NCBI RefSeq assembly: GCF_014925385.1
Contig: NZ_JACSDK010000010.1
Span: forward strand, 62,001-126,000
DNA: 64,000 bases
Direction: 5' to 3'
Origin: Pelagibius marinus
GTDB taxonomy: Bacteria > Pseudomonadota > Alphaproteobacteria > Kiloniellales > Kiloniellaceae
Each line of letters starts with the position of its first letter. Position 1 is the stretch's first letter. The position numbers and the translations under genes are program-made. A model generated the notes under the pieces. That model was not told where the DNA came from. It searched no databases and saw only the letters and a program-made list of their open reading frames with translations. Positions 1 through 64,000 of the stretch are shown here, piece after piece.

Positions 1-1
1 G

Positions 2-367
2 CTGTGCGAGAACTTCCTCGACGACGGCGAGCAGATGTGGGTCGTCGACTGGGAGTATTCCGGCATGAACGATCCCCTCTGGGACCTCGGCGACCTCTCC
101 GTCGAGGCCGGCTTCGACGCGACCCAGGATGCCGAGATGATGGAAGCCTACTGCGGCGGCGCGCCTTCAGCCGCGCAGATGGGGCGCATGGTCATCTACA
201 AGGCCATGTGCGACCTGCTGTGGACCCTCTGGGGCCTCATCCAGCATTCCAACGGCAACCCCGCCGAGGACTTCTGGGCCTACTCCGTCGGCCGCTTCGA
301 ACGCTGCCAGAAGCTGATGAACGATCCGGCCTTTGCCGGGCACGTGGCAGCGGTGAAGGCGGGATGA
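2..367 (+). CDS. choline/ethanolamine kinase-like phosphotransferase (C-terminal part)
   Basis: Only the C-terminal 121 codons are in the window; the frame is already open at base 2. The visible part holds the end of an APH/choline-kinase fold: LCENFLDDGEQMWVVDWEY, where the WVVDWEY segment carries the metal-binding Asp of the kinase (the DFG-like position), followed by NDPLWDLGDL. The same architecture recurs in the complete paralogue at 7933-8808 (FGHNDLLPANF then LWLIDWDYAG), so this is a second member of the same family in one neighbourhood. The family phosphorylates small alcohols such as choline. With a betaine transporter nearby, a quaternary-amine role is plausible, but the substrate is not shown by sequence. 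Confidence 0.85.
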   Translation: MCENFLDDGEQMWVVDWEYSGMNDPLWDLGDLSVEAGFDATQDAEMMEAYCGGAPSAAQMGRMVIYKAMCDLLWTLWGLIQHSNGNPAEDFWAYSVGRFERCQKLMNDPAFAGHVAAVKAG

Positions 368-484
368 CGGCAGGGCTTTCCAGCCGCGGGTCGGTTCTTG
401 GCTGACGCGACAAGCGCGCTGTGCGAACCTGGGCCGGGGTCAATGAACAGCAGTCGTCTCTTTGCAGGGCAAGGGGGGTGACAC

Positions 485-925
485 ATGCCAATGCCAAGCA
501 ATCCGCTGGTCGGGACCTGGCAGTTGATCCACTGGTACAACGTTACAGACGAGGGCGAAAAGACCTTCCCGCTGGGCGAGGGGGCGACGGGCTATATCAG
601 CTATTCCGGCGACGGTTTCGTCTTCGTCCATCTCTCGGCCGCGAACCGCCGGCTCTACGCGGCAAACGATCCCTTCGGCGGCACGCCGGAGGAAGATACG
701 GCGGCGATGAAGTCGCAAATCTCCTACGCCGGCCCCTACGACTATCGGGGAGACGTGGTCGTCCATAAGGTGACGCAGGCCTCCTGCCCCAACTGGGTCG
801 GGAGCGAGCAGATACGCCGGGTGCGCTTCGACGGCGACCGGCTGGAGCTGAGCGCGACCGGTGCCACCTTCCACGGGCACCCGGGCACCGCCTATGTTCT
901 CTGGGAGCGCGCGGCCCCTGCCTGA
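485..925 (+). CDS. lipocalin-like domain protein
   Basis: A 146-residue protein without signal peptide. It starts PSNPLVGTWQLIHW, the typical opening of bacterial lipocalin-like (Lipocalin_5 type) domains, followed by alternating strand-like segments (GYISYSGDGFVFVHL, ISYAGPYDYRGDVVVHKV, QIRRVRFDGDRLELS) consistent with a small beta-barrel. A GGGG-type ribosome-binding site sits about 8 bases upstream (ggggggtgacac). Members bind or sequester small ligands, but their substrates are generally unknown. It stands alone between the kinase and a convergent hypothetical gene, so context gives no function. Confidence 0.75.
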   Translation: MPMPSNPLVGTWQLIHWYNVTDEGEKTFPLGEGATGYISYSGDGFVFVHLSAANRRLYAANDPFGGTPEEDTAAMKSQISYAGPYDYRGDVVVHKVTQASCPNWVGSEQIRRVRFDGDRLELSATGATFHGHPGTAYVLWERAAPA

Positions 926-1013
926 TCTGCGAGCGGCCACGAAGTGGTCAGGGATGGAAGTTGATGAAATTCCGGCCATTCGATCACGGTACTCACGAAG
1001 GGATGACGGTTGG

Positions 1014-1703
1014 CTAGGGGTTGATGCGGGCGTTAGGCTGACAGTTCTCAGACGCGATATCGGCTTGGCATGCCCTGATTGCGGAGATGTATTTCCGCAG
1101 ATACTCCGGCGCGCCGGGGGCCTGTTCAGCGAGCTTCAACCTCTCCTTCGACTCTTCTATCCGCCCCACGTATGCCAAGGCATAGGCGAGTACGGAGTTT
1201 ATATATGGCTTTGTGTTCTCGGGCGCTCGCTTCAGCTCAAACTCGGCTTCGTGAAGCAGTTGATCCAGCGCGATCCGGCTCTCAAAGAAAGAAGCCGTTT
1301 CATACCACATCGAATTCTGCAGCAGCCAGAATGCTTCCTCCGTTTCCGATTGGCCGAGATGAACGGCGAGGGCATACGCCCTTTGCCACGGTGGAAGCGC
1401 CTTGATTTCCTTAAATTCGGAGGATTTCAGGAACGATGTTAGCTCGGCAATCTGGTCCTCGGTAAATTCATCAAATATCGGAAGCCCGTTCGACGGGCAG
1501 ACGGGAAGTCTGGTGATGAAATCGCAGGAAGTTTGTGGCCGAAATGACATGGTCCGGCCCATGGTGGTGCAGCTTGCCGTGCCTGTAATTGTGAATTCCT
1601 CGCCACCGACAGGGCAGGTTACGGACTTGTCGATAGGTATGCCCGCCCAGGCCGAGCTTCCTGATAGTAGGAAAAGGAGGCAGAAGCGCAGCGTTCTCAG
1701 CAT
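1014..1703 (-). CDS. hypothetical secreted Cys-containing protein
   Basis: The 229-residue product starts with a signal peptide (MLRTLRFCLLFLLSGSSAWA, cleavage likely after AWA). The mature N-terminus has spaced cysteines (VTCPVGG, ASCTT, TSCDF, PVCPSNG) that could form disulfides or bind metal. The C-terminal half is helical and rich in Ala/Leu/Glu (RAYALAVHLGQSETEEAFWLLQ, INSVLAYALAYVGRIEESKERL), resembling TPR-type helices. Base composition is clearly less GC-rich than the neighbours, which suggests acquisition. Family not recognised; probably periplasmic. Confidence 0.65.
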   Translation of the reverse strand: MLRTLRFCLLFLLSGSSAWAGIPIDKSVTCPVGGEEFTITGTASCTTMGRTMSFRPQTSCDFITRLPVCPSNGLPIFDEFTEDQIAELTSFLKSSEFKEIKALPPWQRAYALAVHLGQSETEEAFWLLQNSMWYETASFFESRIALDQLLHEAEFELKRAPENTKPYINSVLAYALAYVGRIEESKERLKLAEQAPGAPEYLRKYISAIRACQADIASENCQPNARINP

Positions 1704-1791
1704 CTCAGAATCACTCCAACAGGAACCGGAGGGTTGTGAGTTGAGAGGTCGATTGCGGCGATTGTTTGTTCAGCCGCAGGTAACAATAAGA

Positions 1792-2580
1792 TTACGAAAG
1801 CGAGCCAGCGACGGTCCGTAGCAACGCCTCGTGAATCTCCGCGCTGGCCGCCGCGACCACGCGGCCATCGGACTGCAGCGTCAGCGGCCGGCCTTCCCAG
1901 TCGGTGATGACGCCGCCGGCGGCTTCGACCACCGGGACCACCGGCAGGTAGTCATAGGGCTGCAGGTTGTAGTCCACCACGGCGTCGATCTGCCCGCCGG
2001 CGAGCTGGGCGTAGGGATAGCAGTCGTAGGTCAGGCGCTGGTAGGCGCCGAACTGCATCAGGCGCTGGAAGACGGCGGGGTGGTCGGCCATGAGGCCGTT
2101 GGCCTCGTTGATGCAGAGGAAGGCCTTTTCCGGCGGCACGCCCCGGCGGCAGGCGATCGGCGTGCCGTCGCGGTCGCTGCCGCTCTCCAGGGCGCCGCCG
2201 TAGCATTCATTCAAGGCCGGCATGCGGATGATCCCGGCGACCGGCTTGCCCGCCTTCAGCACCGCCACCAGCATGCCGAAGAGGGGCGAGCCGGAGATGA
2301 AGGACTTGGTGCCGTCGATGGGGTCGACGACCCAGACGAACTCGCGCTCCAGCCCCTCGCTGCCGTACTCCTCGCCGAAGATGCCGTGGTCGGGAAAGCG
2401 CGCCGCGATGGCCTGGCGCAGCGCCGCCTCGGTCTCGCGGTCGGCGATGGTGACCGGGCTCTCGTCGGCTTTCTGCTCGACAGAAAAACCGGCGCGGTAG
2501 TGGTGCAACGGCTCGGCTGCGGCAGCGGCGGTAATCTCACGGGCGGCTTGCAGCAGCTCCGCGGCGGTGGGCGCGCTCAC
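1792..2580 (-). CDS. inositol-monophosphatase family phosphatase (histidinol-phosphatase-like)
   Basis: A 262-residue Mg-dependent phosphatase of the IMPase/FBPase superfamily. Visible motifs are the metal-binding GEEYGSEG (about residue 69), the signature WVVDPIDGTKSF (about 84-95) and the C-terminal metal site in LQPYDYLPVVPVVEAAGG, where the usual WD is YD. Length and motifs fit HisN-type histidinol-phosphatases or generic IMPases that hydrolyse small sugar or alcohol phosphates. The start is GTG at 2580, with AGAGGAG about 8 bases upstream. It lies just downstream of, and on the same strand as, the DeoR regulator, so the two may be co-transcribed. A substrate other than histidinol phosphate is quite possible in this betaine context. 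Confidence 0.85.
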   Translation of the reverse strand: MSAPTAAELLQAAREITAAAAAEPLHHYRAGFSVEQKADESPVTIADRETEAALRQAIAARFPDHGIFGEEYGSEGLEREFVWVVDPIDGTKSFISGSPLFGMLVAVLKAGKPVAGIIRMPALNECYGGALESGSDRDGTPIACRRGVPPEKAFLCINEANGLMADHPAVFQRLMQFGAYQRLTYDCYPYAQLAGGQIDAVVDYNLQPYDYLPVVPVVEAAGGVITDWEGRPLTLQSDGRVVAAASAEIHEALLRTVAGSLS

Positions 2581-2634
2581 GGGAGGGACTCCTCTAATCT
2601 TAGGCTTTGGTCCGTCGGCTGATCTGAATTGCGG

Positions 2635-3408
2635 CTATTGCTCCGCCGGCTCGGCGACGACCACATTGACGCCGGCCTCGCCCAGGAAGCCGGCGACGTC
2701 CGCTGGCGGTGGCGCGTCGGTGACCAGGGTATCGACCACGCTGGGGTCTTCGATGCGCACCGGGGCGCGGCGGCCGAACTTGGTGGCGTCGGCGGCGATG
2801 ATGGAGCTCTCGGCGTGTTGCAGGATCTCGCGTGAGAACTCCGCCTCCTGCAGGTCGAAGAGCATGAAGCCGGTCTCGGCGTCGATGGCGGCCGCGGAAA
2901 GGACGGCGTACTGCACCGAGAACTGGCGCACGAAGTTGATGGCCTCGCGCCCGAAGGCGCCGGCGTCGTGGGCGCGTAGCTCGCCGCCGGCCATGAAGAC
3001 ACGGTTGTTGTTGCGTGTCGCCAGCATCTGCGCCACGGCCACCGAGTTGGTGACCACGAAGAGGTCGTGGTGGCCGCGCAGGGCGCGGGCGACGTAGGCG
3101 GTGGTGGAGCCGATGTCGAGGATCAGCGAATCCCCGTTTTTGATCATCCGCGCCAGTTGGCCGGCGATCAGGCGCTTGGCGTCGGGGTTCTCGTCCATGC
3201 GTTGGGCGAAGGGGGCTTCCTGCACCGCATCGGGCAGGTAGACGCCACCGTGCACCTTGCGCACCAGGCCGCGTCCGGCGAGCTTCTTCACATTGCGCCG
3301 GATGGTCTCTTCGGAAACGTCGAGGCGCCGCGCCAGGTCCTGGATACGGCAGGACCCGGAGACTTTCAGTTCGTCGAGAATCTCCATCTCGCGGTGGGTT
3401 GAATGCAT
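2635..3408 (-). CDS. DeoR-family transcriptional regulator
   Basis: The product has an N-terminal winged helix-turn-helix (EILDELKVSGSCRIQDLA, then VSEETIRRNVKKLAGRGL and KVHGG), the DeoR signature, followed by a sugar-phosphate-isomerase-like sensor domain (DIGSTTAYVARAL, VVTNSVAVAQML, EAEFSREILQHAESSIIAADATKFGR). It is about 257 aa from the chosen ATG at 3408, close to family length. A longer start at 3474 would add 22 low-complexity residues and is less likely. It is divergent from the betaine transporter at 3661 across 250 bp that contains a large inverted repeat, so it may control that operon. DeoR proteins usually respond to phosphorylated metabolites. Confidence 0.85.
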   Translation of the reverse strand: MHSTHREMEILDELKVSGSCRIQDLARRLDVSEETIRRNVKKLAGRGLVRKVHGGVYLPDAVQEAPFAQRMDENPDAKRLIAGQLARMIKNGDSLILDIGSTTAYVARALRGHHDLFVVTNSVAVAQMLATRNNNRVFMAGGELRAHDAGAFGREAINFVRQFSVQYAVLSAAAIDAETGFMLFDLQEAEFSREILQHAESSIIAADATKFGRRAPVRIEDPSVVDTLVTDAPPPADVAGFLGEAGVNVVVAEPAEQ

Positions 3409-3551
3409 TCCTTGAAACCCATGGGCAGGTAACGACAGCGGCTGCCCCGGGCGTGACGGCCTCCCGCGTGGCATTGCCGCCAGTATTTCGCATCCTGGCC
3501 CCGGCGGGCAACTAAAAATGCCTCAAAACCCACAAAACCACATATCCAGCG

Positions 3552-3584
3552 TTGACAGATGTGGGTATCGGCAGAAGAATATTC
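3552..3584 (+). promoter_or_regulatory. putative sigma-70 promoter of the betaine transporter operon
   Basis: A perfect -35 hexamer TTGACA lies at 3552-3557, with an AT-rich AAGAATAT stretch 17-19 bases further on as a candidate -10. It lies about 75 bp before the proX-like ATG at 3661, in the divergent gap with the DeoR gene. The -10 is not canonical, so the exact start point is uncertain. Confidence 0.45.
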
Positions 3585-3624
3585 CCGCTCCCGGCCGCAA
3601 CCTCTGCCGGGAGCCGGGGAATAT
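3579..3624 (+). promoter_or_regulatory. large inverted repeat in leader of betaine transporter
   Basis: Arms ATATTCCCGCTCCCGG (3579-3594) and CCGGGAGCCGGGGAATAT (3607-3624) pair almost fully around a 12-base loop. The repeat overlaps or directly follows the candidate -10 and precedes the start codon by 36 bases. It could be a DeoR operator or a stable 5' mRNA hairpin. No oligo-T run follows, so it is not a simple terminator. Confidence 0.5.
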
Positions 3625-3660
3625 GAGGCTAAGAAGAATCGGAACGGGAAGGACGGTAGG

Positions 3661-4617
3661 ATGCGGACACATCTGAAGATGCTGCTGGGCGCCGGGTTGG
3701 GCCTGGCGGTCGGTCTGGGGGCCGCCGGGGGCGCGCTGGCGGAGGTGGAATCCAAGGATCCCATCAAGCTGACGCTGCACGACTGGACGGGCCAACTCAT
3801 CACCACGAAGCTCATGGGCGAGGTGCTGAAGAAGGCGGGCTACAACGTCGAATACGTTCAGGCCGACTACATCGCGCAGTTCGCGGGCCTGAAGACCGGC
3901 GACCTGCACGTCGCCATGGAAATCTGGGAAACCACGGGCCGTGAGGCCATGGATGAGGCCACGGCCACCGGCAAGGTCGAGAACCTTGGCGAGACCGGCA
4001 TGCAGGCCATCGAGGAGTGGTGGTACCCCGCCTATATGAAGGAGAAATGCCCGGGCCTGCCCGACTGGCAAGCGCTGAACGACTGCGCCGAGGCCTTCTC
4101 CACGCCGGAGACCGCGCCCAACGGCCGCTACCTGGGCGGCCCCGTGACCTGGGGCGGCTTCGACGACGAGCGCGCCGAGGCCTTGGAACTGGACTACGAG
4201 GTGGTGCACGCGGGCACCGACGCCGCGCTCTTTGCCGAGCTCGAGTCCGCCTACCAGCGTAAGGCCCCGATTCTGCTGTGGGTCTATGCGCCGCACTGGG
4301 CGCCGATCAAGTACGAGGGAGAGTGGGTCGAGTTCCCGAAGTATACGGCCGAGTGCTACGGCGACCCCGCCTGGGGCGACAACCCGGACATGGCCTACGA
4401 CTGCGGCAAGCCGCGCGGGCCGATCTGGAAGGTCTCCTGGGCCGGCGTGAAGGACAAGTGGCCGGGCGCCTACGCGGCCATCAAGGCCTTCAAGGTGAGC
4501 AACGAGGAAATGGGCGCCATGGTCGCCGCCGTCGATCTGGACGGCAAGGACCTGGACGGCGTGGTCGCCGACTGGATCGCCAAGAACGAGGCGACCTGGA
4601 GCGGCTGGATTAAGTGA
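3661..4617 (+). CDS. glycine betaine/proline-type ABC transporter substrate-binding protein
   Basis: A 318-residue periplasmic binding protein of the ProX/OpuAC family. The ATG at 3661 follows GGAAGGA and opens a clear signal peptide (MRTHLKMLLGAGLGLAVGLG ending at GALA). The mature part begins DPIKLTLHDWTGQL, typical of OpuAC domains, and is rich in Trp (EEWWYPAYM, PVTWGGFD, WVYAPHWAPIKYEGEWVEFP), the residues that build the aromatic cage for quaternary ammonium groups. ATPase and permease follow in order. With the dimethylglycine-dehydrogenase-like gene downstream, betaine or a related methylamine is the likely ligand. Confidence 0.9.
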   Translation: MRTHLKMLLGAGLGLAVGLGAAGGALAEVESKDPIKLTLHDWTGQLITTKLMGEVLKKAGYNVEYVQADYIAQFAGLKTGDLHVAMEIWETTGREAMDEATATGKVENLGETGMQAIEEWWYPAYMKEKCPGLPDWQALNDCAEAFSTPETAPNGRYLGGPVTWGGFDDERAEALELDYEVVHAGTDAALFAELESAYQRKAPILLWVYAPHWAPIKYEGEWVEFPKYTAECYGDPAWGDNPDMAYDCGKPRGPIWKVSWAGVKDKWPGAYAAIKAFKVSNEEMGAMVAAVDLDGKDLDGVVADWIAKNEATWSGWIK

Positions 4618-4657
4618 TCCGCGACGAGATGCGCAGCAGGACCCCCTGCGTGTGTTG

Positions 4658-4675
4658 CCCCTGAGCGATCAGGGG
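4658..4675 (+). terminator. hairpin between binding protein and ATPase genes
   Basis: A perfect 7-bp stem (CCCCTGA, loop GCGA, TCAGGGG) lies 40 bases after the binding-protein stop. There is no strong U-tract, and a further GC-rich fold follows at about 4709-4755. It probably stabilises or attenuates the transcript so that the binding protein is made in excess over the membrane components. The gap to the ATPase start is 234 bp. Confidence 0.4.
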
Positions 4676-4851
4676 TCTGGGAGGCGACCGGCGTGATCCC
4701 GCGGGAGACGCCGGCCGCCCTCCGGGGGCCGGGCGGCCCGCCGGGGCGGCGGCCGCGGTCAGAGCATCCATCACAGAAAGATTTGGGTTCGGCCATTGAG
4801 TTCGGGTGCCGGGTATCTCATCGTTCCCCGGAACAGGGGAACTTCGAGGGT

Positions 4852-5886
4852 ATGATGCAGGAAAAACCCGTCAAACTGGCGTGCCGCGACGTCTGGAAGC
4901 TCTTCGGGGAGGGGGCCGAGCGCTTCCTGGCCGCGCAGGCGACGGCCCCCGGCCTGCCGGAAATCCAGGCCGCCGGCCTCGTCGGCGCGGTGCGCGCGGC
5001 CAACATCGAGGTCCGCCAGGGCGAGATCTTCGTCATCATGGGCCTTTCCGGGTCCGGCAAGTCGACCTTGGTGCGCTGCCTGTCGCGGCTGATCGAGCCG
5101 ACGGCCGGCGAGATCCTTTTCGAGGATACCGATCTGCTGCGCGCCAGCGAGCGCGAGATGATCCAGATCCGGCGTCACAAGATGGGCATGGTGTTCCAGC
5201 ACTTCGCCCTGCTGCCGCATCTCACGGTCTTGCAGAACGTGGCCTTCCCGCTGGAGGTCCAGGGCGTCGCCCGCACCACCCGCGAAGCGCGCGCCCTGGA
5301 GATCATCGAGCTGGTCGGCCTGAAGGGCCGCGAGGCCTACTACCCGCGCGAGCTCTCCGGCGGCCAGCAGCAGCGCGTCGGCATCGCCCGTTCCCTGGCG
5401 GTGGAGCCGGAGATCTGGTTCCTGGACGAACCCTTCTCGGCGCTCGACCCGCTGATCCGCCGCGAGATGCAGGACGAGTTCCTGCGCCTGCAGTCCATGC
5501 TGCAGAAGACCATCGTCTTCATCACCCACGACTTCGACGAGGCCATCCGCCTGGCCGACCGCATCGCCATCATGAAGGACGGCGCGGTGATCCAGGTCGA
5601 CACGCCCGAGCAGCTGGTGCTGGCCCCGGCCGACGACTACGTGGCCGAGTTCACCCGGCATATCCCGCGCGCCAAGGTGCTGAGCGTGCGCGCGGTGATG
5701 CAGCCCGGCCCACCCGGCGGTGAAGTGGCGGGGCAGGTCGCCGCCGGCGACCGCATCGAGGCCGTGGCCGACCAGGTGGAAGCGGCCGGCAAGCCTTTCG
5801 CCGTGGTCGACGAGACGGGTGCCGTCGTCGGCAGCCTCGACCGCCGCGCGGTGATCGACACCCTCATCGGCCGGGAGAAGGGCTGA
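4852..5886 (+). CDS. betaine/proline-type ABC transporter ATP-binding protein
   Basis: A 344-residue ATPase of the ProV/OpuAA type. Walker A is GLSGSGKST, the signature is ELSGGQQQRVGIARSL, Walker B is IWFLDEPFSALDP and the H-loop is FITHDFDEA. The N-terminus (CRDVWKLFGEGAERFLAAQ) matches ProV-type leaders. The C-terminal tail has only a short CBS-like segment (FAVVDETGAVVGSLDRRAVID) rather than the paired CBS domains of full ProV, so osmotic gating may be weaker. The start is ATG 4852 (ATG 4855 is equally possible) after GAGGG; a longer upstream reading has no ribosome site. The stop overlaps the permease ATG (TGATG). Confidence 0.9.
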   Translation: MMQEKPVKLACRDVWKLFGEGAERFLAAQATAPGLPEIQAAGLVGAVRAANIEVRQGEIFVIMGLSGSGKSTLVRCLSRLIEPTAGEILFEDTDLLRASEREMIQIRRHKMGMVFQHFALLPHLTVLQNVAFPLEVQGVARTTREARALEIIELVGLKGREAYYPRELSGGQQQRVGIARSLAVEPEIWFLDEPFSALDPLIRREMQDEFLRLQSMLQKTIVFITHDFDEAIRLADRIAIMKDGAVIQVDTPEQLVLAPADDYVAEFTRHIPRAKVLSVRAVMQPGPPGGEVAGQVAAGDRIEAVADQVEAAGKPFAVVDETGAVVGSLDRRAVIDTLIGREKG

Positions 5887-7931
5887 TGGCCGAGCCGGCG
5901 CTGGACACCACCGCCCCCAAGCCGAAGGCGCTGCCGGTCTCGCCCGCTGCGCTCACCTGGCTGCTGCTCGGGCTGGCCACCTTCGTCCTGGCGCACACCA
6001 GCCGCGACCTCTCCAAGGCGCTCGACGCGCGCTGGCTGGTCAAGGTGCCGCGCGAGCTGCGCATCTCCATGAAGACCGACATCAGCGCCTTCATGTCGTG
6101 GCTGGTGGAGGATGCCCACTTCGGGCTCTTCAGCTTCACCGACCTGACCCGCGGCATCGCCTGGCTGCTGGAGCAGCCTTACGACCTGGCCAAGGCGGTG
6201 CTGGTCAGCGGCTTCGTGCAGGGCCTGGGCAACGAGGCCGTGCAGTGGCTGCCGCCGCTTTCCTGGATCGCCGTCGTCTTCGTGGTCGCGGCCATCGGCC
6301 ACTACGCCAAGAGCATCGGCCTGGCGGTCTTCGTCGGCCTCTGTTTCCTCTACCTCGCGGTCTTCGGCCAGTGGGACAGCGCCATGGTCACCCTGGCCTC
6401 GATCCTCATCGCCGTGCCGCTGGGCGTGGGCGGCGGCCTGCTGCTGGGCATCGGCGGCTACCGTTGGCGCTGGTTCGACCGCGTGCTGACGCCGGTGCTG
6501 GACCTCATGCAGACAGTGCCGATCTTCGCCTACCTGGTGCCGATCCTCTTCCTCTTCGGCTTCGGGCCGGTGTCGGCGCTGGTCGCCACGGTGATCTACG
6601 CCATGCCGCCGATGGTGCGCATCACCACCCTGGCCCTGCGCGGCGTGCCCTCGGAAATCCGCGAGTTCGGCACCATGGTCGGCTGTACCGGCCGGCAGAT
6701 GACCTGGCGGGTGCTGGTACCCTCGGCGATGCCCGGCCTCATGGTGGGCGTGAACCAGGTGATCATGCTGTCCCTGAACATGGTCATCATCGCCTCGATG
6801 ATCGGCGCCGGCGGCCTGGGCTATGACGTGCTGACCTCGCTGCGCCGCCTCGACATCGGCGGCGGGCTGGAGGCCGGCGTCGCCATCGTGGTGCTGGCCA
6901 TCGCGCTGGACCGCCTGAGCCAGGCCTTCGTGAACCGCCCGCCGCCCGAGCACGGTGAGACTGCACCGTCTTTCGCGAAGCGCCATCCCTACACCCTGGC
7001 GACCCTGGCGGTGATCCTCGCGACCGGCCTGTTGGGCCTTGTGCTGCCGGTGCTGCAGAGCTATCCGGCGACGGCGCAGATCACTACCGGGGCCTTCTGG
7101 GAAAACCTGGTCCAGACCATCAACGTCAACTACTTCGACCAGCTGGAGGCGGTGAAGACCTTCATGGTGCTGAACCTTCTGGTGCCGGTGAAGCGCTTCC
7201 TGGTGGGCGTGCCCTGGCCCTGGTTCATCCTGCTGGTGACGCTCGCCGGCTGGCAGCTCGGGCGCTGGAAGCTGGCGCTGCTCTGTTTCCTGCTGTCCGG
7301 CTTCATCCTGGTGAACGGCCTCTGGACCGATGCCATGGAGACCATCTATCTCTGCGGCGTCTCGGTGTTGATCGCCGCGGTGATGGGTATCCCGCTGGGC
7401 GTCGTGGCGGCGCAGAACCAGAAGGCCGGGCGCTTCATCGGCGGCTTCATCGACACCCTGCAGACACTGCCCAGCTTCGTCTATCTGATCCCCGTGGTCA
7501 TGTTGTTCCGGGTCGGCGACTTCTCGGCGATGATCGCCGTGGTACTCTATGCCCTGGCGCCGGCGGTGCGCTACACCGCCCACGGCATCCGCTCCATCGA
7601 CCCGCAGCTCATCGAGGCCGGCACGGTTTCCGGCTGCACCCGCTGGCAGTTGCTGTGGCGCATCAAGCTGCCGCTGGCCCTGCCGGAGATCATGCTGGGC
7701 ATCAACCAGACCATCATGCTGGCCCTTTCGATGCTGGTGATCACCGCGCTGGTCGGTACCCGCGACCTGGGCCAGGAGGTCTACATCGCGCTGACCAAGG
7801 CGGACACCGGGCGCGGCATCGTCGCCGGCGTCTCCGTCGCCTTCATCGCCATCATTGCCGACCGCCTGATCGCCGCCGGGGCCCGGCGCGCCCGCGCGCG
7901 CCTCGGCTTGGCCGCGGAAGGAGGCCGCTGA
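5886..7931 (+). CDS. betaine/proline-type ABC permease, tandem-fused (two ProW-like domains)
   Basis: A 681-residue membrane protein, about twice the usual ProW/OpuAB length. Two full BPD_transp_1 permease domains are visible. The first (about 175-350) has LMQTVPIFAYLVPILFLFG and the EAA-type loop EIREFGTMVGCTGRQMTWRVLVP. The second (about 490-665) has TLQTLPSFVYLIPVVMLF and LIEAGTVSGCTRWQLLWRIKLP. The halves are joined through a membrane-spanning linker. A single chain thus supplies both permease halves of the transporter. It overlaps the ATPase by one base and is followed after one base by the kinase gene, so the block is translationally coupled. Confidence 0.9.
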   Translation: MAEPALDTTAPKPKALPVSPAALTWLLLGLATFVLAHTSRDLSKALDARWLVKVPRELRISMKTDISAFMSWLVEDAHFGLFSFTDLTRGIAWLLEQPYDLAKAVLVSGFVQGLGNEAVQWLPPLSWIAVVFVVAAIGHYAKSIGLAVFVGLCFLYLAVFGQWDSAMVTLASILIAVPLGVGGGLLLGIGGYRWRWFDRVLTPVLDLMQTVPIFAYLVPILFLFGFGPVSALVATVIYAMPPMVRITTLALRGVPSEIREFGTMVGCTGRQMTWRVLVPSAMPGLMVGVNQVIMLSLNMVIIASMIGAGGLGYDVLTSLRRLDIGGGLEAGVAIVVLAIALDRLSQAFVNRPPPEHGETAPSFAKRHPYTLATLAVILATGLLGLVLPVLQSYPATAQITTGAFWENLVQTINVNYFDQLEAVKTFMVLNLLVPVKRFLVGVPWPWFILLVTLAGWQLGRWKLALLCFLLSGFILVNGLWTDAMETIYLCGVSVLIAAVMGIPLGVVAAQNQKAGRFIGGFIDTLQTLPSFVYLIPVVMLFRVGDFSAMIAVVLYALAPAVRYTAHGIRSIDPQLIEAGTVSGCTRWQLLWRIKLPLALPEIMLGINQTIMLALSMLVITALVGTRDLGQEVYIALTKADTGRGIVAGVSVAFIAIIADRLIAAGARRARARLGLAAEGGR

Positions 7932-7932
7932 C

Positions 7933-8808
7933 ATGACCGATCCGCGCAAGAAAGTCACGTCGCTGAAGCTCTGGCAGGGCAAGGTCGAGCCGCAGCCGCT
8001 TTCCGGCGGGATCACCAACGTGAACTTCCTGGTGGAGGACGCCGGGCGCAGGTACGTGGTGCGCGTCGGCGACGACATCCCAATCCACCAGGTCATGCGC
8101 TTCAACGAGCTGGCGGCCAGCCGCGCCGCAGCGGAAGCCGGGATCTCCCCGGCGGTGGTCTATCACGAGCCCGGCGTGCTGGTGATCGACTTCATCGCCG
8201 GCAAGACCCTGGGCGAGGAAGACCTGCGCCGCCAGGAGACCCTGGAGCGCGCCCTGCCGCTGGTCATCAAGTGCCACCGCGAGCTGCCGAAGTTCCTCCG
8301 CGGGCCAGCCCTGGCCTTCTGGGTCTTCCACGTGATCCGCGACTACGCCTGGACCCTGAAGGAAGGCGACAGCGCCCATGCCAGCCTGCTGCCGGCCCTG
8401 CTGACCCTGGCGCAGAAGCTGGAGGAAGCGGTGGGCGACGTCTCCATGGTCTTCGGCCACAACGACCTGCTGCCCGCCAACTTCATCGACGACGGCGAGC
8501 GCCTGTGGCTCATCGACTGGGACTATGCCGGCTTCAATTCGCCGCTCTTCGACCTCGGCGGACTGGCCTCCAACAACGGCCTCTCGCCCACGCAGGAAGA
8601 CTGGATGCTGGAAACCTATTTCGAGAAGCCGGCAGACGACGGCCTGCGGCGGCGCTACCAGGCGATGAAGTGCGCCTCCCTGTTGCGCGAGACCCTGTGG
8701 TCCATGGTCTCCGAAATCCATTCCGACATCGACTTCGACTACGCGGCCTACACCGCCGAGAACCTGGCGCGCTTTCAGGCCGCCGTTAAAGAATTTCAGC
8801 AAAGCTGA
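7933..8808 (+). CDS. choline kinase-like phosphotransferase
   Basis: A 291-residue APH-fold kinase. The N-lobe has the nucleotide loop PLSGGITNVNF and the Lys-equivalent strand YVVRVGDD. The catalytic loop is FGHNDLLPANFI (about 176-187), containing the base Asp and Asn, and the metal-binding Asp is in LWLIDWDYAGFNSPLFDLG. This matches choline/ethanolamine kinases and LicA-like proteins. It is co-transcribed with the betaine transporter (one-base gap) and followed 17 bases later by the flavin dehydrogenase. The paralogue at the window start shows the same motifs. The substrate may be choline or another imported amino-alcohol. Confidence 0.88.
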   Translation: MTDPRKKVTSLKLWQGKVEPQPLSGGITNVNFLVEDAGRRYVVRVGDDIPIHQVMRFNELAASRAAAEAGISPAVVYHEPGVLVIDFIAGKTLGEEDLRRQETLERALPLVIKCHRELPKFLRGPALAFWVFHVIRDYAWTLKEGDSAHASLLPALLTLAQKLEEAVGDVSMVFGHNDLLPANFIDDGERLWLIDWDYAGFNSPLFDLGGLASNNGLSPTQEDWMLETYFEKPADDGLRRRYQAMKCASLLRETLWSMVSEIHSDIDFDYAAYTAENLARFQAAVKEFQQS

Positions 8809-8825
8809 TAAGGCTGAGGATAAAG

Positions 8826-11276
8826 ATGGCAGAGTTTCCTTCCACGGCAAAAGCGGTCGTCATCGGCGGCGGCATTGTCGGCTGTTCCACCGCCTACCAT
8901 CTCGGCAAGCTCGGCTGGACCGATACGGTCCTGATCGAGCGCCACAAGCTGACCTCCGGAACGACGTTTCACGCCGCCGGGCTGGTCGGCCAGCTGCGCT
9001 CCAACGCCAATATCACGCAGCTGCTGGGCAACTCAGTGGAGCTCTACAACACTCTGGAAGGGGAGACGGGACTCGCCACCGGCTGGAAGATGAACGGCGG
9101 CCTGCGTCTGGCCTGCAACGAGGAACGCTGGACGGAGGTCAAGCGCCAGGCCACCACCGCGCACTCCTTCGGGTTGGAGATGCACCTGATGACGCCGAAA
9201 GAGGCGCAGGAGCTCTGGCCGCTGATGACCGTCGACGACGTGGTCGGCGCCGCCTTCCTGCCGACCGACGGCCAAGCCAATCCCGCCGACATCACCCAGG
9301 CCTTGGCAAAAGGCGCACGCCAGAACGGCGTGAAGATCTTCGAGGATACCGCCGTGCTCTCCGTCGAGGTTGCGGACGGCAAGGTGAAGGCGGTGGTGAC
9401 CGACAAGGGGCGCATCGACTGCGAAGTGGTTGTCTGCTGCGCCGGGCAGTGGTCGCGCAGCCTGGCCGCCACCGTCGGCGTCAACGTGCCGCTGGTCTCG
9501 GTCGAGCATCAGTACATGGTGACCGAGCCCATCGAGGGCGTGCCGTCGAAGCTGCCGACCCTGCGCGATCCCGACCGCCTGACCTACTACAAGGAGGAGG
9601 TCGGTGGCCTGGTCATGGGCGGCTATGAGCCCAACCCCATTCCCTGGGCCATGGACGGCATTCCCGAGGGCTTCCACTACTCGCTGCTGGATTCCAACTT
9701 CGACCATTTCGAGCAGCTCATGGAACTGGCGCTGGGCCGCGTACCGGCGCTGGAAACCGCGGGCGTGCGCGAGCTGATCAACGGGCCGGAGAGCTTCACC
9801 CCCGACGGCAACTTCATCCTGGGTGAAGCGCCGGAGCTGAAGAACTTCTTCGTCGGCGCCGGCTTCAACGCCTTCGGCATCGCCGCCGGCGGCGGCGCGG
9901 GGCAGGCGCTGGCCGAATGGGTTCACGCCGGCGAGCCGCCCTACGACCTCTGGCCCGTCGATATCCGCCGCTTCGGGCGCCCGCACTTCGACACCGACTG
10001 GGTGCGCACCCGCACCCTGGAGGCCTACGGCAAGCACTACACCATCGCCTGGCCCTCGGAAGAGCACGACAGCGGGCGGCCCTGCCGCCGCTCACCGCTC
10101 TATGCCATCCTGAAGGAGCAGGGCGCCTGTTTCGGCGAGAAGCTGGGCTGGGAGCGGCCCAACTGGTACGCCGATGCGGCCAAGGGCGAGGAGGCCAGGG
10201 ACCGCTACAGCTTTGGCCGCCCCAACTGGTTCGAGCCGGTGGGGCGCGAGCACAAGGCGGCGCGCGAGGCCGCCGTGCTCTTCGACCAGTCGAGCTTCGC
10301 CAAGTTCGTCCTGAAGGGCCCCGACGCCGAGGACGCGCTGTCGTGGATCTGCGCCAACAACGTGGCCAAGCCGGTGGGCTCGCTGACCTACACCCAGATG
10401 CTGAACGACAAGGGCGGCATCGAGTGCGACCTGACGGTGGCGCGCACGGCCCACGACGAGTTCTACATCGTCACCGGCACCGGCTTCGCCACCCACGACT
10501 TCGACTGGATCAAGCGCAACATCCCGGATGGCATGAACGCGCAGCTCTTCGACGTCACCTCGGCCAACGCGGTGCTGTCGCTCATGGGCCCCAGGTCGCG
10601 CGACATCCTGGCGCAGGTGACCCGCGACGACGTCAGCAACGAGGGCTTCAAGTTCGGCACGGCGAAGCGCATCGGCATCGCCGGCTGCCCCGTGCTGGCC
10701 CTGCGCGTCACCTACGTGGGCGAGCTGGGCTGGGAGCTGCACCTGCCGACCGAGTACGCGGTCAACGTCTACGAGGCATTGATGAAGGCGGGCGAGGGCC
10801 ACGGCCTGGCCAATGCCGGCTACCGCGCCATCGAGACCCTGCGCCTGGAAAAGGGCTACCGCGCCTGGGGCAGTGACATCGGCCCTGACCACACGCCCGT
10901 CGAGGCCGGGCTCGGCTGGGCGGTGAAACTGAAGAAGAATATCGACTTCAAGGGCCGCGCCGCCATCGAGGCGCAGGTCTCCGGCGGCGTGAAGAAGATG
11001 CTGGCCTGCTTCACCGTCGAGAACCCCGAGGTCGTGCTGCTGGGCCGCGAGACCATCTACCGCGACGGCCAGCGTGTCGGCTGGCTGACCTCGGCGGGCT
11101 ACGGCCACACCGTCGGCAAGCCCATCGGCTACGGCTACGTGCGCAACTCGGCGGGCGTCGACGAGGGGTTCCTCACCTCCGGCAGCTATGAGTTGGAGGT
11201 GGCTGCGGAACGGGTTCCCTGTGCCCTGCACCTGGCGGCGCTCTATGATCCCCAGATGGCGCGGGTGAAAACCTAG
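8826..11276 (+). CDS. dimethylglycine/sarcosine dehydrogenase-like FAD + GcvT fusion
   Basis: An 816-residue fusion. The N-terminal FAD-dependent oxidoreductase domain (dinucleotide motif VVIGGGIVGCSTAYHL) carries SGTTFHAAG, whose His aligns with the covalent flavin site of dimethylglycine dehydrogenase. An FAO middle domain follows, then a C-terminal GcvT/aminomethyltransferase domain (from about residue 430; YTQMLNDKGGIECDLTVAR, YVGELGWELHLP, LEKGYRAWGSDI) that binds tetrahydrofolate and captures the released C1 unit. Such enzymes demethylate dimethylglycine, sarcosine or related amines. It is the last gene of the transporter-kinase operon. Its final 126 bp are duplicated at 14300-14425, and Rhs sequence begins two bases after its stop codon. 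Confidence 0.9.
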   Translation: MAEFPSTAKAVVIGGGIVGCSTAYHLGKLGWTDTVLIERHKLTSGTTFHAAGLVGQLRSNANITQLLGNSVELYNTLEGETGLATGWKMNGGLRLACNEERWTEVKRQATTAHSFGLEMHLMTPKEAQELWPLMTVDDVVGAAFLPTDGQANPADITQALAKGARQNGVKIFEDTAVLSVEVADGKVKAVVTDKGRIDCEVVVCCAGQWSRSLAATVGVNVPLVSVEHQYMVTEPIEGVPSKLPTLRDPDRLTYYKEEVGGLVMGGYEPNPIPWAMDGIPEGFHYSLLDSNFDHFEQLMELALGRVPALETAGVRELINGPESFTPDGNFILGEAPELKNFFVGAGFNAFGIAAGGGAGQALAEWVHAGEPPYDLWPVDIRRFGRPHFDTDWVRTRTLEAYGKHYTIAWPSEEHDSGRPCRRSPLYAILKEQGACFGEKLGWERPNWYADAAKGEEARDRYSFGRPNWFEPVGREHKAAREAAVLFDQSSFAKFVLKGPDAEDALSWICANNVAKPVGSLTYTQMLNDKGGIECDLTVARTAHDEFYIVTGTGFATHDFDWIKRNIPDGMNAQLFDVTSANAVLSLMGPRSRDILAQVTRDDVSNEGFKFGTAKRIGIAGCPVLALRVTYVGELGWELHLPTEYAVNVYEALMKAGEGHGLANAGYRAIETLRLEKGYRAWGSDIGPDHTPVEAGLGWAVKLKKNIDFKGRAAIEAQVSGGVKKMLACFTVENPEVVLLGRETIYRDGQRVGWLTSAGYGHTVGKPIGYGYVRNSAGVDEGFLTSGSYELEVAAERVPCALHLAALYDPQMARVKT
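11151..11276 (+). repeat. direct repeat, left copy (3' end of dehydrogenase gene)
   Basis: The last 126 bp of the dehydrogenase gene, including the stop. They match 14300-14425 with 11 mismatches and no gaps (about 91% identity). The two copies bracket the Rhs fragment island exactly. Confidence 0.9.
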
Positions 11277-11277
11277 G

Positions 11278-11862
11278 CGCTTCACTGGCGGCCCGGGCGG
11301 CGCGACGGACGTCGCCTACCTGCACGCCGACCACCTGGGCACGCCGCAGGCCATGACGGATGCCAATGCGCAGGTGCTGTGGTGGCGCGACCAGACGCCC
11401 TTCGGGCAGACGGTGACGGCGGGCGGCTTCAGCCAGAACCCCCTGCGCTTCCCCGGCCAGATCGCCGACGCCGAAAGCGGCCTCGCCTACAACTACTTCC
11501 GCGACTACGACCCGGCGCTGGGCCGCTACATCCAGAGCGACCCGATCGGGCTCGGGGGTGGGCTGAATACCTATGGGTATGTGGGGGGGAATCCGATTAG
11601 GTTTGTGGACCCGCAAGGGACGATATTATTTGAAATCTGTTCCATTATTCCGCAGCTTTGTTTTGGACCGGACAAGGGTGGTGGCGGGGGAAGCTGCCCA
11701 GCGCCCGATTGTGAAAAGGTGCGTCAGGAGTGCCTGAAGAAATGCTCCCGGCAGTTCGCAGATGATCCTAGTTCGCTCCCTGGTGGACGCAGCAATACAC
11801 CCAGCGGCATGAGAGTCTGTATTCGAGACTGTATGGCCGAACAGGGATGTTTCGACTACTAA
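11278..11862 (+). pseudogene. Rhs core fragment with Cys-rich C-terminal tip (5'-truncated)
   Basis: The reading frame is open from just after the dehydrogenase stop but has no start codon or ribosome site for an intact Rhs protein. It encodes the end of an Rhs repeat-associated core (DVAYLHADHLGTPQAMTDANA, NPLRFPGQIADAESGLAYNYFRDYDPALGRYIQSDPIGL, NTYGYVGGNPIRFVDPQG), then a variable tip of about 85 residues. The tip is Gly- and Cys-rich, with twin Cx3C motifs (ECLKKC and VCIRDC) plus four more Cys. GC content drops sharply at the core/tip boundary, as in polymorphic toxin tips. An internal ATG at 11353 could give a 169-aa protein. It is most likely a displaced tip module usable only after recombination with a full rhs gene. 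Confidence 0.75.
11281..11618 (+). repeat. Rhs core repeat, copy 1
   Basis: These 338 bp align without gaps to 12549-12886 at a constant offset of 1268 bp. Identity is high across the core and ends where the two tips diverge. It is a natural substrate for homologous recombination that would exchange or delete tips. Confidence 0.9.
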
Positions 11863-11894
11863 ATGGGAGAAGTGGAATGTGACGGGGATTGAAG

Positions 11895-12140
11895 ATGGAA
11901 CGAAAGACCGCAATTAAGCTCCTTGCTACAATCGAAGCAATGGCACCACAGTTTGACGAAATCACTTCGTTGACCTATGAGATTGTTGATGAGACGGAGC
12001 GTAAGGAATTTAGGGAGAAAGTTGCAGAAGCAATGAGTCTCTTGGCGTATGATCTCGTGATGCAGATTGTTCGACAGTACCCAGATCTAGATCCGGACAA
12101 AGAACGCTATAGCCGTTCTTCGTCCAGCAATGAACCCTAA
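11895..12140 (+). CDS. small orphan protein, putative immunity partner of Rhs tip 1
   Basis: An 81-residue acidic, helical, cytosolic protein (MERKTAIKLLATIEAMAPQF, ETERKEFREKVAEAMSLLAYDLVMQIV) with no recognised domain. GGGG lies 7-8 bases before the ATG; an in-frame TTG at 11889 is an alternative start. It follows the tip gene by 32 bases and has the same low GC, the arrangement of an immunity gene behind a polymorphic toxin. It has no signal peptide, so its target would be in the cytoplasm. Function is inferred from position only. Confidence 0.5.
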   Translation: MERKTAIKLLATIEAMAPQFDEITSLTYEIVDETERKEFREKVAEAMSLLAYDLVMQIVRQYPDLDPDKERYSRSSSSNEP

Positions 12141-13424
12141 CGTGTAGGTCTGCGCGGCGGGCAGTGGAACGAGCTGGGGGTCTTCAGCTTCACCGGCGGG
12201 CAGGACTACGCAATCACCCTCACGGACGACGCCAACGGCACGGTGGTGGCCGACGCGCTCTACATCGTGAAGGTGGAGCCGCTGAGCGACGCCGTCACCT
12301 GGGCGCCGTCCCTGCCGGCCAGCGGCACTTACCAGGTCTATGCCAAGTGGACCGCCGATGAGACGCGGGCCACGGACGCAAGCTACTCAATCGTCCACAG
12401 CGGCGGCACGGCGGCGGTGACCGTGAACCAGCGGGTCGGCGGCGGCCTTTGGCACTACCTCGGAAGCTATGCCTTCGATCCTTTGAGCAACCCGACGGTG
12501 ACGCTGGCGGCCAAGGCCAACGGCAGCGTGGCGGCCGATGCGATCCGCTTCGTCGGCGGGCCGGGCGGGGCGACGGACGTCGCCTACCTGCATACGGATC
12601 ACCTGGGCACGCCGCAGGCGATGACCGATGCCAATGCCCAGGTGCTGTGGTGGCGCGACCAGACGCCCTTCGGGCAGGCGGTGGCCACGGGCGGCTTCAG
12701 CCAGAACCCCTTGCGCTTCCCCGGCCAGATCGCCGACGCCGAAAGCGGCCTCGCCTACGACTATTTCCGAGACTACGACCCGGCGCTGGGGCGATACATC
12801 CAGAGCGACCCGATTGGACTGGGGGGCGGGCTCAACACCTATGGGTATGTGGGCGGGAATCCAATTGGAAGGATTGACCCGCGAGGACTCGATCTCATTC
12901 TCATAGGCGAGAATGGTGGGTTGGGCAAATTATTCGAACTGGCAGCCAAGACGTGGGATAGAGAGAACTGCGGTTGCAATGAAATCGTACACGTTGGGAC
13001 CGGAGATGAAGCTGTTGAAGCGATTGAGAGCTATGCATCTAGAAACAATGGTGTCGACGGCCTTCAAGTATTTGCGCACAGCGCGTCGGACGGCGTCTAT
13101 TTTAACCAAGGGGTAACGATTAACAGTCTCTATTCTGATGGTGCGGGGTGGTGGCTCTCTTATGTTCCCGGCGGCCAGGCGAGAATCGAGGAGATTGACC
13201 CAGATTTGTTTAAGCCCGGCGCGACGATTCAGCTCTTTGGCTGCAACACAGGTGATGGAGATACTTCATTCGCTGAAGCGCTTGCAAAGCATCTTGGAAG
13301 GCCGGTGACAGGTTCGCAGAGTCCAACTCATTTTGAGCCGAGTAACATTCGGAGCGACTACAAGGGGGCCGTTCGCATGGTCCCCGATAATCCGAAAAAG
13401 GGATGGACGACCTACAAACCTTAA
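12141..13424 (+). pseudogene. Rhs fragment with golvesin-like domain and caspase-like tip (5'-truncated)
   Basis: The frame is open directly after the upstream TAA but lacks the N-terminus of an Rhs protein; an internal GTG/ATG near 12243 could start a 393-aa product. Order: the end of one golvesin-type carbohydrate-binding-like domain and a second complete one (LPASGTYQVYAKWTADETRATDASYSI, then VTVNQRVGGGLWHYLGSYAF), the Rhs core (DVAYLHTDHLG to NTYGYVGGNPIG, IDPRG), then a 175-residue tip. In the tip, VFAHSASDGVYF and IQLFGCNTGDG supply His and Cys at positions like those of DUF4347-type, caspase-fold (clan CD) proteins. This suggests a cysteine-protease toxin. Lower GC in the tip supports acquisition. 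Confidence 0.7.
12549..12886 (+). repeat. Rhs core repeat, copy 2
   Basis: Partner of 11281-11618. It encodes the same core residues with a few substitutions (for example LAYDYFRDY against LAYNYFRDY). After the DPxG motif the two sequences become unrelated. Confidence 0.9.
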
Positions 13425-13439
13425 TGTTGGTGAGGAATA

Positions 13440-13958
13440 ATGAGAGTCTCCGTTTTCCGACAGGTGCTTTGTGTGATTGCTGTGACGTTCCTTCTCGCAG
13501 GGTGTACGCGGCCGCCAGGAGACCTTTTCGACAAGATGATGGCGACAGACAACAATGAGGATTTCAGGTTTCTTTCGGCACAGGCGATGGAGCTTGGAAA
13601 GGATTCAATTCCAATTTTTCTTGCCATCCTATCTCGCGAGATCCCGCCAGAACGCAAGCTCTCGGTCATTGAGTTAAGCAAAAATGGCGTTTGCTTGACT
13701 CGCTTAAATGATCTGGCCAAGGAAGGAATCTATAGCATCTTTGAGATCCCAATTTTGCTCAGGCATATGGAGCAAGAACCTTTCGACCTCCATGCATCGC
13801 TCATTCCGGCGGAGACCCTGAGGTTGATCACCGGGCTGGATGTCGGTTATAGCGAACAGTTCGTGGCAGGCTACACTAAAGCCGATGAGCCGAGACGGAA
13901 AAAAATGCTCTCTGCTTGGCGAAATTGGTACGAGGAGAAGATAGCAAGTGAAGGTTAG
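13440..13958 (+). CDS. lipoprotein, putative immunity protein of Rhs tip 2
   Basis: A 172-residue lipoprotein. Its signal peptide ends in the lipobox LLAGC (Cys near residue 22), and the start has a good GTGAGG site. The mature part is helical (FRFLSAQAMELGKDSIPIFL, RRKKMLSAWRNWYEEKI) and reminiscent of HEAT-type helices. It begins 15 bases after the caspase-like tip and shares its low GC, as expected for a toxin-immunity pair. Membrane anchoring suggests that the matching toxin acts in the periplasm. No family was recognised. Confidence 0.6.
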   Translation: MRVSVFRQVLCVIAVTFLLAGCTRPPGDLFDKMMATDNNEDFRFLSAQAMELGKDSIPIFLAILSREIPPERKLSVIELSKNGVCLTRLNDLAKEGIYSIFEIPILLRHMEQEPFDLHASLIPAETLRLITGLDVGYSEQFVAGYTKADEPRRKKMLSAWRNWYEEKIASEG

Positions 13959-14043
13959 TGCTGAGTTGTGGGCAGCAATATTACATTGCTGAAGGGCAAC
14001 GATTTCTACGCCATGGTCACTTGTGAGCCGGTTGCGGCCAATT

Positions 14044-14310
14044 CTATTCCCCGGCGACGGCTCAGGCTCGGTGGTGCTGACCGACCAGGCGGACGGCAGG
14101 GTCATCGCCGATGCCGTGCGCCTGACCGCCGATCCCTCGGCAGTGCGCACGGCGAGCTGGACCTACAGCGCGGCCGAGAGCGGCGACTACCGGGTCTTCG
14201 CGCGCTGGCCGGAAGGCGAGGGGCATGCCACCAACGCCCCCTACACGATCGAGCACGACGGCGGCAGCAGCCTGGTCACGGTGAGCCAAGCCCAGCGCTG
14301 TGGGTGTTGA
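14044..14310 (+). pseudogene. golvesin-like domain fragment of an Rhs protein
   Basis: This fragment encodes DGSGSVVLTDQADGRVIADA and ESGDYRVFARWPEGEGHATN, then APYTIEHDGGSSLVTVSQAQ: the end of one golvesin-like domain and most of another, homologous to the segment at 12150-12440. The domain stops abruptly after VTVSQAQ, where sequence of the dehydrogenase 3' end takes over. It has no start and no Rhs core. It is the right-hand remnant of the Rhs island and shows that the island was cut by recombination at this point. Confidence 0.75.
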
Positions 14311-14425
14311 CGAGGCCTTCCTGACCTCCGGCAGCTATGAGCTGGAGGTGGCTGCGGAACGGATTCCTTGTGCCCTGCACCTGGAGGCGCTCTATGATCC
14401 GCAGATGGCGCGGGTGAAAACCTAG
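14300..14425 (+). pseudogene. remnant: duplicated 3' end of dehydrogenase gene (right direct repeat)
   Basis: It encodes 41 residues plus stop (VGVDEAFLTSGSYELEV, AAERIPCALHL, then EALYDPQMARVKT). The residues differ from the intact gene's end at only a few positions (A for G, I for V, E for A, plus one near the junction). Most of the 11 nucleotide differences are at third codon positions, so this copy diverged while under protein-level selection. It may be the original 3' end of this gene or the end of a lost paralogue. Confidence 0.85.
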
Positions 14426-14459
14426 CCTGTGCCAAGCCATTCTTCAGAGGAAAACCTCC

Positions 14460-15392
14460 GTGCGCCTGCTGTGCCTGCTTTTCCTTCTCCTTCTGCCCTG
14501 CGCCGCCGCGGCGGAGAGCACCGGCACGCCCAGGTTTGTCGTTTACTACAATTCCGATGTCAGCCCGGCTGAGGATCTGATCGGGCTGCCGTACAGCCAT
14601 GTCATCCTTTCCTTCGTGACCCTGTCGGGCGGCCTTAAGCTGGCGCCCGATCCACGCCTGGAGGCGCCTCTGGCGGCGGTCGGCAGGTTGCAGGCGGACG
14701 GCAAGAAGGTGCTGATCTCCTTCGGCGGCGGCGACATGCGCTTGGAGGCCTACCGTCCGGCCGTCGGCCGGGAAGCCGCGCTGGCCGCCGTGCTTGCCGG
14801 CTTTGTTGCCGAGCACGGCCTGGACGGCGTCGACATTGACTTCGAGATTGACGCGGCCTTGCAGCGCCCGCCCGCGAAGGGCGCCTTCGACGGCCGGGCC
14901 TTTCTCGTGGCTCTGAGCCGGGAACTGCGCAAGGCCCTGCCGGAGGGCGCGCTGATCACCCATGCCCCGCAGGCGCCCTATCTGGATCCGCGCTGGCACG
15001 GCGGTCCCTACCTCGACATTCTGCGCCAGGCCGGGACCGACATCGACTGGATCATGGTCCAGTACTACAACAACCCGGATTTCGACCTCCCCATCGCCAG
15101 CCATCTTGTCGGTGCCGAAAAGGACCCTTTCCCGGTTTCCTATGCGGGGATCACCGGCGGCGTCCTGGGCTTTGCCTGGCCGGCGCAGAAAACTCTCGTC
15201 GGCCTGCCGATCTACCGGGATGATGCGAGCAACGGTTTTCAGCCGCCCGAGGTGGTGCGGGATCAGATCGTGGCGCCGCTGGTGTCCCGCTATGGCGCGG
15301 ACTTCGGCGGGCTCGGCGGCTGGCAGTTCTCGACGCACACCGCCGATCATCGCTACTGGAACGAAAGGTTGGCCCCGGCGCTTAGGCCTTGA
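14460..15392 (+). CDS. GH18-family glycoside hydrolase (chitinase-like), secreted
   Basis: A 310-residue protein with a signal peptide (MRLLCLLFLLLLPCAAAAES) and a GH18 TIM barrel. The catalytic DxxDxDxE motif is complete (LDGVDIDFEI, about residues 121-130), so acid catalysis is expected. VLISFGGGDMR matches the SxGG strand and MVQYYNN the conserved MxYD-type strand. It lacks carbohydrate-binding modules. The start is GTG at 14460, 10 bases after AGAGG. It would hydrolyse chitin-like or peptidoglycan-derived GlcNAc polymers, or bind glycans. It stands directly downstream of the Rhs island. Confidence 0.85.
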   Translation: MRLLCLLFLLLLPCAAAAESTGTPRFVVYYNSDVSPAEDLIGLPYSHVILSFVTLSGGLKLAPDPRLEAPLAAVGRLQADGKKVLISFGGGDMRLEAYRPAVGREAALAAVLAGFVAEHGLDGVDIDFEIDAALQRPPAKGAFDGRAFLVALSRELRKALPEGALITHAPQAPYLDPRWHGGPYLDILRQAGTDIDWIMVQYYNNPDFDLPIASHLVGAEKDPFPVSYAGITGGVLGFAWPAQKTLVGLPIYRDDASNGFQPPEVVRDQIVAPLVSRYGADFGGLGGWQFSTHTADHRYWNERLAPALRP

Positions 15393-15429
15393 GGTGAAGC
15401 TGTGTCGGCGTTCGTGAAGATCGAGCGGA

Positions 15430-16332
15430 TCACGCGCGGCCCTCGGCCCGCGCGCGTAGCGCCCCGGTGATGAAATCGATGAAGACGCGCAGCTTTGCCG
15501 GCTCGAAGGGGGTTGGCGGGCGTACCAGGCTCAGCATGCCGTGGTCGGCCTCGCAGTCCGGAAGGACATGGACTAGGCGGCCCGTCTCCAGATCTTCCCG
15601 CACCGTGATCAGCGGCAGCACGGCGAGCCCGATTCCGCGGCGCGCGGACTCCAGCAGAGCGGCGAAGTTGCTGACCCGCAGGCGCGGCCGCAGGGGCGCC
15701 TGGACCGGCACGCCGTCGCGGGTGAGTGGCCAGTTGCCGGGCATCGCGCCACCGCACCAATAGACGCAGCGATGGGCCGCGAGGTCTTCCGCCTGCTGAG
15801 GTGCGCCGTAGGTCTTCAGGTAGGCCGGACTGGCGCAGAGCACGTAGCGCATCTCCACGATGCGGTGGGCGATCAGCGAGGAGTCCGGCAAGGGGCCGCT
15901 GCGGATGGCCGCGTCGTAGCCTTCCTCGACCAGGTCGACCATGCGCTCGGTCAGGTCGAGTTCCAGCTCGATCTCCGGGTAGGTCTCCACGAAGTCGACC
16001 GCCAACTCGGTGATCCAGTCGTTGCCGACCGCCGGCGGAGCGGTGATGCGCAGCCGGCCCTGCGGTGTCGCGTCGGCGCTGCTGACTTCGGCGTTGAGGC
16101 TGGCCAGTTCCTCCAACAGGGTCGCCGCCCGCGGCAGGTAGCGGTTGCCCGCTTCGGTCAGGCTGACGTGGCGCGTCGTGCGGCGCAGCAGGGTGACGCC
16201 CAACTCGCTTTCCAGGTCGGCGACGTGGCGGCTGACCGCCGTGGTCGACATGCCCAGCTTGCGCGCGGCCTCGGCGAAGCCGCCGGCCTTGGAGACCTCG
16301 ACGAAGACGGACATGGCGGTGTGCAGGTTCAT
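15430..16332 (-). CDS. LysR-family transcriptional regulator
   Basis: A 300-residue protein. The N-terminal winged HTH (MSVFVEVSKAGGFAEAARKL, then GMSTTAVSRHVADLESELGV) is followed by TTRHVSLTEAGNRYL and a type 2 periplasmic-binding-like effector domain (RITAPPAVGNDWI to VLPLITVREDLETGRLVHVL). It belongs to the AaeR/DmlR-like subgroup by the start MNLHTAMSVFVEV. It is divergent from the small gene at 16442. The AT-rich 110-bp gap between them should contain its operator, but no single clear T-N11-A palindrome stands out. Target unknown. Confidence 0.9.
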   Translation of the reverse strand: MNLHTAMSVFVEVSKAGGFAEAARKLGMSTTAVSRHVADLESELGVTLLRRTTRHVSLTEAGNRYLPRAATLLEELASLNAEVSSADATPQGRLRITAPPAVGNDWITELAVDFVETYPEIELELDLTERMVDLVEEGYDAAIRSGPLPDSSLIAHRIVEMRYVLCASPAYLKTYGAPQQAEDLAAHRCVYWCGGAMPGNWPLTRDGVPVQAPLRPRLRVSNFAALLESARRGIGLAVLPLITVREDLETGRLVHVLPDCEADHGMLSLVRPPTPFEPAKLRVFIDFITGALRARAEGRA

Positions 16333-16441
16333 GATTAGTGTCCCAATTTTCGGGATTATCTATTTCGAACGTACCATATTATCCTGAATACGCGGAACGC
16401 CTAGATTCCTTCCAAGCCCGATTTCAGTGATGGAGGAAGCC

Positions 16442-16714
16442 ATGTCGCGCTTCGCTTTAGCCCAGGAAACCAACGGTTTCGCCGCAGCTTCGCAGCGGAG
16501 CCGCATCACTGCGCAGCTGGCCGCTTTGCTGCGCAGCCTTTCCGGCATAGGCAGAGAGAAGCCGCGGCATTTCGGGAGTCTGGGCCTGGCGGCCCGCCAC
16601 GACAGCGGCGCCGGGCGCGACCTGCAGGACTATGCCGTGGCGCCAACGACGGCATCGTCGCGGCGTCTGCACGCGATCGCTGAAACCGCGTCCTGGACCT
16701 CGCCGCGGCTCTAG
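16442..16714 (+). CDS. small hypothetical protein between two LysR genes
   Basis: A 90-residue reading frame starting at an ATG that follows a strong site (ATGGAGGAAGCC). The N-terminal half is helical (SRFALAQETNGFAAASQR, ITAQLAALLRSLSGIGR); the rest is low-complexity. It is divergently placed from the LysR gene at 15430-16332, the usual position for a LysR target, and its stop overlaps the end of the next LysR gene by four bases. There is no family match, so it may be a real small protein or a spurious frame. Confidence 0.35.
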   Translation: MSRFALAQETNGFAAASQRSRITAQLAALLRSLSGIGREKPRHFGSLGLAARHDSGAGRDLQDYAVAPTTASSRRLHAIAETASWTSPRL

Positions 16715-17604
16715 TCGCCCGCCGCCTGTGGCCAGAGGTGCCGTCCGGCGAGGTCGAGCAGGGCTTTCACGCCGGGTGCGGTTTCGCGCTCCGGCAGATA
16801 GGCCAGCTCGACGCTGCGGTAGAGCCTGGGCTCGACCACCGGGCGCCGGGCGAGGTCCGGCTGTAGCACAGAGAACTCCGGCAGCAGACCGATCCCCATG
16901 CCGCTGGCGATCATCGCCTGGATCCAGTCCTCGCGCTCGCTGGCATAGGGGAAGCTGAGTTCCATCTTGTGGCCGCCGACCTCGTCCAGGAAGGTGGAGC
17001 GGAACTCGCAGTGCAGGCGGTCGATGTAGCGCTCCCCGTCCAGTTCCTCGAAGCGCACCTGCTTTTGCGTATTGAAGCGGTGGTCGCGGGAAAAGGCGAT
17101 CATCATGCGCTCGCGGTAGAGCCGTTTGCCCTTCAGCGGCGCCGGCAGCTTGCCGGCGGGGCAGGCGAGGATGGCGCAGTCGACCTCGCCGCCGGTCAGC
17201 TTCTCGACGGCGTTGGCCGCCGTGACGTCGCGCAGGTGCAGTTCGATGTTGGGGTGCTCCAGGCGGAAGCGGTCGAGGAAGCCGAGCAGGGGCTTGGGGC
17301 CGAGGGTGCACATGACCCCGGCGTTGAGGCGGATCTCAGCCGGCTTCAGGAACTGGCGCGCGGCCTCTTCGGCCTCCTCGCGCGCCGCCACCACCCGCTC
17401 CAGCTTTTCGCGCATCACGCGGCCGAAGTCGGTCAGCAGCACCTGGCGGCCCTGGCGCAGGAAGAGGGGCGCCCCCAGTTCCTCCTCCAGCTTCTTCACC
17501 GCCTTGGTGAGGGCGGGCTGGGAGACGCCGGCCTCCTCCGCCGCCTGGGTGAAGTGCAGGCTGTGGGCGACGGCGAGGAAGTAGCGGACCTGGTAGAGCT
17601 CCAC
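16711..17604 (-). CDS. LysR-family transcriptional regulator (OxyR/CynR-like subgroup)
   Basis: A 297-residue protein. The HTH is MELYQVRYFLAVAHSLHFTQ, AAEEAGVSQPALTKAVKKLE, and the effector domain contains DCAILACPAGKLPAPLKGKRLYRE and IQAMIASGMGIGLLPEF. The second-domain sequence with GVMCTLGP is seen in LysR proteins near carboxymuconolactone-decarboxylase-like genes and similar stress enzymes. It is divergent from the cytochrome P460 gene, across a gap holding a perfect 8-bp-arm palindrome (17621-17639) close to its own start. Confidence 0.9.
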   Translation of the reverse strand: MELYQVRYFLAVAHSLHFTQAAEEAGVSQPALTKAVKKLEEELGAPLFLRQGRQVLLTDFGRVMREKLERVVAAREEAEEAARQFLKPAEIRLNAGVMCTLGPKPLLGFLDRFRLEHPNIELHLRDVTAANAVEKLTGGEVDCAILACPAGKLPAPLKGKRLYRERMMIAFSRDHRFNTQKQVRFEELDGERYIDRLHCEFRSTFLDEVGGHKMELSFPYASEREDWIQAMIASGMGIGLLPEFSVLQPDLARRPVVEPRLYRSVELAYLPERETAPGVKALLDLAGRHLWPQAAGD

Positions 17605-17620
17605 GAAAAGGCCTTTCTGA

Positions 17621-17639
17621 CGATAACTATCAGTTATCG
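17621..17639. promoter_or_regulatory. LysR operator-like palindrome
   Basis: Perfect arms CGATAACT and AGTTATCG around a 3-base centre ATC, 17 bp upstream of the LysR start and 91 bp upstream of the cytochrome P460 start. It has the T-N11-A character of LysR boxes. It probably serves autoregulation and control of the divergent gene. Confidence 0.6.
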
Positions 17640-17729
17640 ATATGTGAGAAACTTATATTTGTAAAGGCGGGTTTTCGGGCACAGCTTCTGGAGTGGAGTT
17701 CCCCCTGTTCAGCCAAGAAAGCCCCCAAA

Positions 17730-18386
17730 ATGCGTACATTTTCCTCAAGATTTCTGGCCCTGGCCCTGGCGCTCATCCTGCTGGGCATCTTCATCGTCGC
17801 CGCCGCCACGGCGGCCCAGGAGCGGGGCCCGGCAGGCGCCCAGGAAGGCGGCTATCTGCCCGGCTACGAGGCGGCGGTCGACGCCGAGGGCAACATCCGC
17901 GTGCCGGCGGTCGACTACGGCGCCGACTGGCGCCTGCTCGGCAGCTGGTCCATCGCTGGCGAGGAGCCCGGCGGCGGGGCGGCGGAATTCCACGTGGTCT
18001 ACGCCCAGCCGGGCGTCATCGAGGCCTATCGCCGGACCGGTGACTTCCCCGAGGGCAGCGTGCTGGTGAAGGAACTGTTCTCCACGGTCAGCGAGGACAT
18101 GACGACGGGCCATGTCTCCCGCGCCGCCGCGCGCGCCGGCTGGTTCGTCATGGTGAAGGATTCCTCCGGACGCTTTGCGGAGAATCCGCTGTGGGGCGAG
18201 GGCTGGGGCTGGGCCTACTTCGACGCCACCGATCCCGCCACGCCGGTCACCGAGGACTTCCAGGCCGAGTGCGTCGCCTGCCACGAGCCCGCCAAGGCGA
18301 GCGACTGGATCTACGTGGAGGGCTATCCGGTCCTCGGCACGGTCAAGGAAGCGAAGACCGGCCTGCCGGCCCGCATGGTGCAATAG
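17730..18386 (+). CDS. cytochrome P460 family protein
   Basis: A 218-residue protein. It has an N-terminal membrane/signal segment (FLALALALILLGIFIVAAAT) and a cytochrome P460 fold: VDYGADWRLLGSW, EFHVVYAQPGVIEAYR, GWFVMVKDSSGRF, WGWAYFDA and the C-terminal heme site CVACHEPA. P460 hemes oxidise hydroxylamine or bind NO. Many members in non-nitrifiers have unknown roles, possibly NO or cytochrome c' beta-like detoxification. It would be periplasmic, with c-type heme attachment needing the Ccm system elsewhere. The divergent LysR gene is its likely regulator. Confidence 0.85.
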   Translation: MRTFSSRFLALALALILLGIFIVAAATAAQERGPAGAQEGGYLPGYEAAVDAEGNIRVPAVDYGADWRLLGSWSIAGEEPGGGAAEFHVVYAQPGVIEAYRRTGDFPEGSVLVKELFSTVSEDMTTGHVSRAAARAGWFVMVKDSSGRFAENPLWGEGWGWAYFDATDPATPVTEDFQAECVACHEPAKASDWIYVEGYPVLGTVKEAKTGLPARMVQ

Positions 18387-18433
18387 GGTCTGCCCTCTTC
18401 CGGGTGTATCTCCTCTACCCCTCGGCTCGACAG

Positions 18434-18814
18434 CTAGATCTTGCCGGCTTCCGTCAGCACCTTGCGGGCGGCGCGGAAGCACTCCATGGCCTGAGGCACG
18501 CCGCAGTAGATGCCGATGACGTGGCAGACGGCGCGGATCTCCTCGACGCTGCAGCCGTTATTGAGGGCGCCGCGGCAGTGGGTCTCCCACTCGTGCATCT
18601 TGCTGAGGGCGCCGATCATCGCGAGGTTCATCAGGCTGCGGGTCTTCGGGTCGATCGCCGGGTCGCCCCAGCCGAAGCCCCAGCACCACTCGGTCATGGC
18701 TTCCTGAAAGGGCCGGCTGAAGTCGTCGGCCTGGTCCAGGGCCTTGGTGACATACTCATCGCCCAGGGTCGCCTTACGCTGCTTCAGGCCGAGTTCGAAA
18801 CGTTCCTTGTCCAC
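18434..18814 (-). CDS. carboxymuconolactone decarboxylase family protein
   Basis: A 126-residue all-helical CMD-domain protein. Conserved features are DPKTRSLMNLAMIGAL and HEWETHCRGALNNGCSVEEI followed by EEIRAVCHVIGIYCGVPQAM, typical of PcaC-like decarboxylases rather than AhpD (there is no CxxC pair). Length equals the PcaC family norm. No other protocatechuate-pathway genes are nearby, so the substrate may be a different gamma-lactone or hydroperoxide. It ends convergently with the P460 gene. Confidence 0.85.
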   Translation of the reverse strand: MDKERFELGLKQRKATLGDEYVTKALDQADDFSRPFQEAMTEWCWGFGWGDPAIDPKTRSLMNLAMIGALSKMHEWETHCRGALNNGCSVEEIRAVCHVIGIYCGVPQAMECFRAARKVLTEAGKI

Positions 18815-18965
18815 TGATGTCCTCCCGGTTTTGGCATTGCTACCGTTTTGCTCGTGCAGCCGGATTGTATGGTTTCGTCAGTCCGGGTCGAGGGCCATTT
18901 CTCCCCGGTCGCACCGGGCGGCCGCGGAAGGGATGGCAAGGCCTTGAGCGCAGGCGTTTTGATGT

Positions 18966-18986
18966 TGCAAATGAGAGTCACTCGCA
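18966..18986 (+). promoter_or_regulatory. Fur-type iron box upstream of the heme operon
   Basis: The sequence TGCAAATGAGAGTCACTCGC followed by A is an imperfect inverted repeat with TGCxAATGA/TCAxTCGCA halves, matching alphaproteobacterial Fur/iron boxes. It lies 126 bp before the hemP start, with no gene between. Iron-repressed expression of hemP, the receptor and hmuTUV is expected. Confidence 0.65.
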
Positions 18987-19111
18987 GTATCAAGAGTGAA
19001 GCGGCAGACGGCGGGCCGGGCACAGCCCGCTGGAGCTGCCCGCGACGGACGCCATGGCCGGCTGAGTGAGGCCGCCACGCGGGCCGCCGCAGTGGGGACA
19101 GTGGAAAGCGC

Positions 19112-19288
19112 ATGAACGTCAAATCTCAGCAAGTCCCGGCAGGGGACGGGCGGCCGGTCAAGGCCGCGCCGCGCCGGCTCCGCAGCCGTGAACTGCTGGC
19201 TGACGCCCAGGAAGTCATCATCGAGCATGACGGCGATGACTACCGCCTGCGCTGCACCAGCAAGGGAAAGCTGATCCTCACGAAATAG
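19112..19288 (+). CDS. hemP: hemin uptake protein HemP
   Basis: A 58-residue protein. The C-terminal half carries the HemP signature: RLRSRELLADAQEVIIEHDG, then DYRLRCTSKGKLILTK ending at the stop. Proteins of this family are 40-70 aa and start heme-uptake operons. A GGAAAG site precedes the ATG. It lies between the Fur-type box and the TonB receptor, which fits its role as an accessory or regulator of heme receptor expression. Confidence 0.9.
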   Translation: MNVKSQQVPAGDGRPVKAAPRRLRSRELLADAQEVIIEHDGDDYRLRCTSKGKLILTK

Positions 19289-19421
19289 CCGTCGTTCCGG
19301 CTTGCGTGCCGGATAGGGATACATCTGAACAGTCCCAGCCAGCCACCCGGCCTCACCGCCTTTGGCAGCCAGCCCGGACTTTCCGCAACAGCCCGAACCA
19401 AGGGGCCGAGGGGGAGTTTAC

Positions 19422-21623
19422 ATGGTTGGTCGAAATCGATTCTGGGGGGCGAGCCCCCTCGCGCTGGGCATGGCCCTGGGTCTGGCCGCTGCGGCGCTGA
19501 CGCCGGGCGCCCGGGCCGCCGCCGGGAGCGCGCAGCCGACGCCGCCGGGCGAAGCGGCGGAGCAGGTGGCGCAGGAAACACCGGTGGCGGAAAGCGGGGA
19601 GGCGGCGGAGGCCGAGGCGCCCAGCGACACCATCTCGGTCACCGCCACGCGCAATCCGCTGAAGTCGTTCGAATATCCCGGCATGGTCACGGTGCAGGAC
19701 CGCGAGGACATCCAGCTTCTGCAGCCGTCCTCGCCCGACGACATCCTGCGCTTCGTGCCGGGCGTGGAATTCTTCGGCGGGCCGCGGCGCACCGGCGAGG
19801 CGCCCTCCATCCGCGGCTTCTCCGGCCCCGACGTGATCATTCTCTTCGATGGTGCGCGGCAGAACTACGATTCCGGTCACGACGGCCGCTTCTTCATCGA
19901 TCCCAGCGTCCTCAAGTCGGTCGAGGTGCTGCGCGGTTCCTCTTCCTCGCTCTACGGCAGCGGCGGCACCGGCGGCGTCATCGAGTTCCGCACCATCGAC
20001 GCGGGCGACCTGCTGACCGGCGACGAAACCGTGGGCGCGACGGTCTCCGCCGGCTACCAAACCGCCAACCGGGAACGCGCCGGCACCTTTACCGGCTACA
20101 CCAAGCCGGTCGAGGGCCTGGACATTGTCGGCAGCGTCACCAAGCGGGACTCCGGCTCCATTGAGCTGGGCGACGGCAGCGAGCTCGACAACAGCGACGA
20201 CGACATCCTCTCCGGCCTCGCCAAGGCGAGCTACACCTTCGCCGAGCACCATCGCATCGAAGGTTCCTTCCTTTCCTTCAACAACACCGCGGAGGAGCCG
20301 AGCAACGGGCAGGGCCTGGGCAGCGACGACATCGTCGAGAAGGACATCCAGTCCAACACCTTCCGCGCCGCCTACGGCTACCACAATCCGCAGGACCACC
20401 TCTTCGACCTGGACGTCCTGGCCTACTACACACAGGCGCAGGCCGACGAGCTGCGCCTCGACGATCTGGGGGCAGGCCCGGAAGGCGAGGTGCTGAAACG
20501 CGACGTCGACACCGTCGGCTTCCGCCTCGACAACCGCTCGCGCGCCATGCTGAGTGACGACATCGGCGCCACCTTCACCTACGGCGGCGAGTTCTACCGT
20601 GACGTCCAGGACGGCGCCTCGGCCAGCGGCGACCGGGACGGCGTGCCCGATGCCGACACCACTTTCTTCGGCCTCTTCGCCCAGGGCGAGTTCGCCATCG
20701 CCGAGCCCTTCGGCGTGCTGCCCGGCGACGTGCTCATCATTCCCGGGCTGCGCTTCGACTCCTACCGCTCGACCAGCGACCTGGCGGCGGACAACCAGGA
20801 CCAGGCGGTCTCGCCGAGCATCAAGCTGGCCTACCTGCCGGTCGAGTGGCTGAACTTCTTCGCCAGCTACGGCCACGCCTTTCGCGCGCCCTCGGTGGAC
20901 GAACTCTACATGAGCGGCGTGCACTTCGAGATTCCGGTGGGCGCCGGCGTCACCAACCGCTTCGTCAGCAACCCGGACCTGGATCCCCAGCGCACCCAGA
21001 CCTTCGAGTTCGGCGGCGGTTTCAGCTTCGACGATGTCCTGCAGGACCGCGACAAGCTGGAGATCAAGGCCTCCCACTTCATCATCTGGGGCAAGGACTT
21101 CATCGATCTCAGCGTCAACCAGCCGGAACTCTTCATCGACTGCAATCCCTTCATCCCCGGGGACTGCGACGGCACCACCAACTCCACCAACGTACCCAAG
21201 GCGAAGCTCTGGGGCAGCGAGATCGAGCTGGGCTACGACGGACAGCGTTTTCTGGGGTCGCTCGGCTGGTCGACCATCGACGGCGAGAACCGCGAGACCG
21301 GCGAGAAGTTGGGCGTGCTGAAGGCTGACCGCCTGACCGTGATCGGCGGCGTGAAGGTGCCGGAGATCGACTCGCTGGTCGGCTGGCGCAGCACCTTCGC
21401 CGCCAAGTTCGACAAGGTCGACGACCCCAGCGAGGAGCGCGACGCCTACAACGTCCACGACATCTTCTTCGCCTGGCAGCCGGCGGAAGGTCCGCTGGAG
21501 GGCCTGCGGGTCGACCTGGGCGTCGATAACCTTTTCGACGCCGACTACGAGCGCGTCTTCGTCGGCGTGCCGGAGCAGGGGCGCAATTTCAAGGCACTGG
21601 TCTCCTACTCATTGAAGTGGTGA
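19422..21623 (+). CDS. TonB-dependent heme/hemoglobin receptor
   Basis: A 733-residue outer-membrane receptor. The ATG follows GGGGGAG. The signal peptide ends near GARAAAG. A TonB box-like DTISVTATR is followed by a plug domain (DDILRFVPGVEFFGG, GFSGPDVIILFDGARQNYD, VEVLRGSSSSLYGSGGTGGVIEF), and the 22-strand barrel ends in ALVSYSLKW. The heme-receptor motifs FRAP (HAFRAPSVDELY) and NPxL (SNPDLDPQRT) are both present, as in HmuR/HasR/PhuR-type receptors. It imports heme across the outer membrane using TonB-ExbBD energy, and leads the hemS-hmuTUV operon. Confidence 0.93.
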   Translation: MVGRNRFWGASPLALGMALGLAAAALTPGARAAAGSAQPTPPGEAAEQVAQETPVAESGEAAEAEAPSDTISVTATRNPLKSFEYPGMVTVQDREDIQLLQPSSPDDILRFVPGVEFFGGPRRTGEAPSIRGFSGPDVIILFDGARQNYDSGHDGRFFIDPSVLKSVEVLRGSSSSLYGSGGTGGVIEFRTIDAGDLLTGDETVGATVSAGYQTANRERAGTFTGYTKPVEGLDIVGSVTKRDSGSIELGDGSELDNSDDDILSGLAKASYTFAEHHRIEGSFLSFNNTAEEPSNGQGLGSDDIVEKDIQSNTFRAAYGYHNPQDHLFDLDVLAYYTQAQADELRLDDLGAGPEGEVLKRDVDTVGFRLDNRSRAMLSDDIGATFTYGGEFYRDVQDGASASGDRDGVPDADTTFFGLFAQGEFAIAEPFGVLPGDVLIIPGLRFDSYRSTSDLAADNQDQAVSPSIKLAYLPVEWLNFFASYGHAFRAPSVDELYMSGVHFEIPVGAGVTNRFVSNPDLDPQRTQTFEFGGGFSFDDVLQDRDKLEIKASHFIIWGKDFIDLSVNQPELFIDCNPFIPGDCDGTTNSTNVPKAKLWGSEIELGYDGQRFLGSLGWSTIDGENRETGEKLGVLKADRLTVIGGVKVPEIDSLVGWRSTFAAKFDKVDDPSEERDAYNVHDIFFAWQPAEGPLEGLRVDLGVDNLFDADYERVFVGVPEQGRNFKALVSYSLKW

Positions 21624-21653
21624 CCGGTAGAGGAACAGGAGGAAGAGAAAACC

Positions 21654-22724
21654 ATGCAGGAAGCGGAACTGCAGGGCGGCGGCCCGGCATTGAGGCAGCG
21701 CTGGCTGGCGCTGAGGGATGAAGAGCCGGGGCTCAGGGCCCGCGACGCCGCCGCCCGGCTGGGCGTGTCCGAAGGGGAACTTCTGGCGGCGCGCTGCGGA
21801 GAGGGGGTGCGCCGGCTGGACGGCCCCTGGCCCGATCTGCTGAAGGAGTTGCCCGGGCTCGGCACCGTCATGGTGCTGACCCGCAACGAAAGCGCGGTGC
21901 ACGAGAAGACCGGCCGCTTCGACAAGGTCTCGGCCTTCAAGGACATGGGGCTGGTGCTGAACGGGGAGATCGACCTGCGGGTCTTCTTCAATCATTGGCA
22001 CTTCGGCTTCGCCGTGACCGAGGAAGCCCACGGCAAGGCGCGCCACAGCCTTCAGTTCTTCGACCGCGACGGCATGGCCGTGCACAAGGTCTATCTGCGC
22101 GAGGACGACAAGGCCGCGGCCTACGAGGCCCTGGTCACGAAGCATCTGCATGGCGAGCAGTCGCCGGGGATCGAGGTCGCCCCGGCGGCTCCGGCGCCGG
22201 CTGACCGCGCGGACCACCTGATCGACCGGGCGGCGCTGCGCGAACGCTGGGAAGCGCTGCAGGACGTTCACGATTTCCGCGAGATGCTCATCGATCTGGG
22301 CGCCGGCCGCCTGCAGGCCTTCCGCCTGGCCGGTGGGGACAAGGCCTACCGGGTTGCCCCCGGCAGCTTCCGCCAAGCCCTGGAGCAGGCCGCGGCGGCG
22401 GCACTGCCGATCATGATCTTCGTCGGCAGCCCGGGAGTGGTGCAGATCCATAGCGGCCCCGTGAAGACTCTCAAGCAGGTCGGCCCCTGGTTCAACGTGC
22501 TGGACCCGGGCTTCAACCTGCACCTGCGCGAAGACGGCGTTGCCGAGGCCTGGGTGGTGCGCAAGCCGACGCGCGACGGCATCGTCACCTCGCTGGAAAT
22601 CTATGACGGCGAGGGCCGGCAGATCGCCTGGATGTTCGGCGAGCGCGGCGAGGGCCAAGCGGAACTGGCCGAGTGGCGTGCCCTCGTCGACGCCCTGCCG
22701 CCGCAAGGCGTGGCCGTCCAATGA
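21654..22724 (+). CDS. hemS: hemin-degrading/heme-trafficking factor HemS family
   Basis: A 356-residue cytoplasmic protein with the two tandem HemS/ChuS repeats. Repeat 1 contains ELPGLGTVMVLTRNESAVHE, VFFNHWHFGFAV. Repeat 2 contains LPIMIFVGSPGVVQIHSG, where the His in IHSGPV aligns with the heme-ligating His, and FNLHLRED. It accepts heme delivered by HmuTUV and degrades or passes it on. It starts 30 bases after the receptor stop (GGAGGAAGAG site) and its stop overlaps the hmuT ATG (ATGA). Confidence 0.93.
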   Translation: MQEAELQGGGPALRQRWLALRDEEPGLRARDAAARLGVSEGELLAARCGEGVRRLDGPWPDLLKELPGLGTVMVLTRNESAVHEKTGRFDKVSAFKDMGLVLNGEIDLRVFFNHWHFGFAVTEEAHGKARHSLQFFDRDGMAVHKVYLREDDKAAAYEALVTKHLHGEQSPGIEVAPAAPAPADRADHLIDRAALRERWEALQDVHDFREMLIDLGAGRLQAFRLAGGDKAYRVAPGSFRQALEQAAAAALPIMIFVGSPGVVQIHSGPVKTLKQVGPWFNVLDPGFNLHLREDGVAEAWVVRKPTRDGIVTSLEIYDGEGRQIAWMFGERGEGQAELAEWRALVDALPPQGVAVQ

Positions 22725-23647
22725 TCCGCAAGCTCGCGGGGGGCCTCCTGGCCGCGGCCGTCCTGCTGACCGTGCTATCCGGTGTCGGCGCGGCCGGCGC
22801 GGGGACGCTGGTCGATGCCACCGGCAAGGAGACCACCGTCACCGGCGCACGGCGCGTTGTCGCGGTCGGCGGCTCGGTGACCGAGATTGTCTATGCCCTG
22901 GGCCTGGGCGAACGTCTTCTTGCCGTGGACTCCACCAGCCTCTATCCGGCGGCGGCCAGGCAGCTTCCCAACGTGGGTTACATGCGCCAGCTTTCGGCAG
23001 AACCGATCCTGGCCTTGGGACCGGACCTCGTGCTGGCCATCGAGGACGCCGGGCCGCAGGCGGCGCTCGACCAGCTGCGTGATGCCGGGCTGCCGGTGGT
23101 GCTGATCCCGGACGAGCCGACGCCGGAAGGCGCATTGGCCAAGATCGATCTCGTGGCGGCGGCGCTGGACGCCGGCCCGGCGGGCCGGGCTCTGCGTATC
23201 GAACTCGAGGTGAAGCTGCAGGCGGTGCGCGAGGCCTTCGCGCAGGTCGACGCGCGCCCGCGGGTGCTGTTCCTGCTGTCCATCGGCAACGGCCGCGTGC
23301 CCATGGCCGCGGGACGGGATACCTCGGCGGCCGGAATCATCGAGCTGGCCGGCGGTGAGAACGCCATCGACGCTTTCGAGAGCTACAAGCCGCTGTCGCC
23401 CGAGGCGGCGGTGGCGGCGGCGCCGGAGGTGCTGCTGGTCACCACGCGGTCGCTGGACCTGCTGGGCGGCCGGGAAGGCCTGCTGCAGATCCCCGAGATC
23501 GCGCTCACCCCGGCCGGGCGCAAGGGCAACATCGTGGTGATGGACAGCCTGCTGCTGCTCGGTTTCGGGCCGCGCACGGCGGCAGCTGCGGCCGAGCTGG
23601 GCAAGCGCCTGCACCCGGCGATCACCGTTCCTCTGAGATCTCCCTAG
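22721..23647 (+). CDS. hmuT: heme ABC transporter periplasmic binding protein
   Basis: A 308-residue product from the coupled ATG at 22721. The signal peptide (LAGGLLAAAVLLTVLSGV) ends at GAAGA. The helical-backbone binding-protein fold is visible in RRVVAVGGSVTEIVYALGLG, DSTSLYPAA, LPNVGYMRQLSAEPILALGPD and PLSPEAAVAAAPEVLLVTT. The Tyr in PNVGYMR is a candidate heme ligand, as in ShuT/PhuT. It binds heme in the periplasm and hands it to HmuUV. It overlaps hemS and is one base from hmuU. Confidence 0.92.
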   Translation: MIRKLAGGLLAAAVLLTVLSGVGAAGAGTLVDATGKETTVTGARRVVAVGGSVTEIVYALGLGERLLAVDSTSLYPAAARQLPNVGYMRQLSAEPILALGPDLVLAIEDAGPQAALDQLRDAGLPVVLIPDEPTPEGALAKIDLVAAALDAGPAGRALRIELEVKLQAVREAFAQVDARPRVLFLLSIGNGRVPMAAGRDTSAAGIIELAGGENAIDAFESYKPLSPEAAVAAAPEVLLVTTRSLDLLGGREGLLQIPEIALTPAGRKGNIVVMDSLLLLGFGPRTAAAAAELGKRLHPAITVPLRSP

Positions 23648-23648
23648 C

Positions 23649-24743
23649 ATGGCGATGAGTTCCCTGGCGGTGGATATTTCCGTGGTGGCCCGGGCCCGGC
23701 AGCGCCGCGCCCTGCTGGCGCTCTGGCTTTTCGGCGCCGGGCTGGCCGCCGCCTTCCTGCTGGCGGTGGGCTATGGCGCCCTGGCCATCGGGCCGGAACA
23801 GGCGGTCACGATCCTTGCCGCCCAGGCGGGGGTCGAACTGCCGTGGGGTTTCACGCGCCAGCAGGAAGCGGTGCTGCTGGCCATCCGGCTGCCGCGCGCC
23901 GTCGCCGGCATCCTGGTCGGTGCTGCCCTGGCGGCTTCCGGCGCGGCGTTGCAGGGCCTGTTCCGCAATCCCCTGGCCGATCCGGCGTTGATCGGGGTCT
24001 CCAACGGCGCGGCCCTGGCGGCCGCGGCCATGATCGTGCTGGGCGGCAGCCTTTCCGGGGTGACGGCCGTCGTGCCGCTCGCACTGCTGCTGCCGCTCGC
24101 GGCTTTCGGCGGCGGGCTGATCGCCGTGTTCCTGGTCTACAGCATCGCCAGTCGGGACGGCCGCACCGACGTGGCGACCATGCTGCTGGCAGGGGTGGCG
24201 GTGACGGCCATGACCGGCGCCGGCATCGGCTTCATGGTTTTCCTCAGCGACGATCAGCAGTTGCGCGACCTGAACTACTGGATGCTGGGCAGCCTGGGGG
24301 GCATCACCTGGAGCCGCCTCGGCGCCGCGGCGCCCTTCATTCTGGCCGGCACCTTGTCGCTGACCTTCTTCGCGCGCCCGCTGAACGCGCTGCTGCTGGG
24401 CGAGAGCGAAGCCGGGCACCTGGGGTTTCGGGTCGAGCGGGCCAAGCGCAGCATCGTCGTGATGGCGGCGCTGGCGGCCGGCGCCGCGGTGGCGCTGACC
24501 GGTGTTATCGGTTTCGTCGGTCTGGTGGTGCCGCACGTGGTGCGCCTCGTCGCCGGGCCGGACCACCGGCTGCTGCTGCCCGCCTCGATCCTCTTCGGAG
24601 CGGCGCTGATGCTGCTGGCCGATCTCTTCGCCCGCACCCTGGTGCTGCCGGCGGAGCTGCCCATCGGCATCCTCACCGCCTGTGTCGGCGGGCCGTTCTT
24701 CATCTGGCTGCTGCTGCGCCGGCGCGGGAGTGGTGGCTGGTGA
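23649..24743 (+). CDS. hmuU: heme ABC transporter permease (FecCD family)
   Basis: A 364-residue polytopic permease of the BtuC/FecCD family. Conserved segments are IRLPRAVAGILVGAALAASG, ALQGLFRNPLADPALIGVSN, YWMLGSLGGITW, and the cytoplasmic loop followed by GVIGFVGLVVPHVVRL, and ADLFARTL. It has about ten membrane helices. It forms the inner-membrane heme channel with HmuV; its stop overlaps the hmuV GTG start. Confidence 0.93.
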   Translation: MAMSSLAVDISVVARARQRRALLALWLFGAGLAAAFLLAVGYGALAIGPEQAVTILAAQAGVELPWGFTRQQEAVLLAIRLPRAVAGILVGAALAASGAALQGLFRNPLADPALIGVSNGAALAAAAMIVLGGSLSGVTAVVPLALLLPLAAFGGGLIAVFLVYSIASRDGRTDVATMLLAGVAVTAMTGAGIGFMVFLSDDQQLRDLNYWMLGSLGGITWSRLGAAAPFILAGTLSLTFFARPLNALLLGESEAGHLGFRVERAKRSIVVMAALAAGAAVALTGVIGFVGLVVPHVVRLVAGPDHRLLLPASILFGAALMLLADLFARTLVLPAELPIGILTACVGGPFFIWLLLRRRGSGGW

Positions 24744-25531
24744 CGCTGCGGGCCGACGACATCCACGTGCGCTTCGGCACCGCCGAGGTCCTGAAGGGAC
24801 CCTCGCTCGCGGTGGCGCCGGGCGAGGTGGTGGCGGTGCTGGGCCCCAACGGTGCCGGCAAGTCGACGCTGCTCTCGGTGCTGTCCGGCGCGCTGACGCC
24901 GCAGGGCGGGCAGGCGGCGCTGGAGGGCAAGGCGCTGGCCCACTGGCCGCCGTCGCGTCTGGCGCGGCGCCGCGCCGTGCTGCCGCAGCACTCCGAGCTT
25001 TCTTTCGGCTTTCCGGTGCTGGAGGTGGTGCTGCTCGGCCGCTCGCCCCACGCCGGCACCTCCTCGCGGGAGGAGGATCTGTTCATCGCTCAGGCCTGCC
25101 TCGCGGAAGCCGAGGTGACGCATCTGGCCCAGCGTGTCTACACCACGCTGTCCGGCGGCGAGCGCCAGCGGGTGCAATTGGCCCGGGCACTGGCGCAGAT
25201 CGATTTCCCCGAAGGCCAGCGGCACCACCATGACCGCTACCTGCTGCTCGACGAGCCGACCTCCAGCCTGGACCTGGCCCACCAGCACGCCACCCTCAGG
25301 ACCGCCCGGCGGGCCGCCGCGCGCGGCATCGGCGTCCTGGCCATCCTGCACGACCTGAACCTCGCCGCCATGTACGCCGACCGCCTGGTGGTGCTGCACG
25401 GCGGCGCCCTGGCCGCCGCGGGAACCCCCGAGGCGGTGCTGACCGAGGACCTGGTGCGCCGGGCCTTCGACCTGCAGGTCGTCCTTTCCCGCCATCCCAC
25501 CCGCGGCTGCCCCCAGATGATGCCGGTCTGA
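24740..25531 (+). CDS. hmuV: heme ABC transporter ATP-binding protein
   Basis: A 263-residue ATPase starting at GTG 24740 inside the hmuU stop (GTGA). Walker A is GPNGAGKST, the signature TLSGGERQRVQLARALAQ, Walker B YLLLDEPTSSLDL, and the H-loop AILHDLNLA. The insertion IDFPEGQRHHHDRYL between signature and Walker B is characteristic of HmuV. It completes the heme import operon. A longer upstream reading in this frame is only a shadow of hmuU. Confidence 0.93.
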   Translation: MTLRADDIHVRFGTAEVLKGPSLAVAPGEVVAVLGPNGAGKSTLLSVLSGALTPQGGQAALEGKALAHWPPSRLARRRAVLPQHSELSFGFPVLEVVLLGRSPHAGTSSREEDLFIAQACLAEAEVTHLAQRVYTTLSGGERQRVQLARALAQIDFPEGQRHHHDRYLLLDEPTSSLDLAHQHATLRTARRAAARGIGVLAILHDLNLAAMYADRLVVLHGGALAAAGTPEAVLTEDLVRRAFDLQVVLSRHPTRGCPQMMPV

Positions 25532-25621
25532 GCGCCGCCGCCGCTATGGCGAAAGCGGGCTGAACGCGGTATATCCTTGGGTTCTTCGGGGCCTGGCGAC
25601 CGGGCTTCGGGCAGAATCAAA

Positions 25622-25641
25622 AGGCGCCCGCCAAGGCGCCT
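25622..25641 (+). terminator. hairpin between hmuV and the Liv-type transporter
   Basis: Stem AGGCGCC / GGCGCCT with a 6-base loop, 90 bases after hmuV. No U-run follows, and the binding-protein ribosome site (CCGGAGG) begins shortly after. It could be a weak terminator or a 5' leader hairpin of the next gene. Confidence 0.4.
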
Positions 25642-25665
25642 CTCGGGGAGAACCGGAGGTTTAAT

Positions 25666-26841
25666 ATGAGGAACGGATACAAGGGCGCCGTGCTCGCCCT
25701 GGCGGCCGGCACGGCCTTGGGGCTGGGTGTGGCCCTGGGCGCGGCCCAGAATACGGCCCAGGCCGCAAACCTGAAGATCGGCATGATCACCACCCTGTCC
25801 GGCGGCGGCTCCAGCCTGGGCATCGATGTGCGCGACGGCTTTCAGCTGGCGCTGAATGAGGCCGGCGCCGGCGATGTGGAGCTGCTGGTCGAGGACGACG
25901 CCCGCAAGCCGGACATCGCCAAGCAGATCGCCACCAAGTTCATCCAGCGTGACAAGGTCGACATCCTGACCGGCATTATCTGGTCCAACCTGGCCATGGC
26001 GGTGGTGCCGGCGGCGGTGAAGGACGGGGTTTTCTACATCAGCCCCAACGCCGGTCCTTCGGCCTTGGCGGGCAAGGGCTGCAATCCGAACTACTTCAAT
26101 GTCGCCTGGCAGAACGACAACCTGCACGAGGCCATGGGCGGCTACGTTCAGGACAACGGCTACAAGAAGCCCTTCATCCTGGCGCCGAACTACCCGGCGG
26201 GTAAGGACGCGCTGACCGGTTTCAAGCGCTACTACACCGGCGCACTGGCGGGCGAGATCTACACCAAGCTCGGCCAAAGCGACTACGCCGCCGAGATCGC
26301 GCAGATCCGCGAGGCCGATCCGGACTCGATTTTCTTCTTCCTGCCCGGCGGCATGGGCATCGCCTTCATGAAGCAGTACGCCCAGTCGGGCCTCGATGTG
26401 CCGGTCTTCGGCCCGGCCTTCTCCTTCGACCAGGGTATCCTGGGCGCGGTGGGCGAGGCGGCCCTGGGGGTCAAGAACACCTCCCAGTGGTCCAAGGACC
26501 TCGACAATGCGGCCAACAAGGCCTTTGTCGCGGCCTTCCAGAAAGAATACGGCCGCCTGCCGTCGCTCTACGCCAGCCAGGGCTATGACGCGGCCAACCT
26601 GATCCTCGCGGCCTGGAAGAAGGCGGGCGGCATCGGCGACAAGGACGCCTTCCGCAAGGCGCTGGAGGAAGCCGACTTCGCCTCGGTCCGCGGCGCCTTC
26701 AAGTTCGCCAGCAACCATCACCCGATCCAGGACATCTACGTCCGCGAAGTGGTGAAGGAAGGCGACGTGCTGACCAACAAGATTGTCGGCGTCGGCCTGA
26801 AGCAGCACGCCAATGCCTACGTCGGCGACTGCAAGATGTAG
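25666..26841 (+). CDS. Liv-type ABC transporter substrate-binding protein
   Basis: A 391-residue periplasmic protein. It has a signal peptide (GAVLALAAGTALGLGVALGA, cleavage near AQA) and a type 1 periplasmic-binding fold: LKIGMITTLSGGGSSLGIDV, RDGFQLALNEAG, VELLVEDDARKPDIAKQIA, and FGPAFSFDQGIL. The GGAGG site fits the ATG. It heads an operon with two LivHM-type permeases and LivGF ATPases, so it sets substrate choice. Ligands of this family include branched amino acids, urea, amides and aromatic acids. The nearby homogentisate pathway hints at an aromatic compound, but this is weak evidence. Confidence 0.9.
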   Translation: MRNGYKGAVLALAAGTALGLGVALGAAQNTAQAANLKIGMITTLSGGGSSLGIDVRDGFQLALNEAGAGDVELLVEDDARKPDIAKQIATKFIQRDKVDILTGIIWSNLAMAVVPAAVKDGVFYISPNAGPSALAGKGCNPNYFNVAWQNDNLHEAMGGYVQDNGYKKPFILAPNYPAGKDALTGFKRYYTGALAGEIYTKLGQSDYAAEIAQIREADPDSIFFFLPGGMGIAFMKQYAQSGLDVPVFGPAFSFDQGILGAVGEAALGVKNTSQWSKDLDNAANKAFVAAFQKEYGRLPSLYASQGYDAANLILAAWKKAGGIGDKDAFRKALEEADFASVRGAFKFASNHHPIQDIYVREVVKEGDVLTNKIVGVGLKQHANAYVGDCKM

Positions 26842-26860
26842 CCTGCGAAGGCAGTGACCT

Positions 26861-26890
26861 GCGAGGGGCCGCTTTACAGCGGCCCCTCGC
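26861..26890 (+). terminator. strong intra-operon terminator/attenuator
   Basis: A perfect 13-bp stem (GCGAGGGGCCGCT / AGCGGCCCCTCGC) with loop TTAC, followed by GTTTTC, sits 20 bases after the binding-protein stop and before the permease gene. It should terminate most transcripts, giving an excess of binding protein over membrane components. Confidence 0.8.
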
Positions 26891-26920
26891 GTTTTCAACC
26901 AACGGAGCGACGGCGGTCCC

Positions 26921-27841
26921 TTGTCCGCGGCCTTCTTCATCGAGCAGCTTCTGAACGGCGTGCAGCTGGGCGTCATGCTGTTCCTCATGGCCGCCGGGCT
27001 GACGCTGGTCTTCGGCGTCATGGGACTGATCAACCTGGCGCACGGCTCGCTGTTCATGGTCGGCGCCTTCTTCTGCTCCTGGATCGCGGGGCAGACGGGC
27101 TCCTTCTGGCTCGGCCTCGGCGGCGGCTTCCTGGCCGCGGCGGCGGCGGGAGCCCTGGTCGAGGTGCTCGTCATCCGCCGGCTCTACGACCGCGATCACC
27201 TGGACCAGGTGCTGGCGACCTTCGCCCTGATCCTCATCTTCTCGGAGCTGGCGCGCTGGGTCTTCGGCGACCGGCCGCTCTATCTCGATATCCCGCCGGT
27301 TCTCTCGGGTGCGGTGCCGCTGCCCGGGGGCGGCGGCTATCCCGCGTACCGCCTGGCCATCATCGGCGTCGGCCTGGTGACCGCCGTCGGGCTCTACCTG
27401 CTGATCGCGCGCACGCGCCTGGGCATGCAGATCCGCGCCGGCGAGTCGGACCGGGAGATGATCGGCGCCCTCGGTGTCGATATCCGCACGCTCTATACCG
27501 CCGTCTTCGCTCTCGGCGCCGCGCTGGCGGGACTGGCCGGCGGCATGGTCGGCGCCCTGCAGTCGGTCCAGGTCGGCATGGGCGAGCCGGTGCTGATCCT
27601 CGCCTTCGTGGTCATCATCATCGGCGGCATCGGCTCGGTGAAGGGGGCGCTGGTCAGCGCCGTGCTGGTGGGCGTCACCGACACCCTGGGACGGGTCTTC
27701 CTGCCGCAGCTCTTCGGGCTCATCCTGCCGCCGTCGGAGGCCACCTCGGTCGGCGCCTCGCTCTCGGCCATGTCGATCTACCTGCTGATGGCCGGCGTGC
27801 TGGCCTTCAAACCCAAGGGACTCTTCCCGGTGGACGCTTAA
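26921..27841 (+). CDS. Liv-type ABC permease (LivH family)
   Basis: A 306-residue polytopic protein of the LivH family: FFIEQLLNGVQLGVMLFLMA, GLTLVFGVMGLINLAHGSLFM (a LivH hallmark) and GMGEPVLILAFVVIIIGGIG. The start is TTG at 26921, with GGAG about 15 bases upstream and no better ATG, so the precise start is moderately uncertain. It pairs with the LivM-like product that begins three bases after its stop. Confidence 0.9.
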   Translation: MSAAFFIEQLLNGVQLGVMLFLMAAGLTLVFGVMGLINLAHGSLFMVGAFFCSWIAGQTGSFWLGLGGGFLAAAAAGALVEVLVIRRLYDRDHLDQVLATFALILIFSELARWVFGDRPLYLDIPPVLSGAVPLPGGGGYPAYRLAIIGVGLVTAVGLYLLIARTRLGMQIRAGESDREMIGALGVDIRTLYTAVFALGAALAGLAGGMVGALQSVQVGMGEPVLILAFVVIIIGGIGSVKGALVSAVLVGVTDTLGRVFLPQLFGLILPPSEATSVGASLSAMSIYLLMAGVLAFKPKGLFPVDA

Positions 27842-27844
27842 GTT

Positions 27845-28837
27845 ATGGGGCCTGAACTCAGCCGAGAGAACCTGGTCAATGCCGTGCTGGCCCTGGCCCT
27901 GCTGGCCGCGCCGCTGATTGCCGTGGCGCTGGACGAGCCTTTCTACGTGACGCTCGCCAGCCGCGTGGCGATCCTGGCACTGGCCGGCGTCGGCCTCAAC
28001 CTGGCGCTGGGGACCGGCGGCATGGTGAGCTTCGGCCACGCCGCCTTTTTCGGATTGGGCGGCTACGTCGCCGGCGTCGCCGCGCTGCACGGCTTCGAAG
28101 GCTCGCACTTCATCGCCTGGCCCTTGGAGATCGGCGGCAGCGAACACATGCTGGTCATCTGGGCGGTCGCTCTGGTCGTGACGGCCGTGGTGGCGCTGGG
28201 CATTGGTGCCGTCTCGCTGCGCACCTCGGGTGTCTACTTCATCATGATCACCCTGGCCTTCGCCCAGATGATCTACTACTTCGCCATCTCGCTGCCGACC
28301 TACGGCGGCGAGGACGGGCTTTCGATCTATCTGCGCAGCGGCCTGCCGGGCATCGAGGCCGAAGACCCGCTGACCTTCTTCCTGGTCTGCTACGCGCTGC
28401 TGCTGGGCGTCATCTACCTGCTGCACCGCCTGGTGGACTCGCGCTTCGGCGCCGCTTTGCAGTGCGCGCGCATGAACCCGGAGCGCCTGGCCACCCTGGG
28501 CATCGCGCCCTTCCCGGTGAAGCTCACCGCCTTCACCTTGTCGGCCATGATCACCGGTTTGGCCGGCGCGCTCTTCGCCGAGCTCAACGGATTTGTGAGT
28601 CCGGCCATGCTGTCCTGGCAGCTTTCCGGCGAGATCATCATCTTCGTCATCCTGGGCGGCGTCGGGCGGCTCTTCGGGCCGTTGGCGGGCGCGGCGCTCT
28701 TCATCCTGCTGGAAAGCTTCATCGGCGGCCTCACCGACCGTTGGCAGCTGGTCCTGGGCCTCGTCCTGCTGAGCGTGGTGCTCTTCGCCCGCGGCGGCGT
28801 CATCGGCCTGCTGGCCGGGAAGGCACGCCATGACTGA
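27845..28837 (+). CDS. Liv-type ABC permease (LivM family)
   Basis: A 330-residue polytopic protein. LivM signatures are LALAGVGLNLALGTGGMVSF, GHAAFFGLGGYVAGV, LRTSGVYFIMITLAFAQM and GEIIIFVILGGVGRLFGP. It overlaps the LivG start by eight bases (ATGACTGA). It is the second half of the transport channel. Confidence 0.92.
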   Translation: MGPELSRENLVNAVLALALLAAPLIAVALDEPFYVTLASRVAILALAGVGLNLALGTGGMVSFGHAAFFGLGGYVAGVAALHGFEGSHFIAWPLEIGGSEHMLVIWAVALVVTAVVALGIGAVSLRTSGVYFIMITLAFAQMIYYFAISLPTYGGEDGLSIYLRSGLPGIEAEDPLTFFLVCYALLLGVIYLLHRLVDSRFGAALQCARMNPERLATLGIAPFPVKLTAFTLSAMITGLAGALFAELNGFVSPAMLSWQLSGEIIIFVILGGVGRLFGPLAGAALFILLESFIGGLTDRWQLVLGLVLLSVVLFARGGVIGLLAGKARHD

Positions 28838-29596
28838 CGCGCTTCTCGACCTGAAAGGTCTGCACAAGGCCTTCGGCGCGCTGAAGGCCACCGACGGTGT
28901 CGACCTGACGGTGCGGCCCGGTGAGATCCACGCCCTTATCGGCCCCAACGGCGCCGGCAAGTCGACCCTCATTTCCCAGATCGCGGGCGGCCTCACCCCC
29001 GACGCCGGGGAGGTCACCCTGCTGGGCGAGGCGGTCACCGGCTGGTCCGTGGCGCGGCGCGCGCGGCTGGGGCTGGGACGGACCTTCCAGGTCTCCTCCC
29101 TGGCCTGGGAGTTCTCGGTGCTGCGCAACGTGATGCTGGCGGTGCAGGCGCGCGCGAGCGGAGCCTTTGGCTTCTGGCGACCGGTGCGCCGCGACGAGTC
29201 CCTGCGGGCCGAGGCGCTGGGCGTGCTGGACCGGGTGCGGCTCACCCTGCGCGCCGACGATCCGGTGAGCGCGCTGTCCCACGGCGAGCGCCGCCTGCTG
29301 GAGGTGGCCATGGCACTGGCACTGCGGCCCAGGCTGTTGCTGCTCGACGAGCCCATGGCGGGCCTCGGGCCGGAAGGCACCAAGGAGCTGACGGCCTTTC
29401 TCGCCAGCCTGAAGACCGAGGCCGGCATGCTGCTGGTCGAGCACGACATGGACGCGGTCTTCGCCCTGGCCGACCGCATCTCGGTGCTGGTCTACGGGCG
29501 CATCATCGCCACCGGCACGGTGGCGGAGATCCGCGCCTCCGCCGCGGTGCGCGAGGCCTACCTCGGCGACCACCTGCACCGGAAAGCGGGGGTTCC

Positions 29597-29600
<4 letters not shown>
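28830..29600 (+). CDS. Liv-type ABC ATPase (LivG family)
   Basis: A 256-residue ATPase. Walker A is GPNGAGKST, the signature-loop region is ALSHGERRLLEVAMALAL, Walker B is LLLLDEPMAGLGPEG, and the H-loop is LLVEHDMDAVF. The LivG-type GRTFQVSSL segment is present. It overlaps its neighbours at both ends and forms the ATPase pair with LivF. Confidence 0.92.
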
Positions 29601-30286
<686 letters not shown>

Positions 30287-30298
30287 CCACCCCACAGA

Positions 30299-30456
30299 TG
30301 TCATCCCGGGGCCTGTCCCCGGGATCCACGTCAATGCAGAACTCCGTTCGCCGGAGCTATGGGTCCCGGCAACAACTGCCGGGACGACAGCTTCAATTCG
30401 GCAGCGACCGTGCGACACTCTTCTCTGTCATTGCCGGGCTTGCCCCGGCAATCCAC
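30299..30456. repeat. cluster of three REP-like palindromes
   Basis: Three GC-rich hairpins lie in tandem: TCCCGGGG-n5-CCCCGGGA (30304-30324), GTCCCGGC-n7-GCCGGGAC (30363-30385) and ATTGCCGGG-n5-CCCGGCAAT (30430-30452). The third is followed by ATCCACCTCG, and the first by ATCCACGTC. The form (GTCATxCCGGGxxTGxCCCGGxATCCAC) is the dispersed intergenic repeat family seen in many alphaproteobacterial genomes. It also acts as the barrier between convergent genes. Confidence 0.75.
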
Positions 30457-30482
30457 CTCGACGACATCCTCGGGTGTCCGCA

Positions 30483-31244
30483 CTAGTAGATGATGCTGTG
30501 GACCTCCAGGAGACGCAGATCGCCATCGATGAAGTCGACTATGAGCAGCCACCCCTGTTTCGACACATTCACTTGTATTGAATAGTGTATTGGCTCCCTG
30601 ATGGGATCAGGAGCGAAACGACTGATGCTAGCGGGCTTCCACGAGTGCTGCTTTTGGCGATCGGTCTCAAGCGCCGCCATGAGTGTCTTGAATCCTGGAG
30701 TGGACTGAACTTCGGAAGAGGCGATGCTTGCATCGACGGTGTCTCCGGACGACATCCGCTCCCAAAAGCGCATTGCCGCCATGAAGAGCCCCTCTGATAT
30801 GTCGTTTGTTACAACGTATCTTCGGTCGGTGTAGGACGGACACTCCTCTTCCGAGGCCATCATGCGCACCGTGTCACGCTGAACTGTTAAGCGGTCCGAG
30901 GAGGGACGATATGTCCAGGCTCCATTTTCTCTGACTACCGGGCTGGTGACGTACTGGCAGACGCCGAGATCCCCGCGAAAGGGCGGCAGGATTAATCTGT
31001 ATGTGGCGTTTGCCCAGTCCCCGGGGAGGGCACAGGCCCGGACAGGGATATTTGGATTCTGTGCAAAGATCTCTCTGATCTCAGGCGGAACATCGCTGTC
31101 ATGCTCATTGTAGACATGGCACAGTTCGCCGGACACGCCGGCCTGTGCCGGCCCGACCGCGAGCCAGAAGGAGAGGGCCGTCGCCCACAAGGCCATTCCT
31201 GGCTGCTGCCGCAGCAGACTGCGCGATAGGGGCAAAGGGCGCAT
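30483..31244 (-). CDS. hypothetical secreted protein
   Basis: About 253 residues from ATG 31244 (ATG 31196 is an alternative). It has a signal peptide (MALWATALSFWLAVGPAQAG region), then Cys-containing segments (GELCHVYNEHDSD, RACALPGDW, GVCQYVTSPV, EEECPSYTDRRY) likely disulfide-linked in the periplasm. The C-terminal half contains SIQVNVSKQGWLLIVDFIDG. No domain was recognised. GC content is lower than in the flanks, and palindromic repeat elements lie on both sides, so it may have been acquired. Confidence 0.6.
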   Translation of the reverse strand: MRPLPLSRSLLRQQPGMALWATALSFWLAVGPAQAGVSGELCHVYNEHDSDVPPEIREIFAQNPNIPVRACALPGDWANATYRLILPPFRGDLGVCQYVTSPVVRENGAWTYRPSSDRLTVQRDTVRMMASEEECPSYTDRRYVVTNDISEGLFMAAMRFWERMSSGDTVDASIASSEVQSTPGFKTLMAALETDRQKQHSWKPASISRFAPDPIREPIHYSIQVNVSKQGWLLIVDFIDGDLRLLEVHSIIY

Positions 31245-31315
31245 CTCCACGCGATCTTTGAATGGGTGCGGTCTTACCTGCCCCAACAAGATGGCGAGAC
31301 TATGACGTTGCGCAA

Positions 31316-31416
31316 CCCCTCACCCAGCTCCGCCTAGGCTCGTGCCTCGCCAAGGCTGCGCGACCCTCTCCCCTCGTGGGAGAGGGAGGGGGCGGCGTTA
31401 GCGGGAGGGTGAGGGG
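31316..31416. repeat. 100-bp composite palindromic repeat
   Basis: The outer arms CCCCTCACCC (31316-31325) and GGGTGAGGGG (31407-31416) are perfectly complementary. Inside is a 9-bp-stem hairpin CCCTCTCCC-n5-GGGAGAGGG (31364-31386). This 'CCCTCACCC...GGGAGAGGG...GGGTGAGGGG' layout is a common dispersed intergenic element in proteobacteria. It sits between the start of the hypothetical gene and the end of the transglutaminase gene. Confidence 0.75.
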
Positions 31417-31441
31417 GCCGCCGGGTGTCGGCTCCTGGAAG

Positions 31442-32254
31442 CTACGCTTCCGGTACCTCTTCCGTCACCACCTCGAAGCGGGCGATGAGGGCGGGGCCGA
31501 AGATGGTGGCGAGGGCGACGTCGGTGGCGTCGCGGCCGCGGGCCATGAGGATGCGGCCGATGCGCGGCTTGTTGTGGCGGGCGTCGACCGTGTACCAGCG
31601 TCCGCCGAGGTAGACCTCGAACCAGGCGCTGAAATCCATGGGCTCCCCGTCGGGCGGCACGCCGATGTCGCCGAGATAGCCGGTGCAATAGCGCGCCGGG
31701 ATGTTCATGCAGCGGCACAGCGTGATGGCGAGGTGCGCGAAGTCGCGGCAGACACCGGTCCTTTCGCTGTAGCCGCCATAGGCCGTCCGCCAGGAATCCG
31801 CGTTCATGTAGTTGAAGACGATGTGCTGGTGCACGTAGTCGCAGATGGCCTGCACCCGCGCCCAGCCCGGCGGCGTGTCGTTGAACAGGGTGCCGGCGAG
31901 GTTCGCCAGCCGGTCGGTGTCGCAATAGCGGCTGCCGAGCAGGTATTGCAGCACCTCGTCCGGCAGTTCCATGATCTCGTGCTGCCGGGCGTCCTCGGCG
32001 ACTTCGTCGGGCTTGCCGCTGTCGTAAATCTCGAAGGCGCTCGAGATGGTGGTGACGCCGGCGGGGGCCACGATCCGCGTGCAGATATTGCCGAAACTGT
32101 CGGTGTAGTCGGCCGCCTCGATCGGCGGGTCGAAAGTCAGGCTGTCGGAGGTGAGGAGGTCGGGCTGCCGCGAGGGATGGACATGGAGGGTGAGCAGCAT
32201 CGGCGTCGGCTGCGGACAGTCATAGCCCAGGGAGAAACCGGCCCGAATTTTCAT
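31442..32254 (-). CDS. transglutaminase-like family protein
   Basis: A 270-residue protein with an N-terminal beta domain (MKIRAGFSLGYDCPQPTPML, THVHPSR-like strand) and a transglutaminase-like core. The nucleophile Cys is in ERTGVCRDFAHLAI, and the Asp is expected in WYTVDARHN. At the usual HAWFE position this protein reads FSAWFEVYL, so the common His is Ser, and another His (ARHN) would have to serve. Such proteins act as cysteine peptidases or amidases, often near peptide-ligase genes, but none is present here. It lies 7 bases downstream of the MarR gene on the same strand. Confidence 0.8.
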   Translation of the reverse strand: MKIRAGFSLGYDCPQPTPMLLTLHVHPSRQPDLLTSDSLTFDPPIEAADYTDSFGNICTRIVAPAGVTTISSAFEIYDSGKPDEVAEDARQHEIMELPDEVLQYLLGSRYCDTDRLANLAGTLFNDTPPGWARVQAICDYVHQHIVFNYMNADSWRTAYGGYSERTGVCRDFAHLAITLCRCMNIPARYCTGYLGDIGVPPDGEPMDFSAWFEVYLGGRWYTVDARHNKPRIGRILMARGRDATDVALATIFGPALIARFEVVTEEVPEA

Positions 32255-32261
32255 CTCGGCT

Positions 32262-32726
32262 TCAGACTACCTTTTCCTCGGCGTCTTCGATAGCCGGAAT
32301 TCCCAGCGCCTTTTCCAGCAGGGCGAGGCCGCGCAGCATCTCGGCGCGCTCCTTGGGGGAGAGGCGGGCCATGATCTGCTCCTCGAAGGCCAGCATCTTG
32401 GGCGCCAGGCGGCGGAAGGCGCTCTTGCCGGCTGACGTGAGCGACAGGTGCTCGATGCGGCGGTCGAGATCATCGGTCTCGCGGCTCACCCAGCGGCGCT
32501 GCTGCAGGGAGGCGACGGCACGGCTGACCTTGGTCTTGTGCATGGCGGAATCGCGGCCGATCTCCTTGGCGCTGGCGGTCCCCAGGGCGCTCAAAGTCGC
32601 CAGCACCCGCCATTCCGGCACCGTCAGGCCGAATTCGTCGCGGTAGATGCGGGAAAACTGCTTGCTTGCCACCGCCGTGGCCCTGTTCAGTCGATAGGGC
32701 AGGAAGCGTTCGAGTCGCAGGTCCAT
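32262..32726 (-). CDS. MarR-family transcriptional regulator
   Basis: A 154-residue MarR protein. It has a winged helix with [40 protein letters not shown] and the wing [18 protein letters not shown]. The start chosen is ATG 32726 ([14 protein letters not shown]), at family length; upstream frame extension is a shadow. It is divergent from hmgA, and a perfect palindrome lies 32 bp upstream of its start, so it most likely represses homogentisate catabolism and itself (HmgR-like role). Confidence 0.88.
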
Positions 32727-32757
32727 AGGGCTTCTGGTGCCTCTCGGGAGGGGTTCT

Positions 32758-32781
32758 TGATAGTTACAAATGTAACTATCA
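32758..32781. promoter_or_regulatory. perfect MarR-type operator between marR and hmgA
   Basis: Arms TGATAGTTACA and TGTAACTATCA are perfectly complementary around a 2-base centre AA. The site lies between divergent starts, 63 bp before hmgA. It is an excellent candidate for binding the MarR dimer. Confidence 0.8.
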
Positions 32782-32843
32782 CAACAGGGCCGTCGCCAGC
32801 AAGCCACGCCGCTGACTGGCCGCAAACTTATTGGGAGTCCGCC

Positions 32844-34145
32844 ATGCCGCTCAGCTATTTCTCCGGTTTCGGCAACGAATTCGCCAGCGAGGCGCTGCCC
32901 GGCGCCCTGCCGGAAGGCCAGAACTCGCCGCAGCGCTGCCCCTACGGGCTCTATGCCGAGCAGCTCAGCGGTTCGGCCTTCACCGCGCCCAGGGCGGAGA
33001 ACAAGCGCTCCTGGCTCTACCGCATCCGCCCCTCGGTGAAGCACCAGGGGCGCTTCGCCCTGCGCGACCTGCACTACTGGATCTCGCCGCCGGACCCGGC
33101 CTGGGACCGGCTGCCGCTGGGCCAGCTCAGATGGGGCCCGGTGCCGCTGCCCAAGGGGGAAGACCTGACCTTCCTGACCGGCCTGCGCACCATGACCACT
33201 GCCGGCGACATCACCACGCACACGGGCATGGCCGCGCACGTCTACCTGGTCACCGCCGCCATGGAGCGGGAGTACTTCTATAACGCCGACGGCGAGCTGC
33301 TGGTGCTGCCGCAGCTGGGCAGCCTGCGCTTCGCCACCGAGTTCGGAATGCTGGAGGTCGGGCCGGGCGAGGCCCTGGTCATCCCGCGCGGCGTCACCTT
33401 CCGCGCCGAGCCCATCGAGGGCCCCTCACGCGGCTACGTCTGCGAGAACTACGGCGCGCCGCTGACCCTGCCCAACCTGGGGCCGATCGGCGCCAACGGC
33501 CTGGCCAACCCGCGCGACTTCCTGACGCCCGCGGCCGCCTACGAGGACAGGGAGGAACCCTCGAGCCTCACGGTGAAGTGGGGCGGGGCCTTCCATACCT
33601 GCGCGATCGCGCAATCGCCTCTCGACGTCGTCGCCTGGCACGGCAACTACGTGCCCTACAAGTACGACCTGAAGAAGTTCTGTCCGATGAACGCGGTGCT
33701 CTTCGACCACGCCGACCCCTCGATCTTCACGGTGCTGACGGCGCCGACCGCGGTGCCGGGCACGGCCAATGTCGATTTCGTGATCTTTCCCGAGCGCTGG
33801 ATGGTGGCCGAGAACACCTTCCGCCCGCCGTGGTATCATCGCAACGTGATGTCGGAATTCATGGGCCTCATCGAGGGCGTCTACGACGCCAAGCCGGGCG
33901 GTTTCGTCCCCGGCGGCATGAGCCTGCACAACTGCATGCTGCCCCACGGCCCCGACCACCAGGCCTTCGAGAAGGCCTCCACCGAGGAGCTGCAGCCGGA
34001 AAAGCAGAGCGGTACGCTCGCTTTCATGTTTGAGACGAGATTGCCACAGCAAATTACTGAATTTGCTGCGAGATTGGAGACTCTTGATCCGCTATATCAA
34101 GACTGCTGGGCGGGCCTGGAAAAGCACTTCAACGGTGAGCCGTAA
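32844..34145 (+). CDS. hmgA: homogentisate 1,2-dioxygenase
   Basis: A 433-residue enzyme that opens homogentisate to maleylacetoacetate in Phe/Tyr catabolism. The N-terminus [20 protein letters not shown] is diagnostic. The iron ligands are the His and Glu of [12 protein letters not shown] and the His of LPHGPDHQ. The region [20 protein letters not shown] is typical. The start ATG follows GGGAG. The fumarylacetoacetate hydrolase gene follows after 12 bases; no maleylacetoacetate isomerase gene is in the window. Confidence 0.97.
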
Positions 34146-34157
34146 GGAGCTGACGTC

Positions 34158-35171
34158 GTGAAGCTGGCGAGCCTCAAGGACGGGTCGCGTGACGGCCGCC
34201 TGCTGGTGGTGCGGGCCGACCTAGAGCGCGCGGTCATGGCCGAGACGGTGCACACGCTGCAGGCCGCGCTGGACGACTGGGCGGAGGTCGCACCGAAGCT
34301 GGCGCACGAGGCCGACGCCCTGGCCCGCCACGCCCGCGAGGACGCCTTTTCCTTCGATGCCAACCACCTGATGGCGCCGCTGCCGCGCGCCTACCAGTGG
34401 GCCGACGGCTCGGCCTATGTGAACCACGTGGCCCTGGTCAGGAAGGCGCGCGGCGCCGAGATGCCGGAGAGCTTCTGGAGCGAACCGCTCATGTACCAGG
34501 GCGGCTCCGACGTCTTCCTGGGGCCGCGCGAGCCCATCGTGATGGCCGAAGAGTCCTGGGGCATCGACTTCGAGGCCGAGGTGGCGGTCATCCTGGACGA
34601 CGTGCCCATGGGGGCAAGCCGGGAGCAGGCCGCCGCGGCCATCCGCCTCGTCCTGCTGGTCAACGATGTCAGCCTGCGCAACCTCATTCCCGGCGAACTC
34701 TCCAAAGGCTTCGGCTTTTTCCAGTCCAAGCCGTCCTGCGCCGCCTCGCCGGTGGCGGTGACGCCGGACGACCTCGGCGACGCCTGGGATGGCGGCAAGC
34801 TGAAGCTGCCCATGTTGGTCAGTCTCAACGGGGAGGCTTTCGGCAAGGCCGAGGCGGGGGAGGACATGACCTTCGACTTCCCGGCGCTGATCGCCCATGC
34901 CGCGCGCACCCGGCGGCTTTCCGCCGGCACCATCGTCGGCTCCGGCACCGTCTCCAACCGCGATGCCGAGGGCGGCCCGGGCAAGCCGGTGGCCGCGGGC
35001 GGGCGCGGCTATTCCTGCATCGCCGAGCAGCGCACGGTGGAGACCCTGCTGCACGGTGAAGCCAAGACGCCCTTCCTGCGTTTCGGCGATACCGTTCGCA
35101 TAAAAATGCTGGACGCCGAGGGGCAGTCGATTTTCGGCGCCATCGAGCAGAAGGTGGCGCCACCCGCGTGA
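34158..35171 (+). CDS. fumarylacetoacetate hydrolase family protein
   Basis: A 337-residue FAH-fold hydrolase. Metal-binding acidic residues are in WGIDFEAEVAVILDDVP. LLVNDVSLRNLIPGELSKGF and QSKPSCAASPVAVTPDDLG are typical of the single-gene fumarylacetoacetases found behind hmgA. It should cleave fumarylacetoacetate to fumarate and acetoacetate, completing tyrosine degradation. The start (GTG at 34158) is close to hmgA; both are probably controlled by the MarR operator. Confidence 0.92.
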   Translation: MKLASLKDGSRDGRLLVVRADLERAVMAETVHTLQAALDDWAEVAPKLAHEADALARHAREDAFSFDANHLMAPLPRAYQWADGSAYVNHVALVRKARGAEMPESFWSEPLMYQGGSDVFLGPREPIVMAEESWGIDFEAEVAVILDDVPMGASREQAAAAIRLVLLVNDVSLRNLIPGELSKGFGFFQSKPSCAASPVAVTPDDLGDAWDGGKLKLPMLVSLNGEAFGKAEAGEDMTFDFPALIAHAARTRRLSAGTIVGSGTVSNRDAEGGPGKPVAAGGRGYSCIAEQRTVETLLHGEAKTPFLRFGDTVRIKMLDAEGQSIFGAIEQKVAPPA

Positions 35172-35237
35172 GCTTCCTGCGTTGCGGCCGGCGGGCAGAT
35201 AAGCCCAAATAGGTATCGCAACAGCAGGGAGCCGGCG

Positions 35238-36131
35238 ATGACGCTGCCGACAAAGTTGCCGACACACGGGCGCTACGGCTACAGCGCCATCACCGACCGG
35301 CCGGTCTACGACTGGCCGAACGGCAAGCGCCTGGCGGTCTACATCGGCGTGAACCTGGAGCACTTCGCCTTCGGCGAGGGACTGGGGGCCAAGCTGGCGC
35401 CGTCTCTGGGCGAGCCGGACGTGCTGAACTACGCCTGGCGTGACTACGGCAACCGGGTCGGCGTGTGGCGTCTGCTGGAGATCCTGGACACCTTCCGCCT
35501 GCCCGGCAGCGTCCTGGTGAACTCGGCGATCTACGATTATTGTCCCGAGGTCGTGGCCGCCTTCCGCGCCCGCGGCGACGAGATCGTCGCCCACGGGCGG
35601 AGCAACTCGGAGCGCCAGGCGGCCTTCGACGAGGCGGGTGAGCGGGCGCTCATCGAAGAGGCCACGGCGGATCTCACCGAGGCCGAGGGCAGGGCGCCGG
35701 CCGGCTGGCTCGGCCCCTGGATCTCCGAGAGCCCGGTGACGCCGGACCTGCTGCAGGAGGCCGGCTACCGCTACCTGCTGGACTGGTGCGGCGACGACCA
35801 GCCGATCTGGCTGAAGACTCGGGGCGGGCGCCTTCTCGCCGTGCCCTATCCGCAGGAGGTCAACGACATTCCAGCCATCCCGCTGCACCGCCTGAGCCCG
35901 GGTGACTTCACCGACCTGATCCTCGACAACTTCGAGGAGATGCTGACCCAGGCCGAGGCCCAGCCCCTGGTCATGGGCATCGCCCTGCATCCCTACCTGG
36001 TGGGCCAGCCCTACCGCCTGCGCCACCTGCGCCGCGCCCTGGAGCACATCGCCGCCCGCCGCGACGCCGTCTGGCTCACCACCCCCGGCGCCATCGCCGA
36101 CCACGTGATCGAGAACGATCTGGCGGTGTAG
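35238..36131 (+). CDS. polysaccharide deacetylase family protein (PuuE-like)
   Basis: A 297-residue NodB-homology enzyme. RLAVYIGVNLEHF, DYGNRVGVWRLLEILD, and the metal-site segment GDEIVAHGRSNSERQ place it near the allantoinase/PuuE-like branch rather than chitin deacetylases. ALHPYLVGQPYRLRHLRRAL is the C-terminal motif. It is cytoplasmic (no signal peptide). It starts 66 bases after the hydrolase gene (CAGGGAGCC site). Members hydrolyse small amides; the substrate here is unknown. Confidence 0.85.
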   Translation: MTLPTKLPTHGRYGYSAITDRPVYDWPNGKRLAVYIGVNLEHFAFGEGLGAKLAPSLGEPDVLNYAWRDYGNRVGVWRLLEILDTFRLPGSVLVNSAIYDYCPEVVAAFRARGDEIVAHGRSNSERQAAFDEAGERALIEEATADLTEAEGRAPAGWLGPWISESPVTPDLLQEAGYRYLLDWCGDDQPIWLKTRGGRLLAVPYPQEVNDIPAIPLHRLSPGDFTDLILDNFEEMLTQAEAQPLVMGIALHPYLVGQPYRLRHLRRALEHIAARRDAVWLTTPGAIADHVIENDLAV

Positions 36132-36137
36132 GGCTGG

Positions 36138-37691
36138 TCAGCGAAGGGCGGCAGTTTCCTGGCGGTCGCCGGTCACGAGCGCCTTATAGAGCGCCGGGTC
36201 GGCCAGAATGGCCTGCGCCACCTCCAGGCTGATGTCCGTATCGCCGCTCCGGGGCGGGCAAAGCGCGCGAAAAGCTTCGATGGCTTCTGCGTCTTCCGGG
36301 TCTATGTCGCGGGTTCGCGTGGCCCGGTCGATGGTGCCGCGACCGCTGCCCAGTTCAGCCAGCACCGCGTCGGTCGTTGCGCTTCCGCCGGTGCAGACCG
36401 TTGGCATCACGCCGCGCTTGTCGAGGCGGTAGCCGCCGGCGGTGTGCACCTCTCCCCAGGTGAGGATGAGCTCGCCTAGGTTCGGCAGCGGCATTACGGT
36501 CTGGATCGTGCCGGATCCGTAGGTGATGCTTCCGACCACCAGCGCGGCGTGGTTTTCCTGGAGCGTTGCCGCCAGGATTTCCGCCCCGGCCGCTGAACTT
36601 TCATCGACGAGCACAATCATCGGCCGCATTGCCACGGGAGATGGTTTGGCCTTGAAGCTCTGATGGCTGTCCTTGTGCCGCCCGTGAATCGTGGCGACCG
36701 GGCCGCTCGCGAGAAAATCGTCGGCGGATTCGACGACAGCACTCAGAAGCCCGCCGGGATTGCCCCGCAAGTCGAGGATGACTGCCGCTGTTTCAGGGGC
36801 TCTTGCCTCCTTGAGCAGCAGTTTCCTCAGGGCTTTTTGACCGAGATCGTCGAACTGGATCATGACGATGCGCAGGATGTCGCCTTCAAGGCGGCCGGCG
36901 ACGGAGTGGGCGCCCCACTTTTCGCGCCGCACCGTCAGGTTCAGGGGCTGCGCTGCGCCGTCACGCAGAACGGATAGCTCGGCGTCACTGCCGATTTCAC
37001 CACGGAACAGCTGCATGACTTCGGGCTCGGACAGCGGTTCGACCACAGTGCCGTCAACCGAGAGCAGGGTATCGCCGCGCCGCAGCGTCCCTGATTCCAA
37101 TAGGTCGACGCTGTAGATGTAGTCCACATGAAACTTCCCGTCGTCGCCACGCTCAACTCCTATACTGAGCGTTCCTGAGTTCCCGTCCCGCCGCGTGCGA
37201 TTCTCGCGCGCCGCTGCTGGCGATGCGTAGCGTGAAAACTCGTCGAGGCCGCCCATGACGCCCTCGACAAAGGCGTCGCTCAGGTCGGTCAGGTCTACCT
37301 CAGCCTCGTTGGAGCGGGCCTGCTCGACTTCAGCCAAAGCGGCAGCAACGCCTTCACCCCAATCGTCCCAGGCGCCTTTCGGCGGCGTTGCCTTGAACTG
37401 AAAGACAGCCTCTTCGTTGACGTAGGCGACGAAGAAGTCTCCTTCCCGGGTGAAGTCAGTTTCGGGGTAGCTTTCTTCCAGGTGTTCAAAGCCCGCCGCG
37501 ACCAGGTCCGCGGGGTGGGTTTCCCGAATATAGATTTCGTCCACATTACCGAGAACGGCACTCACCAAACGGGATGTTCGGGATTCCGTCATGGGCCTGG
37601 CGCCTGGTGGCGTTCCCGCGCAGCCAGTCACTACAGTGAGCAACCCCAGTGCGGTTGCGCCCGCCGTGAAAAGTTTCCGAATTTCGGCCAC
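36138..37691 (-). CDS. S41 (C-terminal-processing protease) family lipoprotein lacking catalytic Lys
   Basis: A 517-residue lipoprotein (signal ending VVTGCAG). Order: N-terminal helical region, PDZ domain (about 170-255; GTLRRGDTLLSVDGTVVEPLSE), and S41 peptidase core (AVILDLRGNPGGLLSAVVE, then PMIVLVDESSAAGAEILAATL). The catalytic Ser of ESSAAGAE is present, but the usual FGKGxVQT is YGSGTIQT, so the general-base Lys is Ser. It may be an inactive pseudo-protease scaffold or use another base. It is anchored in the periplasm and convergent with the deacetylase gene. Confidence 0.85.
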   Translation of the reverse strand: MAEIRKLFTAGATALGLLTVVTGCAGTPPGARPMTESRTSRLVSAVLGNVDEIYIRETHPADLVAAGFEHLEESYPETDFTREGDFFVAYVNEEAVFQFKATPPKGAWDDWGEGVAAALAEVEQARSNEAEVDLTDLSDAFVEGVMGGLDEFSRYASPAAARENRTRRDGNSGTLSIGVERGDDGKFHVDYIYSVDLLESGTLRRGDTLLSVDGTVVEPLSEPEVMQLFRGEIGSDAELSVLRDGAAQPLNLTVRREKWGAHSVAGRLEGDILRIVMIQFDDLGQKALRKLLLKEARAPETAAVILDLRGNPGGLLSAVVESADDFLASGPVATIHGRHKDSHQSFKAKPSPVAMRPMIVLVDESSAAGAEILAATLQENHAALVVGSITYGSGTIQTVMPLPNLGELILTWGEVHTAGGYRLDKRGVMPTVCTGGSATTDAVLAELGSGRGTIDRATRTRDIDPEDAEAIEAFRALCPPRSGDTDISLEVAQAILADPALYKALVTGDRQETAALR

Positions 37692-37798
37692 CCCGAACTT
37701 CCCCTGTCGAAATTGGTTTCCCTAGGGGTCGCAAATTCCTGCTACGGTTTCAAGTCAAATGCAACCGTATCGGGTGGAGGTTGGGGCGGGAAGGAAGC

Positions 37799-38539
37799 TC
37801 AGGCCTTGCCGTGGACGGCTTCGGAGAAGGCGCGGAAGAGGCGGGTGGAGAAGTCGTTTTCAAGGGGCTTGTACTCGGGGTGCCACTGGACGCCGAGGGC
37901 GAAGCGCTTGGCGCCCTTCACGGTCACGGCCTCCGGGGTGCCGTCGGGGGCGAGGCCCTCGACCTCGATGCCCGGGGCGGGTTCGTCGATGCCCTGGCCG
38001 TGCAGGGAGTTCACCTGGATCTCCGTCGCGCCGGCGATCCGCGCGAACTGGCCGCCGGGTGTGAAACTCATCGAATGGCGCAGGCCGTAGCGCACGTCCG
38101 GGTCGTCGTCCTTGGGCTGACGGTGGTCCAGGCGGCCCTCGACCTCCTGCAGCTTGGGATAGAGCGTGCCGCCCAGGGCCGCGTTCAGCTCCTGGAAGCC
38201 GCGGCAGATGAAGAGGGAGGGCAGGCCCTTTTCCAGCGCTGCCTCGATGAGCTGGAAGGTCATGGCGTCGCGCGCCTCGTCGTGCGGCTCGTAGTGTTCG
38301 CTGGGCGTGTGGCCGTAGCGCGTCGGGTGGACGTTGGAGGGGCTGCCGGTGAACAGCAGGCCGTCCAGGGAGTCCAGCAGCTCCGCTGTCTCCTGGCTCT
38401 CCGCCATGGCCGGGATGATGATCGGCGTGCAGTTGGAGGCCTCCCAGACCGCGCGGAGGTACTTATCGCCGACCACGTGGTAGGGCGCGTTGCTGTAGGT
38501 GCGGTAGTCGGCGGTCACACCGACGAGGGGGCGCTTCAT
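37799..38539 (-). CDS. class I glutamine amidotransferase-like hydrolase (PuuD-like)
   Basis: A 246-residue gamma-glutamyl-gamma-aminobutyrate-hydrolase-family protein. The nucleophile elbow is SLFICRGFQELNAALGG, and the catalytic His-Glu is in ALGVQWHPEY. DGLLFTGSPSNVHPTRYG matches PuuD-type active-site loops. The start ATG 38539 overlaps the stop of the upstream isochorismatase gene. It is the last gene of the seven-gene transporter/catabolic operon and should cleave a gamma-glutamyl or similar amide intermediate. Confidence 0.9.
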   Translation of the reverse strand: MKRPLVGVTADYRTYSNAPYHVVGDKYLRAVWEASNCTPIIIPAMAESQETAELLDSLDGLLFTGSPSNVHPTRYGHTPSEHYEPHDEARDAMTFQLIEAALEKGLPSLFICRGFQELNAALGGTLYPKLQEVEGRLDHRQPKDDDPDVRYGLRHSMSFTPGGQFARIAGATEIQVNSLHGQGIDEPAPGIEVEGLAPDGTPEAVTVKGAKRFALGVQWHPEYKPLENDFSTRLFRAFSEAVHGKA

Positions 38540-39168
38540 GCGGCCGACGCCCCTTTCGCACCGAGCTCCTTCAGCACCTCCACCGTCGTGGCAACCCGGG
38601 CGTAGGCCTTCATGCCCTCGGCGGTAGTCGCTTCCTGCTCTTCCGACTTGGCGGCGCAGGCATCGGGCACCAGGGTCACCAGGAAGCCGCGGTCCGAGGC
38701 ATCGCGCACGGCGCTTTCGACGCACTGGTGGCTGTAGACGCCGAAGACGCAGAGTCGCTCGACGCCCAGGTTGCGCAGGATGTACTCGATGTTGGTGGCG
38801 TTGAAGATGCCGGAGGCCGTCTTCGGGATCACAATCTCGTCGCCCTGAGGCGCGACCTGCGCCATCACCTCGCCGCCGGGCGAGCCCTTGGGGATGAGGA
38901 AGTCGGAGCGCTTGTGGTCCAGGCTGCGGTCGCGGCCGTCCTCGGTCAGGGCCTCGATCACCGTGTAGATGACCTCGACGCCCGCCTCGCGCGCCGCCTT
39001 GATCAGCTTTCCGGCGTTGGGCAGCACCAGGTCGTCGACCCGGTACCAGAAGTGGTCGCTGCTGGCGAAGCCCAGGGCCTCGCTGACCTTGCGGTCGCAA
39101 AAGCCGCGCTGCAGGTCGACAACCAGAAGAGCCGCGCGTCCGGCCGAGAGGGAGAAGTCGTAGCCCAT
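38536..39168 (-). CDS. isochorismatase-family cysteine hydrolase
   Basis: A 210-residue amidohydrolase. The catalytic triad is visible as Asp in LLVVDLQRGF, Lys in IPKTASGIFN and Cys in SHQCVESAVRDA. This set is typical of nicotinamidase, N-carbamoylsarcosine amidase, biuret and ureidoacrylate hydrolases, not of true isochorismatases with a carrier domain. It lies in the operon between the dioxygenase and the amidotransferase-like gene, suggesting an amide or carbamoyl intermediate. Substrate unknown. Confidence 0.9.
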   Translation of the reverse strand: MGYDFSLSAGRAALLVVDLQRGFCDRKVSEALGFASSDHFWYRVDDLVLPNAGKLIKAAREAGVEVIYTVIEALTEDGRDRSLDHKRSDFLIPKGSPGGEVMAQVAPQGDEIVIPKTASGIFNATNIEYILRNLGVERLCVFGVYSHQCVESAVRDASDRGFLVTLVPDACAAKSEEQEATTAEGMKAYARVATTVEVLKELGAKGASAA

Positions 39169-39184
39169 CGAGATCAGCTCTTGC

Positions 39185-40216
39185 TCAATGCTTGCCGGTC
39201 TTTTCCCGGTGATAATCGAAGGTGGCGTTGATCATGTCCAGCAGATGCTGGCCGCCGGTGGTAGGCGGGAACTTCGGCGGATTTCCAGGCGTGACGCAGG
39301 TCGGCAGCGCCGTCACCTCGGCGGAGAAGTTCGGATCGAAGAAGAAGGGGATGGAGTAGCGCTCGCCGCCGGAGGTGTTGATCACCCGGTGCAGGGTCGA
39401 GGCAAAGAGGTTGTTGGTCCAGCGCGCCATCATGTCGCCGATGTTGATGACGAAGGCGCCGGGCACCGGCGTGGCGTCGATCCAGGTGCCGGCGGCGTTC
39501 TTCACCTGCAGGCCGCCGTTCATGTCCTGCGCCAGGATGGTCAGGCAGCCGAAGTCCGTATGCGCGCCGGCGCCGATCTGCTTCTCGGTGATGCTGCCCT
39601 GTTGCGGCGGGTAGTGCAGGGGGCCGAGCGTCGCCATGGGGTCGGTCAGCTGGCGGTCGAAGTAGCACTCGTCCAGGTCCAGCGACAGGGCGAAGGCGTG
39701 CATGATCTGCTTGCCCAGGCCGACCAGGGCGTCGAAGTAGGACTGCATGGAGCCCTGCCAGCCGGGCAGGTGCTGCGGCCAGAGGTTGGCGCCGTGCAGC
39801 GGCGTGCCCGCCGCCACCAGCGGATGGTCGGGCGCCAGGTCGCGGCCGATCTTGATGCCTTCCTTCAGGTCGCCGGCCTCCCTCTGCTTGGCCGGGTCCA
39901 GGTTCTCGCCGCCGACCTTGAAGAAGCCGCGGTGGCAGGGCGACTTCTCGATGTCGATCTCCAGCTTCTTTTCCATCGGCTGGTCGAAGAAGCGCTTGGC
40001 CTCGGCGAAGGTGCGCGCCAGCAGGGCCTCTGAGATGCCGTGATTGGTCAGGTAGAAGAAGCCGATGTTGCGGCAGGCGTGGCCGATCTTGTCCGCCACT
40101 TCCTTGCGCGCGGCCAGATCCCCGGTCAGGAAGGAGCCGAAGTCGATCAGCGGGATCTCCTCCAACGCGATGCGCTGGCCGCGCAGACTTTCTTCCAGTT
40201 CGACGGCAGACATCAT
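39185..40216 (-). CDS. 2-oxoglutarate/Fe(II)-dependent dioxygenase (isopenicillin N synthase family)
   Basis: A 343-residue enzyme. The N-terminal DIOX_N part (EEIPLIDFGSFLTGDLAARK, HACRNIGFFYLTNHGI) precedes the jelly-roll core with Fe ligands His-x-Asp in GAHTDFGCLTIL and His in ASTLHRVIN; the 2-oxoglutarate Arg is in ERYSIPFF. Its role is likely hydroxylation or oxidative dealkylation of the imported compound. Its start lies three bases from the permease stop at 40220, so it is co-transcribed with the ABC importer. Confidence 0.9.
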   Translation of the reverse strand: MMSAVELEESLRGQRIALEEIPLIDFGSFLTGDLAARKEVADKIGHACRNIGFFYLTNHGISEALLARTFAEAKRFFDQPMEKKLEIDIEKSPCHRGFFKVGGENLDPAKQREAGDLKEGIKIGRDLAPDHPLVAAGTPLHGANLWPQHLPGWQGSMQSYFDALVGLGKQIMHAFALSLDLDECYFDRQLTDPMATLGPLHYPPQQGSITEKQIGAGAHTDFGCLTILAQDMNGGLQVKNAAGTWIDATPVPGAFVINIGDMMARWTNNLFASTLHRVINTSGGERYSIPFFFDPNFSAEVTALPTCVTPGNPPKFPPTTGGQHLLDMINATFDYHREKTGKH

Positions 40217-40219
40217 CGG

Positions 40220-41026
40220 TTATCTCCCTTGTGCACGCCTCATGAACACCCAGGACAGATAGCCCACCAGCAGCACCACGGCCGCGCTGGCCGTGGTCAG
40301 CGCGCCGAGGGTCGGCACCAACGGTGTGTAGCCGGAGACCATCTTGGCATAGAGCCATTCAGGCACCGTCTGGTCCGCGCCGGTGGTGAAGAGCGAGAGG
40401 GGGAAGTTCCCCCAGGACAGCAGAAAGGCAAAGAGCGCGCCGGAGACGACGCCGGGCCAGAGCACCGGCAGCGTCACTTCCTTCAGGGTCTGCCAGCGCG
40501 TCGCGCCGAGGTCGAAGGCGGCCTCCTCTAAGGCGGGGTCGAAGGAATAGGCCTGGATGGAGATGACGAGGGTCACGATCGGCACGATCCACACGAGATG
40601 GGCGATCACCGCCGTCCGCCAGTCGGGGATGATCCCGACCGTCGAGAACCAGATGAGCAGGGCCAGGCCGAGCACGGCCTGGGGAAAGAAGATCGGCAGC
40701 AGCACCAGGCGCTGGTAGATCCGCCGGCCGCGCCAGTCGAAGCGGGCGAAGGCCAGGGCCCCGAAGAAGGCGAGGACCACGGAGACCAGCGCCACCAGCA
40801 GGGCGATGGACAGCGAGGTCGAGACCAGGTCGCGCACGGTCAGCGACTCGAAAGCTTTCTCGTACCAGCCGCTGTCGTAGCGCGGGATCGGAAAGCGGAA
40901 GTAGCGCGCCTTGGAGAAGGAGGCGAGCACCACGCAGAGGATCGGCAGGTAGAGGAAGACCAGCAGCGCCCCGGTCCAGGTGATGATCAGGCCGTGGGTG
41001 ACCCGCTTCTTCTGACGCTCAGTCAC
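40220..41026 (-). CDS. ABC transporter permease (PotC/PotI-like)
   Basis: A 268-residue polytopic permease. It has a first TM segment (GLIITWTGALLVFLYLPILC), a BPD_transp_1 domain and the EAA loop EEAAFDLGATRWQTLKEVTLP. The sequence matches spermidine/putrescine or opine-type importers. It overlaps the partner permease by eight bases. Six membrane helices are expected. Confidence 0.92.
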   Translation of the reverse strand: MTERQKKRVTHGLIITWTGALLVFLYLPILCVVLASFSKARYFRFPIPRYDSGWYEKAFESLTVRDLVSTSLSIALLVALVSVVLAFFGALAFARFDWRGRRIYQRLVLLPIFFPQAVLGLALLIWFSTVGIIPDWRTAVIAHLVWIVPIVTLVISIQAYSFDPALEEAAFDLGATRWQTLKEVTLPVLWPGVVSGALFAFLLSWGNFPLSLFTTGADQTVPEWLYAKMVSGYTPLVPTLGALTTASAAVVLLVGYLSWVFMRRAQGR

Positions 41027-41948
41027 CGTTGCCTCCCTTGCCGCGGCCCAGGATCTTGTCCAGGTCGATCCAGTTCAAGAGGGTCAGCACCAGGGTTCCG
41101 GAGAAGAGAATCAGCAGCATCGAAAGCGCCGAGCCCAGCGGCCAGTTCTGCCCGAAGGTAAAGGCGGTCTCGATCTCGTCGGCGATCATGATGACCGCCT
41201 GGCCGCCCAGGATCTTCGATTCCGCAAGGGAGCCCAGCGAGAGGATGAAGGTCAGGAGGCCGCCGATGAGGATGCCCGGCATGGCCAGCGGCAGCTCCAC
41301 CTCGCGGAAGACCTGCCAGCGCGAGGCGCCCATGTCGAAGGCCGCCTCGGTCACTTCGCGCGGCACCATGGAGACGCCGAGCACCATGGGGAAGAGGGCA
41401 AAGGGCAGGTAGACGTAGACCAGCCCCAGCACGATGGCCGGCACCTCGTAGAGCATGGACTCTCCATCGATGCCGAACCAGGCCTTGAGGCCGCCCAGCA
41501 TGACGCCGCCCTTGATGAGGAACAGCACCCAGCCGAAGAGGCGGATGTTCTCCGAGACGAAGAGCGGGATGATGATGGCCAGCGTCAGGAAGTTGGCCCA
41601 ACGCCCGAAAATCTTGGCCATGCCGTAGGCGATGGGCCAGGAGATCACCAGCAGCAGCACGACGGTGGTGAGCGCGAGGCCCAGGGACTTGGTGAAGGAG
41701 AGGTAGTAGCTGTTGGAGAAGATGGCGAGGTAGTTTTCCAGCGTCGGCGCCTGGGTCAGCTCGAAGGTTTTCTCCGGCATGAAGCTGTAGCCCAGCACGG
41801 CCAGCAGCGGCGCGGCAAAGGCGACGCACAGAAAGATGATTACCGGCAGGGCGGCCAGCAGGCCGGGGCTGACGAGCCGCCGCCGCCGCGGTATCTTTTG
41901 GGTGGCGATGGTGGGCTGTGCCGTCATGGTGTCGCTGGCGCTGCTCAT
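41019..41948 (-). CDS. ABC transporter permease (PotB/PotH-like)
   Basis: A 309-residue permease with SPGLLAALPVIIFLCVAFAA as first membrane segment and the EAA loop TEAAFDMGASRWQVFREVELP. It pairs with the permease encoded next; the two overlap. It starts seven bases after the ATPase gene ends. Its N-terminal 30 residues are cytoplasmic and basic. Confidence 0.92.
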   Translation of the reverse strand: MSSASDTMTAQPTIATQKIPRRRRLVSPGLLAALPVIIFLCVAFAAPLLAVLGYSFMPEKTFELTQAPTLENYLAIFSNSYYLSFTKSLGLALTTVVLLLVISWPIAYGMAKIFGRWANFLTLAIIIPLFVSENIRLFGWVLFLIKGGVMLGGLKAWFGIDGESMLYEVPAIVLGLVYVYLPFALFPMVLGVSMVPREVTEAAFDMGASRWQVFREVELPLAMPGILIGGLLTFILSLGSLAESKILGGQAVIMIADEIETAFTFGQNWPLGSALSMLLILFSGTLVLTLLNWIDLDKILGRGKGGNGD

Positions 41949-41955
41949 CTGCGGC

Positions 41956-43104
41956 TCATTCCGGCGCCAGCACGCTGTCGCGTGCGTCCCAGCCGATGGC
42001 CACTTTGTCGTCCAGCTGGCCGCCGTAACGCTGCTCGCGCAGCTTTTCGACTAGGAAAACCTGCTCGCCGACGCGCACCTGGTACTGGATGCGGCTGCCG
42101 AGGGCATATTCGTTGTAGAGCACGCCCTCGACGCGGTTCTCGGCCTCTTCGCCGGGGGCGAGGAAGCGAAGGTATTCCGGCCGGATCACCAGGAAACCGC
42201 TGTCGAAACCGTTGATGTCGGGTGCGGCGAGGTCGGTGCCGAGGGCCGGGCAGTGCAGGCCGCCGCCGTTGCGCTTGACCTCCAGCACGTTGACCTCGCC
42301 CATGAACTCCGAGACGAAGCGGTTGGCGGGCCGGGAATAGATCTCGTCGGGGGCGCCGACCTGGACCAGCTCGCCGGCGCGCATGATGCCGATGCGATCG
42401 GACATCACCATGGCCTCTTCCAGCGAGTGGGTGATGTAGATGAAGGTCTTGCCGGTTTCGCGGTGGATATCCTTCAGCTCCTTCTCCAGCGTCTTGCGCA
42501 GGCGGAAGTCGATGGCCGAGAGCGGTTCGTCGAAGAACAGGATCTCCGGGTCGAAGGCCAGGGCGCGGGCCAGGGCGATGCGCTGGCGCTCGCCGCCGGA
42601 GCACTGGTTGACCTGCTTCTTGTAGTAGTCCTCGGGCAGGCGTAGCTGGCGCATCAGCTCCAGGGCGCGGTTCATGCGCTCGTTGGCGGGGATGCCGCGC
42701 ATCTTCAAGGGAAACTCGATGTTCTGGCCCACCGTGCGGTGAGGGAAGAGGGCCAGGGACTGGAACACCATGCAGGTGGGGCGCCGGTTGGCCGGGGTCT
42801 CGTTGAGGCGCTGGCCGCGCAGCGCGATCTCGCCGTCCGAGGGCTCCTCAAGGCCGGCAAGCATGCGGATCAGGGTGGTCTTTCCGGAGCCCGAGGGCCC
42901 GACAATGGTGAAGAACTCGCCCTCCTCGATGGCGAGGTCGATCTCCTTGACGGCCTGGAACTGACCGAAGCGCTTCGATAGCTGGGACAGCCTCAGGATA
43001 GGGTCGGCCACGGCACCTCTCTCTGGCTCGAAACTGGAAAACGCCGCCTCAACGGCAGCCGCCGCGGGAGCGGCCGGAGCCGGACCCGCGGCGGCCATAG
43101 CCAT
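41956..43104 (-). CDS. ABC transporter ATP-binding protein (PotA/PotG-like)
   Basis: A 382-residue ATPase. Walker A is GPSGSGKTT, the signature QCSGGERQRIALARALAFD, Walker B ILFFDEPLSAIDF, and the H-loop YITHSLEEA; a C-terminal TOBE domain follows (FLVIRPEYLRFL). The first 36 residues are an Ala-rich extension, and the family start would be near DPILRLSQLSKRFG, so a shorter product is possible. It lies one base after the binding-protein gene's stop. Confidence 0.9.
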   Translation of the reverse strand: MAMAAAGPAPAAPAAAAVEAAFSSFEPERGAVADPILRLSQLSKRFGQFQAVKEIDLAIEEGEFFTIVGPSGSGKTTLIRMLAGLEEPSDGEIALRGQRLNETPANRRPTCMVFQSLALFPHRTVGQNIEFPLKMRGIPANERMNRALELMRQLRLPEDYYKKQVNQCSGGERQRIALARALAFDPEILFFDEPLSAIDFRLRKTLEKELKDIHRETGKTFIYITHSLEEAMVMSDRIGIMRAGELVQVGAPDEIYSRPANRFVSEFMGEVNVLEVKRNGGGLHCPALGTDLAAPDINGFDSGFLVIRPEYLRFLAPGEEAENRVEGVLYNEYALGSRIQYQVRVGEQVFLVEKLREQRYGGQLDDKVAIGWDARDSVLAPE

Positions 43105-43105
43105 C

Positions 43106-44248
43106 TTAGGCCTCTCGCTTGGCCTCGTTGTAGATTTTGTTCATCACGTCGTAGTCGGGGTTGATCTGGTAGTCGACGGTGTTGGACAGCTCTTCCTCCA
43201 GGCTGTCCCACTGGATGGCGTCCAACTCCTCGCTCGAGAACTTCTCGAAGACCTTGGGGTTGCCCATCTGGGTCACCGGGTTGTAGGTGCCCTCGGCGAA
43301 GGCGACCGCGTGGCAGACTTCCGGGTTCTGGACGTATTCCAGGAAGTCGTAGGCCAGGGGCGAGCCCTGCGGGTTGTTGACCACCGAGGTGACCTCGACC
43401 CAGGTGATGCCGCCCTTGCCGCCGGCCATGGGACCCTTCTTCGGGGTGATGCCGCGGATGTTGGAGTAGCCGTCCAGGCGCGCCGGACTGGAGGTATAGG
43501 TGCCGCCGGTCAGGTAGAAGTCGATCTCGCCGTTGATCAGGGCCAGGTTCATGGCCACAAGATCGTCGGTCAGCAGCTTGGCGCCCTTGAACCAGGCGCG
43601 GGCGACCTTCTCGTAAGCCGCAATGTCGGCCTCACTGTGCTTGACGAAAGGGTCCAGCCCGGCGCCGATGCACATGTGGTAGATGTTCCAGTTGTCGTAG
43701 GTGAGGATGCCGTACTTGCCGGAATTGGAGGCCTCGTTGAAGAGGTTGAAGCCTTCGTCCTCTGCGGTGGCGCGGCTCACCTTGTCGGTGTTGACGACGA
43801 AGTTGAAGGGGCCGAAGCGCTGCACCATGCCCAGCAGGTTCTCGCCGTCGGCCGTGTAGCACCACTCGTAGTCCTTGTTGAAGGGCGCCATCATGTTGGC
43901 GAAGTAGGGCTCGAAGCGGTCCTTCGGCAACGGCTTGATGAGCTTTTCCGGCCACATCTGGTCGCGCGCCCAGGGCTGGTTCAGGTTGATCACGTCCCAG
44001 ACGTTGATCTCACCCGCGCGCAGCTTGTTGATCATGTCCGGATCGGAGGTACCGCTCTCGGCGCTGACGTTGGCGTCGGTCTGGCGGCGGAAGGGGTCAA
44101 GCACCTCGTCGGAGTTGTATCCTTCCCAACAAAGGATGTTCAGTTCCTTCTCACGCGCGGCGAAGGCCTGTCCCGCGAAGGGGCCGGCGAGGCCCAAGGC
44201 GCCCGCGGCGGCGGAGTACTTCAACAAACTGCGACGGTCGAACTGCAT
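43106..44248 (-). CDS. ABC transporter substrate-binding protein (PotD/PotF-like)
   Basis: A 380-residue periplasmic binding protein. The start ATG 44248 follows GGGAGG. The N-terminus MQFDRRSLLKYSAAAGALGL carries a twin-arginine pattern (RRSLLK), so Tat export of a folded protein is likely, with cleavage near AFA. The mature part begins EKELNILCWEGYNSDEVLDP, the hallmark of polyamine-type SBPs. It heads the operon ABC-ABC-dioxygenase-hydrolase-amidotransferase. The ligand is probably a cationic or polyamine-like nitrogen compound. Confidence 0.92.
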   Translation of the reverse strand: MQFDRRSLLKYSAAAGALGLAGPFAGQAFAAREKELNILCWEGYNSDEVLDPFRRQTDANVSAESGTSDPDMINKLRAGEINVWDVINLNQPWARDQMWPEKLIKPLPKDRFEPYFANMMAPFNKDYEWCYTADGENLLGMVQRFGPFNFVVNTDKVSRATAEDEGFNLFNEASNSGKYGILTYDNWNIYHMCIGAGLDPFVKHSEADIAAYEKVARAWFKGAKLLTDDLVAMNLALINGEIDFYLTGGTYTSSPARLDGYSNIRGITPKKGPMAGGKGGITWVEVTSVVNNPQGSPLAYDFLEYVQNPEVCHAVAFAEGTYNPVTQMGNPKVFEKFSSEELDAIQWDSLEEELSNTVDYQINPDYDVMNKIYNEAKREA

Positions 44249-44491
44249 GATCACGCCTCCCGAATTGTGTCGTAAACCCATGAATCCCTGTTCCTTCGTT
44301 GTGATGAAGGTACCACGCAAAATTTGGTAATTCCAACATGATTTGTTGTACTCGCCACGAACTTGGGGCATAACCGATGCAAGGCGCCCGGCGAGAGTCC
44401 CGGCCAAGAGGCGCTTGCACCTGCCGCCTTCGGCGCCTTATCCGGATGCCGGATTGGCAGGTCCCAGTTTCGATGTGGAGAACGGCCCTTC

Positions 44492-45187
44492 ATGACGCGA
44501 CCCCCGATTGATTTCATTTTCATGTTTACGCGCGCCGACCAGACGGTCGAAGATTGTCTCGAGGTATTCGAGACCGTGGCGCGGGCTGGTGTGAAGCACA
44601 TGGGGTTCAAGGATATCGGTGTCGACTTCGACACCCTGGTGGAGCTGAACCGCCGCATCAAGGATGCCGGCGCGGTCAGTTACCTGGAGGTCGTCTCCTC
44701 GACCAAGGAGGCCTGCCTGGAGTCCGCCCGCGCCGCGCGCAAGATCGGCGTCGACCGGGTGATGGGCGGCACCGAGGCCAAGGAGATTCTCGAAATTCTG
44801 GACGGCAGCGGGATCGACTACCTGCCGTTTCCCGGCAAGCCGGTCGGCCATCCCACCGAACTGGGCGGCAAGCCCGGCGACGTGGAGGCGGACTGTCGCC
44901 GTTTCGAGGCCATGGGCTGCGCCGGCGCCGACCTGCTGGCTTACCGCGCCACCGAGGCCGACCCCCTGGACCTGGTGCGCGCCGCGCGCCGCGGCACCAA
45001 GGGCACCCTTGTGGTGGCCGGCAGCGTCGATTCCCCCGAGCGCATCCGCGCCCTGGCGGAGGCCGGGGCCGACGCCTTCACCATCGGCTCTGCCGCCTTC
45101 GACGGCTCCTTCAGCCCGCGCAAGGGCGCGCTGGGCTCGCAACTGCAGGACATCCTGGCTGCGGCCGCCTTGAGAACGGCGGCCTGA
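44492..45187 (+). CDS. TIM-barrel protein, putative aldolase/epimerase
   Basis: A 231-residue predicted (beta/alpha)8 barrel. Strand/loop elements are PIDFIFMFTRADQTVEDCLE, GVKHMGFKDIGVD, SYLEVVSSTKEACLE, GVDRVMGGTEAKEI, GTLVVAGSVDSPERI and the phosphate-binding-like ADAFTIGSAAFDG. It resembles HisA/HisF- and KDPG-aldolase-like folds, but no exact family was recognised. The DeoR regulator starts 10 bases downstream, and the PotABCD-like operon is divergent, so it may belong to the same catabolic programme. Confidence 0.7.
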   Translation: MTRPPIDFIFMFTRADQTVEDCLEVFETVARAGVKHMGFKDIGVDFDTLVELNRRIKDAGAVSYLEVVSSTKEACLESARAARKIGVDRVMGGTEAKEILEILDGSGIDYLPFPGKPVGHPTELGGKPGDVEADCRRFEAMGCAGADLLAYRATEADPLDLVRAARRGTKGTLVVAGSVDSPERIRALAEAGADAFTIGSAAFDGSFSPRKGALGSQLQDILAAAALRTAA

Positions 45188-45197
45188 CGGTATCTGC

Positions 45198-46049
45198 ATG
45201 GCGGTATCCACGAAGACCGGCGGCAAGCCGGGCAAAAGCGGGAGCAGGGGCGCTCCGAAGGCGGAGTTGAAGCCGGTGAAGACCAACGGTCGGCTCGACC
45301 GCGATGAGCGTCATCGCCGCATCATCGCCGAATTGAAATCCAATCCCACCGTGCGCATCTCGCACTTGGCCGAGGCCTTCAACGTCTCGACCGAGACGGT
45401 GCGCCGCGACATCGACGACCTCTCCTCGCGCGGCCTGGTGGAGCGCACCTACGGCGGTGCCGCCGCGCCCATGGGCCGCGAGCCCTCGGTCGGCGAGCGT
45501 ACGGCCGCCATGGTCGCAGAGCGCCAGCGCATCGTCACGGTGGCCATCCAGGCCATCGCGCCGGGCGACGTGGTGATGATCGATTCCGGCGCCACCACCC
45601 ATCACCTGGCCGAGAAGATCGCCGCCGAGCGCATCGAGGCGACGATCATCACCAACGGCCTGGATATCGCCGAGGCGGTCGGCGTCTCCAACCGGGTCAA
45701 AGTCATCCTCTGCCCCGGCGCCTATTCGGCGCACGAGAGGGGCGTCTACGGCCAGGACACCTGCGAGTACCTGGAGCGCTTCCACGCCAACGTCGCCTTC
45801 ACCTCCGCCGGCGGCATCACCGAGGGCGGCATCACCGACGTCGACTCCCAGGCCTGTTGGATCAAGCGCACCATGTTCCGCCGGGCCGAGCGTCGCATCT
45901 TCATGATGGACCACACCAAGTTCAACATCCGCTTGTTGGAGGTCGTAATGCCGCTCAGCGGCCTGACGGACCTGGTGGTCGACAAGCCCCTGCCGGCCCC
46001 CCTGGCCGAGGCGGCCAAGGCCGCCGGTGTGACGACGGTGGTGGCCTAG
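45198..46049 (+). CDS. DeoR-family transcriptional regulator
   Basis: A 283-residue DeoR protein with a Lys/Gly-rich 30-residue N-terminal tail. The HTH is RRIIAELKSNPTVRISHLAE, AFNVSTETVRRDIDDLSSRGL, RTYGG. The sensor domain contains GDVVMIDSGATTHHLAEKIA, TIITNGLDIAEAV and RRIFMMDHTKFN. It follows the TIM-barrel gene and probably controls it, and perhaps the divergent ABC operon. It ends convergently with the next gene. Confidence 0.9.
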   Translation: MAVSTKTGGKPGKSGSRGAPKAELKPVKTNGRLDRDERHRRIIAELKSNPTVRISHLAEAFNVSTETVRRDIDDLSSRGLVERTYGGAAAPMGREPSVGERTAAMVAERQRIVTVAIQAIAPGDVVMIDSGATTHHLAEKIAAERIEATIITNGLDIAEAVGVSNRVKVILCPGAYSAHERGVYGQDTCEYLERFHANVAFTSAGGITEGGITDVDSQACWIKRTMFRRAERRIFMMDHTKFNIRLLEVVMPLSGLTDLVVDKPLPAPLAEAAKAAGVTTVVA

Positions 46050-46056
46050 GCGCAGC

Positions 46057-46971
46057 CTAGAAGCCGCGTTCCCTGAATCTGACCAGGCCCACGAGGGTCG
46101 CGTTGACCGGCGCCCGGCGGCCGAGTTTTTCCGCCTCGCGCGGGATGGCGCCGTTGATGAAGTCGATCTCGCCGCGCCGCCCGGCCTCGAAGTCCAGCAG
46201 CAGGGAGGGCTTGGCGTTGGGGATGGCGGCGCCGAAGGTCCGCACGTGGTCGACGGGATCCTCGATGGTCAGCGCGATGCCGGCGGCGCGCGCCACCTCC
46301 CAGGCCTCCGTCGCGGCGGCGCGGCTGATCGGGCCCATGTCCGGGTCCTCCATCACCTGGCCGATGGTGAGGCCGGTCAGGGTGCAGGGCGCGCTGTAGG
46401 CGACGTTGCAGATCAGCTTCTCCCACTGCATCACCGCGATGTCGCGCGCGGGCTCGGCGGCAAAGCCGGCGTCGCGCCAGACCTGCACGGCTGCTTCGAC
46501 GCGGTCATAGGGCAGGCCGGCGTAGGCGCCCATGCGGATGGTCTTCATGCCGTTGTGATGGACGTGCCCGGGGCCTTTGAACGAGGCGCCGAAGCCGCCG
46601 GCGATGCCGACCATGAGGCGATCGGCGCCCAACGCGGCGGCCACGCCCTCGGCGCTGCCCAGGCCGTTCTGGATGGTGACCACCAGGGTCTCGGGGCCGA
46701 GCAGCGGCCTGGCCGCTTCCGCCGCCGCGGCGGCGTCGGCGGCTTTCACGGCGACGACGATCATATCGACGGGCCCGGCCGGCGGCGCGGTGGATGCCGC
46801 GACCTTTACGGTGCGGTCGCCGCTGGCGCCCTCGACGTGAAGGCCCCCGGCGTTCATCGCCTCGACGTGCTCTTCCCAGCGGTCGATGGCCAGCACCTCG
46901 TTGCCGGCGTCGGCCAGCAGGGCGGCGTAGACCGAGCCCATGGCCCCGCAGCCCACAATCGCGATCCGCAA
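46057..46971 (-). CDS. ketopantoate reductase family protein (ApbA/PanE-like)
   Basis: A 304-residue NADP-dependent reductase starting at TTG 46971, 8 bases after AGGGAGG; no ATG fits the motif position. The Rossmann motif IAIVGCGAMGSVYAALLADAG is followed by VVAVKAADA and VVTIQNGLGS. The C-terminal domain has MQWEKLICNVAYSAPCTLTG and EIDFINGAIPREAEKLG with the catalytic Lys in EKLICN. Either pantothenate synthesis or reduction of another 2-keto acid or acyl-CoA is possible, since PanE paralogues are functionally diverse. Confidence 0.88.
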   Translation of the reverse strand: MRIAIVGCGAMGSVYAALLADAGNEVLAIDRWEEHVEAMNAGGLHVEGASGDRTVKVAASTAPPAGPVDMIVVAVKAADAAAAAEAARPLLGPETLVVTIQNGLGSAEGVAAALGADRLMVGIAGGFGASFKGPGHVHHNGMKTIRMGAYAGLPYDRVEAAVQVWRDAGFAAEPARDIAVMQWEKLICNVAYSAPCTLTGLTIGQVMEDPDMGPISRAAATEAWEVARAAGIALTIEDPVDHVRTFGAAIPNAKPSLLLDFEAGRRGEIDFINGAIPREAEKLGRRAPVNATLVGLVRFRERGF

Positions 46972-47063
46972 AGCGCTTCCTCCCTCTCGTGTTCTGCTTC
47001 CTGTCTTACACGAGAAGGGGAAGGCACGAGAAGGGGAAGGAGGGGCGACCCTTGGCGCCGGTG

Positions 47064-48470
47064 TCAGCTCTCGTAGCGGGTGTTGCCGCGGCGCTTGGTG
47101 TCGATGGGCAGTTCGGTGAAGAGCGGCTGGTGCGCGCGCTGGGAGCAGGCCTGGCGCGGGCAGAGATGGCAGTTGATGCCGATGGGGCTGAACAGGCCGT
47201 CGTCCGCGATGTTGAAGGGCGCGGCGTAGCCCAGGCGGTGGGCATGCTCCAACTCGCAGCCCAGCGAGAGGGCGAGGCGGCGGTCCTGGGAATCGCGGCT
47301 GAAGACCGGGCGGTCGGTGGTGCGGCTGATGGTGAAGAAGCGCTCGCCGTCGGGCAGCTCGACGAACTGCGGAACGATGACCCCCGGCGTACGGAAGGAG
47401 GTGTGGATATTCCACACCGGGCAGGCGCCGCCGTATTCGGCCAGGTTGAAGGAGGTGGCGTTGAAGCGCTTGGTGACGTTGCCGGCCTTGTCGACGCGCA
47501 GGAAGAAGAAGGGCACGCCCTTGGCGCCTTCGCGCTGCAGGGTGGTCAGGCGGTGACAGACCTGCTCGAAGGAGACGCCGAAGGCCGCGGCGATGCGGTC
47601 GACGTCGTAGTTGGTACGCTCGGCGGCCGCGTGGAAGGGTTCGTAGGGCATGAGGAAGGCGGCGGCGAAGTAGTTGGCCAGTTCCACATGGCAGCGCGCT
47701 AGGCCGCTTTCCGAGCGGATGCCGCTGCCGGCGGTGAGGCTCTCCAGCACCTCGGCCAGTTCCACCAGGCAGAGCACATGGGCGAGCTGAAAGACCCGGT
47801 TCTGGTGGTCCAGCGCCTCGGAGAGGTGCACTACCGAGTCCGCCTCGTCGTAGATGCGCAGCGCCTGGCTCATCTCCTCCACCGGGGCCGTGTGCACCTC
47901 GATGCCGTGCACGTTGTAGAGCCGCCCCTTCAGCATGGCGTAGACGTCGTCGGCGTCGCAGGGCTCGGCGGCGCGCAGCTTCTCGGCTGCCTGCTCCAGC
48001 TCGTCGAAGTAATTGGCGTGGTCGCGGAAGAAGTCGTGGATGATGGTCTCCGGCGAGGAGGACAGCAGGTTGTCCGGCATGCGCTCGCTGCCCAGGCGCA
48101 TCATCTTCTCCAGGGCCGAACGGTGGCTGCTGTAGAGCTTCAGGAAGTGGCCGACCACGCGCGGGGCATGGTCGATGGCCGCGCGCAGCTCCTGCAGGTC
48201 GGGGGCGCTGCCGCCGAAGATCGGGTCCTGGACCGCGTTCCTCAGGTCGGTCAGCAGGGTGGAGGATTCGTCCTTGATCAGGTCGCGCCAGTCGACGCCG
48301 TAGGCGTCGGACAGGGCCAGCAGCATCTTTACAGAAAGGCTGCGCTGGTTGTTCTCCAGCAGGTTCACATAGGCCGCGCTGACGCCCAGCGCCTTGGCCA
48401 TTTCCGCCTGGGTCTGCTTGTGCTCGCGCCGCAGCTGGCGAAGTCGCGGGCCGATCAGGGTCTTGCGCAT
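47064..48470 (-). CDS. ScfR/RamB-type XRE regulator (short-chain fatty acyl regulator)
   Basis: A 468-residue regulator. It has an N-terminal XRE HTH (RLRQLRREHKQTQAEMAKAL, GVSAAYVNLLENNQRSLSV), an IrrE/ImmA-like middle domain (ARCHVELANYFAAAFLMPYE; the HExxH metalloprotease motif is not kept), and a C-terminal domain with a Cys-rich end (GINCHLCPRQACSQRAHQPLF), as in acyl-CoA-responsive RamB/PrpC-type regulators. It probably senses propionyl- or acetyl-CoA-derived ligands. The divergent gap to 48660 contains repeats suited to its binding. Confidence 0.88.
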   Translation of the reverse strand: MRKTLIGPRLRQLRREHKQTQAEMAKALGVSAAYVNLLENNQRSLSVKMLLALSDAYGVDWRDLIKDESSTLLTDLRNAVQDPIFGGSAPDLQELRAAIDHAPRVVGHFLKLYSSHRSALEKMMRLGSERMPDNLLSSSPETIIHDFFRDHANYFDELEQAAEKLRAAEPCDADDVYAMLKGRLYNVHGIEVHTAPVEEMSQALRIYDEADSVVHLSEALDHQNRVFQLAHVLCLVELAEVLESLTAGSGIRSESGLARCHVELANYFAAAFLMPYEPFHAAAERTNYDVDRIAAAFGVSFEQVCHRLTTLQREGAKGVPFFFLRVDKAGNVTKRFNATSFNLAEYGGACPVWNIHTSFRTPGVIVPQFVELPDGERFFTISRTTDRPVFSRDSQDRRLALSLGCELEHAHRLGYAAPFNIADDGLFSPIGINCHLCPRQACSQRAHQPLFTELPIDTKRRGNTRYES

Positions 48471-48483
48471 GGGCCTGAGTCTG

Positions 48484-48531
48484 AAATTAACAAATTAACA
48501 GATTATATAAATTGTTGTGTCAACACACAAC
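48484..48531. promoter_or_regulatory. repeat-rich operator region upstream of the ScfR-like gene
   Basis: The 8-bp unit AAATTAAC occurs twice in tandem (48484-48499), followed by inverted repeat GTTGTGT-n4-ACACAAC (48514-48531). This AT-rich patch starts 14 bp upstream of the ScfR-like start. It is a likely autoregulatory site and promoter for the divergent gene at 48660. Confidence 0.5.
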
Positions 48532-48659
48532 ACATAAACCCGAGAATCCTCGCGCGCTGCCCCGGACGCGGTTAGGTTGTTCGTCATCAACCAAACTTGG
48601 CAGAGCCCCCAAAAGACAGTTCCCCGGGGGTCGATACAAAACAAAACGGAAAAGAACAG

Positions 48660-49712
48660 ATGGCCCACAAGATCCTCATTCTCGGCGCTTCCTATGGCTC
48701 GCTCCTCGGCACCAAGCTGCTCATGGCCGGTCACGACGTGACCCTCGTCTGCCGCTCGCAGACGGCCGAACTGATCAACGCCGAGGGCACCGAAGTCCGC
48801 ATCAAGCTGAAGGACGAGGACGCGCACCGCGCGATCCGCTCGGCCGACCTGCCGGGCACCCTCGACGCCAAGACGCCGGAGGAGGTCGACCCCAGCGAGT
48901 ACGATCTGGTGGGCCTGGCGATGCAGGAGCCGCAGTACGGCGTGCACGCCATCTGGACCCTTCTGGTCCGCATCGCCGAGGCGGGCGTGCCCTGCCTCTC
49001 CATCATGAACATGCCGCCGCTGGCCTACCTGAAGCGCATCCCCGGCCTGGACAGCACCAAGCTGGAGCGCAGCTTCACCACGCCGCGCGTCTGGGACCGC
49101 TTCGATCCGGAGCTCATGACGCTGTGCAGCCCGGACCCGCAGGCCTTTCGCCCGCCCGAGGAGAAGCCCAACGTGCTGCACGTCGGCCTGCCGACCAACT
49201 TCAAGGCAGCGGCCTTTGACGATCCCAAGCACAACGCCCTGCTGAAGCAGCTGGAGGCGGACATCGCCGCCGTGCGCCTGGACGGTAAGGACGTGCCGGT
49301 GAAGCTGCGCGTCTTCGACTCGCTCTTCGTGCCCCTGGCCAAGTGGTCGATGCTGCTGACCGGCAACTACCGCTGCATCACCGCCGGCGAGCCGCGTCCG
49401 ATCCGCGAGGCCGTGCACAGCGACCTGGAACTGTCGCGCAGCATCTACGCCCACGTCGATGCCATCGCCCGCAAGCTCGGCGCCGACCCGGCCGACCAAG
49501 TGCCCTTCGAGAAATACGCCAAGGCGGCCGAGAACCTGCTGAAGCCGTCCTCGGCCGCCCGCGCGGTGGCCGCCGGCGCGCCGGCCATCGAGCGCGTCGA
49601 CATGCTGGTGCAGCTGATCGGCAAGTCCCTGGGCATGGAAAATCCCGCCATCGACGCGGTCGTCGCGACCGTCGATGCCAAGCTTTCGGAGAATCAGCGT
49701 CTCTCTGCCTGA
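48660..49712 (+). CDS. ketopantoate reductase-like NAD(P)-binding protein
   Basis: A 350-residue protein with an ApbA/PanE-type Rossmann N-terminus (KILILGASYGSLLGTKLLMA, GHDVTLVCRS). A mainly helical C-terminal domain contains PLAKWSMLLTGNYRCITAGE, LSRSIYAHVDAIARKLGA and QLIGKSLGMENPAIDAVVA. It is longer and less canonical than PanE, so it is a distinct subfamily. It is divergent from the ScfR-like regulator, which makes it a candidate target, and is followed by a strong terminator. Confidence 0.8.
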   Translation: MAHKILILGASYGSLLGTKLLMAGHDVTLVCRSQTAELINAEGTEVRIKLKDEDAHRAIRSADLPGTLDAKTPEEVDPSEYDLVGLAMQEPQYGVHAIWTLLVRIAEAGVPCLSIMNMPPLAYLKRIPGLDSTKLERSFTTPRVWDRFDPELMTLCSPDPQAFRPPEEKPNVLHVGLPTNFKAAAFDDPKHNALLKQLEADIAAVRLDGKDVPVKLRVFDSLFVPLAKWSMLLTGNYRCITAGEPRPIREAVHSDLELSRSIYAHVDAIARKLGADPADQVPFEKYAKAAENLLKPSSAARAVAAGAPAIERVDMLVQLIGKSLGMENPAIDAVVATVDAKLSENQRLSA

Positions 49713-49745
49713 GCCTGTCCCGGCTCGACACCGGGCAAACTGAAA

Positions 49746-49788
49746 CGGCCGCGGCGACCCCTGGAGGTCTCCGCGGCCGAATTGTTTT
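49746..49788 (+). terminator. rho-independent terminator after 49712
   Basis: The interrupted stem CGGCCGCGG-c-GACC / GGTC-t-CCGCGGCCG has a 6-base loop and is followed by AATTGTTTT. It lies 34 bases after the stop and can also end the convergent HU transcript. Confidence 0.85.
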
Positions 49789-49837
49789 CCGGCTTGAGGC
49801 CGGAAGTCCTCATCCATCCCTCGGGCAGGGGAGAGGC

Positions 49838-50206
49838 TTAGAGCGAGCCCTTCAGCGTCTGGCCCGGCTTGAAGCGGACCGACTTGGAGGCCTTGATCTT
49901 GATCGGCGCGCCGGTCTGCGGGTTGATGCCCTTGCGCGCCGCGCGCTTGGTGACCATGAAGGTGCCGAAGCCCGGGAGCTGGACCTTCTGGTTCTTCTTC
50001 AGCGAGGCGGAGATCGTGCCGAGCATCGCGGTCACGGTGTCGCGCGCCGCGGCGTTGGTGCAGCCGGTGCCGGCCTTGATGACCTCGACCAGCTTCTCGC
50101 GGTCGCTGGAGCCGGCCGGGGTGGCGGTGACTTTCACTGCTTTCTTGGCAGCGGGCTTCTTCGCCGCGGACTTCTTCGCGGCTTTTTTCGCGGGCTTTTT
50201 GGCCAT
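49838..50206 (-). CDS. HU-family DNA-binding protein with histone H1-like tail
   Basis: A 122-residue protein. The first 30 residues are a Lys/Ala/Pro tail of KK repeats (MAKKPAKKAAKKSAAKKPAA) like histone H1 C-tails. A complete HU domain follows: DREKLVEVIKAGTGCTNAAA, SLKKNQKVQLPGFGTFMVTK, RAARKGINPQTGAPIKIKAS, VRFKPGQ. The GFGTF and RxGxNPxTG DNA-clamp motifs are intact. It compacts chromosomal DNA; the tail would add charge-based DNA bridging. It is monocistronic. Confidence 0.9.
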   Translation of the reverse strand: MAKKPAKKAAKKSAAKKPAAKKAVKVTATPAGSSDREKLVEVIKAGTGCTNAAARDTVTAMLGTISASLKKNQKVQLPGFGTFMVTKRAARKGINPQTGAPIKIKASKSVRFKPGQTLKGSL

Positions 50207-50623
50207 CTCAAGGGTTCCTTTTGCGGGGTGCCGATGTGTCCGCCTGATACGCCAGGCCCGGCGAAAAGGTCAACGTCTGCCGATTCCCTGGAATAAAGGG
50301 CTTGCGGTTTCAGGCCCCTTGCAGCAGCCCGACCACCGCGGCGCGGAAACCCCTAGTTTATAGGGCTTCCGCTGTCGGATGCTTGTTTATCATATTGATT
50401 TATAGAGATGATTCTGTCTCAGGAGGCGTGCTCGCGCGGAGCCGGGCTGCTTTGCTTTGGTTGCCTGCTGCGCTTGGCATGCCGCGTCATTTTCCCTACT
50501 GCGAGACGGCCACAGTTACGCCGGAATCCACTCTGGAGGCGGAGTTTCGGGACGAATCGGTCACCGCGACTCGAGTCGCGGGAGCCCTTCTGGTGCGCCG
50601 AAGAGGAGCAGGAGGGCGAAACT
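50207..50623. other. 417-bp intergenic region: GANTC cluster and two palindromes
   Basis: No credible gene was seen. The region holds six GANTC sites (50282, 50410, 50524, 50554, 50568, 50573), an imperfect hairpin (GCGGAA..CCCTA / TAGGG..TTCCGC, 50343-50372) and the 18-bp perfect palindrome CCGCGACTCGAGTCGCGG at 50564-50581. AT-rich stretches near 50385-50410 may hold the HU promoter. Confidence 0.6.
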
Positions 50624-51337
50624 TCAGGATGCTTTCCCCCTTACCAGCCAGTTGACCGTACGGCTCCAGACACCCGTTCCCTTCGTCGTCGTTTGCTGCG
50701 GGACCTCAAGCATTAAGAAGTTGCGAAGGCTGTAGAAGCCTTTGCCCTTCTGCCACTCGAGCCTCGCGTAAGCCTCGGCTCCAGCGGCCCAGGTGTCATT
50801 GTCCAACAGGGCCTCGATGACCGTCTCACCGTTTCCGACGTCGCAGAAGAAGGTGCGGATCCAGTGCAGGCCCGGGGCCAGGGCTTCTTTCTCCGCAGCG
50901 TGCTGGACGACCTCGAAGGCGTTGTTGGGGTACTCGACGTCCGGGTCGCTGGAAACGCGATGCACGAAGGCTCCTATGTAGGCTTTCCATGTTGCCGAGC
51001 CGCTTTGCCACTCCTCGACGTCCACCTGCTCCCCATCCAGCCTGTCCCAGAGCACCGCCAGAAGCACATGAAGGGAGCTCATGGAGAAATTGCGCAGGGC
51101 ATCGTGCAATCCCTCGCTGCCTTCGCCGACGCCGGCAAAGCACTCTTCGATGACGCGCCCGTCCTGCAAGGCGACCTGGATGTCCAAGCGGCCGGTGTCA
51201 TTGGGGTGGGGATACCAAGCCGCGCGCAGTGCTGGATAACCGTCGCCGCTCCGCAGCCACCCGTCCCGGAGGGTGAGCTCGACACCGTGCGCCTTCAAAA
51301 GGTTCTGCAGACCTGTGTCGAGGTCTTCGGGCGTCAT
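50624..51337 (-). CDS. DUF6348-like hypothetical protein
   Basis: About 237 residues from ATG 51337, which has GATGAGG at proper distance (ATGs at 51349 and 51352 are alternatives). Sequence such as YPALRAAWYPHPNDTGRLDI, GRVIEECFAGVGEGSEGLHD and FSMSSLHVLLAVLWDRLDGE matches the DUF6348 pattern. It is soluble and acidic, without a signal peptide. Function unknown; homologues often occur as single genes. It is convergent with nothing and separated on both sides. Confidence 0.7.
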   Translation of the reverse strand: MTPEDLDTGLQNLLKAHGVELTLRDGWLRSGDGYPALRAAWYPHPNDTGRLDIQVALQDGRVIEECFAGVGEGSEGLHDALRNFSMSSLHVLLAVLWDRLDGEQVDVEEWQSGSATWKAYIGAFVHRVSSDPDVEYPNNAFEVVQHAAEKEALAPGLHWIRTFFCDVGNGETVIEALLDNDTWAAGAEAYARLEWQKGKGFYSLRNFLMLEVPQQTTTKGTGVWSRTVNWLVRGKAS

Positions 51338-51466
51338 TGCAATCCTCATCATCCTGCAGCAGCGGTGCGGTCGAAGGCTTCCTGCACCACTACCACAGGA
51401 CGATTATAGGGGATTACGTTTCAATCTCGCTAGGGAGGTGTTGGCTTCTTCGCGGCGGAGCCTCAG

Positions 51467-52795
51467 TCAGTAAAGCTCCAGGTACTCGTCGCGCTCCCAG
51501 TCGGTGACGTGGCTGCGGAAGCGGTCGAGCTCGGCCTGCTTCACGGTGGTGAAGAGCTTCACGAAGTCCTCGCCCAGCATCTCCTGCATGGCCTTGTCCT
51601 TCTTCAGGGCGGCCAGGGATTCCTCCAGGCTGCCGGCCAGCTTCTTGTGCCGGGGGTCTTCCTCGGAGGGGCCTTCGGAGGGCTTCGGCAGTTCGTCCTT
51701 GTCCTGGATGCCCAGCAGGCCGGCGGCGATCACCGCGGCGATGGAGAGGTAGGGGTTGGAGAGGCCGGAGGCGGCCCGCATCTCGATGTGGCAGTTCTCC
51801 TCCCCGGCGTCCTTGATGCGCACCATGGCCGTGCGGTCCTCGATGCCCCAGGAGATGTTGGAGGGCGCGAAGGTGTGCGGCTTGAGGCGGTGATAACAGT
51901 TGGGCGTCGGGTTGATCAGCGGCTGCATGGCCTTGGCGTGGGCCAGCAGGCCGGCGGCGAACTTGCGGATCAGCGGGTTCATGCCGTCCTTGGCGCCCTT
52001 GGTGTAGAAGGCGTTCTTGCCGGTCTTCTTGTCCAGCAGGCTGATGTGCAGGTGGCAGCCGCAGCCGGCCATGTCGGTCGCTGGCTTGGACATGAAGGTC
52101 GCTAGGTAGCCGCTGCGGTGGGCCAGCTCCTTGATCGCGTTCTTGAAGGTGAAGGCCTTGTCGGCGCCTTCCAGGCCGACGCCGGGGCCGAAGTTGATCT
52201 CGAACTGCGAGGGCGAGTATTCGCAGTTGTGGGTGATCACGTCGATGCCGGCTTCGTGGAGCACGTCCAGCAGGACGTCCAGGAAGGGGACGTACTGGTT
52301 ACGCACGGCGTTGAAGATGTGGACGCCGCCGAAGAGTGGCTCCTTGGTGTCCGGTTCCAGGAGATAGAACTCGAACTCGTGGCCCATCATCACCTTGTAG
52401 CCCGCCTTGTCGGCCAGCTTCAGCATGTTGGCCAGCACGGTGCGCGGGGTGCCGCCGACCGGCACGCCGGGCTCCCAGTAGGCGTCACAGATCACCTTGG
52501 CGGTGTCCTCCAGCCAGGGCACGATGCGCAGGGTCGAAGCGTCGGGGATCAGCATCTGGTCGCGATAGCTGACCTCCTCGTGGACGCCGCTGCCGCCGAT
52601 GACGTTGGAGGCGGTGTCGAGGCCGATAGTGCCGCCGTAGAAGTTCAGGCCCTTGCGCGCGTAGCTCTCGGCCTTGCCCACGGGAATCACCTTGGTGCGG
52701 CTGGTCCCGTGCAGATCCGGCAGTTCGAAGCGGACGTAGCGCGCGCCCATCTTCTTCAGCGCCGCCATCATCTCCTTCACCTCATCCCCCGCCAT
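51467..52795 (-). CDS. glutamine synthetase-like ligase (type III/PuuA-like)
   Basis: A 442-residue GS-family ligase. The N-terminal domain contains ARYVRFELPDLHGTSRTKVI; the catalytic domain contains GHEFEFYLLEP, NCEYSPSQFEINFGP, MSKPATDMAGCGCHLHISLL and RLKPHTFAPSNISWGIEDR. It keeps the acidic metal ligands but has CGCHLH where true GS has GSGMH, so gamma-glutamylation of an amine rather than ammonia is likely. The start has an appropriate GGAGG. It is divergent from the SDR gene, with a shared palindrome between. Confidence 0.85.
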   Translation of the reverse strand: MAGDEVKEMMAALKKMGARYVRFELPDLHGTSRTKVIPVGKAESYARKGLNFYGGTIGLDTASNVIGGSGVHEEVSYRDQMLIPDASTLRIVPWLEDTAKVICDAYWEPGVPVGGTPRTVLANMLKLADKAGYKVMMGHEFEFYLLEPDTKEPLFGGVHIFNAVRNQYVPFLDVLLDVLHEAGIDVITHNCEYSPSQFEINFGPGVGLEGADKAFTFKNAIKELAHRSGYLATFMSKPATDMAGCGCHLHISLLDKKTGKNAFYTKGAKDGMNPLIRKFAAGLLAHAKAMQPLINPTPNCYHRLKPHTFAPSNISWGIEDRTAMVRIKDAGEENCHIEMRAASGLSNPYLSIAAVIAAGLLGIQDKDELPKPSEGPSEEDPRHKKLAGSLEESLAALKKDKAMQEMLGEDFVKLFTTVKQAELDRFRSHVTDWERDEYLELY

Positions 52796-52825
52796 TTTTG
52801 CCTCCTTGATGAATCACATGCCGTT

Positions 52826-52847
52826 TGTTGGTTGGTACCTGCCAACA
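52826..52847. promoter_or_regulatory. inverted repeat in the GS-like/SDR divergent promoter
   Basis: The arms TGTTGG and CCAACA flank 10 bases (TTGGTACCTG) in the 157-bp gap between divergent starts at 52795 and 52953. The spacing fits one turn of helix and a dimeric repressor. The regulator is unknown; the LacI-type gene at 56898 is one candidate. Confidence 0.45.
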
Positions 52848-52952
52848 TTATGTTGCAGTTGCCAAGTGGTGCAAGCTACCTTCGCCGGAAAGAGGGTATC
52901 GGGCCTCTCGGCAAAAGCCCACCCGGACCCTGGCACCTGGAGGGGGACTTCG

Positions 52953-53762
52953 ATGAGCGCAGGGCGCATGGCGGGCAAACACGCGGTGATCACCGGCGGA
53001 GGCGCCGGCATCGGCCGGGAGGCGGCGCTGCTTTTCGCCCGCGAAGGCGCGGCGGTGGCGGTGGCCGACGTTGATGCCGGGACCGCCGAGTCCACGGCCG
53101 GCGAGATCGTCGCGGCCGGCGGCACGGCGACCGCCATCACGGTGGACGTGGCCGACCCCGACTCGGTGGCCGCGATGATCGCCGCGGCCGAGGAGCGCCT
53201 GGGCGCGGTTGACACCCTGTTCAACAACGCCGGGGTGATGCTGAACGGCGACAACGGGCCGGAGGACACCGCGCAGTCGGTCTGGGACCGCACCATCGCC
53301 ATCAATCTGACCGGCGTCTTCCACTGCTGCCGCTTCGGCCTGCCGGCATTGCAGCGGGCCGGCGGCGGGGCCATCCTCAACATGTCCTCCCTGGTGGCGG
53401 TCATGGGCGCGGCGGTACCGCAGCTGGCCTACACCGCCTCCAAGGGCGGCGTCCTCGCCATGACCCGGGAGATCGCCGTGCAGTACGGCCGCCGCAACAT
53501 CCGCGCCAACGCCCTGCTGCCGGGGCCGATCGGCACACCGCTGACCGCCCAGCTCTTCGACACCGAGGAGAAGCTGGAGCGCCGCCGTGTCCACATGCCC
53601 ATGGGGCGTTTCGGCAAAGCGGTCGAGGTGGCGGAGGTCGCGCTCTTCCTCTGCTCGGACGCCGCCAGCTACGTGACGGGCGCCGGCTACCTGGTCGACG
53701 GCGGCATTCATGCCGCTTACGTCACGCCCCTGGACGAGGCGGCGGGAGGCGGCCCCCTATGA
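52953..53762 (+). CDS. short-chain dehydrogenase/reductase
   Basis: A 269-residue classical SDR. The cofactor motif is ITGGGAGIGREAAL, the NNAG motif is LFNNAGVML, and the catalytic residues are Ser (NMSSLVAVMG) and YxxxK (AYTASKGG). The C-terminal VTGAGYLVDGGIHA is typical of polyol or sugar-acid oxidoreductases. Its stop overlaps the kinase start (ATGA). It probably oxidises a sugar alcohol before phosphorylation. Confidence 0.9.
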   Translation: MSAGRMAGKHAVITGGGAGIGREAALLFAREGAAVAVADVDAGTAESTAGEIVAAGGTATAITVDVADPDSVAAMIAAAEERLGAVDTLFNNAGVMLNGDNGPEDTAQSVWDRTIAINLTGVFHCCRFGLPALQRAGGGAILNMSSLVAVMGAAVPQLAYTASKGGVLAMTREIAVQYGRRNIRANALLPGPIGTPLTAQLFDTEEKLERRRVHMPMGRFGKAVEVAEVALFLCSDAASYVTGAGYLVDGGIHAAYVTPLDEAAGGGPL

Positions 53763-55258
53763 CCGTCCTTCTCGGCGTCGACCTTGGTGCGGGCAGCCTC
53801 AAGGCGACCCTGATCGACGACGCGGGCGCGACCCTGGCCGAGGCCGCGGCGCCCATCACCACCGCGAACCCCAAGCCCGGCTGGTCCGAGCAGGATCCGG
53901 CGGAATGGTGGCAGGCGCTCTGCACGGTGGTGCCCCAGGTGCTGGAGAAGGCGGGCCTGCCGGCCGCCGACATTGCCGCCGTCGGCATCTCGGCGGGCGC
54001 CCACATCGCGGTGCTGGAGGACGCCGAGGGGGAGGTGATCCGCCCGGCCATCATGTGGAACGACCAGCGCAGCACCGCCGAGGCGGCCGAGTTGCACGCG
54101 CGCGCCGGCGAGATGATCATCGCCACGGGCCTGAACCGCGCCAACCCGACCTGGAGCCTCTGCCAGCTCGCCTGGCTGCAGAAGCACGAGCCGGAGGCGG
54201 TGGCCCGCACCCGGCGCCTCTACATCGCCAAGGACTGGCTGCGCGGCCGCCTGACCGGCGACTGGGCGACCGACTATTCCGACGTCCTGGGCGCGCTGAT
54301 GTCGGACGTCGAGACCCGCGGCTGGTCGCCGGACATCTGCGGGCTGATCGGCTGGGACATGGCGACCCTGCCGCCGGTCGACGCGCCGGAGGCCATCGCC
54401 GGAGAGGTTAGCGAGGCGGCGGCCCGGGCGACGGGCCTGGCCCCCGGCACGCCGGTGGTGATCGGCTCCAACGACACCACGGTGGAGCTCTACGGCGCCG
54501 GCGCCATCGAGGCGGGGAAGGGGGCCATCAAGCTGGCCACGGCCGGCGTGGTCTTCCTGGCCTGCGACCGGCCGGAGGTGCACCCGCCGGTCTCCTGCTA
54601 TCCGCACATCCTGCCGGGGCTCTGGTACATGGCCTCCGGCATCAACGCCTGCGCCACGGCCCACCGCTGGGTGCGCGACACCTTCTTCGCCGATCTGCCC
54701 CAGGACACGGCCTTCGCCGAGATGGACCGCCTGGCCGGCGGCATCGCGCCGGGCTCGGACGGCCTGATCTTCCATCCCTACCTGATGGGCGAGCGGGCGC
54801 CGCACTGGGACCCCAAGCTGCGCGGCGACTTCATAGGGCTCACCCTGGGCCATACGCGCGCCCACTTTGCGCGGGCCTGCTACGAGGGCATCGCCTTCGC
54901 GCTCAACGACGTGCTGCTGGCGGCCAAGGAGCTGTCGGGGGCGACCTTCGGCGACATGCGCCTGCTGGGCGGCGGCGCGCGCAGCGCCACCTGGCGCCAG
55001 ATCATCGCCGACGTCACCGGGCTGACCATCAAGGTGCCGGCCAACGGCGACGCCTCCTTCGGGGCGGCGCTGGTCGCCGGGGTCGGCGGCGGCGTCTTCG
55101 CCACGCCGGAGGAGGCGGTGCGCCGCTGCGCCAAGATTATCGAGGAGAACCGCCCGGACGCCGGCCGCCACGCGGCCTACGGCCGGCTTTTCGGGCTCTA
55201 CGACGAGGCGCGGCGCGGCCTGACGGGCATCAACCACCGCCTCCACGACGGGAACTGA
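53759..55258 (+). CDS. FGGY-family carbohydrate kinase (xylulokinase-like)
   Basis: A 499-residue sugar kinase. The phosphate-1 motif LLGVDLGAGSLKATLID opens the protein; the adenosine region has GARSATWRQIIADVTG, and the FGGY signature lies near LIFHPYLMGERAPHWDPKLR. Length and motifs fit xylulokinase and related ketose kinases. Coupling to the SDR by ATGA suggests a polyol to ketose to ketose-phosphate sequence. The sugar is not identifiable from sequence alone. Confidence 0.9.
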   Translation: MTVLLGVDLGAGSLKATLIDDAGATLAEAAAPITTANPKPGWSEQDPAEWWQALCTVVPQVLEKAGLPAADIAAVGISAGAHIAVLEDAEGEVIRPAIMWNDQRSTAEAAELHARAGEMIIATGLNRANPTWSLCQLAWLQKHEPEAVARTRRLYIAKDWLRGRLTGDWATDYSDVLGALMSDVETRGWSPDICGLIGWDMATLPPVDAPEAIAGEVSEAAARATGLAPGTPVVIGSNDTTVELYGAGAIEAGKGAIKLATAGVVFLACDRPEVHPPVSCYPHILPGLWYMASGINACATAHRWVRDTFFADLPQDTAFAEMDRLAGGIAPGSDGLIFHPYLMGERAPHWDPKLRGDFIGLTLGHTRAHFARACYEGIAFALNDVLLAAKELSGATFGDMRLLGGGARSATWRQIIADVTGLTIKVPANGDASFGAALVAGVGGGVFATPEEAVRRCAKIIEENRPDAGRHAAYGRLFGLYDEARRGLTGINHRLHDGN

Positions 55259-55372
55259 TGGCCCGGCGGGACTGCGCCGGAGAGTTGCAGGCCGGGGCCG
55301 CCGCTGCCTCCTAACGAGCCTCGACCGGCGGCATCCGGGCGATTATTGTGCGGGGTCATTTTTCATTCCAGT

Positions 55373-55392
55373 GAGGGGGCGCCCGCCCCCTC
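55373..55392 (+). promoter_or_regulatory. leader hairpin of the second GS-like gene
   Basis: The arms GAGGGGGCG and CGCCCCCTC are perfectly complementary around CC (the loop opens to about 6 bases in RNA), 28 bases before the start codon. GATCTTTG follows. It may act as terminator of the kinase operon or as a translational element. Confidence 0.45.
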
Positions 55393-55420
55393 GATCTTTG
55401 CGAACCGGAGTTCCATTCCG

Positions 55421-56794
55421 ATGTCAGGTCTTATCACTCTTCAGATGTTGAAGGAAAACGTCGCCAACGGCGCCATCGATACCGTGCTGGTCTGCATGGT
55501 CGACATGCAGGGGCGCCTGGTGGGCAAGCGCTTCCAGGCCGAGTTCTTCGTCGATACCGCCGAGGACGAGACCCACGCCTGCAATTACCTGCTGGCCAAC
55601 GACATCGACATGGAGCCGGTCCCGGGCTACGAGGCCGCCAACTGGGCCCAGGGCTACGGCGACTTCGTCCTCAAGCCCGACCTTTCGACCCTCAGGGTGC
55701 TGCCCTGGCTGGAGGGCACGGCCCTGGTGCTCTGCGACGTGCTGGACCATCACCACCACGCGCCCATCCCGCACTCGCCGCGGGCTATCCTGCAGGCCCA
55801 GGTCGAGCGCCTGGCGAAGAAGGGCTACAAGCCCTTCCTGGCCTCGGAGCTGGAGTTCTACCTCTTCGACGAGACCTACGAGAGCGCCCACCAGAAGCAC
55901 TTTCAGGACCTCAAGACCGAGGGCTACTACATCGAGGACTATCACATCTTCCAGACCACCAAGGAGGAGGAGGTGATGCGGGCCATCCGCAAGGGCCTGC
56001 AGGGCGCCGGCATCCCGGTGGAGAACTCCAAGGGCGAGTGGGGGCCCGGCCAGGAAGAGATCAACGTGCGCTACGACGCGGCCCTGCCCATGGCCGACAA
56101 CCACGTGATCCTGAAGAACGCCTGCAAGGAGATCGCCCACCAGAAGGGCAAGGCGCTGACCTTCATGGCCAAGTGGAACTACGAGCTGGCCGGCAACTCC
56201 TGCCATATCCACGCCTCGCTGTGGGACAAGGCCGGCAAGAAGCCGCTGTTCTTCGATCCCAAGGCCGACTACACGATGTCCAAGACCATGCGCCAGTTCG
56301 TCGCCGGGCAGCTGAAGTACGCCGACGACATCACCTATTTCCTGGCGCCCTACATCAACTCCTACAAGCGTTTCCAGGCCGGCACCTTCGCGCCGACCAA
56401 GGCGATCTGGAGCCTGGACAACCGCACCGCGGGTTTCCGTCTCTGCGGCGAGGGCTCCAAGGCGATCCGCATCGAATGCCGGGTCGGCGGCGGCGACCTC
56501 AATCCCTATCTCGCCTTCTCTGCGCTCCTGGCGGCGGGCCTGGCGGGCATCGAGGAGAAGCTGGACCTGCCGGAGCCCTATTCCGGCGACGCCTATTCCG
56601 GCGGCAAGAAGCTGCGCGATATCCCCAAGACCCTGCGCGAGGCGATCACGGCGCTGGAGAAGTCCAAGATGCTGCGCGCGGCCTTCGGCGACAACGTCAT
56701 CGACCACTACGTCCACACCGCCAAGTGGGAGCAGCTGGAATACGACCGCCGGGTCACCGACTGGGAGCTGAAGCGCGGTTTCGAGCGCTCCTGA
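55421..56794 (+). CDS. glutamine synthetase-like ligase (GlnT/PuuA-like)
   Basis: A 457-residue GS-family enzyme, diverged from the copy at 51467. It has VLVCMVDMQGRLVGKRFQAE, LASELEFYLFDETYES, GPGQEEINVRYDAALP, NSCHIHASLWDKAGK and FQAGTFAPTKAIWSLDNRTA. The metal-binding Glu residues (ELEFY, QEEIN) and the IECRVGGGDLNPYLA segment are kept. The nucleotide/ammonia loop is not canonical, so a gamma-glutamyl-amide ligase function is plausible. The start ATG has CGGAG 10 bases upstream. Confidence 0.85.
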   Translation: MSGLITLQMLKENVANGAIDTVLVCMVDMQGRLVGKRFQAEFFVDTAEDETHACNYLLANDIDMEPVPGYEAANWAQGYGDFVLKPDLSTLRVLPWLEGTALVLCDVLDHHHHAPIPHSPRAILQAQVERLAKKGYKPFLASELEFYLFDETYESAHQKHFQDLKTEGYYIEDYHIFQTTKEEEVMRAIRKGLQGAGIPVENSKGEWGPGQEEINVRYDAALPMADNHVILKNACKEIAHQKGKALTFMAKWNYELAGNSCHIHASLWDKAGKKPLFFDPKADYTMSKTMRQFVAGQLKYADDITYFLAPYINSYKRFQAGTFAPTKAIWSLDNRTAGFRLCGEGSKAIRIECRVGGGDLNPYLAFSALLAAGLAGIEEKLDLPEPYSGDAYSGGKKLRDIPKTLREAITALEKSKMLRAAFGDNVIDHYVHTAKWEQLEYDRRVTDWELKRGFERS

Positions 56795-56897
56795 GCCGTT
56801 TTCGCGAAGAGGCTGCGGCGAGGTTATAACCTCATCTACTGAGTTGCGCCCTTCATCGCCGCCTGCCATGCTTGCCCCCGACAGGGAGGTAAGACAG

Positions 56898-57935
56898 TTG
56901 CGCATCACCATTCAGGATGTCGCCCGGGAGGCCGGCGTCAGCGTCGCCACCGTGGACCGCGTGCTTAACCGCCGCCCGGGCGTGCGCCCGGCGACGGTGC
57001 AGCGCGTCGAGGCGGCGGCCGACAAGCTGGCCTATCAGCCCGACCGCCTGGCCGCGCGCCTGGCGCGGGCGCGCGACTACCGTTTCTGCTTCATCCTGCC
57101 CAAGGGCACCAACACCTTCATGCAGAACCTGCAGGCGGAGGTCGAGGCCGCCGCCCAGCGCCTGTCGGTGGAGCGCGTGCGCATCTCCGTCCACCAGGTC
57201 GACGTCTTCGACGCCCAGGCCCTGGCCGACGAACTGGAGTCCCTCGGCGACTCCTACGACGGGGTGGCGGTGGTGGCCCTGGACCACCCCCTGGTGCGCG
57301 AGGCCCTCAACGGCCTGGTGGAGGCGGGGGTCAAGGTGGTGACCCTGGTCTCCGACGCGCCGGGCTCAAAGCGCGCCCACTACGTCGGCATCGACAACAC
57401 CGCCGCCGGGCGCACGGCCGCCATGCTGCTGGGGCGCTTCGTCGGACCGCGCTCCCCCGAAAAGGGGCCGGGCAAGGTCGGCCTGATCGCCGGTTCGCTC
57501 GCCCTGCGCGACCACGTCGAGCGGCAGTTCGGTTTCGAACAGATCATGGCCCGCGAGTTCCCGCACCTGGAGGTGCTGCCGGTGCGCGAGGGACGCGACG
57601 ACTATGAGAAGGTCGAGGCGGTTACCCGGGCGCTGCTGGCGGAGACCCCGGACATGGTCGGCATCTACAATGTCGGCGCCGGCAACCGCGGCATCGTCAG
57701 GGCGCTGGAGGCCGCGGGCCGGCAGCGGGACATCGTCTTCATCGCCCACGACCTCACGCCCTTTACCCGCAAGCAACTGGTGCGCGGCACCATCGACGCC
57801 GTCATCAACCAGGACCCGGGCCACGAGGCGCGCAGCGCCGCGCGGGTGCTGCTCTCGGCCTGCGAGGGCTTCGACTTCGTCGCCGACCAGGAACGGATCC
57901 GCATCGATGTCTTTTTGCGTGATAACATTCCTTGA
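56898..57935 (+). CDS. LacI-family transcriptional regulator
   Basis: About 345 residues from TTG 56898, which has AGGGAGGT at ideal distance and opens directly at the HTH (RITIQDVAREAGVSVATVDR, VLNRRPGVRPATV). The effector domain is a sugar-binding type 1 fold (RFCFILPKGTNTFMQNL, AHYVGIDNTAAGRTAAML, GIYNVGAGNRGIVRALE). It resembles regulators with periplasmic-binding-like domains for polyols or inositol. Likely targets are the SDR-kinase operon and perhaps the GS-like genes. Confidence 0.88.
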   Translation: MRITIQDVAREAGVSVATVDRVLNRRPGVRPATVQRVEAAADKLAYQPDRLAARLARARDYRFCFILPKGTNTFMQNLQAEVEAAAQRLSVERVRISVHQVDVFDAQALADELESLGDSYDGVAVVALDHPLVREALNGLVEAGVKVVTLVSDAPGSKRAHYVGIDNTAAGRTAAMLLGRFVGPRSPEKGPGKVGLIAGSLALRDHVERQFGFEQIMAREFPHLEVLPVREGRDDYEKVEAVTRALLAETPDMVGIYNVGAGNRGIVRALEAAGRQRDIVFIAHDLTPFTRKQLVRGTIDAVINQDPGHEARSAARVLLSACEGFDFVADQERIRIDVFLRDNIP

Positions 57936-58109
57936 GGTCGGAAAATCGGACTGAATCCCGGTCCGGAGAGCCCCTGAATTGGCCCTGCAGCGCCCGCCAA
58001 GGCGCGCGAAGCCCAGCCTGATCCGTCTCTTGTTTGCATTGCAACAAGGTCAGAGTTCTCTGTGATGACAGGATGTTATCACTCGTTATCTAAGAAGCAG
58101 GATCGCTTC

Positions 58110-58118
58110 TGTGGATAA
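58110..58118 (-). promoter_or_regulatory. consensus DnaA box
   Basis: TGTGGATAA on the plus strand is the exact reverse complement of TTATCCACA. Only one perfect copy is seen here, so it is more likely a DnaA regulatory site or chance than an origin. Confidence 0.4.
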
Positions 58119-58163
58119 CTTCTTGGCGTTTTCATAACGGGATTCTTGTTGTCGCCCCCTGGT

Positions 58164-58193
58164 GTCTGGGCTAATGTATACCACGAACCAGAC
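58164..58193. promoter_or_regulatory. inverted repeat upstream of GntR gene
   Basis: The arms GTCTGG and CCAGAC are perfect and extend to GGxGTCTGG / CCAGACxCC, separated by 18 bases containing the AT-rich TAATGTATACCA. It ends 60 bp before the GntR start. It is a candidate autoregulatory site. Confidence 0.4.
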
Positions 58194-58253
58194 GCCCTCG
58201 GGCGCACGCCGGTGCAAACCCTTTCTCGAAGCTCTTTAACGCTGAAGGTCGCC

Positions 58254-58943
58254 ATGCTGCCGAGCAAGCTCGAATTCAAGCCGATCGAAAACACCTTCAG
58301 CCTGAAGGGGCATATTTACGAGACGCTGCGCGACGGCATCACGTCGATGAACATCTATGCCGACGACGCCGAGCTGAAGCTCGACGAGCGGCAGCTCTCC
58401 GAACAGCTCGGCATCAGCCGCACGCCGATCCGCGAGGCCTTGGCGCGTCTGGAGCAGGAAGGCCTGGTCACCGTGATCCCGCGCCGCGGGGTCTTCATCG
58501 TGCGCAAGACGCGCAAGGAAATCCTGGAGATGATCACCGTCTGGGCGGCCCTGGAGAGCATGGCCTGCCGCCTGATCACGGAGAAGGCCAGCGACGAGCA
58601 GATCGCCTCGCTGCGCGAGATCTTCACCTCCTTCGAGAACGGCCAGATGCAGGCCCACATCGACGAGTATTCCGACCGCAACATCGAATTCCATCAGGCC
58701 ATCCTGGAGATGAGCGGCTGCGCGCTGCTGAAGGAGACGGCGGATCGCCTGTTCCTGCACATGAAGGGCATTCGCGCGCGCACCATCAACGAGCAGGACC
58801 GCGCCAACCGCTCGATCATCGATCACATGCACATCATCGAAGCTTTGGAGGCGCGCGATGCGGAGCTGGCCGAACGGCTGTCTCGCGAGCACACCTTGAA
58901 TCTGGCGGCGCATATCGAAAAGCACGTCGACTATCTGGACTGA
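58254..58943 (+). CDS. GntR-family (FadR/FCD-type) regulator
   Basis: A 229-residue regulator starting at ATG 58254 after GAAGG. The HTH is [41 protein letters not shown] helical FCD effector domain has metal-ligand candidates in [22 protein letters not shown] and [15 protein letters not shown] regulators usually sense small carboxylates. Its position 71 bases upstream of oxc on the same strand indicates control of oxalate degradation. Confidence 0.88.
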
Positions 58944-59014
58944 ATGAATACCTGGCGGAAGCCGCAGCCAATAGCGGTGCGCCTCGGAGGCAACATGGAA
59001 CTATGGAGACACGC

Positions 59015-60757
59015 ATGAGCGATCCGGCTCTCGACACGCTCGCTTCTGGCGAAGCCGCCGAACCGCAGGAACTCACAGACGGCTTTCACCTCGTTATCGA
59101 CGCGCTGAAGCTCAACGACATTGAGACGATCTATAACGTGCCCGGTATCCCGATTACGGATCTGGGCCGCTACATGCAGGCCGAGGGCCTGCGCGTTCTG
59201 TCCTTCCGGCACGAACAGCACGCGGGCTATGCCGCCGCCATCGCCGGCTTCCTGACCCAAAAGCCCGGCATCTGTCTGACTGTGTCGGCGCCCGGTTTTC
59301 TCAACGGCCTGACGTCGCTGGCCCATGCCACGACCAACTGCTACCCGATGATCCTCATCAGCGGCTCCTCCGAGCGCGAGATCGTCGACCTGCAGCAGGG
59401 CGACTATGAGGAGATGGACCAGCTGGCCATCGCCAAGCCGCTGTGCAAGGCGGCCTATCGCATTCTCCACGCCGAGGACATCGGCATCGGCATTGCGCGC
59501 GCCATCCGCGCAGCCGTCTCCGGGCGCCCCGGCGGCGTCTACCTCGACCTGCCGGCCAAGCTGCTGGGCCAGGTGATGGACGCCGAGGCCGGGCGCAAGT
59601 CCCTGGTCAAGGTGATCGACGCCGCGCCGGCCCAGATCCCGGCGCCGGAAGCCGTCAAGCGGGCGCTGGAGGTGCTGAAGGGCGCCAAGAAGCCGCTGAT
59701 CATCCTGGGCAAGGGCGCTGCCTACGCCCAGGTCGACGACGACATCCGCGCGCTGGTCGAGAAAAGCGGCATCCCCTACCTGCCGATGAGCATGGCCAAG
59801 GGCCTGCTGCCCGACGACCACCCGCAGTCCGCGGGCCCGGCGCGCTCTCTGGTGCTGAAGGAATCCGACGTCGTCATGCTGATCGGCGCACGCCTGAACT
59901 GGCTGCTGTCGCACGGCAAGGGCAAGCAGTGGGGCACGGAGCCGAAGAAGTTCGTGCAGATCGACATCGACCCCAGGGAGATGGACAGCAACGTCGAGAT
60001 CGCGGCCCCGCTGGTCGGCGACATCGGCTCCTGCGTCTCCGCCCTGGTGAAGGGCATGGGTGACAACTGGACCGCCCCGCCGGCCGAGTGGACCAGCGCG
60101 GTCAAGGAGAAGAAGGACGGCAATATCGCCAAGATGGCGCCGCGCCTGCGCAACAACAACGTACCGATGGACTTCCACGGCGCGCTGGGCGCCCTGAAGG
60201 ACGTCATCGCGGAGAACCAGGACGTCATCCTGGTCAACGAGGGCGCCAACACCCTGGACTTCGCGCGTTCCATCATCGACATGTACAAGCCGCGCAAGCG
60301 CCTGGACGTCGGCACCTGGGGCGTCATGGGCATCGGCATGGGCCAGGCCGTGGCCGCGGCGGTGGAGACCGGCTGCCCGGTGCTGGCCGTCGAGGGCGAC
60401 AGCGCCTTCGGCTTCTCGGGCATGGAGATCGAGACGATCTGCCGCTACAACCTGCCGGTCTGTGTCGTCGTCTTCAACAACGGCGGCATCTACCGCGGCA
60501 CCGACGTCAATCCCTCCGGGAGCTCCGACGTCGCGACCACGGTCTTCGTCAAGGACTCCCGCTACGACAAGATGATGGAGGCCTTCGGCGGCGTCGGTTA
60601 CTACGCCACCTCGCCGGACGAGCTGAGCCGTGCCGTCAAGGAGGCCCTGGCCTCCGGGAAGCCGTCCCTGGTCAACGCGGTGATCGACGAGAAGGCCGGC
60701 ACCGAGAGTGGGCGCATCGGCAATCTCAACCCGCAGAGCGTGGTTTCCAAAAAATAA
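59015..60757 (+). CDS. oxc: oxalyl-CoA decarboxylase
   Basis: A 580-residue ThDP enzyme converting oxalyl-CoA to formyl-CoA and CO2. The N-terminal region has [20 protein letters not shown] and the ThDP-activating Glu in [17 protein letters not shown]. The central domain is [14 protein letters not shown], and the ThDP motif is [20 protein letters not shown], then NNGGIYRG. All are typical of oxalyl-CoA decarboxylase. ATG 59015 with GGAG is preferred to ATG 59003. frc follows after 43 bases. Confidence 0.96.
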
Positions 60758-60800
60758 TCAGGCTCGGCAGAGCCAGCTATTCAAGATACAGGAGCACAAG

Positions 60801-62078
60801 ATGAAAGCTCTAGAAGGCGTCCGTATTCTCGATTTCACCCACGTCCAGTCCGGCCCGACCTGTACGCAGCTTCTGGCCTGGTTCGGTGCCGACGTGATCA
60901 AGGTCGAGCGCCCGGGCGTTGGTGATGCCACACGCGGCCAGCTGCGCGACATCCCCGATGTCGACAGCCTCTATTTCACCATGCTGAACCACAACAAGCG
61001 TTCCATCACGCTCAACACCAAGAGCGACAAGGGCAAGGAAGTACTGACCAAGCTGGTGCAGTCCTGCGACGTGCTGGTCGAGAACTTCGCCCCCGGCGCG
61101 CTGGATCGCATGGGCTTCGGCTGGGACGACGTGCAGAAGATCAACCCGCGCATGATCTACGCATCGGTCAAGGGCTTCGGCCCCGGCCCCTATGAGGACT
61201 GCAAGGTGTACGAGAACGTCGCCCAGTGCACCGGCGGCTCGGCCTCGACTACCGGCTTTCTGGATGGCCCGCCGACCGTGACCGGCGCCCAGATCGGCGA
61301 CTCCGGCACCGGCCTGCACCTGGCCCTCGGCATCGTGACGGCGCTGTTCCACCGCGAGAAATCCGGCAAGGGCCAGCGCGTCCTGGCGGCCATGCAGGAC
61401 GGCGTGCTGAACCTCTGCCGGGTTAAGCTGCGCGACCAGCAGCGTCTCGAGCACGGCCCCCTGAAGGAGTACAGCCAGTTCGGTCAGGGCATCGAATTCG
61501 GCGATGCGGTGCCGCGCGCCGGCAACGACTCGGGCGGCGGCCAGCCGGGCTGGATCCTGAAGTGCAAGGGCTGGGAGACCGACCCCAACGCCTACGTCTA
61601 CTTCATCACCCAGGCCGCGGTCTGGGGCAACATCTGCGACCTGATCGGGAAGCCGGAGTGGAAGGAGCAGGAGGGCTACGCCAAGCCGGAGGCCCGCCTC
61701 GACAAGATTCCACAGATCTTCGACACCATCGAGGAGTGGACCAAGACCAAGACCAAGTTCGAGGTCATGGAAGCCTGCAATCCGCTCAACATTCCCTGCG
61801 GTCCGATCCTCTCCATGAAGGAGCTGGCTGAGGAGCCGAGCCTGCGCGAGACCGGCACCATCGTCGAGGTGGATCACCCGGAACGCGGCAAGTACCTGAC
61901 CGTGGGCTGCCCGGTGAAGCTGTCCGCCTCGCCGGCCGATGTGCAGCGCTCGCCGCTGCTGGGTGAGCACACCAACGAGATCCTCAAGGACGTTCTCGGC
62001 CTCTCCGAAGAGGAGGTGCAGGATACCTGGGCGAGCGGTGCGCTCGGCGATATGCCGGAGCAGGCTGCCGCCGAGTGA
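60801..62078 (+). CDS. frc: formyl-CoA:oxalate CoA-transferase
   Basis: A 425-residue class III CoA-transferase that regenerates oxalyl-CoA from formyl-CoA and oxalate. The N-terminus is [20 protein letters not shown], typical of Frc. The catalytic Asp is in [20 protein letters not shown], and the glycine loop is [28 protein letters not shown]-type nucleotide region is present as [16 protein letters not shown]. It lies after oxc (GGAG site) and is the second half of the oxalate cycle. Confidence 0.96.
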
Positions 62079-62174
62079 ATGTTAGGCGTCGCGGCGAGAT
62101 CAGACGCCGCGACGCGAATCAACGCTCATCAGCAATCAAGACCATTGGTCTAAAGACATACGGGGAATACGGGG

Positions 62175-63089
62175 ATGCGGATAGTCGTCCACGGCCAGCA
62201 GGCCTTCGGTAAAGCGGTGCTCGAGAAGCTTCTCGAGCGGGGTGAGAACGTCGTCGGTGTGTTCTGCGCGCCCGACAAGGAGGGGCGGCCGACCGACCCC
62301 TTGAAGGAGTTCGCCCTGGAAAAGGGCCTGCCGCTGCACCAGCCGTCGTCATGGAAAACGCCGGAGGCCAAGGAACTGATGGCCTCCTTCGAGCCGGACC
62401 TCTGCGTTATGGCCTACGTGACCCTGTTCGTGCCCCAGGACGTCGTCGACCTGCCGACCAAGGGGACCATCCAGTATCACCCCTCGCTGCTGCCGCTGCA
62501 CCGCGGGCCCAGCTCGATCAACTGGCCGATCATCATGGGATCGAAGCAGACCGGCCTGACCATCTTCGAGCCCGACGAGGGCCTGGACGAGGGTCCGATC
62601 ATCATGCAGAAGACGGTCGACATCGGCCCCGACGATACCCTCGGCACGCTGTACTTCAACCACCTCTTCCCCATGGGCGTGGACGCCATGTGCGAGTGCG
62701 TCGACCTAGTGCGCGAGGGCAAGGTCACGAAGACGCCGCAGGACCACAGCAAGGCGACCTACGAGAGCTGGTGCCGCAAGGCCGACGCCGAGATCGATTG
62801 GTCGAAGCCGGTCGACGAGGTCTACAACCTGATTCGCGGCACCAACCCGCAGCCCGGCGCCTGGACCACCTGCAACGGCAACGAGTTGAAGATCTTCGAC
62901 TGCCGCAAGGTGGAGGGCACCGGCGAGCCGGGCAGCGTGCTGGCCGTCGACGGCGACAGCTTCACCGTCGCGGCGAACGGCGGCGCCATCCGGGTCGAGC
63001 GGGTGCGTCCGCACGACGACAAGAAAATTTCCGCCGGCGACTTCGCGGCGAAGGCCGGCCTTGCCGAAGGGGCAAAACTCGGCAGCTAA
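62175..63089 (+). CDS. formyltransferase-fold protein, 10-formyl-THF hydrolase-like (ALDH1L N-domain type)
   Basis: A 304-residue protein matching the N-terminal hydrolase domain of 10-formyltetrahydrofolate dehydrogenase. It begins MRIVVHGQQAFGKAVLEKLL, with GVFCAPDKEGRPTDPL and the catalytic QYHPSLLPLHRGPSSINWPI containing the essential His. The catalytic Asp is in DEGLDEGPIIMQK. A small C-terminal FMT-like domain follows (IRGTNPQPGAWTTCNGNELK). The Asn of true Fmt is Gln here. It has no ACP-like or aldehyde dehydrogenase part. Its position between frc and formate-THF ligase suggests release or transfer of formyl groups. Confidence 0.85.
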   Translation: MRIVVHGQQAFGKAVLEKLLERGENVVGVFCAPDKEGRPTDPLKEFALEKGLPLHQPSSWKTPEAKELMASFEPDLCVMAYVTLFVPQDVVDLPTKGTIQYHPSLLPLHRGPSSINWPIIMGSKQTGLTIFEPDEGLDEGPIIMQKTVDIGPDDTLGTLYFNHLFPMGVDAMCECVDLVREGKVTKTPQDHSKATYESWCRKADAEIDWSKPVDEVYNLIRGTNPQPGAWTTCNGNELKIFDCRKVEGTGEPGSVLAVDGDSFTVAANGGAIRVERVRPHDDKKISAGDFAAKAGLAEGAKLGS

Positions 63090-63152
63090 GCAGGGAGCGC
63101 CCCGGTTCGCCGGGGCAGACAGCAATCATCAGAAAACAGGCAGAATAGCGCT

Positions 63153-64000
63153 ATGTCAAAGTCCGACATCGAAATCGCCCGCGAAGCCGATATGAAGCCG
63201 ATCACCGAGATCGGCGCGAAGCTGAACATGCCGGCGGAGGCCCTGATGCAATACGGGCCGACCAAGGCGAAGGTCAGTTTCGACTACCTGGAGTCCATCA
63301 AGAAGAACAAGGACGGCAAGCTGATCCTGGTGACGGCGATCTCCCCGACGCCGGCCGGCGAGGGCAAGACCACCACGACCGTGGGGCTGGGCGACGGCCT
63401 GAACCGCATCGGCAAGAAGGCGATGATCTGCCTGCGCGAGCCTTCCTTGGGCCCCTGCTTCGGCATGAAGGGCGGCGCCGCCGGCGGCGGCTATGCCCAG
63501 GTGGTGCCAATGGAGGACATCAACCTTCACTTCACCGGCGACTTCCATGCCATTACCTCGGCCCACAACCTGCTCTCGGCTCTGATCGACAACCATATCT
63601 ACTGGGGCAACGAGCTGGGCATCGACGCGCGCCGCGTTTCCTGGCGCCGGGTGCTGGACATGAACGACCGCGCGCTGCGCGACACCATCACCTCGTTGGG
63701 CGGCGTGGCCAACGGCTTCCCGCGGCAGACCGGCTTCGACATCACCGTGGCCTCGGAGATCATGGCGATCTTCTGCCTGGCCGACGGCCTGGCCGACCTG
63801 CAGCGGCGCCTGGGCGACATCGTCATCGCCTACACCCGCGACCGCGAGCCGATCTACGCCCGCGACGTGAAGGCCGACGGCCCGATGACGGTGCTGCTGA
63901 AGGACGCCTTGATGCCGAACTTCGTGCAGACGCTGGAGAACAATCCCGCCTTCATCCACGGCGGTCCCTTCGCGAACATCGCCCACGGCTGCAACTCGGT
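63153..64000 (+). CDS. fhs: formate-tetrahydrofolate ligase (N-terminal part)
   Basis: The gene starts at ATG 63153 and runs past the window end (282 codons visible of about 555). The ATP-binding loop is [20 protein letters not shown], followed by [40 protein letters not shown], and [20 protein letters not shown], all diagnostic. It makes 10-formyl-THF from formate, ATP and THF, so formate from oxalate enters C1 metabolism. It is the next gene of the oxalate operon. Confidence 0.96.

Follow-up and report, generated by a model that had tools for sequence, protein, structure and literature searches.

Part of an Rhs tip/immunity array, displaced to a site behind a metabolic gene in Pelagibius marinus

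It is already known that toxin-tip cassettes can be displaced, that strains exchange them and that immunity genes occur as orphans, as excerpts of the published accounts make clear (PMC3150448, PMC3967940, PMC4927057, PMC10539506, PMC5361080). The closest described systems are the orphan rhs-CT/rhsI and cdiA-CT/cdiI modules (Poole 2011, PMC3150448; Koskiniemi 2014, PMC3967940; PMC4927057), which in the portions of these papers available to us are headless core fragments with variable tips and a small downstream gene, as is the block described here. Further traits in common are tips that mostly lack translation signals, near-identical cassettes across strains and a sharp core/tip boundary (PMC3150448, PMC3967940, PMC4927057, in part). 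According to the same portions, orphan modules sit 3' of the main gene, whereas here the gene in front of the block is a metabolic one, and the assembly yielded no main gene. A position downstream of a full rhs gene of the same genome, which is where such modules are found, is thus not seen in the draft genome studied here (G000); the homologous array of the closest sister genome (G004) occupies exactly such a position.

The window is the whole 64,000-nucleotide stretch analysed, positions 62,001 to 126,000 on the forward strand of contig NZ_JACSDK010000010.1 (assembly GCF_014925385.1). Its genome is a draft of 5.44 Mb in 35 contigs, 98.35% complete, and G004 served as the reference for the insertion site and the source array. 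Within the window, open reading frames and Pfam and NCBIfam profiles bear out the three headless Rhs pieces that an earlier note had described from the letters alone: a core with a Cys-rich tip and a small partner, golvesin-like domains with a core, a tip and a lipoprotein partner, and a golvesin-like fragment by itself (Table 1). The two cores (11278–11615 and 12546–12883) form a gap-free repeat, as claimed, with 300 of 338 bases identical and 91% identity over the first 300. Both match Pfam RHS and NCBIfam Rhs_assc_core above the curated cut-offs, the latter profile aligning to its end or last-but-one position in each piece, and both close, by eye, on a DPxG tip boundary (DPQG and DPRG). The golvesin-like assignment is likewise upheld by the profile match in the second piece and by the likeness of the final scrap to part of the full Rhs protein of the sister genome, the scrap alone having no Pfam match. 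The tips and partners have a G+C content of 0.46–0.56 compared with 0.66–0.73 in the cores and golvesin stretches (for the Cys-rich tip, 0.53 against about 0.67–0.71 in its core), and each tip is followed directly by a small gene. The gene in front of the block presumably encodes DMGDH, a name that we take from its domain set.

Table 1. Positions of the block, its parts and its flanking genes in the window.
Feature	Position (strand)	Basis or remark
Three headless Rhs pieces	~11278–14304 (+)	ORFs, Pfam/NCBIfam profile matches
DMGDH-like FAD oxidoreductase/GCV_T gene, intact, 816 aa	8826..11276 (+)	Pfam DAO, FAO_M, GCV_T and GCV_T_C; block inserted 3' of it
DMGDH 3' end, copy 1 (coding copy)	11156..11276 (+)	10/121 differences from copy 2
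Rhs core 1, left side cut right after DMGDH stop codon	11278..11615 (+)	RHS and Rhs_assc_core matches
Cassette 1 Cys-rich tip, low G+C	11616..11862 (+)	ORF ending at 11862; no own ribosome-binding site found
Cassette 1 small partner gene, 81 aa, putative immunity	11895..12140 (+)	Weak SD; solitary homologue in G005
Cassette 2 golvesin-like repeats, beginning at 'RGGQW' phase	12150..12545 (+)	Golvesin_C E 2e-34; CGCGGCGGGC at 12153
Rhs core 2	12546..12887 (+)	RHS and Rhs_assc_core matches
Cassette 2 tip, DUF4347-like	12888..13424 (+)	DUF4347 22.0 bits, below cut-off 24.6
Cassette 2 lipoprotein partner, 172 aa, putative immunity	13440..13958 (+)	LLAGC lipobox by eye; own SD (AGGA)
Golvesin scrap, opening part of the next cassette, truncated at right junction	14011..14304 (+)	72% aa identity to part of the full Rhs of G004
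DMGDH 3' end, copy 2, with native downstream sequence	14305..14425 (+)	Repeat of 11156–11276
GH18 gene	14460..15392 (+)	Glyco_hydro_18 E 1.7e-15; directly after DMGDH in G004

The tips themselves are hard to place in families. For the Cys-rich tip, no Pfam or NCBIfam family reached its curated cut-off (Defensin_big matched weakly, E 0.023), PADLOC gave no match, and tblastn against 15 loci found no match that spanned the Cys-rich part. The second tip had been called caspase-like, a description that holds only by way of DUF4347 (PF14252), whose score stays below the cut-off in P. marinus and in G004 (23.0 bits) alike; we take H64 and C119 to be its candidate dyad. An anti-phage defence family was considered for this tip and dropped (single weak match, E 0.069), as were the four matches to solved structures up to E 10, the best two being antibody chains (E 0.003 and 0.016) and judged to be chance. 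Among plasmid sequences, the tip had one weak homologue (29%) and the lipoprotein none. Across 61 genomes, this tip and its lipoprotein each occur in two, P. marinus and G004, and the small partner of cassette 1 has matches in three, namely P. marinus, G005 (76%) and, weakly, G013 (27%), with none in G004. Relatives of the golvesin and core parts are found in 20 of 58 genomes, P. marinus counted.

The listed starts of the two tips, 11353 (ATG) and 12243, have no Shine–Dalgarno (SD) sequence. Among the in-frame starts of both pieces, an SD match of at least four bases precedes only the TTG at 13206, inside the second tip (AGGAG). The block holds no N-terminal Rhs part and, that TTG apart, no translation start for its tips. 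The SD match of the small partner comprises three bases.

Around the block, the 3' end of DMGDH is duplicated, a bracketing repeat that the earlier note overlooked, and the two copies agree at 111 of 121 positions. The corresponding site in G004 carries a single DMGDH end and no insert, and its alignment with P. marinus resumes on both sides of the insertion; the DMGDH proteins are 98% identical, and the GH18 frame of G004 opens 34 bp after the DMGDH stop if the aligned TTG is its start. At the left junction, directly after the stop codon, array and target share about 2 bp of microhomology. On the right, the breakpoint lies at the 10-mer CGCGGCGGGC as read from G004, whose DMGDH contains it, as do five golvesin copies in the rhs locus there; in P. 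marinus, both sides have diverged from it since. The target duplication measures 121–134 bp. Neither gene was broken: the stop codon of DMGDH is in place, and the sequence upstream of GH18 is the native one. These observations argue against a locus dismantled in place, one of two origins that the earlier note had offered: because the sister genome has an uninterrupted DMGDH–GH18 site here and its rhs locus elsewhere, the block must have moved in, as a translocated array fragment.

The block is oriented as DMGDH is, and its flanking genes are adjacent in G004. It contains one terminator-like site compared with 3.2 expected by chance, and a promoter scan returned one site compared with 1.3 expected, so that no promoter stood out. 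No transposase or integrase was recognized by Pfam in the five main frames of the block, and site-specific or IS-mediated insertion was set aside on this ground and on the length of the target duplication. A two-step insertion that left DMGDH sequence to the left of 12150 was similarly discarded, the resemblance of that stretch to the sequence upstream in DMGDH being no greater than that of shuffled sequence (P 0.15 and 0.38). Translation running from DMGDH into core 1, by fusion or read-through, is excluded by the TAG stop of DMGDH and the different frame of the core.

A source-like array is present in the sister genome. G004 encodes a full rhs as an open frame of 2745 aa with DUF6531, RHS repeats, seven golvesin stretches and a core, followed on its 3' side by five displaced cassettes, each with a core, and then by a golvesin scrap; the locus lies 62–80 kb from the DMGDH of that genome. 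One of the five cassettes matches cassette 2 at 93.8% identity over 2172 alignment columns (2.17 kb), and in G004, too, a golvesin scrap is contiguous with it. The cores of the block are 89–90% identical to the core of the main G004 rhs. By eye, the G004 Rhs protein begins with a hydrophobic, Sec-like leader, and secretin and GspK genes lie nearby, which suggests that its delivery route may differ from a type VI secretion system (T6SS). The T6SS component VipA (PF05591) was found in none of the eight genomes of the genus, P. marinus included, whereas the E. coli control was positive, and T6SS delivery of Rhs is unlikely in this set.

In the P. marinus assembly itself, no main rhs came to light, so that the description of displaced cassettes without a full rhs, first made for the window, extends to the assembled genome by the searches made. 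A profile search for the DUF6531 head found none in this one genome. Protein searches with the golvesin, core and tip parts and with the C-terminal 1201 aa of the G004 Rhs returned the block alone, with all candidates scored, as did a DNA search with the block (best 40 of 167 candidates). The head of the G004 rhs together with its integrase/methylase flank gave 12 short DNA matches among the best 40 of 141 candidates, none of them within the head and the longest (461 bp, 77%) at the far end of the flank; the T2SS-side flank gave only the golvesin part of the block and two matches shorter than 60 bp (best 40 of 621). The earlier note was therefore right that the N-terminal part of an Rhs protein is lacking, and the whole-genome search for another Rhs core, whose failure it had named as one sign of plain debris, found none in the assembly. 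Because the assembly is a draft, the absence of a main rhs from the organism is unproven.

Comparison with the sister genome further indicates that cassette 2 has been exchanged recently. Against G004, P. marinus shows 8 differences in 540 bases of the tip and 9 in 519 of the lipoprotein gene, compared with 35 in 393 (plus 21 gap columns) for the golvesin stretch and 32 in 339 for the core; taken together, 17 differences in 1059 positions stand against 67 in 732, or about 9% (Fisher P 1e-13). The golvesin scrap, outside this test, differs at 23 of 263 positions (plus 2 gap columns). Similarly, dS is 0.060 for the tip and 0.017 for the lipoprotein (jointly 9 synonymous changes in 236 sites) compared with 0.375 for core 2 and 0.155–0.368 for DMGDH and six neighbouring genes. 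As tip and lipoprotein are far closer to G004 than core and golvesin parts are, the cassette was shared between the species after their split, and to judge from these differences, the exchanged tract is bounded near the start of the tip and after the partner.

The second sign of debris named in the earlier note, in-frame decay of the tips in relatives, is not seen for cassette 2, whose tip is 99.4% identical to that of G004 at the protein level and has no stops; the cassette frames are open. Changes in the tip are 7 synonymous and 1 nonsynonymous (413 nonsynonymous sites), and those in the lipoprotein 2 and 7 (dN/dS about 1; Fisher P 0.015, from small counts). By this pattern, constraint is apparent on the toxin but not on its partner, the reverse of the expectation for a pure immunity bank. 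Core 2 differs from its G004 counterpart by 25 synonymous and 7 nonsynonymous changes (P 4e-10 against neutrality), which places most of its divergence in a time of constraint, probably before stranding.

The duplicated DMGDH ends do not keep the same time as the cassette. Ten differences in 121 positions are too many for the single nonsynonymous change in the tip (P about 1e-5) or for the synonymous changes in the cassette (P 8e-4), both values assuming a simple Poisson clock and a copy 2 that has drifted freely since insertion. Set against the closeness of the cassette to G004, this divergence does not fit a history of one insertion and undisturbed drift thereafter. Two histories would account for it: a G004-like array overwrote the cassette once it was stranded, or the insertion came in from another lineage and brought copy 2 along. 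Within DMGDH, 598 of 600 positions in 10401–11000 are identical to G004, then 14 differences follow in 11111–11271 and the gene ends at about 91% identity, with 11 differences in its last 121 bases; this shift points to exchanged tracts, probably, at this very spot.

Our best explanation, to which we give about an even chance, is that an array fragment was inserted illegitimately into a DMGDH–GH18 operon, where its partners are possibly expressed by read-through and its tips are silent. A piece of an Rhs tip/immunity array that ends within a core on the left and within a golvesin repeat on the right would have been joined to the tail of the putative operon by illegitimate, microhomology-guided recombination, perhaps template switching or the filling of a staggered break, and the insertion would have duplicated about 121–134 bp of the DMGDH 3' end. 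Having neither a head nor an SD at their listed starts, the tips would be silent, and transcription running on from DMGDH could give expression of both partner genes, whose benefit, if any, would be immunity to relatives that deploy such tips on full Rhs proteins. We counted in its favour the repeat that brackets the block, the single DMGDH end with GH18 next to it in G004, the full rhs and cassette array of that genome, the 10-mer at the right junction, the searches that found no other core or head in P. marinus and the closeness of tip and lipoprotein to G004. The shared orientation with DMGDH, the fewer terminator-like sites than expected and the SD of the lipoprotein gene, with none at the listed tip starts, speak for it as well. 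We counted against it the dN/dS of the lipoprotein, which does not favour a maintained immunity function; that the supposedly silent tip is the constrained part, a constraint that may predate insertion; the SD-like AGGAG before TTG 13206 within the tip; and DMGDH-end copies more diverged than the closeness of the cassette to G004 predicts. Also on this side are a 10-mer known from G004, a left junction with little microhomology and the lack of an outstanding promoter.

Several of these points could be read differently. The block may be recent debris, arrived by chance, with no useful expression and with frames still open through short residence, and perhaps imported already inserted together with copy 2 and its flank; this is possible, if on the doubtful side. 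The missing main rhs and head, the listed tip starts without SD and the neutral-looking partner all agree with it, as do the probable exchanged tracts in DMGDH, but if copy 2 is neutral and was not imported, its divergence makes the block too old for so few nonsynonymous changes in the tip. It is unlikely, in our estimate, that cassettes move as one-period array units, excised between golvesin repeats and able to settle at short GC-rich matches, and that the stranded array kept exchanging cassettes between species. Cassette 2 and the golvesin scrap do make up one array period, as the start at 12150 and the stop at 14304 share the golvesin phase at CGCGGCGGGC, and in the sister DMGDH this 10-mer sits where copy 2 begins; exchange after stranding would follow because, for a duplication as old as the one at its flanks, the cassette is too close to G004.

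The other origin offered in the earlier note, a remote tip store, is conceivable as such and would have the cassettes silently retained for recombination onto a main rhs, like the orphan Rhs modules of Salmonella, for which excerpts of one account provide a precedent (PMC3967940). The mutual identity of the cores, their likeness to the main G004 core and the exchange of cassette 2 between species suit a store, yet no rhs to receive a tip was found in the assembled genome, so it would take an incoming array, or a strain in which one has survived, for a store to work, and we regard this reading as improbable. Least credible is the idea that the main rhs and its array were lost from the assembly and that the block is merely an outlying copy. 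A draft in 35 contigs might well collapse long repeats, but the neighbours of the G004 rhs are hardly found in P. marinus (both flanks, best 40 candidates each), and because the flanking repeats differ, the block is no misassembly of identical copies.

A displaced Rhs cassette array has here been caught after its departure from the locus; both of its junctions can be read, and a sister species has the site uninterrupted. How orphan toxin/immunity modules come to leave their loci can thereby be put to the test. It also raises the question of whether immunity genes can be kept by means of a borrowed metabolic promoter once the weapon itself is gone. A limited literature search returned nothing for golvesin with Rhs or for Pelagibius with Rhs, and only unrelated work for remote orphan Rhs modules; what may be new is that part of an array lies stranded in an unrelated operon with its junctions still readable, a situation for which this search found no description.

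The individual elements of this reading have counterparts in known systems. In Vibrio cholerae, as far as the available part of the source goes, illegitimate joining, through homology-facilitated illegitimate recombination, has been proposed as the source of displaced modules in immunity-gene arrays (PMC5361080); insertion there is at the effector locus, whereas here it is in an unrelated operon with a target duplication of 121–134 bp. Excerpts on orphan immunity genes and mobile arrays (Serratia RhsI and Bacteroidales, cited in PMC10539506) indicate that immunity genes could guard against relatives even where the cognate effector cannot be deployed; by contrast, the block also retains headless tips, the search for T6SS VipA found none, and any protection is putative. 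DUF4347 occurs in PA0256, a putative antibacterial T6SS toxin according to the portion of the account available (PMC8262886), whereas the second tip of the block is attached to an Rhs core and does not reach the Pfam cut-off. Because no full rhs lies nearby in the same genome, we call the block a variant of the orphan Rhs modules, apparently a relocated one that, on the sequence evidence, resembles them in all but location.

Between window positions 10401 and 11000, the DMGDH-like gene preceding the Rhs cassettes is identical to its counterpart in the closest sister genome, G004, at 598 of 600 positions, and from 11111 to the gene end identity is approximately 91%. The pattern across 10401-11271 resembles that of a tract exchanged recently between species, with its end beside the duplication of the 3' end of the gene.

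The full rhs gene of G004 has a Sec-like leader, judged by eye, and the T6SS component VipA was not found in the genus set to which G004 belongs. A 76% homologue of the small partner gene of cassette 1 (Rhs core and Cys-rich tip) stands solitary in another genome, G005, adjoining a frame that we named by eye as an ABC transporter ATPase; a search of G005 at E 0.001 gave no golvesin or Rhs core match.

Coordinates of features in the compared genomes
Feature	Location	Description
Full rhs neighbourhood, G004	L069:1-6127 and L070:1-6874	T2SS-type genes (secretin, PilN, GspK) on one side, phage-type integrase on the other
Contig-end repeat	G000:C10:1-151 and G000:C11:1-97	Same repeat at two contig ends of the P. 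marinus genome (G000)
Same repeat in G004	L070:15497-15646	Also present here
Golvesin part of cassette 2 counterpart, G004	L069:13833-13900	Broken by frame change
Partner-gene homologue, G005	L102:1468-1713 (G005:C221)	Minus strand

Cassette 2, which joins golvesin-like repeats and an Rhs core to a DUF4347-like tip and a lipoprotein partner, has ends (12153 and 14304) in the same golvesin phase, both at CGCGGCGGGC. The minus strand of the 64-kb window has two occurrences of this sequence and the plus strand has one, at 12153. In its G004 counterpart, the tip and partner frames are open despite the broken golvesin part.
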